The translations under genes and the position numbers were made by a program. A model generated the notes under the pieces. That model saw nothing but the letters and a program-made list of their open reading frames with translations, did not search any database and had not been told where the DNA came from. This document shows, piece by piece, positions 1-46,851 of a stretch of 46,851 nucleotides of DNA. Source of the stretch: Burkholderiales bacterium (GTDB lineage Bacteria; Pseudomonadota; Gammaproteobacteria; Burkholderiales; JABEVD01); the NCBI GenBank assembly GCA_019753155.1, contig JAIELG010000037.1, positions 1 through 46,851 on the forward strand, in the 5' to 3' direction. The stretch's first letter is position 1, and every line of letters starts with the position of its first letter.

Positions 1-698
1 AGTATTCGGTCTGCCAGGAAAATGGCTTCATCCAGATCGTGCGTGATGAACAGCACGGTGATGTCGATGTTGCGCCAGATTTCCAGCAGATGCGTTTGCA
101 TCTTGCCCCGTGATTGCGCATCCAGCGCGCCGAATGGTTCATCCATCAGCAGAATGCGCGGTTGGTTTACCAGTGCACGGGCGATCGCGACGCGCTGCTT
201 CATGCCGCCGGATAATTCGTGTGGATACGCGTTGGCGAACTTTTCCAAACCGATCAACTCCAGCCAAAGCTCCGCCTCGCGACCGGCATCGTCGGCGCTG
301 ACCTTGTTCATTTCGAGACCGAACATGACGTTCTTTTTTACCGTCAACCAGGGGAAAAGCGTGTAGCCCTGAAATACCATGCCACGGTCACGCCCGGGTC
401 CGGTCACCGGCTTGCCGTCGAGCAACACATCTCCGGAAGTATGAGATTCCAGCCCAGCCAGAATGCGGATCAGCGTGGACTTTCCGCAACCGGATGGTCC
501 GATCACGCAGACGAATTCGCGCCGATGGGTCTTGAAATTGACGTTTTTGAGCGCCGTGACACTGCCCTTGGCGGTTTTGTAGTCCTTGCAGAGATGATTG
601 ACTTCAAGGATTACCTCGCGTGACTTCAGGCGATCGAACCGGCTGCGGACAGCTCCGGATTGTTCAAGGTAGCTTGGCAATGGATTGGTCGTATTCAC
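1..698 (-). CDS. ABC transporter ATP-binding protein, partial (putative guanidine/urea uptake)
   Basis: ATPase subunit of a NitT/TauT-type importer that would power uptake through the adjacent permease. The window edge removes the C-terminus. About 232 residues remain, with Walker A (GPSGCGKST) near residue 65, Q-loop ([11 protein letters not shown]), signature [15 protein letters not shown], Walker B ([12 protein letters not shown]) and switch histidine (FITHDLDEA) all visible. I chose the GTG at 698, three bases after the permease stop, because an ATG at 700 is followed at once by TGA. It is the last gene of the binding protein-porin-permease-ATPase run. Substrate is inferred from the guanidine operon next door; the fold cannot distinguish guanidine from urea, nitrate or taurine. 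Confidence 0.88.
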
Positions 699-700
699 AT

Positions 701-1666
701 TTATTCCTTATTGGCCGAAAGATTCCAGCGGAACAATCTCTTGCCCAGCGCAGCAAGCAGCAAATCGCCGCCGAGGCCGAGAAAGCCGATCATGAAAATG
801 GCTGCATAGACGTTATTGAAATGCTGATAACGCGCTTGCTGGGTGATGTACCAGGTTATGCCCGACGAGGTGCCGATGAGCTCGGCCACGATCAGGTAAG
901 TCCACGCCCAGCCGAGCAGGATGCGCTGATCGCGGTAAATGTCCGGCAGTACTCCTGGAAGAATCACACGAAACAGGAGCTTGAACCGGCTGGTGCCCAG
1001 AGTCATCGCTGCCTCGATCAGGGCATAGTCAAGCTTGCGCGTCGTATTGGCGATGATCAATATCTGTTGGAACAGCGTGCCGATTACGATGATGGCAATT
1101 TTCGGTCCGTCGTAAATGCCCAGGACCGCCACTGCCAGCGCACCGAACGCAGGCGCCGGCAGGTAGCGGAAGAATTCGACAAACGGCTCGCTCAGCCTTG
1201 AAACGGCACTATAAGTGCCGCAAAGGATACCCAACGGAACGCCAAGCAGCGAAGACAGCACGAAGCCCCAGAAAATGATCTGGATGCTGTGCCAAAGACT
1301 CTCGTGCAACCACTGCCCGTCGCGCTGTTCCGGCGCTGTGGTGAATCCTGTATAAAATGCTTTTGCAACCTCATGCGGCGCAGGCAGATAGATGGGATTG
1401 GCCGGCTGACCTTGAGGTATGTGCTTGCCGGCGGTTTGCATATTGGAAAGTTCTTCCCTGAAGGTCGATTTGTCGACCAGCATGCCCACCTGAAAATAAT
1501 CCACATCGCCTGGGTTGCTTATCAGTACCATCGGATGCCAGATAAAAGGCACATAGCTGACCATGCACCATATCAGCAAAGGGAGCAGGAAAGACCCAAT
1601 GCCTAATATCGTTCTCTTGTTTTGCGACAGTTCTCGTCGCACCGCAAACCAGGAGTGTATATTCAT
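701..1666 (-). CDS. ABC transporter permease (putative guanidine/urea uptake)
   Basis: Inner-membrane permease of the BinPDTC (NitT/TauT) type, 321 residues. An N-terminal membrane segment (about 20-42) is followed by a periplasmic stretch of some 90 residues, then the usual five-helix core. The EAA loop that docks the ATPase is seen as [15 protein letters not shown] near residue 225. The long first periplasmic loop is typical of permeases found in urea-carboxylase neighbourhoods. The start ATG at 1666 follows a purine-rich GGGGACGAGG. It sits 129 bases after the porin gene, with a GC-rich hairpin between. Role as a guanidine importer is inferred from context. Confidence 0.85.
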
Positions 1667-1728
1667 CCTCGTCCCCTTGCCTTTATGCCGATATCTTCAT
1701 GGTCAGAAATTCCAATGGTCTTGCCAAA

Positions 1729-1750
1729 GTCCCGCGATTCCTTGCGGGAC
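1729..1750 (-). other. Stem-loop between porin and permease genes
   Basis: A 7-bp perfect stem (GTCCCGC / GCGGGAC) with an 8-base loop lies in the 129-base gap after the porin stop. On the transcript it is followed by UUUGGC, too poor in U for a strong terminator. It may lower expression of the permease and ATPase relative to the porin and binding protein, or mark an RNA-processing boundary. Function is inferred. Confidence 0.45.
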
Positions 1751-1795
1751 ACTTGGTGATTTGAGTTGCAGCCGTATTTTCCGGATGATTTCGAA

Positions 1796-2608
1796 TCAGA
1801 AGGTGTACTTCAATCCGGCCACGAAGGCATTGTTGCCCAGGAATCTTCCCTTGGTATCGGTATAGAAAGCTCTGCTGGCATTGGTGGTAAGGAAGGCAGC
1901 AGTGGCGCTTAGGCCATTGCCGAAGTCCTTGCTCAGGGTCAGCGACATATCGGAATAGTTGCCCAGGTTCCCGGCTTGGTTCGGAATGAGTTGACGTCCG
2001 ATATGCGGCACGAGCGTAAAACCATTCGATAAATCGATAGCCGCGCTGAGGTCGAAATACTGGCTTCCGGAACTGTTCAAGTTGCCGAGGAAATTGCCGA
2101 CACTGCGGTTGTATTTGAAAGTGTATATCCCGTAAGATAGATCACCGTAAATCTCGACGGTGCTAGCATTTGTAAACGTCCCGGCGGGATAGAAGCCGGC
2201 CACGCCGGAATTGTTGCCGGGGTACCGGTAGGTAATCACACCAACATCGTACGAAAAGTTCGTATCTGTGATTTGCGCCCTATACCCGCCATACAAGTCG
2301 AGCTCGTAGCTGCCTTTTGTGGCGCCATTGAACTCCTTTACCCATTTCACATTGGAAGCGGCTGTGCCAAGGTAAAAGCCGCTCTTGGTTGTCAAGTCGA
2401 TTCCACCCTGAAGGGCTGGACTGCCGGAGGTCTGCGCAATGCCGCGAACTCGATAGTCGGAAACCACTCCCACATTGTAGGCCACGCTGAAATCGGGAAC
2501 AGGTGCTTCTTCCGCCTGGACGGTCAGAGAAAAACCGAGCGCTGCGATAGGGAATGCCGCCTTGACTGGCGAATGTGAAAACGCTTTCTTCAATAATTTG
2601 GATTTCAT
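1796..2608 (-). CDS. TorF-family putative outer-membrane porin
   Basis: A 270-residue outer-membrane beta-barrel protein of the TorF/TIGR02001 type. A signal peptide with a positively charged start, a hydrophobic core and a VQA-EE cleavage site occupies about residues 1-33. The mature part opens with the family pattern FSVAYNVGVVSDYRVRGIAQ and alternates amphipathic strands to a terminal aromatic (KYTF), the usual barrel-assembly signal. Lying between the periplasmic binding protein and the permease, it probably lets the substrate cross the outer membrane. Family members of this class are repeatedly found in urea-carboxylase-linked transport operons. Substrate is inferred. Confidence 0.82.
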   Translation of the reverse strand: MKSKLLKKAFSHSPVKAAFPIAALGFSLTVQAEEAPVPDFSVAYNVGVVSDYRVRGIAQTSGSPALQGGIDLTTKSGFYLGTAASNVKWVKEFNGATKGSYELDLYGGYRAQITDTNFSYDVGVITYRYPGNNSGVAGFYPAGTFTNASTVEIYGDLSYGIYTFKYNRSVGNFLGNLNSSGSQYFDLSAAIDLSNGFTLVPHIGRQLIPNQAGNLGNYSDMSLTLSKDFGNGLSATAAFLTTNASRAFYTDTKGRFLGNNAFVAGLKYTF

Positions 2609-2668
2609 GAAAGATTCCTTTTCAGTAAGTTGAAACTAGGGGTGAATTTTTCTCGGCCTGTCCGTATC

Positions 2669-2705
2669 GCTGCATGCAGGGCGCATCTCACCCCATACAT
2701 GCAGC
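2669..2705 (-). other. Stem-loop between binding-protein and porin genes
   Basis: An inverted repeat (GCTGCATG / CATGCAGC, extendable by a few pairs) with a loop of about 21 bases lies in the 175-base gap after the binding-protein stop. There is no U-run, so it is not a clear terminator. Stem-loops here often stabilise the upstream binding-protein message so that it is made in excess; that role is inferred. Confidence 0.35.
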
Positions 2706-2783
2706 ATCACGACACCACTCTTGTTCCGAGAATGCTGGTGTTGTTCATTGCAATATCGGTCCCAATCAATAGCTTAGAAATGC

Positions 2784-3779
2784 TCATTCGGCGTTTGTGA
2801 AAGATGGATCGATATAGCTGGGCACGTTTTGACTCAGGCCATACGCTTTGTTGTACCAATTGAAGGTATTGGCAATTTCGGTAGAGCCATACAGCGATTT
2901 ATAGCCCTCAGCCTTGACATAGATCTTCTTGCCTTCTTCGAGTGTCAGCAGTTTGGTGCCCTTGAGAAGAGGCAGATACTCGGCCGGACTCACGCCGGAA
3001 CGGGCCGCCATGATCTTGACGGCGTCTGCCTGGGTCTCGGGATTTTCAATGTAGGCGACGACCTTGTTCCACAGTTTGACCACCTTCTGCCAATCAGCGC
3101 GACGATCCCTGGCACTGGCCGGATTGACCGCCAAAACGTCATAGATCAAGCCCGGTTCGTCAGCAGAGGTATAGATCGCCTTTGATCCCGGAACGGCCTT
3201 CCTGGCTTGACCCGCGATAGGCTCCCAGGCACCGATGGCGGAAATGTCCCTGGATGCCAGCATCTGGGGCATTTCGTTGGTTTTTGCACCAACAATTTCG
3301 ATATCATTGGCTTTCATGCCGGCTTTTTTCATGCCATTGCGCAGTAGCAGATGCTCAACCAGGCCCACTTCTACGGAAACTTTCTTGCCCTTCAGGTCGG
3401 CCAGTGACTTGATGCCCGGCTTGGCGAGAATCATGTCATTTCCGTTGGAGTAATCGGTTATAAGAATCATCTTGCTCCTGGCGCCACCGGCGCCCGTAAC
3501 GAGGGTATCTCCATTGGTCATGAAAACGGCATCAAGCTTGCCTGCCGTGAACGCGTCCATTGAAGCGGAGTAATCGAACCACTGAAACTTCACGTCAACG
3601 CCGGCCTCCTTGAACCAGCCTTTTTCGATGGCCACCTGCCATGCCACCCAACCGGGCCAGTCGCTATAACCTATCGTGAGGGGTTGCGCGTATGAGGAAA
3701 TGGAACAAAGGGCCGCCATCGTAACGAGCGCACCCGCCATCAAAAGCTTCATTGTCTTGCCGAGTTTATTTACATGCAT
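2784..3779 (-). CDS. ABC transporter substrate-binding protein (guanidine/urea operon type)
   Basis: Periplasmic binding protein of the NitT/TauT family, about 331 residues. It starts with a signal peptide (MHVNKLGKTMKLLMAGAL... to SYA-QPL, roughly residues 1-32). The mature domain opens with LTIGYSDWPGWVAWQVAIEK and has the typical FTAGKLDAVFMTNGD and DLKGKKVSVEVG segments. I prefer the ATG at 3779 because TTGGAG lies 6 bases upstream; a TTG at 3791 would also be open but overlaps that ribosome site. It is the first gene of the uptake operon, behind a sigma-54-like promoter. The family match to urea-carboxylase-region binding proteins is good; guanidine as ligand is inferred. Confidence 0.87.
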   Translation of the reverse strand: MHVNKLGKTMKLLMAGALVTMAALCSISSYAQPLTIGYSDWPGWVAWQVAIEKGWFKEAGVDVKFQWFDYSASMDAFTAGKLDAVFMTNGDTLVTGAGGARSKMILITDYSNGNDMILAKPGIKSLADLKGKKVSVEVGLVEHLLLRNGMKKAGMKANDIEIVGAKTNEMPQMLASRDISAIGAWEPIAGQARKAVPGSKAIYTSADEPGLIYDVLAVNPASARDRRADWQKVVKLWNKVVAYIENPETQADAVKIMAARSGVSPAEYLPLLKGTKLLTLEEGKKIYVKAEGYKSLYGSTEIANTFNWYNKAYGLSQNVPSYIDPSFTNAE

Positions 3780-3840
3780 TGTCGTCTCCAATTTGTCGTG
3801 GTATTACTGGATATAATATTCGTAATATCCAAGTGGCATC

Positions 3841-3858
3841 AAGCAATAACGATGCCAG
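3841..3858 (-). promoter_or_regulatory. Sigma-54-type promoter for the uptake operon
   Basis: On the minus strand the sequence reads TGGCAT-CGTTA-TTGCTT. Against the RpoN consensus TGGCAC-N5-TTGCW this is a single mismatch, with GG (3856/3855) and GC (3844/3843) exactly 12 bases apart. Transcription would begin near 3831, about 50 bases before the binding-protein ATG. No sigma-70 boxes of comparable quality were seen. Confidence 0.68.
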
Positions 3859-3944
3859 GTATCATGTTCCACAAATTACCTTTGTTTTTATTGAGATTAA
3901 GCTGCTTTGATTGATTGGATGTCGTGCCGGATCGCATTTGGTTT

Positions 3945-3982
3945 GCACCAACATTGAACTCAACACGCACCAAAAAGAGTGC
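3945..3982. promoter_or_regulatory. Possible NtrC-like enhancer pair for the uptake operon
   Basis: Two imperfect GCAC...GTGC palindromes lie about 90-125 bases upstream of the sigma-54-like element. One is GCAC-N7-GAAC (3945-3959) and one is GCAC-N8-GTGC (3967-3982, one base too long in the spacer). Their 22-base offset is close to two helical turns. Both are imperfect, so this is weaker than the pair upstream of the riboswitch operon. Confidence 0.35.
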
Positions 3983-4011
3983 ATCTGATGATGTGAATGT
4001 CGCGCTCGGAA

Positions 4012-4890
4012 TCAAATATGCGCAGCAGTTTCTGATCGTGCTTCGATTACTGCTGCCATCAGAATAAGGATCCCCCCCGCCATTTCCTGAGCTGAGAAAT
4101 GCTCTCCTCCGATCAATACTGCGGAGAACACTCCAACTACAAGTTCCGCCAATAACAAGATTGCTGCCTTGCCTGCGTCAAGACGAGCCACACCATAGAA
4201 AGTCGCCAATGTGCCGGGCAATATCCAAAGCAAACCGAGTGCAGACAATATCCCGATTTGGAATGCGTCGAGTGTCAACATGGATTTTTCGCCCCAATAC
4301 ATGAAGCCGAGCGAAATAAGCGCACACCCCGCATTGATCGCTACTGCCCTCACCGTGTCCGGCAAACCGTGACCGGCTCGGATAGCCACATTATTGAAGG
4401 CAAAAGCCAGTCCGGATGAGAGGGCAAGCATATCCACCATTGAGAGTGGCGTCGAAAATATTTCGGGACCGCCCAAAGTCACGGCCAGTCCTGCCAGCGC
4501 AAGTGCCAGTGCAATGAGTCGCAACCGGGTGAACGCTTCGCCCAGGAAAATCCTTGCCGCAAGAATCGTCCACACCGGTGCCAGATAAAACAGCAACATG
4601 ACGCGCACTACGCTTCCTTCAGCGAGAGAGGTGACCAATGCCGTGGTGGCCCAACCGCCCAGTACGGCGATAAGAAGGATCAATCCGATCTGTCCGCGCA
4701 ATTGCACCAGACTGCCCAAAACGAACGGCAACAGCAATAGCGCCGACAAACCAAACGCATACACTTGCACAATACCGCCCTGAATGCCGAACATGGCCAG
4801 CGATTTGAGCGGCCACCAGAGCAGCCCCCAGAACACCGAGCCTGCAAGCAGTGCCGAGACGGCCTTTTGCTGCGGTTGAAGCTCAAACAT
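4012..4890 (-). CDS. EamA/DMT-family transporter
   Basis: Inner-membrane protein of 292 residues with about ten hydrophobic segments arranged as two EamA repeats (first about 12-145, second about 155-285), the drug/metabolite transporter fold. It starts 7 bases after the stop of the TIM-barrel gene, with AGGTGA upstream of ATG 4890, so it is the last gene of the guanidine-catabolic operon. Known guanidine exporters (Gdx) are short SMR proteins of about 105 residues; this is the longer, duplicated relative. It could export excess guanidine or a carboxylated intermediate, or import a metabolite. No substrate can be read from the sequence. Confidence 0.83.
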   Translation of the reverse strand: MFELQPQQKAVSALLAGSVFWGLLWWPLKSLAMFGIQGGIVQVYAFGLSALLLLPFVLGSLVQLRGQIGLILLIAVLGGWATTALVTSLAEGSVVRVMLLFYLAPVWTILAARIFLGEAFTRLRLIALALALAGLAVTLGGPEIFSTPLSMVDMLALSSGLAFAFNNVAIRAGHGLPDTVRAVAINAGCALISLGFMYWGEKSMLTLDAFQIGILSALGLLWILPGTLATFYGVARLDAGKAAILLLAELVVGVFSAVLIGGEHFSAQEMAGGILILMAAVIEARSETAAHI

Positions 4891-4897
4891 GATCGTT

Positions 4898-5767
4898 TCA
4901 CCTGCGGTCGATTAGATGGCTACGGCTGCGCCACATCTCGAAATGCTCGAGTTCGGATTTTCCCATCCACGCATTGATCTCCCACAAATCGGCAACCGGC
5001 AGCTGCGTGAAGGGCATGACATGCAAATAACCATCGGGACCAAACTCCGGGGTCATCGTGGTGAGGGAATTGCCATTGTCGCGCTGCATCGACCAGATCG
5101 TTTCCCAACAGCGCTGATGCGATGCCAGTGCACCCGCATATTCCGCCGCAGCCGGATGAGGTACTTGCGGGCCCTGGTCATAGCCTATGCGGGCATGAAT
5201 GTGATGGGCGTGCCGCGCAACTTCCTTGACTACATCCCAGTCATCATCCAGCTGCCGCTCCATCACCACTACCCAATGGCTGAAGTCGCAAGTGAGCTGC
5301 AATTGCGGCAGGCGCTGCAGAATATCAAGCGTGGTCCACGGGTTGAACAAGGAGCGACTGCGGTGCGTCTCAAAGCTGCATGCGATGTTCATGCGCGCAG
5401 CGAGTTCCTGCACTTCGCCGAAGAAGCGCACGCTTTGTTCCAACGGCCAGGCATCACAGCCGCCGATAATGCTTACCCATTGCGGTGCCAGCGATCGTCC
5501 GAGTTGTAGCTGGCGCTTAACGTCGGCGACATGCTCTTCCACGGTTGCCTGGCGTCGCGGCACATAGCCGCCTGCCGTCACGATCTCCTGAATGTAACGC
5601 AAGCCCCATGTCAGCAAGACAGACTGCAATTCATCGCGACGTGCCTGCGGTATATCCGCATTTCCTTCCAGGCCGACAAAACCCGCTGCAACAGCCTGGT
5701 AGGCAGCCTTATTCAGCGAGCCGTCATGACCCCACAGCGTTTTGAATAACTGCAGTTCCATGGGCAT
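4898..5767 (-). CDS. TIM-barrel protein (sugar phosphate isomerase/epimerase-like), unknown function
   Basis: A 289-residue protein resembling the xylose isomerase-like TIM-barrel (AP endonuclease 2) family. Likely metal ligands stand in the usual order: Glu in CSFETHRSR, Asp/His in CDFSHW, His in HIHARIG and Glu in TPEFG near the C-terminus. The start ATG at 5767 shares its A with the TGA of the allophanate hydrolase gene (TGATG), implying translational coupling; a second in-frame ATG lies at 5761. Such proteins act on sugars or cleave and isomerise small polar metabolites. It is not part of the described guanidine pathway, so its role here is open. Confidence 0.78.
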   Translation of the reverse strand: MPMELQLFKTLWGHDGSLNKAAYQAVAAGFVGLEGNADIPQARRDELQSVLLTWGLRYIQEIVTAGGYVPRRQATVEEHVADVKRQLQLGRSLAPQWVSIIGGCDAWPLEQSVRFFGEVQELAARMNIACSFETHRSRSLFNPWTTLDILQRLPQLQLTCDFSHWVVVMERQLDDDWDVVKEVARHAHHIHARIGYDQGPQVPHPAAAEYAGALASHQRCWETIWSMQRDNGNSLTTMTPEFGPDGYLHVMPFTQLPVADLWEINAWMGKSELEHFEMWRSRSHLIDRR

Positions 5768-7536
5768 CAGCCTTGTTGCCGAAGATAGGCTCGCCAGCCG
5801 CCAAAGCGGGAGATATCCTCGGCATCCTGCACGGCATATTGCTCGCACACAAAACCCTGAACCTGTTCGCCGCTTGCCAGCGTAATGGTACCGATACCGA
5901 GCGGCGCTGGTATGCCGGCGACGAAAGAGCCGAATTCGCATGCAGGCATTTCCCATATTTCGACTTCGATCGCTGTGCCGGTGCCATCGGCAGATACCCG
6001 CACCATCCCAGGCCGATATGGAGGATTACCGGGCAATGCATAAAGCCTGTAATCTGCGCTGCTCTGAACGCGCGCGACCAGATGCGCACCGCGACTCTTG
6101 AGCTGGTGATTAAGCGGCAAGCCTTCGAGGTGGGCACCGCAAACTGCAACGCGCACCCTTCCGTCAAGCAATGTTTCGTTTTTCGCAGAATGTTCCTTCG
6201 CGCCATGCAGCAAGCGATCGGCCAGATGCAGCAATGGAATATCCTGATGCGCGCGCGCTACCAGCGTGATGCCAAACGGAAGTCCGTTGTCCTGAAATCC
6301 AGCAGGGACGGCAACCGCCGCACAATCCAGCAGATTCATGAAGTTGGTGTAGTAGCCCAGGTTCGCATTCAGGCGGATCGGATCGGCCAGCATTTCATCG
6401 ATGCGATAGATGGTTCCGGCAGTCGGCGTGACGAGGCAATCGATCTTGTTCCAAACCGATGCGGTTTCCTGGCGCAGCGCTTCCAGTTGGTATATGCCGC
6501 AAAATGCATCGGCTGCGGAGAATTTCTTTGAGCCGGCAATGATCTCGCGCACCACCGGATGGATGTGTTCCGTTTTCGCATCGAAGAATTCGCGGATCGC
6601 GGCATAGCGTTCCGCTACCCAGGGACCTTCATACAGCAAGCGCGCTGCATTCAGGAACGGGACAAAATCAACTTCGACCGCCGTGCCGCCGACAGCACAC
6701 AACGCGTCGCAACTGCGCTGGAACAAGAGGGCAGCCTGCTGATTACCGAAGAACTGCAATTGCTCGGCGCGCGGCACGCCAAAACGGAAAGTCGCGGCAT
6801 GTCCGAAATCAAAACCGTGCGCGAGCATGTGGCGCGAATACGGATCTTGCTCGTCATATCCTGCTGCTGCGGATAACACGCTGCCGGCACTCGCCGTATT
6901 GACTGCAAAAATGGAAACACAGTCCAGCGAACGACAGGCTGGCACCACACCATAGGTGGATAACCAGCCCCGCGTCGGTTTCACCCCGACCAAATTATTG
7001 AACGCGGCGGGTACACGCCCCGAACCGGCAGTGTCGGTACCCAGACTGAAACTCGCCTGCCCCAGCGCAATGGCTACTGCTGAGCCGGAGCTGGAGCCGC
7101 CGGAAATATAGTCCGCGTCATATGCGTTGCGGCATGCGCCGTGAGGCGAGCGCGTGCCGTTCAGCCCTGTGGCGAATTGATCGAGGTTGGTCTTGCCGAT
7201 GGGAATAGCGCCCGCATCGATCAGTCGTTGCACCACCGTCGCATGACGTTGCGGCATATAAGCAAATTCAGGACAGCCTGCCGTGGTTGGTGCCCCGGCC
7301 AGATCGATGTTGTCCTTGATGGCGAACGGAATGCCATACAAAGGGAGTTCAGCGGGATCCTTGTCTTGCAGAGCCAGCACGTAGCCTTGGATTTCATCTG
7401 GCGACAAACGATGTATCCATACGCGATGCGGATCGTCACCGATGCACGCCAGGATATCCTGCATGACATCGAGAGGGTGGAGCTCACCAGCCAGATAGCG
7501 TTTACGCAGTGAACCAATATCGAGATCGTGTTTCAT
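5767..7536 (-). CDS. atzF: Allophanate hydrolase
   Basis: Hydrolyses allophanate to ammonia and CO2 (EC 3.5.1.54), the last step of guanidine or urea carboxylase pathways. About 589 residues. The N-terminal amidase-signature domain shows the catalytic Lys (IPFAIKDNID), the Ser-rich loop GGSSSGSAVA and the nucleophile region GTDTAGSGRVPAA. The C-terminal domain (from about 470, starting LLDGRVRVAVCGAHLEGLPL) is the second domain of true allophanate hydrolases, not of generic amidases. I chose ATG 7536, with GAGGA 4 bases upstream and 7 bases beyond the carboxylase stop; the frame stays open further upstream but overlaps the carboxylase. Confidence 0.92.
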   Translation of the reverse strand: MKHDLDIGSLRKRYLAGELHPLDVMQDILACIGDDPHRVWIHRLSPDEIQGYVLALQDKDPAELPLYGIPFAIKDNIDLAGAPTTAGCPEFAYMPQRHATVVQRLIDAGAIPIGKTNLDQFATGLNGTRSPHGACRNAYDADYISGGSSSGSAVAIALGQASFSLGTDTAGSGRVPAAFNNLVGVKPTRGWLSTYGVVPACRSLDCVSIFAVNTASAGSVLSAAAGYDEQDPYSRHMLAHGFDFGHAATFRFGVPRAEQLQFFGNQQAALLFQRSCDALCAVGGTAVEVDFVPFLNAARLLYEGPWVAERYAAIREFFDAKTEHIHPVVREIIAGSKKFSAADAFCGIYQLEALRQETASVWNKIDCLVTPTAGTIYRIDEMLADPIRLNANLGYYTNFMNLLDCAAVAVPAGFQDNGLPFGITLVARAHQDIPLLHLADRLLHGAKEHSAKNETLLDGRVRVAVCGAHLEGLPLNHQLKSRGAHLVARVQSSADYRLYALPGNPPYRPGMVRVSADGTGTAIEVEIWEMPACEFGSFVAGIPAPLGIGTITLASGEQVQGFVCEQYAVQDAEDISRFGGWRAYLRQQG

Positions 7537-7543
7537 CTTGTCC

Positions 7544-10500
7544 TCACTCTTCATTGTGGATAACCAGAAGGTCTTGGCCTGCCGAGACCTGTCCGCCCGT
7601 GCGGCAATGCAACTGAATGATCTCTCCGTCACAGGGTGACGCCACGGGGAACTCCATCTTCATCGATTCGATGACAAGCAGCGTATCGCCCGCCTTGACC
7701 CTGTTGCCGACCTCGACCGGTATGGCCCATACACTGCCCGCCACAGGGGCTGCTATCGCGCGGCTACCCGGTGCGAGATCAAGTTCACTGTCCGTTCCAG
7801 CTTCAGCCACCGTATCGTCGGTAGCGTAGTCTGCCTGACCGTTCGCTTTCCACATCTCGCGCTCTGCGGCGAACGCGGCGCGTTGCGTATTGCGAAACGC
7901 AGTGATCTCGCTGTCGTTGGTGTGCAAATACTGGTTGTATTGCTTAAGGCTGAAGGTGGTCTCTTCGATTTCGAGCTGGAAACGTCCGGCCACAAAATCC
8001 TCGCGTATTTTGAGCAGCTCCTGCTCCGATACCGGATAAAAACGAATCTGGTCGAAAAAACGCAGCAGCCAGGGCTTGCCTTGTTCGAAGTCCGCCGTCT
8101 GTTTGTAGCGATTCCACATTTGCACTGTACGCCCGACAAACTGGTAGCCGCCGGGGCCTTCCATGCCGTACACGCACATATAGGCACCACCGATGCCGAC
8201 GGCATTCTCCGGCGTCCAGGTACGCGCAGGATTGTATTTGGTCGTGACCAGGCGATGCCGCGGATCAAGTGGCGTGGCTACAGGCGCGCCCAGATAGACA
8301 TCGCCCAGACCCAGAACCAGATAACTCGCATCGAACACGATGCGTTTCACCTGTTCGATATCGTCCAGACCGTTGATGCGGCGGATGAACTCGATGTTGC
8401 TCGGACACCAGGGAGCATCCTTGCGTACTGATTGCATGTATTTCCGGATCGCCATCTGTGTGGAGGGGTCGTCCCACGACAGGGGCAAATGCACGATGCG
8501 CGTCGGCACTTGCATGTCCTCGATGCTCGGCAATTGGTTTTCCGCTTCGATAAGCTGCTTAACCAATTGCTTGCGTGGCATCAGGCGGCTGTCAAAATGG
8601 ATCTGCAGCGAACGGATGCCCGGAGTCAGATCGAGAATGCCTTGCAGCTTGCCCTCATTCAGTGCCTGCTGCAGCCATTGCATCAGTGCATGCACACGGA
8701 AACGCAAATCGATATCGAGCACCAGCGGGCCGTATTCGATGAGCAAATTGCGGTCGCCGGATTGGCGATAGACCACTTGCACCTGCCCATCTCTGGCTGG
8801 AATGCTGTGAATGATGGGGCTACCCATCGTTTCGGCGGAGGGGAGCTCGCCCGGCCCATCCGGCAAGGCAAGCCCTGCGATGCTCTGGTCTTGCAGTTGT
8901 TCCAGATGATTGGCTTGCTCCAAAGTCATCCAGTAAAAACGCACTGTGTCGCCTGGGCGCAGTTGGCCCATCTTCCACAGTTCAGCATAGGCGATGGTCA
9001 CAGGACACACGAAGCCGCCCAGACTGGGGCCGTCCGGACCAAGGATGACCGGCATATCACCAGTGAAGTCCACCGCACCGATGGCATAGGCGTTGTCGTG
9101 GATGTTGGACGGATGCAACCCGGCCTCGCCGCCATCTTGCCTCGCCCATTGCGGCTTGGGGCCGATCAGGCGCACGCCGGTGCGGCTGGAATTGTAGTGC
9201 ACTTCCCATGCGGTGGTGAAAAAGGTCTGGATGTCGGATGGCGTAAAAAAATCCGGTGCGCCATGCGGACCGTACAACACGCCGATCTCCCATTGCTTGC
9301 CATATGAAGGGATCAGATTTGACGGTAGCGTCCGGTGTTTCCGGGGAGCGGATTCAACGCCGAGGTGCAACACATCGCCGGTGCGCAAGGTGCGCCCGCC
9401 GTGGCCACCGAACTGACCCAGCGTGAAAGTGGATTTGCTGCCAAGATAATCCGGTACATCGAAACCGCCTGCCACAGCCAAATAGGTGCGACAGCCCCCC
9501 CCTTGCACCGCGCCCAGCCGCAACACGCTGCCGGATTTCACCTCATGGCTGCACCAGAACTTCAGCGGCTTGCCGTCCAGCTCGGCCTCCATCGCTGCGC
9601 CGGTCAAGGCAATGACGGTATCGCAATTGAAGCGCAAGGTCGGACCCGATATGGTCAGTTCCAGCCCTGCCGCATTTTGGGCATTTCCAAGCAACTGGTT
9701 GCCCAGGCGGAAGGCCTGCGCATCCATCGGTCCGGATGGCGGCACGCCGATGTTCCAGTAACCCAGACGCCCCGGGAAGTCCTGTATCGTGCTTTGCACG
9801 CCGGGTTCCAGCACATCGATGGTGCTCGGTTTGTAATGGAAACCGTTCAGGTAGCGCGTGGTCTGTCGGCCTTCGACGAACACGCGGTCAGCCACGATCT
9901 GGCGCAGATATTCCAGGTTGGTCTCGATGCCGCCCACGCGGGTTAAAGCCAGTGCATCCCGCATTTTCTCCAAAGCCGCTTCCCGATTCATCGCCTTGAC
10001 GATGATCTTGGCGATCATCGGATCGTAGTAAGGGGGAATGTCGCTGCCGCGTTCCACCCAGGTTTCGTTGCGCGCATCGGCTGAAAATTCCACTCCAGTC
10101 AGAACGCCGCTGGAAGGCTGAAAATTCTTGTTCGGATCTTCCGCATACAGACGCACCTGTATCGAAGCGCCTTTGGGTTTGATCTGCACCGTATCGAGGG
10201 GGGGCAACTCGCCCGCAGCCTGCGACACCATCCATTCGACCAGATCGACACCGGTGACTTCTTCGGTGACACCGTGTTCGACTTGCAAACGCGTATTCAC
10301 TTCGAGGAAATAGAACTCGCCGCTTTGCGCATCGAACACGAATTCCACCGTTCCAGCCGATTGATACTGAACGGATTCGCCCAGCCGCACGGCGGTTTCC
10401 TGAAGACGCTTTCTGACTTCGGGTGTCAAATTCGGTGCGGGGGTCTCTTCTATCACTTTCTGGTTGCGGCGCTGCACCGAACAGTCGCGTTCGCCCAGCG

Positions 10501-11164
10501 CAATTACCTTGCCCTTGCCGTCGCCGAACAGTTGAACTTCGATATGACGCGCATGCTCGACGTACTTTTCCAGATAGATACCCGCATCCTTGAAGTTGGC
10601 TCGCGCCAGACGTTCTACGGATTGGAACGCCTCCTTCAGTTCGTCAGCGCTCCAGCACAGGCGCATGCCGATGCCGCCGCCGCCCGCCGTACTTTTGATC
10701 ATCACCGGATAACCGATGCGCGACGCTTCGGCATGCGCGTGACCGATATCACCCAGCAGTCCACTGCCAGGCAGCAGAGGCACACCGTTCTGTTCGGCAA
10801 TTTCGCGTGCGGTGTGCTTGAGTCCGAAGCGGCGCATTTGATCCGGTGTGGGGCCGATGAAAACCACCCCCGCTTCGGCGCACTGTTCGGCAAACGCGGC
10901 GTTCTCGGACAAAAAACCATAACCGGGATGGATGGCCTGGACACCTGTGCTGCGGGCGACATCCAGAATGCGCTCGCCGCGCAAATAACTTTCTGCTGCC
11001 GCAGCCGTTCCGATGCAAACTGCTTCGTCAGCCATCTGAACATGCAGCGAGCGAGCATCGGCCTCCGAATAAACCGCGATCGAGCGGATGCCCATCCGCT
11101 TCAGCGTTCGGATGATGCGGCAGGCAATTGCGCCGCGATTGGCGATCAATACTTTATTGAACAT
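7544..11164 (-). CDS. Biotin-dependent urea/guanidine carboxylase
   Basis: A 1206-residue single-chain carboxylase. Biotin carboxylase domain about 1-445 (ATP-grasp, [13 protein letters not shown]); KipA-like carboxyltransferase half about 470-770 (starting [20 protein letters not shown]); KipI-like half about 795-1010; biotinyl domain about 1135-1206 with biotin Lys 1169 in ESMKMEF. It carries out ATP- and bicarbonate-dependent N-carboxylation. Family annotation is urea carboxylase (EC 6.3.4.6). The guanidine-I riboswitch and the two DUF1989 partners indicate that guanidine is the physiological substrate, as shown for similar operons (Schneider and colleagues; Sinn and colleagues). No fused allophanate hydrolase domain: that activity is the next gene. 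Confidence 0.93.
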
Positions 11165-11237
11165 GGCTTACCTAAATAGCAGGTCGTCCTGCATCGTTTT
11201 TAGGCATCCGGTCGTCCGGATGCCGACAAATGGTTTT

Positions 11238-11888
11238 TTAATGACTGGTTTCGTCCCAGATCAACAGCCTCACCGGCGTCGGGTTATAGGCGTTGCAGGG
11301 ATTGTTCAGCTGAGGGCAATTGGATATCAGCACGAGCACATCTATCTCGGCGCGCATCTCCACATACTTGCCGGGAGCAGAGATGCCGTCGGCGAATGTC
11401 AGCTCACCCTGCGGCGTCACCGGCACATTCATGAAGAAATTGACGTTGCTCGTCAGATCGCGCTTGTCCATGCCGCAGCCGCAATGACCGAGGGCATGCA
11501 AAAAACTGTCACGGCAGCTGTGCATGTATTTCTTGTCGATGGCATAACGCACGGAGTTGCTTTCCGCCGCGCAGGCACCGCCCAGCGTATCGTGCCGACC
11601 GCAGGTGTCGGCGACGATGGTCATGAGCACATTGCCTTCGGTGGACAGCAGGCGCGTACCGGCAGTCAGATACAGATTGCCCTGTTCGCGGATGGTGTCC
11701 ACAGCGCTGTAACGTTCTTCCGGGCTGTGCGCGTTATAGAACAGGGTATCCACTGCCTGATTGCCTTCCAGATCGAGGATGCGAAATACCTGTCCGCGCT
11801 TTACTTCATGCAGCCAGGATTCACCGGCTGGCAAGATGAAGTCGTAACTTGCCTGTTGCGGCGTCAATTTACTTTCAACGATGGCCAT
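11238..11888 (-). CDS. DUF1989 protein, putative carboxyguanidine deiminase subunit
   Basis: A 216-residue DUF1989 protein, formerly urea carboxylase-associated protein. In guanidine operons two such proteins together form carboxyguanidine deiminase (CgdAB), which turns carboxyguanidine into allophanate and ammonia. Conserved pieces include the Cys/His-containing [14 protein letters not shown] near the middle and the [20 protein letters not shown] stretch after it. ATG 11888 has AGGAG 5 bases upstream. It lies 14 bases after the paralogous gene and 73 bases before the carboxylase. I cannot say which of the two paralogues corresponds to CgdA or CgdB. Confidence 0.88.
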
Positions 11889-11902
11889 GATCGCTCCTAT
11901 GC

Positions 11903-12631
11903 TTATCGAAACAGCAATTCAGTGTTGTAGAAACCGCGCCTGTTCTCCGGACGGAAATTGCGGCAGTAGTCATTTTCCTGTGCGGTGCCGCAATGCCAGG
12001 CTTGCAGATGGACGGGCTTGGGTTCGTACTCCGGGTTGGGGTCCAGAGGATGCTGGCATGCCGAGATGACAACCAGCACATTCATTTCAAAGCGAAGATC
12101 GACGAAGTCACCGGCCCTGGAATGCCGGCTTGCAAAGCTTAAGTTGCCTGCTTCGTCCACGCTGACCTTGCTGAAGAAATTCACGTTGGGCACGATGTCG
12201 CGCTTGCCCAAACCCCACTTGCCGAGTTCGATAAGAAAACTGTCGCGCGCATTGCGGTGCATGGCGTTGCGATGCTGCTGGTATTCGGCCTTGCCGTATT
12301 TCTTCTCCACCAGCGCCGCGTTGCTCATGCCGCAGATCGTATCGTGCCAGCCGCAAGTGTCTTCCATGATGGATGCCAACACGCGCCCCATGTCCGAATA
12401 GCATACGAAGCCTTTGGTGAGATGCGCGGTATGTTGCGCTTTCAGCGTGTCGGCCATGCAGTAGCGTTCCAGTTTTTCTTCCTGGTTATAGAACAGCGCG
12501 GACAGATTCGCCCCGCCTTCCACATCGGTGATGCGCAGTGCGGTTCCTCGCTTCATCAAAAACGACCAATGGGCGCTTCCTGGAATGGTTTCTTCCCACA
12601 GGATGTTTTGCGTGAGTATGGGCTTGGTCAT
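11903..12631 (-). CDS. DUF1989 protein, putative carboxyguanidine deiminase subunit (paralogue)
   Basis: A 242-residue DUF1989 protein, the second paralogue of the pair. It keeps the family elements [15 protein letters not shown] and [16 protein letters not shown] that align with the neighbour. First gene after the guanidine riboswitch. I start it at ATG 12631 ([18 protein letters not shown]), the position where family homology begins; the frame stays open upstream to 12787 but that part overlaps the riboswitch terminator and has no family resemblance. The ribosome site before 12631 is weak. Expected to act as a hetero-complex with the 11238-11888 product. Confidence 0.88.
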
Positions 12632-12742
12632 GGCGTCTCGCTTTTTGCTGGATGAATATCGATGCAAGCGGAATGTCCTGCAAAGCTTGAGCGAGTTGAC
12701 CGACCTGTTGGATGCTGTAGAAATGACATTGGCGCGACTCCT

Positions 12743-12798
12743 GAAATAAAAATAGCCCGGGAGGGTGCCAATGAAACTTGGACACATCCTCCCGGGCT
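12743..12798 (-). terminator. Riboswitch-controlled intrinsic terminator
   Basis: On the minus-strand transcript an 11-bp perfect GC-rich stem (AGCCCGGGAGG / CCTCCCGGGCT) is followed by UAUUUUUAUUU. The 5' arm of the terminator is the conserved 3' end of the ykkC aptamer. When guanidine holds the aptamer folded, the arm is unavailable and transcription continues: an ON switch. Confidence 0.9.
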
Positions 12799-12888
12799 TT
12801 TATCCCTCCGTGGAGCCTTGCTATCGGCAAGGCCGAGAACTCTCGGACCAGACACCATCGTTTTCGATCGATGGCCGGAACCCTAGTT
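12786..12888 (-). ncRNA. Guanidine-I (ykkC) riboswitch aptamer
   Basis: Read on the minus strand, the conserved blocks of the guanidine-I riboswitch appear in order: CTAGGGTTCCGG (12886-12875), a short variable hairpin, CTGGTCCGAGAG, a second variable hairpin, then ACGGAGGGATAAAAGCCCGGG and AGG at the 3' end. The match to the conserved core is essentially complete. It senses free guanidinium and here controls the carboxylase operon through the overlapping terminator. Aptamer ends are approximate. Confidence 0.93.
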
Positions 12889-12935
12889 CTTCTACAAGTG
12901 GCCAGTCTGCTAGACCGGCACCCTTGGTTGAATTG

Positions 12936-12953
12936 TAGCAGCTATCGTGCCAA
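12936..12953 (-). promoter_or_regulatory. Sigma-54-type promoter for the guanidine operon
   Basis: Minus-strand TGGCAC-GATAG-CTGCT: a perfect -24 box and a -12 box with one mismatch from TTGCW. GG (12951/12950) and GC (12939/12938) are 12 bases apart. Transcription would start near 12926, about 40 bases before the first conserved aptamer block. A sigma-70 reading (TTGGCA...TACAAT) fails because the spacer is only 10 bases. Confidence 0.7.
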
Positions 12954-12962
12954 GGTGCCGAA

Positions 12963-13180
12963 TTATTGTTTATCCTGAGTAACGACGTACGCGAATATCG
13001 CATTTACGCCAGATGCGCACTTGTAATGTGCCTGCATGCACCATAATCGAGCGCGGTCCAGATTCGCGAAATATTTGGCCATGTCTTTCCGTTTCAGCTG
13101 CTTGCGTACTGCCACCTTGCCGCGCTCATCCACGCCATGAATCTGAAACACTTCCACCTTTAAGCCTGTCAAAGCCAGTA
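12963..13180 (-). pseudogene. Degraded IS110-family transposase fragment
   Basis: The minus-strand translation contains VFQIHGVDERGKVAVRKQLK and then KDMAKYFANL, which resembles the N-terminal DEDD domain of IS110-family transposases (usual form: VFQ-HGVD-G-V--R--L-R-----FF--LP). The preceding catalytic region is absent and the following ME-C--AHYWA block appears only after a frame change (GACRHITSAHLA in the next frame). No full element, inverted repeats or second half was found. This is a relic; the NtrC-like sites of the guanidine operon lie inside it. Confidence 0.6.
13017..13052. promoter_or_regulatory. Two tandem NtrC-like enhancer sites
   Basis: GCAC-TTGTAAT-GTGC (13017-13031) matches the NtrC palindrome GCAC-N7-GTGC exactly. 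GCAC-CATAATC-GAGC (13038-13052) matches at 7 of 8 positions. The two begin 21 bases apart, two helical turns, and lie about 65-100 bases upstream of the sigma-54 -24 box, a normal enhancer position. Protein identity is inferred. Confidence 0.55.
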
Positions 13181-13485
13181 GCCGACCATCAGCAATTGGC
13201 ACGAATCTGCCATTGGTAAAATGCAGGCGCGGTTTCGAATCCGGCGGATTTTGCCGTTTTTTTCCAGTGGCCATTCCTTCCCGGACCTTCCAATATGCAC
13301 GCATGGCAGTACATACGGGAGTCATCCATGCTGCGTGGCACATCCATTTCCGCCCCCGGCGTAATCTTCCGGACTTTCCGATAACCAACTAACCCGATCG
13401 GGTTGGATCGCAAGGCGCATTTTGATGTTAATCTATTGTTTGATTGCGGAAGACCCGCATTGAATACACCTGAACGAGGCTGGAA
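13181..13485. other. Intergenic stretch, no gene recognised
   Basis: Open frames here give no familiar protein. A weak sigma-70-like pair (TTGGAT, 17 bases, TGTTAA, near 13404-13432) could serve the downstream trpD2-like gene. The part up to about 13380 may be further IS relic that I cannot recognise. Confidence 0.35.
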
Positions 13486-14481
13486 ATGACTATGGAGCAT
13501 CCATTCGCGCAATACATCAAAACGCTCGGCAAGGGCAGGCACGGTTCGCGCGCGCTTACCCAAAGCGAAGCGTATGAGGCCATGAAAATGATACTGGCAG
13601 AGGAGGTCGAGCCCATCCAGCTCGGCGCCTTCCTCATGCTCCTGCGGGTGAAGGAGGAAACTTCGGAAGAGCTGGCGGGTTTCGTCAGGGCGGCAAGGGA
13701 AGCCGTTCCCATGCCTGACGAAACGCCGAAAGTCGATCTGGACTGGTCCTGTTATGCGGGAAAGCGCAGACAGCTTCCCTGGTATATCCTGTCAGCGCTG
13801 CTCCTTGCCAGCCGAGGCATTTCCGTCATGATGCATGGCACAAGCTCGGGCGCCGACAGGGTGCATGCGCCAGATGCTCTGAAAGCCTTGGGGATCACGC
13901 AGTCGGCTTCGATCCTGGACGCATTCGCTCGGGTGAAGGAGGAAAAATTCGCGTTTCTTGGCTTCGAGACATTGAACCCGAAACTGAAGCAGATCATGGA
14001 CCTCAGGCCCCTTTTCGGATTGCGTACCCCCGTTCACACGATCGCAAGGATGTTGAACCCATCCTCTGCATCCCTTTCGATCCAGGGCATTTTTCATCCA
14101 GGCTATCTCGAATCCCACCAGGGGGCAGGGCTGATCCTGGGCGAGAATATCGTCGTCCTCAAAGGAGAGGGGGGGGAAGCCGAGCGCAATCCCGATCTTC
14201 CCTGCAAGGCGAAATCCGTTCTAGACGGACAACTCTTCGAGGAGGAATGGCCGGCGCTTTTTGCCGCGCGCCATGTGAAGAATGAGGAAATGGATGTCTC
14301 TCGTCTTTCCGGGCTCTGGTTCGGGGATATCGAGGACGAGTTCGGAATGATGAGCGTCATAGGAACCGCGGCGATCGTGCTGAAGGCGCTCAGGCGGCTC
14401 GAAACGATAGCGGAAGCCGAAAGATGGACTCGTGAATACTGGGAGAACAGGGACAAGTCTTTCGTCGAAAGGCTCGCCTGA
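13486..14481 (+). CDS. TrpD2/YbiB-like glycosyltransferase-fold protein
   Basis: A 331-residue protein with the anthranilate phosphoribosyltransferase fold: small N-terminal helical domain (about 1-75) and an alpha/beta domain. The phosphoribosyl-binding glycine loop of true TrpD is not kept; instead it reads MHGTSSGADRVHAPDAL near residue 122, as in the TrpD2/YbiB group, whose members bind nucleic acid and have no known TrpD activity. ATG 13486 has GAGG 6 bases upstream. The stop overlaps the cysG start (TGATG), so the two are translationally coupled. A role in tryptophan synthesis is unlikely. Confidence 0.82.
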   Translation: MTMEHPFAQYIKTLGKGRHGSRALTQSEAYEAMKMILAEEVEPIQLGAFLMLLRVKEETSEELAGFVRAAREAVPMPDETPKVDLDWSCYAGKRRQLPWYILSALLLASRGISVMMHGTSSGADRVHAPDALKALGITQSASILDAFARVKEEKFAFLGFETLNPKLKQIMDLRPLFGLRTPVHTIARMLNPSSASLSIQGIFHPGYLESHQGAGLILGENIVVLKGEGGEAERNPDLPCKAKSVLDGQLFEEEWPALFAARHVKNEEMDVSRLSGLWFGDIEDEFGMMSVIGTAAIVLKALRRLETIAEAERWTREYWENRDKSFVERLA

Positions 14482-15845
14482 TGGATTTTTTCCCAGTTTT
14501 CCTGAATCTGAAGGGCAAGCATTGCCTGGTCGTCGGTGGCGGGGAAGTCGCGCTCAGAAAGGCATCCATCCTGCTTCAGTCCGGCGCGATCGTCAAGGTG
14601 GCATCCCCTGAGCTTTGCGAGGGATTTTCCGGGATCGAGCATCTTGCCGAGCATTTTTCGGACTGCCAACTCGACGGCATGACGCTCGCGATCGCGGCGA
14701 CCGACGATGCCGAAGTCAACAGGCAAGTGTCGGAAGCGGCAAAGGCGCGCAATATCCCGGTCAATGTCGTTGATAATCCGGCGCTTTGCAGCTTCGTCAT
14801 GCCCTCCATACTCGACCGCTCGCCGTTAATCGTCGCCTTTTCGACGGGAGGCGCATCCCCTGTTCTGGCAAGGCTCCTGCGCGCACGCTTCGAATCCATG
14901 ATCCCGGAAGGGTACGGCAGGCTGGCCGCATTCGCTTCCCGCTTTCGCGACAGGGTCAAGGCCAGGATCACGAAGCCCTCCGATAGAAGAATATTCTGGG
15001 AGGATATTTTCGAAGGCAGAGTGGCCGAGAAGGCGCTCATGGGAGACGAGAAAAATGCCGAGGCACTGCTCGAAGAGCGCATCGAAAAGGGCGTGATGCA
15101 TCAGGGAGAAGTCTATCTCGTGGGCGCAGGTCCGGGGGATCCCGATCTTCTGACTTTCAGGGCATTGAGGCTCATGCACAAGGCCGATGTGGTGCTCTAC
15201 GACAACCTGGTATCGAAGCCGGTTCTGGAGATGACAAGGCGCGATGCGCGGCGGATCTATGTCGGGAAGAAAAAGAGCGATCATGCGATGCCCCAGGAGG
15301 AAATCAACGAACTCCTGGTGAGACTCGCCCAGGATGGCAAGCGCGTGCTGAGGCTGAAAGGCGGAGATCCTTTCATATTTGGACGGGGAGGGGAGGAAAT
15401 CGAGACGCTTTCGAGCCACGGGATTGCCTTCCAGGTCGTACCCGGCATCACGGCGGCCTCAGGCGTGTCGAGCTACGCGGGCATCCCGCTCACCCATCGC
15501 GATCATGCGCAATCCTGCGTGTTCGTCACGGGACATCTGAAAGACGGCAGCATGGATCTCGACTGGGAAATGCTGGCAAGACCCAGGCAGACCATCGTGG
15601 TGTACATGGGACTCACCGGAATCGAAGTGCTTTGCTCGAAACTCGTCGAACACGGTCTTGCCGCTTCCACGCCTGCCGCAGTGATTCAGCAGGGCACGAC
15701 GAGGAACCAGAAGGTGCTTACGGGTACACTCGCCGATCTTGCCCAAATCGCGAGAAGGGCGAAACTGACTCCGCCCACACTGATTATCGTGGGGGGAGTG
15801 GTGAGCCTCAGGGAAAAACTCTCGTGGTTCGAACCCAATGGATAA
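14481..15845 (+). CDS. cysG: Siroheme synthase (trifunctional)
   Basis: Makes siroheme for sulfite/nitrite reductases from uroporphyrinogen III. The 454 residues carry the NAD-dependent precorrin-2 dehydrogenase/ferrochelatase half (about 1-200; [15 protein letters not shown] binding loop near residue 15) and the SAM-dependent uroporphyrinogen methyltransferase half (from about 212; [17 protein letters not shown], then [17 protein letters not shown]). Full length for the fused type. Start overlaps the upstream stop by one base and its end overlaps rluF by 8 bases, so the three genes form one operon. Confidence 0.95.
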
Positions 15846-16563
15846 AGTCAGGCTGTCCAAGGTGATGTCGGAGAAGGGGATATGCTCCCGGCGCGAAGCG
15901 GATTATTTCATCTCCAGGGGATGGGTTTTTGTCGACGGGCTGAAGGTGGCGGAACTCGGAACGAAGATCGATCCTTCGCAGAAAATAGAACTTTCGAAGG
16001 AGGCGAGGCGGAATCCTCCCGTGACCATTCTGATCAACAAGCCCGTCGGCTATGTTTCGGCACAGCCGGAGAAGGGCTACAAGGCTGCGGTCTCCCTGAT
16101 CGATGCCGCGTCGAGGTTTTCGGGGGATACGGCGAATCTCAAATTTTCCCAGGAGCAGTTGAAAGGGCTGGCGCCTGCCGGTCGTCTGGATATCGATTCC
16201 ACGGGGCTGCTCGTGCTCACCCAGGATGGCAGGATTGCGAAGCTGCTGATAGGGGAAGCCTCCGACATCGAAAAGGAATACCTCGTCAGGGTGGAAGGGA
16301 AGCTGGACGACAAGGGCCTGCGTTTGCTCAACCACGGTCTTTCGCTCGATGGTTCGGCGTTGAAGCCGGCAAGGGTTTCATGGCAGAACGAGGATCAGTT
16401 GAGGTTCATTCTGAAGGAAGGCAAGAAGCGCCAGATCAGGAGGATGTGCGAACTCGTCGGGCTGAAGGTGGTGGGGCTCAAACGCGTCAGGATAGGCAGA
16501 GTCAGGCTGGGCGATCTTCCGGCAGGCAAATGGCGCTATCTGGTGGAGGGCGAGGGCTTCTGA
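15838..16563 (+). CDS. rluF: Pseudouridine synthase, RluF/RsuA type
   Basis: A 241-residue RNA pseudouridine synthase: S4 RNA-binding domain (about 3-50, [20 protein letters not shown]) followed by the RsuA-family catalytic domain with the active Asp in [15 protein letters not shown] near residue 121 and the family motif [25 protein letters not shown]. This arrangement fits RluF (23S rRNA U2604) best; RluB/RluE-like specificity cannot be excluded. Overlaps cysG by 8 bases and ends one base before the convergent EAL gene. Confidence 0.85.
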
Positions 16564-17796
16564 TCAGGCTTGGTTTGTCGGATGCAATGGATGCGAAATC
16601 CATGCATGCTGCGAGGCGTTCATGTCCATCAACCCCTCGATTTCAAGTGCCTGCAGCTTTCCCAAAATTTCCATCGAATGCTCGGAGAGCGTTCTCAGGT
16701 GGGGGGTGAGATCCTCGATGCCGGCGCCGTCCCTCACCAGATCGACGAGCAGGATGCCGATGTCGTGAAACTCGCAATGCGGTTTTTCCATGTCCAGGAA
16801 GGATTGCCTGTCCTTGAACATTTGTCCGACTCCGTAATACCACAGCCCCAATCGGCATTCCTTGCAGGACAAAGGCGGGATGTTCAGGTATTTTCGATGC
16901 GGTGAGTTTTTGGGAAAGGAAACCGCCCTGACCAGCTCGCTCACAAGCTGTTTTCGCCATTGCACATGGTCGACGATCGCCATGCTGATCAATCCGGCTG
17001 GCATGCCGGACCAGCGGATGTCTTCTTTTACGAAGGAGATATACCGATCCAGGGGGATCGCCTTGCTGATCCAGAACCCTTGAACTTTCGTGCATCCCGA
17101 TCCGAGCAGATGCTGGTATTGCCCGTTGTTCTCCACGCCTTCCGCCACGATGCTGATCCCCAGCTCGTGCGCCATGCGGATGGAAGACTCGACGATGGTC
17201 GAACATTTGTCCGAGTCGAGCATTCTGCCGATGATGCCCTGATCCAGTTTGATGATCGTAAAGGGCCACTTGCTGAGCGTATCCAGGGACGAATAGCCCG
17301 TGCCGAAATCATCCATCGCGAGTCCAAGCCCGACCTGCCGCAAAGGCAGTATATTGTTTCTGATCCTGTCGCCCGCTTCCAGCGCGGCAGTCTCGGTCAA
17401 TTCCACCTGCAGGCTGTCCGGCGGGATCTGCAAGGTCTCCAGCGATTCGAGCATCATCCTCGCGAAAGCATCGTCTTCGAAATCCCTGGCCGAAGCATTG
17501 AAGGACAGGGGTGATTTTTCCACATCCGTCAATACCATCAGGTCGTTCACCAGTTTAGGGAACATGTGGCGGGTAATGTCCTTGATGAGCGACGACTGTT
17601 CCGCCACGGGGATGAAAGCGTCCGGCATGACCACCGAGCCTTCGGGTTTGATCCACCTGATAAGCGCTTCTGCGCCGCTCACCTTCCCGGTCACGAGCGA
17701 AACTTTGGGCTGATAGTGGAAGACGAACTCATCGTTCTTCATTGCTTCGATGATTTCTGTTTCGGCTATCATGGGCAGCGCATCTCTCGGACTCAT
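16564..17796 (-). CDS. EAL-CZB protein, probable zinc-responsive c-di-GMP phosphodiesterase
   Basis: A 410-residue cytoplasmic protein with two domains. EAL domain about 12-255: EAL at 43-45, FNASA, the LTET glutamate, AMDDFGTGYSSL, IIKLDQ, VAEGVEN and VQGF, so the metal- and substrate-binding residues look intact and hydrolysis of c-di-GMP is likely. C-terminal CZB-like domain about 268-370: His in VDHVQW, Cys in CKECRLGLWYYG, then the two His of KPHCEFHDIG, the 3His/Cys zinc site. CZB domains regulate the cyclase DgcZ and chemoreceptors; coupling to EAL is much rarer. Stop abuts rluF tail to tail. The start could be ATG 17772 instead. Confidence 0.85.
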   Translation of the reverse strand: MSPRDALPMIAETEIIEAMKNDEFVFHYQPKVSLVTGKVSGAEALIRWIKPEGSVVMPDAFIPVAEQSSLIKDITRHMFPKLVNDLMVLTDVEKSPLSFNASARDFEDDAFARMMLESLETLQIPPDSLQVELTETAALEAGDRIRNNILPLRQVGLGLAMDDFGTGYSSLDTLSKWPFTIIKLDQGIIGRMLDSDKCSTIVESSIRMAHELGISIVAEGVENNGQYQHLLGSGCTKVQGFWISKAIPLDRYISFVKEDIRWSGMPAGLISMAIVDHVQWRKQLVSELVRAVSFPKNSPHRKYLNIPPLSCKECRLGLWYYGVGQMFKDRQSFLDMEKPHCEFHDIGILLVDLVRDGAGIEDLTPHLRTLSEHSMEILGKLQALEIEGLMDMNASQHAWISHPLHPTNQA

Positions 17797-17941
17797 TGCA
17801 AAAACATAGACCTTTTTTCGAAGCCTGACAAGCGCTTGATTGCCTGACCAGTCCGAATGGACTAATAATCCGCAGTCATTCGTAGCTCAGTTGTCACGTT
17901 CGTGCGCTATGCTATTCCGACTATATCAGTAAGGAATGCAA

Positions 17942-18685
17942 ATGAAGCATAAACTCATGCCATTGCTCGCAGCGGGTTTCCTGGGCGCGAGTGCTGCGCA
18001 GGCGAGCTTGACCGGCAACGGCAATGGACTGGTTTACGACAATGTCGCGAACCTCACCTGGCTGCAGGACGCCAATCTGTTCGGCACCATGTCGGCCGCC
18101 GATCCATCTCTGGTGAGCAAGATCATCGCTGCGGTGCCGAGTGTTGTGAACATGTCCAATATTTATTCGCCCAGCGGCGTTTACACGCTGAGTTCAGCGG
18201 ATTTCGGTCAAGGCGGCTTGCTGGACTGGTTCGGCGGCAAGGCCTGGGTGGGGTATCTCAACAGCATCAACTACAGGGGCTATAACGCATGGTCCCTGCC
18301 GGCGGCGGACCCGTCCTGCGGCGTAAGCTTCAACTGCACCAACAGCCAGCTTGGAAGCCTTTTCGCCAGCCTCGGCGGCGTGGCAGGAAAATCCATCGCC
18401 ACCGTCCATAATGCCGGTTACAGCCTGTTCCGGAATGTCCAGAGTTCCCTGTACTGGTCGGGCACGGAGTACGCATCGAGTCCCGATAACGCATGGGTCT
18501 TCGACAACGGAAACGGCAACCAAAGCGCCAACACCAAGACCAATCAGTATTATGCCTGGTGGGCCGTGCTTCCCGGCAATTTTTCGGCTCCTACGATGGC
18601 TGTCGTGCCGGAACCCGGACAGTGGGCGCTGATGCTGGCGGGATTCGCCCTGATGGGTGCGATCGCCAGACGAGGCAAGCGCTAA
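17942..18685 (+). CDS. PEP-CTERM exported protein with Lcl/DUF1566-like domain
   Basis: Exported protein of about 247 residues. Signal peptide 1-20 ([21 protein letters not shown]), a middle domain with features of the DUF1566/Lcl fold ([36 protein letters not shown]) and a C-terminal PEP-CTERM tag: [19 protein letters not shown] followed by ARRGKR. The tag directs processing by an exosortase in exopolysaccharide-producing bacteria; no exosortase is in the window. I prefer ATG 17942, 6 bases after AAGGA; the ATG at 17936 sits directly against that site. The end overlaps the chemoreceptor gene by 4 bases, tail to tail. Confidence 0.85.
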
Positions 18686-20304
18686 ACCCTGAAGCGGCCT
18701 ACGGTGGCTTGAAGGGATGACGCCAGTTGTTCCAGAAGCTGGGCGGCGCTGGCGGTTTGTTGTACCGCCATGCTGTTTTCCTCTGTCATTTGGGCGATTC
18801 TTTCCACGTTTCTTGCAATATCGTTGCTGGCTGCGCTCTGTTCCTTGAGCGAGTCGGAAATGTCGCTCACCGCTTGAGCTACCAGGGTCGCCTCGTCTTT
18901 GATCTGAGTGATCGATTGACCGGCCTGACTTGCGAGCGCTACGCCGCTGCTTACTCTGGAGACGCCGCTTTCCATGCTGTTCACCGCTTCACGGGTGCCG
19001 ATCTGGATCTTTTCGATCATGGCGGCGATTTCCTGTGTTGACGTGGTCGTTCGTTCCGCCAGCTTGCGCACTTCGTCGGCGACAACGGCGAAACCCCGTC
19101 CCTGTTCGCCCGCACGGGCGGCTTCGATCGCGGCGTTAAGGGCGAGCAGGTTGGTCTGATCGGCGATTTCCTTGATGACGTTGACGATGGCGGAAATCTC
19201 GCCTGACTGCTGTTCCAGCGCTTCGATGATTTGCGAGGATTCCTTGACGGAGCCTTCTATTTTTGCCATTTCCGTCACCGCATTCTGGATCACCGCTGCG
19301 CCTTGTTCAGACATTTCCCCGGAATGTCTGGAAGCATTTCTCGCATTTTGCGCGTTGCCGGAAACCTGATCGATGCTGACCGTCATTTCTTCCACAGCCG
19401 ATGCCATGGCGGAAGCAGCCTCGGACTGCTGGCGCGAGCCGTCAGCTACCTGGCCTGATGCTGCGGATAGCTGTGCGGCCGTGCTGGATACCTGATCGGC
19501 GCTGCCCAGAATCTCCGAGATCATTTCCTTCAACCTGGCCGCCATGTTGCGCATCGCGGCCAGCAGCATGCCGGTTTCGTCTGTGGAGTTCACTTCTATT
19601 GTTCCGGTCAGGTCGCCGCCTGCAAGCCGGTTCGCCACCCGCACCGCTTCGCCGATGGGACGGGTGATGCCGCGGGTCACCTGGAAGGCGATGCCGGAAC
19701 CCAGCAGGAATGCTGCGACAGCCAGACCGAGCATCATGACGCGGGTTGATGCGTAATTCTCTTCGGCCTGCCTTCCCGTCTCTGTCATTTGTCTTTCCTG
19801 ATACTCGACCAGTTTCTTGATGGAAGCGAAATATGCGGCCTGAGTTTTATAATTTTCGCCATACAACACCCTGGCTGCATCGTCGGGTTTTCCGGCCAAT
19901 CCAAGCCGGATGACTTCTGCAGTATAGCTGTTGTAAGCGGCACGAGCTTCGTGCATGGCCTTGAGCAGTCCTCTGCCTTCCTCGGACTTGACTGCTTTGT
20001 CGAGCTGATCGAACAGTTCGATGTTCCTTGCGATATTGCTGTCGTAGGCATCCTTGTTCTTCGCCTTGATCTTGTCGTCAGGGTTGAGAATGATGTTGAG
20101 GATGATGCGCGTATTATCCATTGCCCTGAAAGCGATTTCGTTGGCGGCGGATGTTTTCGGGTAACGGTCATTGAGCACTGATCCCACATTCCGGTTGAGT
20201 TCTCCCAGTTGGCCGATGCCGATCAATGCGGTGACGGACAACAGAAACAGGATCAGGCCGAAACCCAGCCCAAGGCGCATGCCGATTTTCATATTTTTGA
20301 ACAT
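18682..20304 (-). CDS. Methyl-accepting chemotaxis protein
   Basis: A 540-residue chemoreceptor: membrane segment about 10-31, periplasmic four-helix-bundle sensor about 35-187, second segment about 189-210, HAMP about 211-263, then a long cytoplasmic signalling hairpin to the end. The hairpin tip motif is [20 protein letters not shown] with [18 protein letters not shown]. It ends RFRV, with no C-terminal CheR/CheB-docking pentapeptide. Ligand unknown. No chemotaxis kinase genes are nearby; the EAL-CZB gene suggests a local signalling theme only by proximity. Confidence 0.93.
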
Positions 20305-20433
20305 TACGCTGCATCTTTCATGTGAAATTAGAGACTGTTCTCAAAGTGCTTAACGAATACGTTGCCGGAACATAAACCATTTCGCCGGCACTGGCAAGGC
20401 CGGAAGTGTTACGGATTGTCGCGTTCTGAAAGG

Positions 20434-20465
20434 AAAAAGGGCCGCGATCGATCGCAACCCTTTTT
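20434..20465 (-). terminator. Intrinsic terminator after the 20482-20937 gene
   Basis: AAAAAGGG...CCCTTTTT with an inner GCGATCGATCGC stem, ending in a U-run on the minus-strand transcript. It lies 17 bases past the stop of the small hypothetical gene; the A-run makes it usable in both directions. Confidence 0.75.
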
Positions 20466-20481
20466 CGCATGGGACGGGCTT

Positions 20482-20937
20482 TCAGTTGCCTGGGTGGACT
20501 TCGCCTGTGACTGTATCGACAAAGATATAGGGTTCCGCAGGATTTCCGCCGAAAATGAAATAGGGGTTGCCAGGCTTCGGACCCATCGGATTGCGCAGGG
20601 TAACCGCTCCATAGGGATTCGGATAGCCCGCTTTTTCCTTCAGTTCGTTGGCTTGTGGGAGATCCATCTTGATGGGCCACTGGATGATGATGTCTTCGAG
20701 CCAGGGCTCAGGGATAAGCTGCGGCTTGCCGAACTCGCCGTAACCGGTTTCCTTGATGATCACGGTGGAATTGTTCACGTTCTGAAAGACCACTCTCAAT
20801 CGGTCTATCTTTGCCGGATCCGTGGTGGGTCCGCCGGATGCCGTTCCATCGGCTTCATACAGCTTGGCCTTCGGGTATTGCTCGGTCACTATTCTCACTG
20901 CAATATTTACGCGACCATCGAAACTAAGAATTGTCAT
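20482..20937 (-). CDS. Hypothetical protein
   Basis: A 151-residue soluble protein that I do not recognise. The start at ATG 20937 is well supported by AAGGAGA upstream. No signal peptide or membrane segment. The first third (MTILSFDGRVNIAVRIVTEQ) looks beta-rich; the middle contains QNVNNSTVIIKETGYGEFGK; the end is rich in Pro, Gly and Asn (NPMGPKPGNPYFIFGGNPA) and closes with YIFVDTVTGEVHPGN. It has its own terminator and a 160-base upstream gap, so it is probably a single-gene unit. Good translation signals suggest a real gene rather than a chance frame. Confidence 0.65.
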   Translation of the reverse strand: MTILSFDGRVNIAVRIVTEQYPKAKLYEADGTASGGPTTDPAKIDRLRVVFQNVNNSTVIIKETGYGEFGKPQLIPEPWLEDIIIQWPIKMDLPQANELKEKAGYPNPYGAVTLRNPMGPKPGNPYFIFGGNPAEPYIFVDTVTGEVHPGN

Positions 20938-21240
20938 GTCATTCTCCTTGAAGTTGCGGCAATTGAAGGGATGCTGCAAGCTGCCGCCGTGCTTGTCCAT
21001 GCCGGGCAGGCCCCGGCTTTATCCGCATGCAGTCTGGATGCTTTTCATGCCCATGTCACCTGTCAGAATATACAGCTTGCGCAGTTTGAGCGGTTTGAGC
21101 GGGTCGAAAAATCCAGTCGGTTGATGTACCCTATGCTATGTTATTGACTGTGATATGGGGGAAAGTATGGATACCATCCTTACCAGTAATGCAGGGATTG
21201 TTATAGCTGGCTTCTTAGGCATCTTTGCGTCTGCTGCCAT

Positions 21241-21462
21241 GTCATCGAGGGAACCGGGGGCTTGCGAAAGCTGCGCCGCCCCGATCCAAAGCGCGGCAAG
21301 GGCAAGCGTGGCGGCCTGAGGGTGATTTACTTCTGGTGGGAAGCCGGCAGGCAATTCTGGCTTTTTACCCTTTACAACAAGGACGAAATGGAAGACTTGA
21401 GCGCCCAGGAAAAAGGATTGCTCAAGGATATGCTGAAACGTGAACTGGAGGCAAGACGATGA
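21241..21462 (+). pseudogene. RelE/HigB-type toxin, N-terminally truncated
   Basis: The frame VIEGTGGLRKLRRPDPKRGK, GGLRVIYFWWEAGRQFWLF and TLYNKDEMEDLSAQEKGLLK matches the C-terminal two thirds of RelE/ParE-superfamily toxins paired with NadS antitoxins. The usual 40 or so N-terminal residues are missing: upstream in the same frame the sequence is not family-like and meets TAA at 21187. The first ATG in frame is 21262, giving at most 66 residues. The stop overlaps the antitoxin ATG (ATGA), the original operon arrangement. Probably inactive. Confidence 0.72.
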
Positions 21463-21773
21463 AGAAACGCAACTTGTTTGCAGAGCTTGCGGAAGGCTTC
21501 GATGCCATGGCCGAGGAACGGGCCGGGAAGCGCACCTTGCGCACGCATGAAGTTGAAACAATGCCCGTTGCGAATGTCACGGCGGAAGAGCTTGTCGCCT
21601 TGCGAGAACGGCTGAATCTTTCCCGTCCGGTTTTCGCCCGGTATTTGCGCACCAATCCACGAACCCTGGAGAACTGGGAGCAAGGCCGCGCCCGGCCAAA
21701 CGCGCAGGCTGCCTTGTTGATTCGACTGGTTGAGCGTTACCCGGACACGGTTGAGCGGCTGGGGACGCTATGA
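21459..21773 (+). CDS. NadS-family antitoxin (HTH)
   Basis: A 104-residue antitoxin. The N-terminal segment (MKKRNLFAELAEGFDAMAEE) would bind the toxin; an Xre-type helix-turn-helix follows at about 45-95 (LVALRERLNLSRPVFARYL, then RTLENWEQGRARPN). Full length and intact while its toxin partner is truncated, so it may persist as a free repressor or neutralise related toxins elsewhere. Starts inside the toxin stop codon and its own stop overlaps the ATG of the HigA-like remnant. Confidence 0.85.
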   Translation: MKKRNLFAELAEGFDAMAEERAGKRTLRTHEVETMPVANVTAEELVALRERLNLSRPVFARYLRTNPRTLENWEQGRARPNAQAALLIRLVERYPDTVERLGTL

Positions 21774-22092
21774 CCCGAATGCACAACCCGGCGCATCCCG
21801 CTTGACCCTGCACGATGACGTGCTTCCCGTGCTCGGACTGTCCGTAACCGAAGCTGCGCAACAATTGGGCGTGTCCCGTGTAGCGCTTTCCCGTGTCATA
21901 AATGGCCGCGCCGCCATATCGCCGGAAATGGCTTTGCGCCTCGAAGCATGGCTGGGCGTTGAGAATGGTGGACGTGCCGACGCTTGGATTGCCGAGCAAC
22001 GCGCCTATGACATGTGGCAGGCCGAGCAGCGCATAAAGGAATTACCCCTGCATGTTCAACCGGCTCCACTGGAAAGGCTGTCCGCCGTCTGA
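21770..22092 (+). pseudogene. HigA-family antitoxin with a 1-base frameshift
   Basis: The start ATG 21770 reads MTRMHNPAHPA then TGA at 21803. One frame over, the expected continuation LTLHDDVLPVLGLSVTEAA runs intact to 22092 (HTH QQLGVSRVALSRVINGRAAI). A single missing G near 21799 (CCCGCTTG instead of CCCGGCTTG) explains both halves. Re-initiation at an in-frame TTG or GTG (about 21802-21820) could still give a nearly complete HTH protein of roughly 95 residues. No HigB toxin accompanies it. Confidence 0.75.
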
Positions 22093-22202
22093 TATTGCTG
22101 TTCACCGCGATAATCGTCTGCGCGCTGTCTTGGCCGTTACGGCGTAACGCCGGACGAACCCGCCTGCATTCCCGTAACCGGGTTACACGGAAGCCGGAAA
22201 GC

Positions 22203-22229
22203 AAAAAGCCAGGTCTTTTTAACCTGGCT
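22203..22229 (-). terminator. Terminator of tRNA-Asn
   Basis: Stem AGCCAGGT / ACCTGGCT (8 bp, 7-base loop) followed by UUUUUGC on the minus-strand transcript, 18 bases past the tRNA 3' end. Confidence 0.85.
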
Positions 22230-22246
22230 AAGTGCTTGTTTTGTTT

Positions 22247-22322
22247 TGGCTCCCCGACCTGGACTCGAACCAGGGACCTGCGGATTAACAGTCCGTCGCT
22301 CTACCGACTGAGCTATCAGGGA
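22247..22322 (-). tRNA. tRNA-Asn (GTT)
   Basis: Minus-strand cloverleaf of 76 bases with encoded CCA. Acceptor TCCCTGA pairs with TCGGGGA (one T-G pair), D-arm GCTC...GAGC, anticodon loop CTGTTAA with anticodon GTT, T-arm with GGTTCGAGTCC. It sits between the decayed toxin-antitoxin patch and the aminotransferase gene. Confidence 0.97.
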
Positions 22323-22358
22323 ATGGAGGGTGAATTCTAATGTCTTGGGGCTTCGAGG

Positions 22359-23555
22359 TCAATAGGCAAGGGCAGCCTCGATGCGGGAGAGCGCCGTTTT
22401 CAGGTTCTCCATGGAGGTGGCAAAGGAAAGGCGCATGTAGCCCTCGAGTCCGAAAGCCGAACCCGGCACCACGGCGACCCCGCCTTTTTCCAGCAGGTAT
22501 TCGCAGAAGGCGATGTCGGTTCCCTCGGCGATCGTTCCCTTCGCGTGCAGGGAGGCAATCGCGCTCCTCGCGTCGGCGAAAGCATAGAATGCGCCGCCCG
22601 ACGGGATGCACTTCAGGCCGGCAATGGCATTGAGCTTCTCCACCACAAAGGCATGGCGCTGTCTGAAGGCTTCCAGCATGGGGCTTATGCAGGACTGATC
22701 GCCGTTGAGCGCGGCTTCGGCGGCGACCTGCGAAATCGATGTCGGATTGGACGTGCTCTGCGACTGCACGTTCTCCATTGCCGTGATGATGGCCTCCGGG
22801 CCCGCGGCATAGCCTATGCGCCATCCCGTCATCGCATAGGCCTTGGAGACGCCGTTCAGGACCATGGTCCTGGGGTAGAAATCCGGGCAGGCATTGAGTA
22901 TATTGACGAACTTCGAGCCTTCGAGGTTGATATGTTCGTACATGTCGTCTGTCGCGATCAAAATTTCCGGGTATTTGCGCAGAACTTTTCCAAGCGCTTC
23001 GAGCTCCAATAGCGAGTAGACTGCGCCGCTCGGATTGCTCGGGCTGTTGATCACGACCATTTTCGTTTTCGGAGTGATCGCAGCTTCGAGTTGTTCCGGG
23101 GTGATTTTGAAGCCCTGCTCGATTCCGGCCTCGACGATCACAGGCTTTCCACCTGCGATGAGGACGATGTCGGGGTAGGAAACCCAGTAGGGGGCGGGAA
23201 TCACAACTTCTTCGCCTTCGTTTATCGTGGCGAGCGCCAGGTTGAAAAAGCTCTGCTTGCCTCCACATGAAACGAGGATCTGTTTTGCATGGTATTCGAG
23301 TCCGTTATCCCGTTTGAGTTTCGCCTGAATCGCAGTCTTGAGGCCGGGGGTGCCGCCTACGGCAGTATATTTGGTGAAGCCTGATTCTATGGCGCGAATC
23401 GCGGCATCCTTGATGTGCCAGGGCGTGTCGAAATCAGGTTCCCCCGCGCCGAGCCCGATGATGTCCCGGCCTTCGGCTTTGAGTCTGGCCGCTCTTGCCG
23501 TGACTGCCAGGGTGGGAGAAGGTTTGATGGCTTGGACGCGCGTCGAGAGTTTCAC
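22359..23555 (-). CDS. aspC: Aspartate/aromatic aminotransferase, class I
   Basis: PLP-dependent transaminase interconverting aspartate and oxaloacetate with 2-oxoglutarate/glutamate, 398 residues, full length for the type I-gamma group. The PLP lysine lies in NGVSKAYAMTGWRIGY; the phosphate-binding and Asp/Tyr elements (NSPSNPSGAVYS, TDDMYEHI) and the C-terminal LSFATSMENL arginine-region are present. I start at GTG 23555 (VKLSTRVQAIKPSPTLAV) with AGGG 6 bases upstream; an ATG at 23594 is open but would place uvrB and this gene in head-on overlap. Divergent from uvrB. Related prephenate aminotransferases cannot be excluded. Confidence 0.88.
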   Translation of the reverse strand: MKLSTRVQAIKPSPTLAVTARAARLKAEGRDIIGLGAGEPDFDTPWHIKDAAIRAIESGFTKYTAVGGTPGLKTAIQAKLKRDNGLEYHAKQILVSCGGKQSFFNLALATINEGEEVVIPAPYWVSYPDIVLIAGGKPVIVEAGIEQGFKITPEQLEAAITPKTKMVVINSPSNPSGAVYSLLELEALGKVLRKYPEILIATDDMYEHINLEGSKFVNILNACPDFYPRTMVLNGVSKAYAMTGWRIGYAAGPEAIITAMENVQSQSTSNPTSISQVAAEAALNGDQSCISPMLEAFRQRHAFVVEKLNAIAGLKCIPSGGAFYAFADARSAIASLHAKGTIAEGTDIAFCEYLLEKGGVAVVPGSAFGLEGYMRLSFATSMENLKTALSRIEAALAY

Positions 23556-23602
23556 GATATTCCCTATGTTAAAATCGCTTTTTGCAATCTCCAATTATAC
23601 CG

Positions 23603-25633
23603 ATGATCGCCACTTTCCCCAATAGCGCATACCGTTTGCATCAGCCCTTCGCGCCTGCCGGAGACCAGCCCGATGCAATCGAGAAGCTGACCGAGGGCGT
23701 GCGCGCCGGAATGCGCTTTCAGACCCTGCTCGGCGTAACGGGTTCCGGCAAGACCTACACCATGGCGAACGTCATCGCAAGGCTGGGGCGTCCCGCGATC
23801 GTCATGGCGCCAAACAAGACGCTCGCGGCCCAGCTTTATTCCGAAATGCGCGATTTCCTTCCGGAGAATGCGGTCGAATATTTCGTCTCCTATTACGATT
23901 ATTACCAGCCCGAAGCCTATGTGCCTTCGCGCGACCTGTTCATAGAAAAGGATTCCTCCATCAACGAGCATATCGAGCAGATGCGGCTTTCCGCCACAAA
24001 ATCCCTGCTCGAGCGTCCGGACTGTGTGATCGTCGCGACCGTCTCGTCGATCTATGGTATAGGCGATCCGGTCGACTACCACGGCATGATCCTTCACCTG
24101 CGCGAAAACGAGAGCGCCTCGCAAAGAGAAGCGGTGAAACGCCTCGTCGCGATGCAATACGAGCGCAACGACATCGAATTCAAGCGCGGGGTGTTCAGGG
24201 TGAGGGGCGACATACTGGACATATTCCCGGCTGAGAGCAATGAACTCGCGCTCAGGGTGAGCTTTTTCGACGACACGGTGGAGTCGCTCAGCCTGTTCGA
24301 TCCGCTCACCGGGCATGTCAGGCAGAAGGTTTCGCGCTACACGGTCTATCCTTCCAGCCATTACGTGACGCCGCGCAGCACTACCTTGCGCGCGATCGAG
24401 ACGATCAAGAGCGAACTGCGCGAGCGGGTGAGTTTTTACCACAGGGAAAACAAGCTCGTGGAAGCGCAGCGGATAGAGCAGAGAACCCGCTTCGACCTTG
24501 AGATGCTCAACGAACTCGGTTTCTGCAAGGGGATCGAAAATTATTCGCGGCATCTATCGGGAAGAAATCCGGGGGATCCTCCCCCCACGCTCATCGACTA
24601 TCTTCCGCCGGACGCGCTCATGATCGTGGACGAAAGCCATGTGACCATTCCCCAGATCGGGGCGATGTTCAAGGGGGACCGCTCCAGGAAGGAGAATCTC
24701 GTCGAATACGGATTCAGGCTGCCTTCCGCGCTCGACAACCGTCCGCTGCGTTTCGACGAATTCGAGAAAGTGATGCGCCAGAGCATATTCGTTTCGGCCA
24801 CCCCTTCCGTTTACGAGGCAAATCACCAGCAGCAGGTGGTGGAGCAGGTCATTCGCCCCACCGGACTTGTCGATCCGAAGGTCGAAGTGAGGCCGGCATC
24901 CAGCCAGGTCGACGACCTGATGTCCGAAGTCAGGCTGTGCGTGGAGAAGAACGAGCGCGTGCTGGTGACGACGCTCACCAAGCGCATGTCGGAGGATCTG
25001 ACCGACTATTTTTCCGATCATGGCATCAAGGTGCGCTATCTGCATTCGGACATCGGCACGGTCGAGCGGGTCGAGATCATCCGCGACCTGAGGCTCGGCC
25101 TGTTCGACGTGCTGGTCGGAATCAACCTGTTGAGGGAAGGACTCGACATCCCGGAAGTTTCTCTCGTTGCGATCCTGGATGCGGACAAGGAAGGCTTTCT
25201 CAGGTCGGAGCGCTCGCTCATCCAGACCATGGGGCGGGCAGCCCGCCATGCCGGGGGGAGGGCGATCCTCTATGCCGATACCATGACGGGATCGATGCAG
25301 CGCGCCATAGGCGAGACGGAAAGGCGCCGCAGGAAGCAGATCGCCCACAACGAAGCCAACGGCATCACGCCGGTCGGGGTTTCGAGGGGCATACGCGACA
25401 TGATAGACGGGGTTTACGATGCGGAAGGCGAACTTGCCGCCCAGCGGGCCAGAAAATCCGAGGAAAAATACCTCGCCATGAATGAAGCCGAGATTTCAAG
25501 GGAAATCAGGAGGATCGAGAAGGAGATGCTTGCCGCCGCAAAAAACCTCGAATTCGAGAAGGCTGCGGGCCTCAGGGACGAGCTTCACCTGTTGAAGGAA
25601 CGGGTTTTCGGCATTGCGCCAATCGAAGGGTGA
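23603..25633 (+). CDS. uvrB: Excinuclease ABC subunit B
   Basis: DNA damage-verification helicase of nucleotide excision repair, 676 residues. Walker A is [13 protein letters not shown] near residue 40; the beta-hairpin that probes DNA is [20 protein letters not shown] near 92; helicase motif DESH ([10 protein letters not shown]) near 338; motif [11 protein letters not shown] near 545; a C-terminal UVR domain (about 635-670) that contacts UvrC ends the protein. Start at ATG 23603 ([16 protein letters not shown]) gives the usual length. Its start lies 47 bases from the divergent aminotransferase start. Confidence 0.97.
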
Positions 25634-25635
25634 AT

Positions 25636-26112
25636 ATGGAAAAAATCGGAGTTTTGTTCGTCTGCATGGGAAACATCTGCCGCTCCCCGACAGCGGAGGC
25701 GGTATTCAGGCACAAGGTCGAGGCTGCCCGCCTGGGTGACAGGTTCGTCATCGACTCGGCTGGCACGCACGGCTATCATGTAGGGGGATCCCCCGATGAG
25801 CGGGCAATACGCGCAGCGAGGAGCAGGGGATACGACATGGATCGTCTGCGCGCAAGACTGGTCGAAAAAGAGGATTTCCTGCGTTTCGATTATATTCTTG
25901 CGATGGACAGGCAGAACCTTGCAATCCTGCATCGCATGGCCGAGCCGCAGTTGCAGTCGAAAGCGAGGCTACTCATGGAATACAGCAGGGATTACGAGGA
26001 AAAAGAGGTGCCCGACCCGTATTACGGCGGGCTGCGTGGTTTCGAAACCGTTCTCGACAGAGTGGAAAGCGCCACGAACGGGCTGCTGAAGGAAATCCTG
26101 GCAGCCCGCTGA
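25636..26112 (+). CDS. Low-molecular-weight protein-tyrosine phosphatase
   Basis: A 158-residue phosphatase of the arsenate-reductase-like LMW-PTP fold. The CX5R loop is VCMGNICRSPTAEAV at residues 10-24 and the general-acid Asp is in VPDPYYGG near 124. Such enzymes dephosphorylate tyrosine on proteins, often tyrosine kinases controlling exopolysaccharide export. ATG 25636 lies 2 bases after the uvrB stop with AAGGG upstream; GTG 25630 is an alternative. Stops 4 bases from the convergent rne gene. Confidence 0.92.
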   Translation: MEKIGVLFVCMGNICRSPTAEAVFRHKVEAARLGDRFVIDSAGTHGYHVGGSPDERAIRAARSRGYDMDRLRARLVEKEDFLRFDYILAMDRQNLAILHRMAEPQLQSKARLLMEYSRDYEEKEVPDPYYGGLRGFETVLDRVESATNGLLKEILAAR

Positions 26113-26116
26113 ATCG

Positions 26117-28525
26117 CTACTCCGGGTGTTTCGTTTCGACCTGAAGCAGAGGTTCGGCTTCGCTTGGGGCAATGTTGCGCGCCCTGCGACGGCGCGGATT
26201 CGTCCTGGCTCTTTCGAAAGCCGCTTCGCTCGCCGCCGAAATGCTTTTCACCTTGTCCGGATCGGTTTCGACCTGCTGCAAGACGGGCGCTGCCATTTCG
26301 ACCGGCACGGCTGTTTTCTCAACTTCCACGGACCCGACTGTTTCGACGGGCATTGCCGCCTCCACGGGCATTGCCGCCTCCACGGACGCTTCCGCGTGAA
26401 CTGCCATGGGTTCGGCTGCAGGCAGTTCAACCGGCTTGGCCGCCTCAACCGATTTGACCGCTTCGATGGGTGCTTTCCTGATTTCGGCTGCCTGAGGCAT
26501 ATCCGCCCTGGTTTCCTGCGGCTGAACGTCCTGACGGTCTCCCCTGGAACGATCGCGCCTGCCGCGCCTGCGCCTGCCGCGTCCTTCGCCCTGGGCTTCG
26601 TTGCGTGGTTTTTCGGGCTCTGTCGCTTCGACTGCGAGCACGGTTTTTTCACGCTCGGGCTTCTCACGCTCGGGTCTCTCGCGTTCAGGCTTTTCGCGCT
26701 CCGGCCTTTCACGCTCGGGGCGCTTGGGAGGAATCGGGCGTTTTGCAGCTTCGGCAGCTTTCGGCCGGGTATCCTGACGGCGGGGTCTTTCGCGCACGGG
26801 TTCGGATTTCGCAGGTTCGACAATCTTGGGCGCTTCTTCCGCTTTGAACCAGGAAAACATTTTTTCGAAGAAGGTGGGTTTCTTCGCTTCGACTTTTGCT
26901 TCCTGCACCGGGGCGGGCTGATCGGGCGTGATACCGCGCACTGCCGCCAGAGGGCGGGGGGCGCGGGCTTCCTTCGCCGGCTCTCCCAGAGTTTCCTCTA
27001 GCGGTTTTTCCACGAGCTGATAGCTTGCCGATGCGATATCGGAAGAGCCGATTTCGTCGTGGCGCAGCCTCGTGATCGTGTAGTTCGGCGTTTCGATGTA
27101 CATGTTTGGAATCAGGACGACATCGACCTTCAGCCTCGATTCGATCGCATGGATTTCAGCCCGCTTCTCGTTGAGAAGATAGGTTGCGACATCGACCGGA
27201 ACCTGGGCGCGTACGAGGGCGCTGTTCTCCTTCATGGCTTCTTCCTGGATGATCCTGAGGATGTGCAGGGCCGAGGATTCTATGCCGCGGATATGGCCTG
27301 TTCCGTGACAGCGCGGGCAGGGCATGTGGCTCGATTCACCCAGGGACGGTTGCAGCCTCTGGCGCGACAATTCGAGGAGGCCGAAGCGGGAAATTTTCCC
27401 TGTCTGCACGCGGGCCCTGTCGTGGTGCAGGGCTTCTTTCAGCCTGGTTTCGACTTCGCGCTGATTCTTTCCGCTTTCCATGTCGATGAAATCGATCACG
27501 ATGAGACCGCCCAGGTCACGCAACCTCAGTTGCCTCGCTATTTCGTCGGCCGCTTCGAGATTGGTGTTGAAAGCGGTCTGCTCGATGTCCGCTCCCTTGG
27601 TGGCGCGGGCCGAATTGACGTCGATTGAAACCAGCGCTTCGGTATGGTCGATCACGATGGCGCCGCCCGATGGCAGCGAAACCGTGCGGGAATAGGCCGT
27701 TTCGATCTGATGCTCGATCTGGAAACGGGAAAAGAGCGGAATGTCGTCGCTGTAAAGCTTGACGCGATTTACGTTGCCGGGCATGACATGGCTCATGAAC
27801 TGCCTTGCCTGCTGGTAGATGTCATCGGTATCGATCAGGAGTTCGCCGATATCCTGATTGAAGTAATCCCGTATGGCCCGGATCACCAGGCTGCTTTCCT
27901 GATAGATCAGGAAGGCGCCGTTCTGCTGCCTGGAGGCGTTTTCGATCGCCTGCCAGAGCTGCATCAGGTAATTGAAGTCCCACTGCAATTCTTCCAGCGT
28001 TCTTCCGATTCCCGCAGTGCGGGCGATGATGCTCATTCCGGATGGGATGTCGAGCTGCGCCATGATGTCGCGCAGTTCGTTGCGGTCTTCGCCCTCGATA
28101 CGGCGCGACACGCCGCCTCCCCTGGGATTGTTCGGCATCAGGACGAGATAGCGCCCGGCAAGGCTGATGAAGGTGGTCAGCGCAGCGCCTTTGGTCCCGC
28201 GTTCATCCTTGTCGACCTGGACGATGACTTCCTGCTTTTCCTTCAGTACGTCCTGAATCCTGGCGCGACCGACATCGATGTTGTCGCCCAGGAAATTACT
28301 CCTGGCGATTTCCTTGAAGGGCAGGAAGCCGTGCCTGTCGCCGCCGTAATCGACAAATGCGGCCTCCAGGCTGGGTTCTATTCGTGTAATGACTCCTTTG
28401 TATATATTGCTTTTTCTTTGTTCCTTGCTGGCTGATTCAATGTCCAGGTCAATCAGCTTTTGACCATCCACTATCGCGACCCTGAGTTCCTCTGATTGGG
28501 TCGCATTAAACAACATGCGTTTCAT
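26117..28525 (-). CDS. rne: Ribonuclease E
   Basis: Main endoribonuclease for mRNA turnover and rRNA/tRNA processing, about 802 residues. The S1 RNA-binding domain (about 35-120, [21 protein letters not shown]) is followed by the 5'-sensor and the catalytic DNase I-like fold with Asp residues in [15 protein letters not shown] and [11 protein letters not shown], then the zinc link CPRCHGTG near 405. From about 500 on it is unstructured: an arginine/glutamate-rich repeat region ([16 protein letters not shown]), a basic [15 protein letters not shown] patch, and Ala/Val/Glu repeats. The degradosome scaffold is shorter than in enteric bacteria. Start ATG 28525 has GGGAG 9 bases upstream. Confidence 0.95.
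26285..26720 (-). repeat. Low-complexity repeats in the rne C-terminal coding region
   Basis: Two repeat tracts: near 26640-26720 the codons for [20 protein letters not shown] repeat in units of 4-8 residues, and near 26285-26400 those for [20 protein letters not shown] repeat in units of about 6 residues. These are likely to vary in copy number between strains through slippage. Confidence 0.7.
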
Positions 28526-28829
28526 TATTTTATTCTCCCGCGCTCGCAACACGGGCAAAACTGCGCAACATTATGCGCTTCAACGGTTAAATATCAGCCA
28601 TCAATCGGAGTAGGCACGGTGTTTCATGATTCGTGAGTCGCCTAAACCCTGCCCGGAGGCAAGGGATGAAAATTTTACGTGTGCCTTGAGCGCGCAAATC
28701 AATTATTATCGCTACTTTGTCTGGTGAGCGAAATTAACCATGGTTCCAACAAAATTCGGGATCGCTTCAATTCGGAGCGTTCTTTCGGTCGCAGAACGCA
28801 AACCTTCGAGGTAGTCAAGTATAAGCAAA
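28526..28829. other. Shared rne/rluC leader region
   Basis: A 304-base gap between the divergent rne and rluC starts. It must hold promoters for both. I see AT-rich patches near 28700-28715 but no box pair I would stand behind, and no gene. Such a long rne 5' untranslated region is commonly the target of RNase E autoregulation in proteobacteria; that role here is inferred. Confidence 0.4.
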
Positions 28830-29753
28830 ATGAGCGAGGCTTGCAAAGATTCTGTAACAAGGGTGATCGTAACGGACGAGGATGCGGGGCAGCGCATCGA
28901 TAATTTTCTTTTCAGCCATCTCAAGGGCGTGCCCAAGAGCCATGTCTACCGCATTCTCCGCAGCGGCGAAGTTAGGGTGAATAGCCGGAGGATAGATGCA
29001 ACTTACCGGCTAAAGCCGGGAGATATGCTGCGTATCCCCCCTGTCAGGGTGGCTGAAAAACCGGGTGCGACTCGCATTTTGCCGGCGTTCGACATTCCCA
29101 TCCTGTACGAGGACGATTTTCTTCTGGCGCTCGACAAACCGGCAGGGATCGCGGTGCATGGCGGAAGCGGGGTGAGTTTCGGCGTGATCGAACAGTTGCG
29201 CGCGAGCCGGCCCCAGGCGAAATTCCTGGAACTCGTGCATCGCCTCGACCGGGATACTTCGGGCACGCTGCTTCTGGCGAAGAAGCGCTCGGCTCTGGTC
29301 GAACTGCACCGCCAGATCAGGGAAGGGGATATCGAGAAATATTATTTTGCCGTAGTCGCGGGGAAGTGGCAAAATCGGAAGCAGGACGTGAATCTGCCGC
29401 TCCACAAGTATCTGACGGGTTCGGGCGAGAGGCGGGTGAGCGTGGGAGAAGGCGGCATGCCTTCCAGGACGGTTTTTTCGCTCATCGAGGCGGGGGAGCG
29501 CGCCAGCCTGCTGGAAGCGAACCTGAAGACGGGCAGGACGCACCAGATCAGGGTTCATCTTTCTCACCTGGGCTTTCCCATCATAGGCGACGAAAAGTAC
29601 GGCGACTTCGCCTTGAACAAGGAAATAGCCAGGTCGGGATTCAGGAGGATGTATCTTCACGCCGCGAGGATGATCTTTCTCCATCCGGAAGGGAAGAAGA
29701 TGACGCTCGAATCTCCCGTGCCGCCGGAATTCGAAGCCCTGCTGCATGATTGA
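28830..29753 (+). CDS. rluC: 23S rRNA pseudouridine synthase RluC
   Basis: A 307-residue synthase forming pseudouridines at 23S positions 955, 2504 and 2580 in characterised relatives. S4 domain about 18-75 (QRIDNFLFSHLKGVPKSHVY), catalytic RluA-type domain with the active Asp in HRLDRDTSGTLL near 140 and TGRTHQIRVHLSHLGFPIIGDEKYG near 230. The divergent arrangement with rne is the same as in Escherichia coli. The ribosome site is weak: GAGG lies about 18 bases upstream. Confidence 0.93.
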   Translation: MSEACKDSVTRVIVTDEDAGQRIDNFLFSHLKGVPKSHVYRILRSGEVRVNSRRIDATYRLKPGDMLRIPPVRVAEKPGATRILPAFDIPILYEDDFLLALDKPAGIAVHGGSGVSFGVIEQLRASRPQAKFLELVHRLDRDTSGTLLLAKKRSALVELHRQIREGDIEKYYFAVVAGKWQNRKQDVNLPLHKYLTGSGERRVSVGEGGMPSRTVFSLIEAGERASLLEANLKTGRTHQIRVHLSHLGFPIIGDEKYGDFALNKEIARSGFRRMYLHAARMIFLHPEGKKMTLESPVPPEFEALLHD

Positions 29754-29770
29754 TGTATTACATTAAATAA

Positions 29771-30430
29771 ATGAAAAAATGCTTTGATCTTATTGTATTC
29801 GATTGGGACGGAACCTTGATGGATTCCGCGGAAATCATCGTGCGCTCGATCCGCAAGGCGAGCCTGGACGCGGATTTTCCGGTGCCCGAACCCGAAGCTG
29901 CCCGCCATGTCATCGGTCTCGGGCTGATGGAAGCCATGGCGCATCTTTTTCCGGATGCCGGGATGCCCGATTATGGAAAGCTCTCGGAGCATTACCGGCG
30001 TCATTACCTCAAGGCTTGGGATGAAGGTGTTTATCTGTTCGAAGGCGCGCGAGAAATGATCGAACAATTGAGGAATTCGGGCCACCTGCTTGCCGTTGCG
30101 ACAGGGAAAGGCAGGAGCGGACTCGATTCGGCATTCGAGATTTCCGGGATAGGCCGTTATTTTCATGCGAGCCGCTGCGCCGACGAGACTTTTTCGAAGC
30201 CCCATCCGGCGATGCTTCTGGAACTGATGGAAGAGCTGGGCGCGAGCGCAGAAAGAACCTTGATGATAGGCGACACCACGCACGACCTGCAGATGGCCGT
30301 CAACGCCGGCGTCGCCAGCCTTGCCATGTGCCATGGAGCCCATCCCAGGGAAAACCTGGAGGCGCTCAACCCTCTTGCCTGCCTCGGGGATTTCGATGAA
30401 TTGAGGGCATGGTTCGACAGCCATACCTGA
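29771..30430 (+). CDS. HAD-superfamily hydrolase (phosphoglycolate phosphatase-like)
   Basis: A 219-residue HAD phosphatase. Motif I is IVFDWDGTLMDS (nucleophile Asp near residue 10), motif II VATGKGRSG, motif III lysine in FSKPHPAM, motif IV MIGDTTHDLQMA. The cap domain (about 18-85) is of the helical Gph type. Located 17 bases after rluC and 10 before sppA, so probably one operon; the HAD-sppA pairing next to rluC is common in betaproteobacteria. Substrate not determinable; phosphoglycolate or a pyridoxal/nucleotide phosphate are options. Confidence 0.87.
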   Translation: MKKCFDLIVFDWDGTLMDSAEIIVRSIRKASLDADFPVPEPEAARHVIGLGLMEAMAHLFPDAGMPDYGKLSEHYRRHYLKAWDEGVYLFEGAREMIEQLRNSGHLLAVATGKGRSGLDSAFEISGIGRYFHASRCADETFSKPHPAMLLELMEELGASAERTLMIGDTTHDLQMAVNAGVASLAMCHGAHPRENLEALNPLACLGDFDELRAWFDSHT

Positions 30431-30440
30431 CGGAGATGAA

Positions 30441-31370
30441 ATGATGGAAAAGGAAAACTGGGAGCGCGAGACCCTGGAAAAACTCGCTTTTCACGCCTTG
30501 CAGGAGAGCCGCAGGGCAAGGCACTGGAGCATATTCTTCAAATCCCTGACGTTCGCCTTCCTGTTCGGAGTGCTTTATCTGGCATTCAAGGGTAGCAACG
30601 AAATCAGCCCCCGGCTTTCAGGCAGGCATACCGCGTTGGTCGAGCTCACCGGCGTCATCAGCGCGGACACGCCGGCGAGCGCGGATGAAATCAATGCCAG
30701 TCTGGAGGATGCTTTCAAGGACAAGGATACCCAGGGCGTCATCCTGCAGATCGACAGTCCCGGAGGCAGCCCCGTTCAGGCGGGGCAGATCAATGACGAG
30801 ATCGTGAAGCTCAGGAAGGAATATCCCGGAATACCGATTTATGCGGTGGTGGGCGAAATGTGCGCCTCGGGCGCCTATTACATCGCGGTCGCAGCCGACA
30901 AGATCTATGTCGACAAAGCAAGCATGGTCGGGTCGATCGGGGTGTTGATGGACGGTTTCGGCTTCACCGGTGCGATGCAGAAACTGGGGGTGGAACGCAG
31001 GCTCCTGACTGCCGGGAAAAACAAGGGGTTCCTCGACCCGTATTCGCCGATGAGCGACGAGCAGAAGGGCTATGCGATGCAGATGCTGGAAGAAATCCAC
31101 CAGCAGTTCATCCATGCGGTGAGGGCGGGGCGCGGAAGCCGCCTGAAGGAAACCCCGGACATGTACAGCGGACTCATCTGGACGGGGCAGAAAAGCATAG
31201 AGCTGGGCCTCTCCGACGCATTGGGCACGACGGATTATGTCGCGGAGAAAGTCATCGGGGCAAAGGATATCGTGGATTACAGCCCCAAGGAAAACATCGC
31301 GGTCCGTGTCGCCAAGAAATTCGGCGTGACCATGGGAAGCTCGATGCTGCAATCGCTGCAGCTTCGCTAA
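30441..31370 (+). CDS. sppA: Signal peptide peptidase A
   Basis: Membrane-bound serine protease of 309 residues that degrades cleaved signal peptides. One membrane segment near 30-49 (FKSLTFAFLFGVLYLAFKG). The ClpP-like core carries the catalytic Ser in CASGAYYIAVAADKIYV near 143 and the Lys in TAGKNKGFLDPYSPM near 193. This is the short (67K-less) half-length form, which assembles as an octamer. Start ATG 30441 or 30444, with CGGAGATGAA upstream. Last gene of the rluC-HAD-sppA run. Confidence 0.92.
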   Translation: MMEKENWERETLEKLAFHALQESRRARHWSIFFKSLTFAFLFGVLYLAFKGSNEISPRLSGRHTALVELTGVISADTPASADEINASLEDAFKDKDTQGVILQIDSPGGSPVQAGQINDEIVKLRKEYPGIPIYAVVGEMCASGAYYIAVAADKIYVDKASMVGSIGVLMDGFGFTGAMQKLGVERRLLTAGKNKGFLDPYSPMSDEQKGYAMQMLEEIHQQFIHAVRAGRGSRLKETPDMYSGLIWTGQKSIELGLSDALGTTDYVAEKVIGAKDIVDYSPKENIAVRVAKKFGVTMGSSMLQSLQLR

Positions 31371-31571
31371 AACCCCAGGGACCAGGCTTGCGAAGCCGGT
31401 TGCAAGGACGCCATTCCCAGCACTTTTGCAGCCTTGTTCAGACGGGTATCGAAGCAGGCGAAGCAAACGGGCGATTGCGAGATTCGGCCTGCGATGCGGC
31501 AGGCTGTCGGCCTCTGCCGCCCGAGTCCTCTTGCACGTGCGAGCGCCGCCGCAGGCAACAGCCGGGCGGAT
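31371..31571. other. Gap between convergent sppA and methyltransferase genes
   Basis: About 200 bases. It contains several GC-rich inverted repeats (for example GCCTGC...GCAGGC near 31488-31505) but no U-run that would make a standard terminator, and no protein I recognise in any frame. Confidence 0.3.
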
Positions 31572-32276
31572 CTAGCCCTTGATCAGGAATACCGTGGGGC
31601 GTTTTCCGATGTCGAATGCGGTTTTTTTCCAGCTTCCAATCGATTTTGTCAGAATAGACTCTGTTGCGAGCGTGATGTCGGTAGCAAGGCAGAGCAGGGT
31701 GTCTTCCCTGCAATGCAGCAGCAGGGCCTCGAACAGTTTCATATTGCGGTAGGGTGTTTCGATGAAAATCTGTGTCTCGTTCCCGGAACGCGATGCCTTC
31801 TCGATCTGCACGATCTTCTTCGCCTGTTTTTCGGACTCCACCGGAAGATAGCCATGAAACACGAAGCGCTGACCGCCCAGGCCCGAAGCCATCAAGGCGA
31901 GCAGGATGGAGGAGGGGCCGACGAGCGGCACGACCCGGATGCCTTTTTTATGGGCGAGCTTAACGAGGTCCGAGCCAGGATCCGCGACAGCGGGACAGCC
32001 CGCTTCCGATATCAATCCGACATCCTGCCCGTTCAGCAGGGGCGCCAGCAGGGCATCCAGATCTTCCTTTTTCGTATGCTCGTCCAGAATCTGCATATCG
32101 AGTTCCTGCAGCGGTTTTTTCGTGCAGACGAGCTTCAGGAAATGACGCGCGGTTTTGGGGTGCTCGACGATGAAACTATCCAGTTGCGCGACGCATGCTT
32201 TTACGTCCTGCGGAATGACTGTCGAAAGTTTGCCTTCCCCGAGCGGCGAAGGGATGAGGAATAGGGTTCCGGGCAT
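31572..32276 (-). CDS. SAM-dependent methyltransferase, tetrapyrrole-methylase fold (RsmI-like)
   Basis: A 234-residue protein starting MPGTLFLIPSPLGEG, with the SAM-binding and active-site elements of the tetrapyrrole methylase fold: DVGLISEAGCPAVADPGSDL, VVPLVGPSSILLALMASGLG, and FIETPYRN. This resembles RsmI (16S rRNA 2'-O-methylation of C1402) but the first strand lacks the ATPIGNL signature of classical RsmI, so it is likely the separate YabC-like paralogue found in betaproteobacteria. The frame is open up to 32456; I place the start at 32276 where homology begins. Confidence 0.82.
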   Translation of the reverse strand: MPGTLFLIPSPLGEGKLSTVIPQDVKACVAQLDSFIVEHPKTARHFLKLVCTKKPLQELDMQILDEHTKKEDLDALLAPLLNGQDVGLISEAGCPAVADPGSDLVKLAHKKGIRVVPLVGPSSILLALMASGLGGQRFVFHGYLPVESEKQAKKIVQIEKASRSGNETQIFIETPYRNMKLFEALLLHCREDTLLCLATDITLATESILTKSIGSWKKTAFDIGKRPTVFLIKG

Positions 32277-32452
32277 AAGAATTCCGTACACAAAGGCGAA
32301 AGATAGTTCAAAAGCGGTGAAGCTGCAATGGCAAGCTTGAATCAAGGCCGTCATGTCGTCGTCGAAATGCCCCACAAGCACAAGCATCAGAGGAAGCGGC
32401 TTCGACATGGGAGATCTTTCCCGTCTTTCACCGAAGAACAGGAAATTCCATT

Positions 32453-34177
32453 TCAATCAGCTTCGCGTTCGGATGAGCAGCAATGCGCCTTTTCGATCAA
32501 TACCTGTCCCGTCACGGGGTTCGGCCTGAAGGCCGTGCATCCCTTGAGTCCCAGTTCGTAGGCCTGATCGTAAAGCGAAGCGAAGGATTCGAAATCCTCG
32601 CACTCGGGAACATAGACCGTTTTCGATATGGCATTGTCTACATGCTTTTGCAATGCCGCCTGCATGAGAAGCTGCTCTTCGGGAGAGATGTCCTTCACCG
32701 TCACGAAAGAAGCGGGCAGGGATTCGTCTCCGCCCATTTCGTGCCTGAAGAGCCTGTAGGCGTAATCGGAGACCTGAACGGTGTCGAGGCTTCCGTCCGC
32801 CTGCCTGATGGTGCGCTTGTAATCCAGTGCGTAAACCGGCTCGAGACCGCTCGATACGTTGTTCGCCAGGAGACTGATGGTCCCCGTCGGGGCGATGGCG
32901 GTGAGGTGGCTGTTTCTTATGCCGTGTTTCGCGATGGATTTGACAATCTCCCCGGGAAGCGAGCGGAGGAATCCTCCTTCCAGATATTCGGGACTGAAAA
33001 GCGGAAATGCTCCTTTTTCCCGAGCGAGTTCCACCGATGTCGCATAGGCGCATTCCGTGATCGTCTTCATGATTTTCCCGGCTATTTTCCGCGCGTCCTT
33101 GCTGCCGTAACGGATATTCACCATGATGAGCGCATCCGCAAGTCCGGTCAGGCCGAGTCCCAGCCTGCGGCTGGATTTTGCAACCTGACGCTGCCTGGGG
33201 AGCGGGAAGTGGGAAAGATCGTAGACGTTGTCCAGCATTCTCACTGCGATTATGGCGGTTTTCTCCAGGCCTTCGAAATCGATCGATGCCTTGTCGGTGA
33301 AGGGATATTTTACGAAACGGGTCAGGTTGATCGATCCCAGGTCGCATGCGCCGTAAGGGGGGAGCGGAATTTCGCCGCAGGGATTGGTGGCGCTGACGCG
33401 CTCGCAATAGGAGAGATTGTCCATATCCCTCACCCTGTCGATGAAAATGACGCCCGGTTCCGCACAATCGTAGGCAGCGCGCACGATGCGCTCCCACAAG
33501 GCTTTCGCCTTGACCCGCCTGAATAATTCCCCTCCTTCCGGAAAAACGAGTGGCCATTCCGAATCAGAACGCACCGCACGCATGAATTCATCGCTTGCAA
33601 GTACGGAAAGGTTGAAATGGCGCAGTATTTTTTCGTCCCGCTTCGCCTCGATGAAGTCCATGATGTCGGGATGATCGCAGCGCAGGCTTGCCATCATCGC
33701 GCCGCGCCGCGCCCCGGTCGAGAGGATGGTGCCGCACATGCTGTCCCATATTTTCATGAATGAAACCGGGCCGGACGCGATCATGCCAACGCCATGAGCC
33801 TGCATGCCGTATGGTCTCAAGGTGGAGAAATCATACCCCACGCCGCCGCCCTGCTGCATGGTGACAGCCCCTTCCTTGAGCGAGTCGAAAATGCCGGAAA
33901 GCGAATCCTCAATGCTTCCCATTACGAAGCAGTTGAACAGGGTGACCTTGTGCCGGGTGCCCGCTCCCGCTTGTATCCTCCCCCCGGGAAGGAAGGCGAA
34001 ATTCTCCAGCACGGAATAGAAATCGGACTCCCATTTTTCATCTTTTCCGACGCCGGCCAGGGCATGGGCGATGCGCCTCCATGTGTCCTCGATGGAGTTA
34101 TCCATGAGTGCATTCCCGTCGCGCCAGCGGTATTTGGCGTTCCAGATTCTGTCCGATATTTGAAGTGTTCCGGTCAT
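32453..34177 (-). CDS. nrdJ: Adenosylcobalamin-dependent ribonucleotide reductase (class II)
   Basis: Reduces ribonucleotides to deoxyribonucleotides using a B12-generated thiyl radical, 574 residues. The active-site loop is NPCGEIPLPPYGACDLGSIN near 290; SGLEPVYALDYKRT and APTGTISLLANN are the phosphate-binding loops. No N-terminal ATP-cone, and no NrdB partner nearby. The C-terminus is short: it ends after CTAFRPNPVTGQVL with a Cys-Cys pair (AHCCSS), without the Cys-rich tail common in longer NrdJ; this pair may be the redox shuttle. Start ATG 34177 matches the family N-terminus (LQISDRIWNAKYRWRDG). Only 25 bases separate it from the divergent relA start. Confidence 0.92.
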   Translation of the reverse strand: MTGTLQISDRIWNAKYRWRDGNALMDNSIEDTWRRIAHALAGVGKDEKWESDFYSVLENFAFLPGGRIQAGAGTRHKVTLFNCFVMGSIEDSLSGIFDSLKEGAVTMQQGGGVGYDFSTLRPYGMQAHGVGMIASGPVSFMKIWDSMCGTILSTGARRGAMMASLRCDHPDIMDFIEAKRDEKILRHFNLSVLASDEFMRAVRSDSEWPLVFPEGGELFRRVKAKALWERIVRAAYDCAEPGVIFIDRVRDMDNLSYCERVSATNPCGEIPLPPYGACDLGSINLTRFVKYPFTDKASIDFEGLEKTAIIAVRMLDNVYDLSHFPLPRQRQVAKSSRRLGLGLTGLADALIMVNIRYGSKDARKIAGKIMKTITECAYATSVELAREKGAFPLFSPEYLEGGFLRSLPGEIVKSIAKHGIRNSHLTAIAPTGTISLLANNVSSGLEPVYALDYKRTIRQADGSLDTVQVSDYAYRLFRHEMGGDESLPASFVTVKDISPEEQLLMQAALQKHVDNAISKTVYVPECEDFESFASLYDQAYELGLKGCTAFRPNPVTGQVLIEKAHCCSSEREAD

Positions 34178-34202
34178 GGCTACGATTGTGACATAATGGA
34201 TT

Positions 34203-36305
34203 ATGGTCACCGTCACTACGCCCCGCGAAAGCCTTTCGCTCTGGCTCGAATCCCTGTCGCCCGGATACAGTCGACAGGAAATCGAATTCATACGTCGCGC
34301 GGCCCAGCATGCCGCAGGGGAGGACAGCCTTCTTGCCAGCGGGGAGGGCGCGCTGAGTCATGCGCTCCTGACTGCTTCAATCCTAGCAGAGATGCATCTG
34401 GATTACGAGGCGGTCGCTGCGAGCCTGCTCCTTCATTGCAAGGATATCGGGCAGGATTTAGGGGAAGGGGTGGAAAGCCTCGTCGAAGGCGTCATGCGCT
34501 TTTCTTCCGTGGAACTTGCGGAAACCGAAAAGGGGGAACTCGAAGGCCTGCGCAAGATGCTGCTCGCGATCGTGCAGGATATCCGGGTGGTGCTCATCAA
34601 GCTGGCCGATCAACTCCAGATGCTGCGTTATCTGGTTGGGCGCGAAAATTTCGACATGAGGCTCAAAGCCGCCATCGAGACCCGCGACATCTATGCGCCG
34701 CTCGCCAACCGCCTCGGCATCTGGCAGATCAAATGGGAACTCGAGGATCTCTCCTTTCGCGTCCTCGAACCCGAAATCTACAGGAAAATCGCCGGACTCC
34801 TGGACGAGAAACGCAGCGATCGCGAGAAATTCATCGAAACGGCCATATCCGAGCTGAAAGGGGCGCTCGATGCGGCCGGGATCCGTGGGGAGGTTTCGGG
34901 GCGCCCCAAGCATATTTACAGCATCTACAAGAAAATGCAGCGCAAGAACCTCGTGTTCGATGCGATTTACGATGTCAGGGCGATCAGGGTTCTGGTCGAC
35001 GATGTGAAGGATTGTTATGTCGTCCTCAGCATGGTTCACGATATCTGGACCCCCATTCCGGGGGAATTCGACGACTACATCGCGAAACCCAAGGACAACG
35101 GCTACAGCTCGCTGCACAGCGGCGTCATCGGACCCGAAGGCAAGGCGCTCGAAGTCCAGATCAGGACTTTCGACATGCACCAGGCCTCCGAAATGGGAGT
35201 CGCGGCGCATTGGCGTTACAAGGAAGGCGGCAAGCGCGACTTCCGCTTCGAGGAAAAAATCGTCTGGCTCAGGAAGCTCATGGGCTGGCGGGACGAATTG
35301 AGCGAGTCGTCGAATCTTGCGCAGGAAATCAGGAACGGGCTTTTCCAGGACACGGTTTACGTCTTGACCCCGCAAGGCAAGGTCGTCGATCTTCCGGGGG
35401 GCGCGACGCCGGTGGATTTTGCCTACCATGTGCATACGGAACTCGGACACCGCTGCCGCGGGGCGAAGGTCGACGGCGCGATCGTGCCGCTTAACACCGC
35501 ACTGAAGACGGGGCAGCGCGTCGAGATCATTTCCGCCAAGCAGGGCGGCCCCAGTCTCGACTGGCTCAACCCCGAACAGGGCTTCGCGAAGAGTTCGCGA
35601 GCGCGCACCAAGATCCGGCAATGGTTCAACAGCCGCAACATCGAGGCGAGCGTGGCGCAGGGACGTCTTCTGCTCGAAAAGGAGTTGAAGCGCTCGGGCC
35701 GAAGCGGTTATTCGCTCGAGAAAATGGCGGATCATTTCAAATTCGCGAAAGTCGAGGATTTCCTGGCCGAACTCGGAAGAGGCGGGTTCACAAGCCGCCA
35801 GATCCAGTCTTTTTTGAGGGAAGATGCGCCGGAGCCTGAAAAGCTTCCGGTGATGAAACGCAGCGCTTCCCAGAAATCAGGCGAAGTGTTGATCGTGGGG
35901 GTGGACAAGCTGCTGACTTTGCTTGCAAAATGTTGCAAGCCTGTGCCGCCCGACGAGATCGTCGGGTTTGTCACGAGAGGTCGCGGGGTCATGATCCACA
36001 GGAGAAGCTGCTCCAATGTCGCCAACCTCGATGAAGCGAGGCTGCTGGATGCGCAGTGGGGCATAGCGGAAGGGAAGTTCCCGGTCGAGGTCGTGATCGA
36101 AGCTTCCGACAGGCAGGGACTCCTGAGGGACATATCCGATGTCCTGTCGCGGGAAAGAGTCAACGTGACGGCAACCCGGACGCTCAGCAGGAAGGACAGG
36201 GCAGACATGCGCTTCACGCTGGAGGTTTCCGATCTTGGACAATTGCGCAAGGTGCTCGGACTGATCCTGGATGTGCCCGGCGTTGTACATGCGGGCAGGC
36301 GATAG
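34203..36305 (+). CDS. relA: GTP pyrophosphokinase RelA
   Basis: Ribosome-associated (p)ppGpp synthetase, 700 residues. The N-terminal hydrolase-like domain has lost the HD pair (LLLHCKDIGQDL where SpoT has HDVVED-like residues), so it is RelA rather than SpoT. Synthetase domain about 215-340 (RPKHIYSIYKKMQRK, KPKDNGYSSLHSG, EVQIRTFDMHQASEMGVAAHW). TGS about 370-430, zinc-finger-like CCKPVPPDEIVGFVTRGRGV near 575, ACT domain about 630-700. ATG 34203 is 25 bases from nrdJ on the other strand, so each promoter must lie within the other gene's start or coding region. Confidence 0.93.
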   Translation: MVTVTTPRESLSLWLESLSPGYSRQEIEFIRRAAQHAAGEDSLLASGEGALSHALLTASILAEMHLDYEAVAASLLLHCKDIGQDLGEGVESLVEGVMRFSSVELAETEKGELEGLRKMLLAIVQDIRVVLIKLADQLQMLRYLVGRENFDMRLKAAIETRDIYAPLANRLGIWQIKWELEDLSFRVLEPEIYRKIAGLLDEKRSDREKFIETAISELKGALDAAGIRGEVSGRPKHIYSIYKKMQRKNLVFDAIYDVRAIRVLVDDVKDCYVVLSMVHDIWTPIPGEFDDYIAKPKDNGYSSLHSGVIGPEGKALEVQIRTFDMHQASEMGVAAHWRYKEGGKRDFRFEEKIVWLRKLMGWRDELSESSNLAQEIRNGLFQDTVYVLTPQGKVVDLPGGATPVDFAYHVHTELGHRCRGAKVDGAIVPLNTALKTGQRVEIISAKQGGPSLDWLNPEQGFAKSSRARTKIRQWFNSRNIEASVAQGRLLLEKELKRSGRSGYSLEKMADHFKFAKVEDFLAELGRGGFTSRQIQSFLREDAPEPEKLPVMKRSASQKSGEVLIVGVDKLLTLLAKCCKPVPPDEIVGFVTRGRGVMIHRRSCSNVANLDEARLLDAQWGIAEGKFPVEVVIEASDRQGLLRDISDVLSRERVNVTATRTLSRKDRADMRFTLEVSDLGQLRKVLGLILDVPGVVHAGRR

Positions 36306-36344
36306 GTTAAGATTGCATGGGTCAACTTTGAATTCGGTGCCGTG

Positions 36345-38537
36345 ATGGATTTCGAAGCCGTATATATCAGGACAAGCAGGGGCGAAGCGGAACTCGGGAA
36401 CGAGCAGCTTGCGCTGGAATTGCACGACATTCTTTCCCGTATAGACGGCAAGTCGGATGTGCGCCGATTGATGCAGGATGCTTCATTCTGGTCGGAAGAG
36501 ACGTTCGAATCCGCTTTGAAGGAACTCCTGGAGCAGGGCTGCATACGGCTCTTCGCAGCCGAAGAGACCGAAGTTCGGGAGCCGGCAACTCGACAGGAAG
36601 AAAACCGCAGCACGGGGAAGAGCAAATTCGCCCAATCGAAGCGTACCCTGATCGCCAGCGTGCTTTTTCTGGATATCGTCGAATACACCAAGCAATCCGT
36701 CTCCGATCAGTTCAGGATCAAGGAAGATTTCAACCGCCTGCTTTCGGATCTGATCCGCAAGATACCCGAAGACGATCGCATCATCATCGATACGGGAGAT
36801 GGCGCTGCGCTGGGTTTTCTGGCCGATCCGGAGGAGGTGCTGTTCATCGCGATCAAGCTGCGCGACGCGCTGGAAGCGAACGACCACAAGGATCATCCCG
36901 ACCTGTATGTGAGGATGGGCATCAATCTCGGCCCCGTCAAGCTGGTTGCGGACATGAACGGGCGGGAAAATCTGATCGGCGACGGGGTCAACGACGCCAA
37001 CAGGGTCATGGGTTTTGCCAGGGGCGACCAGATTCTGGTGTCGCGCTCCTTCTACGACGTGGTGAGCCGCCTCTCGAACGAGCATTACGGCCTCTTCAAG
37101 TATCAGGGCATACACAAGGACAAGCACAGGCGAGAGCACGAAATCTATGAGGTGGCCGGGGGCGAGAAAACGCCTCGCGAGGAAAAGGTCGAAGAGAAAA
37201 CCGAAGAAGAAGTCAAGGCCGAAAGACTCGAGAAAATGCAGGCGAGGCTCGATGCCGCAGCCAAGGCGGAGGCCGACGCCAAGGCGGCGATGGCTGCCCA
37301 GGAAAAGGCGAGAGAAGTGCTCGAAGCCGAAATGCGCAAAAAGGCCGAAGCCAGGATCGCAGCCGAGAAGGCTGGCGTCCCGAAAAAGCGTTCAGGCGTT
37401 CTCAAACTCATCCTGATCGCGGCTGCCGTTCTTATCGTCATCGTGGCGGCGCTGCTGCCTTTCGTTCCCCTGGAATTTGTCGCGAAAAATGCAGCCGTGG
37501 TCATCGCCGATAAAACCCAGGAAACCGTGACTATAGAAAATGCTTATTTTTCTCTGTTCCCAACGCCGAGAATCACGTTGAAGCAGGTTTCGGTCGGCCA
37601 GGATCTGAAGATCGCGAAAATGACCGAAGCGTTGTCCATGCCGGGCTCGAAAGCGGCAGGAAGGTTTGTCCTTGAGGGCGTAACGGCGAACCAGGATACC
37701 CTTTCCAGGCTTTCTGGATGGGGCGGCCAGCCGCTCGCCTTGACGATTGAACTGATCAACGTCAATTTGTCCCTGAACGGGGTGGCGCTTCCGCTCTTCG
37801 GGGGCGAAATCGATCTGACCGACGAAGGCGCATTCGTGCGTGCGCTGGTTTCGAGCGAAGGCATGAAAGCGCAAATCCTGCCGGGGGATTCCGGCGCGCA
37901 AATCGAACTTTCAGCCAAGAACTGGAAACTGCCTATGGGGCCGGATTGCCCCTGGGAAGACGTGCATGCCAAGGCGGTTGCGAAGGGCAACGAAATCAAT
38001 ATAGGCGAACTTGATGCAAGTGGTTATGGCGGAGACTGGTCCGGATCGGCGCGGATTTCATGGGGTTCAGGCTGGCATGCGGAGGGGAGCTTCAAGGGAA
38101 AAAATCTCGATCTGGGCGCCTTGATGCCGTTTTTTTCGGCAGACGCGAGGCTCAAGGGCGCCTTGCAATTCAATGCCGGATTCGCTTCTGTCGCGGGCAG
38201 CTTCGAGAAACTCTTCGATTCACCCCGCCTCAAGTCGTCCTTCAGCATCAAGGACGGCGAGATTTCCAATGTCGATATCGCCCAGGCCATCAAATCGCCT
38301 TCGCCTGACGGGACAAGGGGGGGCGAGACCAAATTCGACAGTCTTTCCGGAATCTTTGCGCGCTCCGGAGTGGAGTACCATTTCGATCAGTTGAAACTTG
38401 CCTCCGGACTCCTGAAGGCGGTCGGAAATGTCGATGTGCGCAGCGGAAAGCTGGGGGGCAGAATGGAAGTCGATCTCAACCGCATGCACGCGCCCTTAAC
38501 GCTTGGCGGCAGTCTTTCCGAGCCTGTCGTTCGCTGA
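36345..38537 (+). CDS. Class III nucleotide cyclase domain fused to AsmA-like periplasmic domain
   Basis: A 730-residue membrane protein with an uncommon layout. About 1-75: small winged-helix-like domain (LSRIDGKSDVRRLM). About 100-265: class III adenylate/guanylate cyclase domain; both metal Asp are visible (VLFLDIVEYT, IDTGDGAALGF), and the transition-state Asn/Arg lie in GDGVNDANRVMGFARGDQIL. About 270-345: charged, coiled-coil-like Glu/Lys/Ala linker. About 353-375: a single membrane segment. About 385-730: AsmA-type domain opening ENAYFSLFPTPRITLKQVSV and ending with repeated beta-rich segments. Start ATG 36345; GTG 36342 is possible. The catalytic part is cytoplasmic and the AsmA part periplasmic, implying envelope-to-cAMP or cGMP signalling. 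Function inferred. Confidence 0.82.
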   Translation: MDFEAVYIRTSRGEAELGNEQLALELHDILSRIDGKSDVRRLMQDASFWSEETFESALKELLEQGCIRLFAAEETEVREPATRQEENRSTGKSKFAQSKRTLIASVLFLDIVEYTKQSVSDQFRIKEDFNRLLSDLIRKIPEDDRIIIDTGDGAALGFLADPEEVLFIAIKLRDALEANDHKDHPDLYVRMGINLGPVKLVADMNGRENLIGDGVNDANRVMGFARGDQILVSRSFYDVVSRLSNEHYGLFKYQGIHKDKHRREHEIYEVAGGEKTPREEKVEEKTEEEVKAERLEKMQARLDAAAKAEADAKAAMAAQEKAREVLEAEMRKKAEARIAAEKAGVPKKRSGVLKLILIAAAVLIVIVAALLPFVPLEFVAKNAAVVIADKTQETVTIENAYFSLFPTPRITLKQVSVGQDLKIAKMTEALSMPGSKAAGRFVLEGVTANQDTLSRLSGWGGQPLALTIELINVNLSLNGVALPLFGGEIDLTDEGAFVRALVSSEGMKAQILPGDSGAQIELSAKNWKLPMGPDCPWEDVHAKAVAKGNEINIGELDASGYGGDWSGSARISWGSGWHAEGSFKGKNLDLGALMPFFSADARLKGALQFNAGFASVAGSFEKLFDSPRLKSSFSIKDGEISNVDIAQAIKSPSPDGTRGGETKFDSLSGIFARSGVEYHFDQLKLASGLLKAVGNVDVRSGKLGGRMEVDLNRMHAPLTLGGSLSEPVVR

Positions 38538-38975
38538 TTTTTCGAGGAAGTCCGAGATTTCCTTGTGGATCGCGCGTTCTTCCTGATCGTATGCGAAATT
38601 GTTGGGATCGAATGCGCGTGCGAGCATGCCGAGCGCAACGAAATAAATGACGCCGATACCCACCCCCGTCCAGTAGCCCAGAAACATGTCGATGACCGTT
38701 GCGATCGTCCCGCACAGATGCAGGACTGTGGCCGCCCGTCCGAAATCCTTCGCGGCATGCGGCATCGAGTAATAATGCCCGTACCGCTCCAGCATGGCGT
38801 TCGCAGCCTCCGAAAGCTTCTTCGAACGCAAATCCACTTTCCTTGCTTTCAAGCCGGATAAGGGCATGAGCAGAAGCAGCGCGCAAAGAATCAGGGTCGC
38901 CCAGCTCCATAATTTCGAGAAGAAGATCGCGCCGATGGCAAGGATGCCGACAAAGAGTGAGATGGCTAAAAACAT
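38496..38975 (-). CDS. Hypothetical four-helix membrane protein
   Basis: A 159-residue protein with about four membrane segments: 3-20, 25-42, and two between about 80 and 116 (TVLHLCGTIATVIDMFLGYW, VIYFVALGMLARAF). A soluble basic C-terminus follows (FDPNNFAYDQEERAIHKEIS). The ATG at 38975 has GAGGAG upstream. I do not recognise the family. Its last 42 bases overlap the 3' end of the cyclase-AsmA gene on the opposite strand, unusual for this compact but rarely overlapping region. Confidence 0.72.
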   Translation of the reverse strand: MFLAISLFVGILAIGAIFFSKLWSWATLILCALLLLMPLSGLKARKVDLRSKKLSEAANAMLERYGHYYSMPHAAKDFGRAATVLHLCGTIATVIDMFLGYWTGVGIGVIYFVALGMLARAFDPNNFAYDQEERAIHKEISDFLEKSANDRLGKTAAKR

Positions 38976-39032
38976 TCCTGCTCCTCAAATCGTCAAAACT
39001 ATGCCAGAGGCTGAAAAAGACGTCAAACCCGA

Positions 39033-39061
39033 TTGAATTATCGGAGCGCTTGGGTTAATAT
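39033..39061 (+). promoter_or_regulatory. Sigma-70-type promoter of tRNA-Val
   Basis: TTGAAT (39033-39038), 17-base spacer, TAATAT (39056-39061), ending 10 bases before the tRNA 5' end. Confidence 0.6.
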
Positions 39062-39071
39062 GCCGGTCTTT

Positions 39072-39148
39072 AGGCGCGTAGCTCAGCTGGTTAGAGCACC
39101 ACCTTGACATGGTGGGGGTCGTTGGTTCGAGTCCAATCGCGCCTACCA
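39072..39148 (+). tRNA. tRNA-Val (GAC)
   Basis: 77-base cloverleaf with encoded CCA. Acceptor AGGCGCG / CGCGCCT, anticodon stem CCACC/GGTGG with loop TTGACAT (anticodon GAC), T-arm GTTGG-TTCGAGT-CCAAT. It lies 50 bases upstream of thrS. Confidence 0.97.
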
Positions 39149-39198
39149 AAACACCGCGTGCGGCTCAATGCCGCACTTTTCTTTTGCACGGGATGGAT

Positions 39199-41106
39199 AT
39201 GCCGGTCATTCGACTGCCAGACGGATCTGAAAGACATTTCGAACAGCCGGTGACGGTGGGCGAAGTCGCATCCGGTATTGGCGCAGGACTGTTTCGGGCG
39301 GCCGTTGCGGGCAAGGTGAATGGCGTTTTGGTGGATATTTCCCATGTTATCGATGCCGATTCCGATCTTGCAATTGTGACCGAAAAGGATGCCGAGGGCA
39401 TCGAAGTCATCCGGCATTCCTGTGCGCACCTGCTTGCGCACGCGGTGAAGGAGCTGTTTCCGGAAGCACAGGTAACCATCGGACCCGTGATCGACAACGG
39501 TTTCTACTACGATTTCTCCTTCAAGCGCCCTTTTACCCCGGAAGATCTCGTCGCGATCGAAGCCCGCATGACCGAGATTTCGAAGCGCGATCTGCCCGTT
39601 GCGCGCAGCGTGGTTTCGCGCGGGGAGGCCATCGCCTTTTTCAGGAATATGGGCGAGCATTACAAGGCCGAAATCATAGAATCGATTCCGGGTAACGAGG
39701 AATTGTCGCTCTATACCCAGGGCGAATTCACCGACCTTTGCCGGGGTCCCCATGTGCCCTCCACGGGCAAGATCAAGGTGTTCAAGTTGATGAAGGTCGC
39801 AGGCGCCTACTGGCGCGGCGATTCGAAAAATGAAATGTTGCAGCGCGTCTACGGCACGGCCTGGGCGAAAAAGGAAGAACAGGACGCTTATCTTTTCCGC
39901 CTGGAAGAAGCCGAAAAACGCGACCACAGAAAGATAGGCCGCCAGCTCGACCTGTTCCACACGCAGGAAGAGGCGCCGGGAATGATTTTCTGGCATCCCA
40001 AGGGATGGACGCTTTATCAGATCGTCGAGCAATACATGCGCCGCGTTTTTGCAGGAAACGGCTACCAGGAGATTCGCACGCCTCAGCTTGTCGACAGGAG
40101 CCTGTGGGAGCGTTCCGGGCACTGGGACAAGTTTCAGGACATGATGTTCACCACGAGTTCAGAATCACGCGATTACGCGGTGAAACCGATGAACTGCCCC
40201 TGCCACATCCAAGTGTTCAACCAGGGCTTGAAGAGTTACCGCGATCTGCCTTTCAGGCTCGCGGAATTCGGCTCATGCCACAGAAACGAGCCTTCCGGCA
40301 CGCTCGCCGGCATCATGAGGGTGAGAAACTTCACCCAGGACGACGCGCATATATTCTGCACGGAAGACCAGATCCAGATCGAGGTCTCGAATTTCATCGA
40401 TCTGCTCCTGAAGGTTTACAAGGATTTTGGCTTCGATGACGTGCTCGTCAAGCTTTCCACCCGCCCCCAGAACAGGGTGGGTTCCGAGGAAGACTGGGAC
40501 AGGGCGGAAAGTGCGCTGCAAACGGCGCTCGACGCCAGGGGCATGGCGTGGGAATTGCAGCCTGGCGAGGGGGCGTTTTACGGCCCCAAGATAGAATTCT
40601 CGCTCAGGGACTGTCTGGAGCGGGTATGGCAATGCGGTACGATCCAGGTCGATTTCTCCATGCCGGGAAGGTTGGGGGCGACCTTCATCGCAGAGGACAA
40701 CAGCAAGCAGATACCCGTGATGCTGCACAGGGCGATCCTCGGATCTCTCGAGCGCTTCATCGGTATACTGATAGAACACCATGCCGGCGCTTTCCCGCTC
40801 TGGCTCGCCCCGATCCAGGCTGTGGTGATGAATATCTCGGATGCCCAGGCTGAATACGCCGGAAAAGTCGCGTCGACCCTGGTCGAAATGGGTTACAGGG
40901 TTCAAACGGACTTGAGAAATGAGAAGATAACCTATAAAATCCGCGAGCACAGCCTTCAGAGGCTGCCATACCAGATCATCGTGGGTGACAAGGAAGTGGC
41001 GGCCGGGAAGGTTGCCGTGCGCACCCGCACAGGCGAGGATCTCGGGCAGATGTCGCTGGATGCCTTCATCGAGCGTCTTGCCGGGGAAATCGTTGGGGCG
41101 GCTTAA
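39199..41106 (+). CDS. thrS: Threonyl-tRNA synthetase
   Basis: Class II synthetase of 635 residues. TGS domain about 1-62, editing domain with [16 protein letters not shown] and the zinc-like Cys/His set, catalytic core from about 240 with the zinc ligand Cys in [10 protein letters not shown], motif 2 ([17 protein letters not shown]), motif 3 ([19 protein letters not shown]), and anticodon domain about 535-635. Start ATG 39199 ([11 protein letters not shown]) has GGGATGG close upstream; ATG 39193 is an alternative. First protein gene of the thrS-infC-rpmI-rplT-pheST-ihfA series. Confidence 0.97.
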
Positions 41107-41130
41107 ATTTTTTAGAATTGGAGATTAACT

Positions 41131-41649
41131 ATCGCTCAGGATAAAGAGCCGAGGATCAACGGCGAAATTACGGCGCCGCAAGTCCGGCTGATTGGTTTGG
41201 ACGGGGAGCAGTTGGGCATCGTGAGCCTTTCTTCCGCGAATGCGATGGCGGAGGAAGCGGAAATAGATCTGGTCGAGATTGCACCGAATGCTTCTCCCCC
41301 TGTATGCCGATTGATGGATTATGGTAAATACAAGTACCAGGAAAGCAAAAAGAAGCACGAAGCCAAGCTGCATCAGAAGCAGATTCAGGTCAAGGAAGTC
41401 AAGTTCCGTCCGAGTACGGACGAGGGCGATTACCTGATCAAGTTGCGCAATCTGATCCGCTTTCTCGAAGAGGGAGACAAGACCAAGATCACCCTTCGTT
41501 TCAGGGGGCGCGAGATGGCGCACCAGGAGTTCGGCGTCAGGCTTTTGCAGCGTATACAGGCCGATCTCGAGCCTTTCGGGACGGTCGAACAGTTTCCGAA
41601 AATCGAGGGCAGGCAGATGGTCATGGTGCTGTCGCCCAAGAAGAAGTAG
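41131..41649 (+). CDS. infC: Translation initiation factor IF-3, AUC start
   Basis: Factor that checks start-codon pairing on the 30S subunit, 172 residues. The N-terminal domain starts [20 protein letters not shown] and the C-terminal domain ends VMVLSPKKK. There is no ATG, GTG or TTG in the right place. The codon aligned with the family start is ATC at 41131, 7 bases after GGAG. Rare AUU/AUC starts on infC are the basis of IF-3 autorepression, so the same control is expected here. The next in-frame ATG (41197) would remove about 22 conserved residues. Confidence 0.93.
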
Positions 41650-41742
41650 CCGCGTTTGGCGGCAAACCAAGGCGTGTTCGGGTTATAAAGCATTCCGGGG
41701 CCGGAATCACCCGACGCGGTTTAAAATGAGAAAGGAAGTATC

Positions 41743-41940
41743 ATGCCGAAAATGAAGACGAAAAGCGGCGCTGCGAAGCGCTTCAAAGCATTGGGAGGCG
41801 GCGGTTTCAAGCGCTCCCAGGCATTCCTGCGTCACATCCTGACCAAGAAAACCACCAAGCGCAAGCGTCACCTGCGCGGCACGTCCACCGTACATGCCTC
41901 GGATAGGCGTTCCATCCGCAGCATGCTGCCTTACGCTTAA
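41743..41940 (+). CDS. rpmI: Ribosomal protein bL35
   Basis: 65-residue 50S protein, [20 protein letters not shown] at the start and the basic [12 protein letters not shown] core. AAGGAAG lies upstream of the ATG. The 93 bases after infC could fold as the leader recognised by L20 in related operons, but I did not resolve a defined pseudoknot. Confidence 0.97.
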
Positions 41941-41952
41941 GGGAGGAGTGAC

Positions 41953-43376
<1,424 letters not shown>

Positions 43377-43377
43377 C

Positions 43378-45726
43378 ATGAAAATCTCCGAAAACTGGCT
43401 GCGCACCCTGGTCGATCCACGCATTTCCAGGGACGAACTCGCGCATCAATTGACGATGTCCGGGATAGAAGTCGAAGGCATTGCGCCTGTCGCCCCGCAT
43501 TTCGAAAAAGTGGTCGTGGCGAAGGTGTTGTCCGTGGAAAAACATCCGGATGCCGACAGGCTGAACGTATGCAGCGTCGATGCCGGGTTGCCCGAGCCGC
43601 TTCAAATCGTCTGCGGCGCGCCCAATGTGGCGCAGGGCGTTATTGTCCCCTGCGCGCTGATCGGCGCGGTCCTGCCCGGAATCGAGATCAGGGAGGCGAA
43701 GGTCAGGGGAGTGAAATCCTTCGGCATGCTGTGCTCGGCCAAGGAGCTTGGCATCGAACCCGCTCTCGACGGGTTGCTGCTGCTGCCGAATGACGCGCCC
43801 GTGGGGATGGATTTCAGGAAATATCACGATCTCGACGACACCGTATTCGAGCTCAAGCTGACGCCGAACAGGGCGGATTGCCTGAGCGTTCTCGGTGTGG
43901 CGCGCGAGATATCCGCCATGACGGGCGCTCCGATCGCTCGCCCGGAAGGATCGAACGTCGAGTCCGCATGTCAGGATAGGGTCGAAGTGACTGTGGATGT
44001 CCCCCATGCCTGCCCGCTTTATCTGGGCCGGGTGATAAGGGGCGTGAACATGGCTTTCCCGACGCCTGAATGGATGGCGAGACGCTTGGTTCGAAGCGGC
44101 ATCAGGACAAGAAACATCGCGGTCGACGTGACCAATTACGTGATGCTCGAATTGGGGCAGCCCCTGCATGCCTACGACCTGGATAAACTCTCGGGCGGGA
44201 TTTCAGTCAGGTTCGCGCGGGAATCCGAGAACATTCTTCTGCTCAACGGAGAGAATCTCGAATTGTCGCAAAAACAGCTTGTCATTTCGGACGCGCAAGG
44301 CGCGATTGCACTTGCCGGGATCATGGGCGGGGAGGGAAGTTCGGTTTCGGATTCGACCAGGGATATCTTCCTCGAAGCCGCTTTTTTCGATCCTGCAGTC
44401 ATGGCGAAGGCGAGAGTTCCGAATCTTTCCACCGACGCATCCTACCGCTTCGAGCGCGGGGTGGATTTCGGCATGACTCGTAAAGCGATGGAGCGCGCGA
44501 CGGAACTGATTCTTGTCATGGCGGGTGGCGCTGCCGGACCAGTTTCGGGGGAGGGAGCCGCTCTTCCGGAGAGGAACCCGATCAGGTTGAGGCTCGCGCG
44601 CGCGAAACGCATCCTCGGGATCGATCTTGCCATGGATTCTGTCGCAGCGCTGTTGGAGAGGCTTGCAATCGACTTTTCGATTGAGGGTGAGGTGTTTTCC
44701 GTTGTCCCTCCCTCCTACAGGTTCGATCTGAAAATAGAGGAGGATCTCGTCGAGGAAGTCGCCCGGCTTCATGGCTATGACAACATAACGGGCGTCCGCC
44801 CGGCATCCGTCATGACTATGCTTCCGGCGCCTGAATCTGAACGCGAAGTCTCGGTATTGAGAAAGCTGATGGTCGGAAGGGGATATTTCGAGGCGATCAG
44901 CTATGCTTTCGTCGATGTTTCCTGGGAGGCCGATTTTTGCGCGAATCAGAATCCGATTGCCCTCAGGAATCCCATTGCGAGCCAGATGAGCGTGATGCGC
45001 GGCAGCCTTCTCGGCGGCCTCGTCGACTGCCTGAATTTCAATTTGAACCGCAAGCAGTCCAGGATCAGGGTATTCGAGACCGGCGCCTGCTTTCACAGAC
45101 TTGAATCCGGCTACGGGCAGAAGGAAATGCTCGCGGGCTTGTGCTACGGCAGCGCATTGCCCGAGCAATGGGGGACTGCGACCAGGAGCGTCGACTTTTT
45201 CGATGTGAAATCCGATATCGAAGCGCTTTTTTCGCCATTCGATATTGCGTTCGAAGCCGCTATCCATCCGGCACTGCATCCTGGAAGGTCTGCTGCGGTG
45301 TTTTTAGACGGCGATAGGGTCGGGGTGGTCGGGGAACTGCATCCGAAATGGGTGCAGAAATACGATCTACCCAAGGCTCCGGTTCTTTTCGAGATCGAAC
45401 TCGATGCATTGTCGAAGCGGGAAATTCCCGCTTTTACGGAAATATCGAAATTTCCGCCGGTGAGGCGAGACCTTGCTGTCGTTGTGGAAGAGAAAATCTG
45501 CGCTCAGGCCGTACTGGACGTTTGCCGCAGCGTATTGCGCGGGCAGAAAGTGGAGCTTTTCGATGTATACCGGGGTCAGGGTGTGGAGACCGGCAGGAAG
45601 AGTCTCGCTTTCGGCATCACGATGCAGGATGCTCAAAAAACTCTGCTGGATGCCGAAGTTGATGCTATGATATTGCAACTCATTGAGGCATTGGAAAAAA
45701 GATTTGATTCGAAGTTACGCGTTTAA
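43378..45726 (+). CDS. pheT: Phenylalanyl-tRNA synthetase beta subunit
   Basis: 782 residues, one base after pheS. tRNA-binding EMAP-like domain about 40-150, B3/B4 editing region about 200-380, B5 domain about 400-470, catalytic-like core, and C-terminal FDX-ACB anticodon domain (about 690-782, FPPVRRDLAVVVEEK). Partner of PheS in the alpha2-beta2 enzyme; edits Tyr-tRNA-Phe. Confidence 0.97.
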   Translation: MKISENWLRTLVDPRISRDELAHQLTMSGIEVEGIAPVAPHFEKVVVAKVLSVEKHPDADRLNVCSVDAGLPEPLQIVCGAPNVAQGVIVPCALIGAVLPGIEIREAKVRGVKSFGMLCSAKELGIEPALDGLLLLPNDAPVGMDFRKYHDLDDTVFELKLTPNRADCLSVLGVAREISAMTGAPIARPEGSNVESACQDRVEVTVDVPHACPLYLGRVIRGVNMAFPTPEWMARRLVRSGIRTRNIAVDVTNYVMLELGQPLHAYDLDKLSGGISVRFARESENILLLNGENLELSQKQLVISDAQGAIALAGIMGGEGSSVSDSTRDIFLEAAFFDPAVMAKARVPNLSTDASYRFERGVDFGMTRKAMERATELILVMAGGAAGPVSGEGAALPERNPIRLRLARAKRILGIDLAMDSVAALLERLAIDFSIEGEVFSVVPPSYRFDLKIEEDLVEEVARLHGYDNITGVRPASVMTMLPAPESEREVSVLRKLMVGRGYFEAISYAFVDVSWEADFCANQNPIALRNPIASQMSVMRGSLLGGLVDCLNFNLNRKQSRIRVFETGACFHRLESGYGQKEMLAGLCYGSALPEQWGTATRSVDFFDVKSDIEALFSPFDIAFEAAIHPALHPGRSAAVFLDGDRVGVVGELHPKWVQKYDLPKAPVLFEIELDALSKREIPAFTEISKFPPVRRDLAVVVEEKICAQAVLDVCRSVLRGQKVELFDVYRGQGVETGRKSLAFGITMQDAQKTLLDAEVDAMILQLIEALEKRFDSKLRV

Positions 45727-45735
45727 GGAGCTTGC

Positions 45736-46038
45736 ATGACATTGACCAAGGCAGAATTAGCCGATCTTTTATTCGAAAAAGTAGGGCTCAACAAAAGGGA
45801 AGCAAAGGATCTGGTTGAATCGTTTTTCGAGGAAGTGAGACTTGCGCTTGAGAAGGGTGAAGAGGTAAAGCTTTCCGGATTCGGTAATTTCCAGTTGCGC
45901 GACAAACCGCAGCGTCCGGGAAGGAATCCGAAAACCGGGGAGGAAATTCCCATCACCGCCCGTCGCGTCGTTACATTCCACGCCAGCCAGAAGTTGAAGG
46001 CTCTGGTGGATGAGAGCAACCATGGAAACCACGGATAA
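45736..46038 (+). CDS. ihfA: Integration host factor alpha subunit
   Basis: 100-residue DNA-bending protein of the HU/IHF fold: [20 protein letters not shown], the arm region [20 protein letters not shown] and [17 protein letters not shown]. In relatives it assists sigma-54 promoters and site-specific recombination, which is relevant to the RpoN-type promoters in this window only if the same cell uses them. Overlaps the MerR gene start. Confidence 0.96.
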
Positions 46039-46372
46039 CGCATCGCTTCCGCCTATTCCAGCCAAGCGCTATTTCACGATAGGCGAGGTGGGGGAACTTT
46101 GCAACGTCAAGCCGCATGTGCTGAGGTACTGGGAGCAGGAATTCACCCAGTTGAAACCTTTGAAGCGGCGCGGCAACAGGCGCTACTACCAGCACCATGA
46201 AGTGCTGCTCATCCGCCGCATCAGGGATCTTCTCTATGAGCAGGGATTCACGATCAACGGCGCCAGGCAGCGGCTCGAAACCGAGACCCTCATCAGCCAT
46301 GAGCCAGAGGAGTTCGATGCGGCTGAAATGAAGCGGGAAGTGAAAAAAATTATCAAACTCCTAGAGCGCTGA
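46022..46372 (+). CDS. MerR-family transcriptional regulator
   Basis: 116 residues. The winged HTH (about 17-85: [40 protein letters not shown]) is followed by a short coiled coil with no Cys-rich metal or effector domain, so its signal is unknown. It overlaps the 3' end of ihfA by 17 bases and is the gene that usually follows ihfA in betaproteobacteria. ATG 46010 is an upstream alternative. Confidence 0.9.
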
Positions 46373-46386
46373 GCGACTTTATTTGT

Positions 46387-46392
46387 TATAAT
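46387..46392 (+). promoter_or_regulatory. -10 box of tRNA-Pro
   Basis: A consensus TATAAT lies 10 bases before the tRNA 5' end. The -35 position (GAGCGC) is poor. Confidence 0.5.
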
Positions 46393-46402
46393 TCCGCCTC
46401 TT

Positions 46403-46480
<78 letters not shown>

Positions 46481-46486
46481 TAAAAC

Positions 46487-46517
46487 AACGGCTTATGAGT
46501 GATCTTAGGCCGTTTTC
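46487..46517 (+). terminator. Terminator of tRNA-Pro
   Basis: Inverted repeat AACGGC / GCCGTT, extended by TTA/TAG pairs, followed by TTTTCC, 8 bases past the tRNA. Confidence 0.6.
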
Positions 46518-46602
46518 CTGTAGGCTCTGTTGCCGGATCGAATTTTCCTCTGTAGTTCCGCTATGGATGCCTCTGCCGTGATGGGAGAGGCAATTACCGG
46601 GG

Positions 46603-46770
46603 TTATTCCACCATGGTGGCCTTCAGGCTTTCCATGAACGCGGTGACATCCGATTTTTCCCGGTCATGCACCTTGAATTTTTCCAGGGTGCCGCGCAAAT
46701 AGTTCATGAAGGTTCCCCAGTCATCCTCGCTGATTTTCATGCCCTTGTGGGCCATCACCATGTCCCTTCC
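46603..46770 (-). pseudogene. Truncated hemoglobin, C-terminal fragment
   Basis: The minus-strand frame reads GRDMVMAHKGMKISEDDWGT, then FMNYLRGTLEKFKVHDREKS, and ends ATMVE. This is the C-terminal third of a group 1 truncated hemoglobin, with the proximal haem His in MAHKGM. Family likeness stops abruptly just upstream of GRDM (46770), and the same frame meets TAA at 46791-46789. About 70 N-terminal residues, including the distal haem pocket, are absent, so the product cannot bind oxygen normally. Confidence 0.75.
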
Positions 46771-46778
46771 GCTGGGTA

Positions 46779-46800
46779 ATGTGCAAAATTATGTGCAAAA
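46779..46800. repeat. Direct repeat ATGTGCAAAA, two copies
   Basis: ATGTGCAAAA occurs at 46779-46788 and 46791-46800, separated by TT (12-base period). It lies directly at the broken end of the hemoglobin fragment and resembles short arm-type recombinase sites. The remaining 50 bases to the window end show nothing recognisable. Confidence 0.5.
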
Positions 46801-46851
46801 GCGCTGAGGGATAGCGTTAAGGTGGGAGGTCATGGTAAGAGGTTGATTGAC

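Follow-up and report, generated by a model that had tools for sequence, protein, structure and literature searches.

A class III nucleotide cyclase joined through a predicted membrane helix to an AsmA-type domain in Burkholderiales: a candidate receptor-type architecture

One gene of the window, the 46,851-nucleotide stretch of Burkholderiales DNA analysed here, encodes a protein of 730 aa in which a winged-helix domain, a class III nucleotide cyclase, a long helix, a membrane helix and an AsmA-type domain follow one another in a single open frame (36345..38537, + strand; ORF, Pfam and AlphaFold model). The same architecture recurs in genomes of three families, the catalytic residues of the cyclase are conserved, and the AsmA-fused cyclases share one side of a tree branch whose other side holds sister cyclases with a different outer domain. 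We propose, with a confidence only slightly better than even, that the protein is a single-pass, receptor-type class III cyclase that uses a short AsmA-type groove as its periplasmic sensor.

Results

Anatomy of the protein

The open frame may start at GTG 36342 or at ATG 36345, and its stop codon ends at 38537. Relatives share the same MDxxxVYxRT beginning, and ATG 36345 is therefore favoured as the start of the 730-aa frame. AlphaFold, supplied with an alignment of 53 rows, modelled the full protein with a mean pLDDT of 88.7 and a pTM of 0.53, low enough that the mutual placement of the domains is not predicted. The model consists of a small alpha/beta domain (residues 1-70), the cyclase (about 100-272), a helix of 56 residues (287-342), a membrane-type helix (353-373), a short helix (377-391) and approximately 20 strands over residues 399-730. 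An earlier, sequence-only reading of this DNA had described a winged-helix-like domain, a cyclase, a linker helix, a membrane helix and an AsmA part, and Pfam and the model recover all five where that reading had placed them. In profile searches, which it had proposed for both domains, each scored above its Pfam cut-off: Guanylate_cyc (PF00211, residues 104-242) with 29.4 bits against 21.9, and AsmA with 35.2 bits against 29.8, the best stretch being 517-650.

The long helix (residues 287-342; 37203..37370, + strand) is modelled as the link between the cyclase and the membrane and is a probable coiled coil; the region is rich in Ala, Glu and Lys across nine aligned orthologues. The membrane helix (residues 353-373; 37401..37463, + strand), seen in the model and in the hydrophobic sequence, has positive residues on its N side. 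The one-pass topology suggested earlier is thus borne out as a prediction.

Distribution and reality of the fusion

The sequence-only reading had raised the possibility that a frameshift artefact joins two genes, and had proposed a count of the architecture across genomes. The fusion is found in 9/9 genomes of the genus, in one frame in eight of them and cut by contig ends in the ninth (G007); the genus and the family of the window comprise the same nine genomes. In family f25, profiles place cyclase and AsmA in one frame in at least 35 of 120 genomes (27 of the 30 loci first fetched, plus eight further genomes), and in family f48 in one genome of four. The same architecture in these independent genomes rules out a frameshift, a mis-assembly or a chance joining of two genes. 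We found no point speaking for such an artefact and attach practically no probability to it.

Across the order, 134 of 300 genomes contained some match at 1e-5, and at least 12 of the 300 encode cyclase and AsmA as a single protein: the nine of the genus, the cut G007 counted, and G137, G282 and G194. At the level of the class, 22 of 369 genomes gave a match at 1e-10, and among the class matches listed no row outside the order had both parts in one frame. No plasmid record matched at 1e-10. A metagenome-assembled genome record, JAJZRS010000006.1, was also matched.

The cyclase domain

Pfam (PF00211), structure alignment and a residue table assign residues 98-273 (36636..37163, + strand) to a class III nucleotide cyclase domain. 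Its predicted model aligned to Ma1120 of Mycobacterium avium with a Z score of 21.0 and an rmsd of 1.9 over 159 aligned residues (VIA-align), and Foldseek matched both Rv1900c and Ma1120 with an E value of 3.6e-10. The metal Asp pair and the Asn/Arg that had been read as intact are all present, as Asp110, Asp152, Asn216 and Arg220. Of 37 AsmA-fused cyclase rows, 36 retain all four residues, the sole exception being L107, with Ser at a metal Asp and Cys at the Arg; 27 of 30 cyclase rows without AsmA also keep all four (both row sets include a few duplicates). Judged by its residues, the enzyme looks intact.

Guanylyl-type cyclases select their base with a Glu/Cys pair. The adenylyl-type pair is Lys with Asp (or Thr), and Gly, Thr and His occur as guanylyl-type variants at these positions, according to a study of Ma1120 that gives K101 and D157 as the base-selecting residues of that enzyme (PMC4215837). 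At the positions aligned to these two, the 730-aa protein carries Ile148 and Asn209, which correspond neither to the adenylyl-type Lys/Asp (or Thr) pair nor to the guanylyl-type Glu/Cys pair or its Gly, Thr and His variants. The product can therefore not be read from the sequence, and the cAMP or cGMP expected by the earlier reading is predicted in neither form. All 37 fused rows have Ile or Leu together with Asn at these positions, and the rows without AsmA have Ile or Leu in 30/30 and Asn in 29/30. Rv0386, a cyclase of Mycobacterium tuberculosis, is active with a non-standard pair that includes an Asn. Other selecting residues have also been described in three PycC pyrimidine cyclases (PMC11224242). 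The genome of the window contains three cyclases over the cut-off and ten cyclic-nucleotide-binding domains, which are possible receptors.

Between orthologues, the cyclase gave dN/dS values of 0.03-0.15 and the AsmA part values of 0.22-0.33; distant pairs lie near synonymous saturation, close pairs rank the two domains alike, and no ratio was obtained from one comparison without synonymous change and from one saturated comparison. Constraint is strong on the cyclase and weaker on the AsmA part, a pattern that we read as a conserved output and a faster sensor. The same data bear on whether the cyclase is enzymatically dead and kept as a binding or dimerisation domain. The non-standard base-selecting residues and the existence of some relatives without a cyclase domain would be in line with this, but the retention of the Asp pair, the Asn and the Arg in all fused copies except one and the low dN/dS of the cyclase argue the opposite, and we hold a dead enzyme to be very improbable.

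The AsmA-type domain

The AsmA-type beta domain covers residues 377-730 (37473..38534, + strand), as judged from Pfam AsmA, a profile and the model, and is predicted to be periplasmic. The AsmA similarity that had been claimed for 345 C-terminal residues was thus found. Pfam AsmA matched at E<=0.01 in 25/25 aligned members, and further Pfam matches among the 25 were to YhdP (seven), DUF748 (three), DUF2125 (two), TamB (one) and OprB (one). When a profile of the AsmA part was compared with solved structures, TamB was the only sequence match at E<=1 (E 0.01). Modelled alone (387 residues, 25 rows), the C-terminal part reached a pLDDT of 87.4 and a pTM of 0.76, and the prediction has the layout of the AsmA family: helix 353-373 with its positive N side, followed by about 20 strands.

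Fold comparisons of this part were less specific. Foldseek gave no match at E<=0.001, with Vps13 at E 0.23. In the VIA comparison, porins and further curved sheets ranked first with a Z score of about 9, too general to be used, and no TamB or AsmA structure was among the VIA matches listed. A chorein-N lipid-transfer domain has been placed at the start of AsmA and TamB (Levine 2019, PMC6791001). The N-terminal domain of Atg2 aligned to the AsmA part with a Z score of 7.0 and an rmsd of 4.0 over 111 residues (model residues 38-161), a score level that the tool itself classes as common.

If the approximately 20 strands form one continuous groove, a strand spacing of 0.48 nm gives it a length of about 9.6 nm by strand count. 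TamB, described as a 16-nm rod, is itself called too short (PMC6791001). Set against these 16 nm, the groove looks too short to span the periplasm alone, so the earlier argument from membrane bridging by AsmA proteins cannot simply be applied to this protein. As modelled, the short outer part would suit sensing better than bridging. A comparable case is PA2708, an AsmA-like protein of Pseudomonas aeruginosa with 361 aa, which its authors judge too short to cross the periplasm for transport and which is dispensable for growth (PMC10900882). Several AsmA-like proteins are described as foremost among the candidates for carrying phospholipids to the outer membrane.

The winged-helix domain

Residues 1-72 (36345..36560, + strand) are a winged-helix domain by alignment, profile and model (pLDDT 92-96). 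A profile of residues 1-75 built from 20 relatives matched winged-helix regulators in the PDB, best MJ223 with an E value of 1.6e-4; MarR and AsnC types followed at higher E, and a PqqD-type domain matched weakly at E 0.11. Pfam winged-helix families match several of the 20 members, the window's own copy giving no Pfam match at E<=0.1. The model agrees, with a strand-helices-strand arrangement, and the winged-helix-like domain suspected ahead of the cyclase is thereby supported. The fold search run with the full model was filled by cyclases. Instead of the basic recognition helix of a DNA-binding winged helix, the third helix is acidic, with a net charge of -4 in the window and a mean of -1.6 (range -5 to +1) over 20 rows, a charge that favours protein docking over DNA binding; docking is the most likely role of the domain.

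The winged helix stands at the start of 14 of the 16 AsmA proteins examined from other families; the remaining two are L061, cut by a contig end, and L059, where no winged-helix match was found. It also heads a response regulator (L097, with a Pfam receiver domain; L087 and L100 likewise by eye), a cyclic-nucleotide-binding protein (L086, by Pfam) and proteins of about 160 aa (L090 and L092). Of the 300 genomes searched in the order, 145 have it (E<=0.001); the genome of the window has a single copy.

Gene neighbourhood

A RelA/SpoT-type protein is encoded directly upstream (34203..36305, + strand), separated from the cyclase-AsmA gene by 33-39 nt in 9/9 genomes of the genus. Because the two genes lie so close on the same strand, a shared transcript is probable. 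The linkage was absent from the 20 loci fetched outside the genus; relA was accordingly rejected as a general partner, being linked in the window's genus only. At the other end, a gene for a 159-aa membrane protein (38496..38975, - strand) overlaps the 3' end by 42 nt and is a conserved neighbour within the genus. It had been put forward as a possible partner; its gene is convergent, and thus not co-transcribed with the cyclase-AsmA gene, and it was not found in the 20 loci outside the genus; the suggestion is not supported. No conserved neighbourhood was found outside the genus, neighbour families being common to at most three of 16 clustered loci.

The winged helix and RelA together open an alternative, in which the AsmA part would be a mere membrane or envelope anchor that sites the cyclase, and the input would be cytosolic, through the winged helix or the neighbouring RelA for example. 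The presence of the same winged helix on response regulators and cyclic-nucleotide-binding proteins is in its favour, as is the constant position of relA in the genus. However, a conserved groove domain of 350 residues would make a costly anchor, and relA was not found next to the gene in the 20 loci outside the genus. We regard this alternative as unlikely.

The wider family and the origin of the architecture

The protein belongs to a wider family built from a winged helix, a coiled coil that can reach about 1000 residues, a membrane helix and an AsmA part, in which the cyclase is optional; outside the genus, a cyclase, where present, mostly lies between a long coiled coil and a juxtamembrane segment. 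Thirteen of 16 AsmA relatives chosen from other families are without a cyclase, one of the thirteen being cut by a contig end, which indicates a function of the AsmA part that is independent of the cyclase; the latter may simply be carried along, or may regulate the AsmA part. In f25, seven proteins (G121, G253, G372, G388, G390, G400 and G410) have a complete frame with winged helix and AsmA and no cyclase match. Two such proteins (L129 from G121 and L132 from G390), in which a coiled coil replaces the cyclase, nest among cyclase-bearing rows in the AsmA tree, indicating that cyclase and AsmA part have partly separate histories.

We considered, in this light, that the groove might be the working part of the protein, handling lipid at the inner membrane, while the winged helix, coiled coil and cyclase tune it or signal locally. 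This is our main rival explanation, and the constant core of the family, with its optional cyclase, speaks for it. So do nine f25 loci (two of them near copies) in which a second AsmA-like protein is encoded immediately upstream. Against it, the AsmA part evolves faster and the cyclase is the most constrained, the estimated groove length seems insufficient to reach the outer membrane unaided, and PEGA stands in place of AsmA in the sister cyclases described below. All together, we consider it a serious but improbable account.

In an unrooted cyclase tree made with care, the AsmA-fused cyclases of the three families occupied one side of a branch with a support of 98/91. The tree contained 61 rows, six of 67 having been dropped (the long or broken L057 and L039, and four duplicates). 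Among the sister cyclases, 29 of 31 rows, duplicates counted, have a membrane helix behind the cyclase, PEGA matched at E<=1e-3 in 12 of 26, and a PEGA-like end was recognised by eye in 21 of the same 26. One sister is encoded in the genome of the window itself (C57, 358 aa), with PEGA just under its cut-off. The sister plan of cyclase, membrane helix and PEGA suggests that cyclases of this subfamily usually stand on one side of a single membrane helix and that the outer domain is exchangeable.

The AsmA tree (66 rows, quick method) was weakly resolved and gave seven changes of the cyclase label, a number inflated by two rows labelled as without cyclase that are cut by contig ends (L071 and L130). 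A single clade for all three cyclase-bearing AsmA groups was not rejected (p-AU 0.168), nor was a clade holding f25 and the window's genus together (p-AU 0.515), neither clade being shown by these tests. The tree is too weak to tell a single insertion followed by losses from repeated exchanges.

A link in f25 between the fused cyclase and a protein composed of winged helix, coiled coil and cNMP-binding domain found no support. Among the matches listed, this protein is near full length in 11 of 120 f25 genomes; of the nine of these compared, five have the fused cyclase (G340, G344, G369, G398 and G409) and four a complete cyclase-less AsmA protein (G121, G253, G390 and G410), the other two carriers being G364 and G383. 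Over the whole family, the fused cyclase is present in at least 35 of 120 genomes.

Discussion

A receptor-type plan fits the modelled architecture. Class III cyclases work as homodimers. In the reading that we favour, two chains would form a cytosolic homodimeric cyclase that makes a 3',5'-cyclic nucleotide, and the AsmA-type groove would be the sensory part in the periplasm, binding a lipid or an envelope partner. Binding of the ligand would alter how far apart the two chains stand or how they are rotated against each other. The membrane helix and then the long helix would relay this change to the cyclase from its C-terminal side, control running from the outer part to the enzyme. The winged helix would serve as the docking domain for a protein. 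The analysis shows the domains and their order, the catalytic residues, the conservation, the common branch of the fused cyclases and the sisters with another outer domain, whereas topology in the cell, dimerisation, activity, product, ligand and direction of control are what we infer.

Several observations count against the receptor reading: the 13 of 16 chosen AsmA relatives without a cyclase, the seven cyclase-less f25 proteins, the non-standard base-selecting residues and the residue losses in L107.

A bolder version may also be entertained, more tentatively: an AsmA-type lipid-transfer groove would have been recruited as a ligand domain, with the cyclic nucleotide, possibly neither cAMP nor cGMP, reporting lipid occupancy or lipid flow on the periplasmic side of the inner membrane, and the wider family would consist of unrecognised envelope sensors with exchangeable outputs. 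Taken with both its parts, we consider this doubtful, though worth stating.

To our knowledge, how cells measure or control phospholipid traffic to the outer membrane is an open question. Since an AsmA-type domain and a signalling enzyme are joined by nature in this protein, groove binding could be read out directly in an assay: a ligand of the groove should change the rate of the cyclase. Beyond the fusion itself, a large unnamed family of winged helix, coiled coil, membrane helix and AsmA ties AsmA-type domains to cytosolic parts, and a cyclase subfamily with a non-standard base-selecting pair is found joined to either PEGA or AsmA as its outer domain. If the receptor reading is true, the state of the envelope would be turned directly into an internal cyclic-nucleotide signal.

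Comparison with known systems

The sequence-only reading did not know the architecture as a characterised system, and we found no description of an AsmA-cyclase combination in the open-licence literature, which does not prove its absence from print. As far as tested, the parts are known, and the combination and the surrounding family of winged helix, coiled coil, membrane helix and AsmA are undescribed.

The nearest solved class III cyclase (PF00211) is Ma1120, and Rv1900c and Rv1264 belong here too; the fold, the Asp pair and the Arg are shared with the 730-aa protein. Ma1120 has Ala164 where the 730-aa protein has the usual Asn (PMC4215837), and Lys101/Asp157 in contrast to Ile148/Asn209. 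On the AsmA side, AsmA, TamB, YhdP and YdbH of E. coli and PA2708 resemble the 730-aa protein in that a single membrane helix leads into a beta-rich domain, and PA2708, with its 361 aa, is close in size to the AsmA part. The membrane helix of the P. aeruginosa AsmA-like proteins is described as N-terminal (PMC10900882). Unlike these AsmA-like proteins, the 730-aa protein has a large cytosolic N-terminal part that includes a signalling enzyme.

Related proteins are also found within the order. Proteins with a cyclase, a membrane helix and PEGA (L002, 358 aa, in the genome of the window) share the cyclase subfamily and the order of the elements, and the cyclase of the 730-aa protein is 56% identical to that of the PEGA paralogue in its own genome. 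They differ in having PEGA instead of AsmA, in giving no winged-helix match and in being separated from the AsmA-fused cyclases by the branch that divides the cyclase tree. L046 (1250 aa) and L048 (856 aa) have a homologous winged helix, membrane helix and AsmA part, and differ in the lack of a cyclase and in a far longer coiled coil.

In the best-known membrane cyclases the membrane helix lies ahead of the cyclase, whereas in the 730-aa protein it comes after it. A last likeness is to the natriuretic-peptide receptor GC-A, which is composed of an outer domain, one membrane helix, a coiled linker and a class III cyclase: the overall plan is the same, but the order along the chain is reversed in the 730-aa protein and the outer domain is unrelated.

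Other cyclases and a probably inactive fused copy

Besides the fused cyclase-AsmA gene, the window's own genome (G000) encodes a sister cyclase of the same subfamily (L002 / L062, contig C57), a 358-aa protein in which one membrane helix is followed by a C-terminal PEGA-like domain, and each of the eight remaining genomes in this genus has a counterpart of this protein. The third cyclase of the genome, L080 (contig C48, 744 aa), has an N-terminal region that we take, by eye, to resemble CHASE2; on the same visual basis, the protein adjoining it is presumably FecR-like. Among the fused cyclases, L107 is probably an inactive copy, judging from its sequence, because one metal Asp is replaced by Ser and the Arg by Cys.

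Distribution and possible partners of the winged-helix and AsmA modules

The winged-helix domain that opens the fused cyclase (36345-36560) had no match among Pfam families; it is a widespread module, present in 145 of the 300 genomes of the order (E<=0.001). The module opens AsmA proteins; the non-AsmA examples that it heads (L086, L087, L090, L092, L097, L100) are short proteins, response regulators and one protein in which a coiled coil is joined to a cyclic-nucleotide-binding domain. Among the matches listed, four adjoining genes of this last architecture form a run in each of two genomes of f25, a second family of the order (G340, contig C58, 75497-80681; G369, contig C59, 36050-41232).

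Seven complete f25 proteins (L155 to L161; genomes G121, G390, G253, G410, G372, G388 and G400) combine winged helix and AsmA without the cyclase. All belong to genus g75, most checked members of which carry the cyclase. Nine of the f25 loci examined, including two near copies, have a second AsmA-like gene immediately upstream of the one for cyclase-AsmA (L043, 10977-12740, minus strand; also L113, L122, L124, L125, L131, L163, L167 and L169); its product is a candidate partner of the cyclase-AsmA protein.
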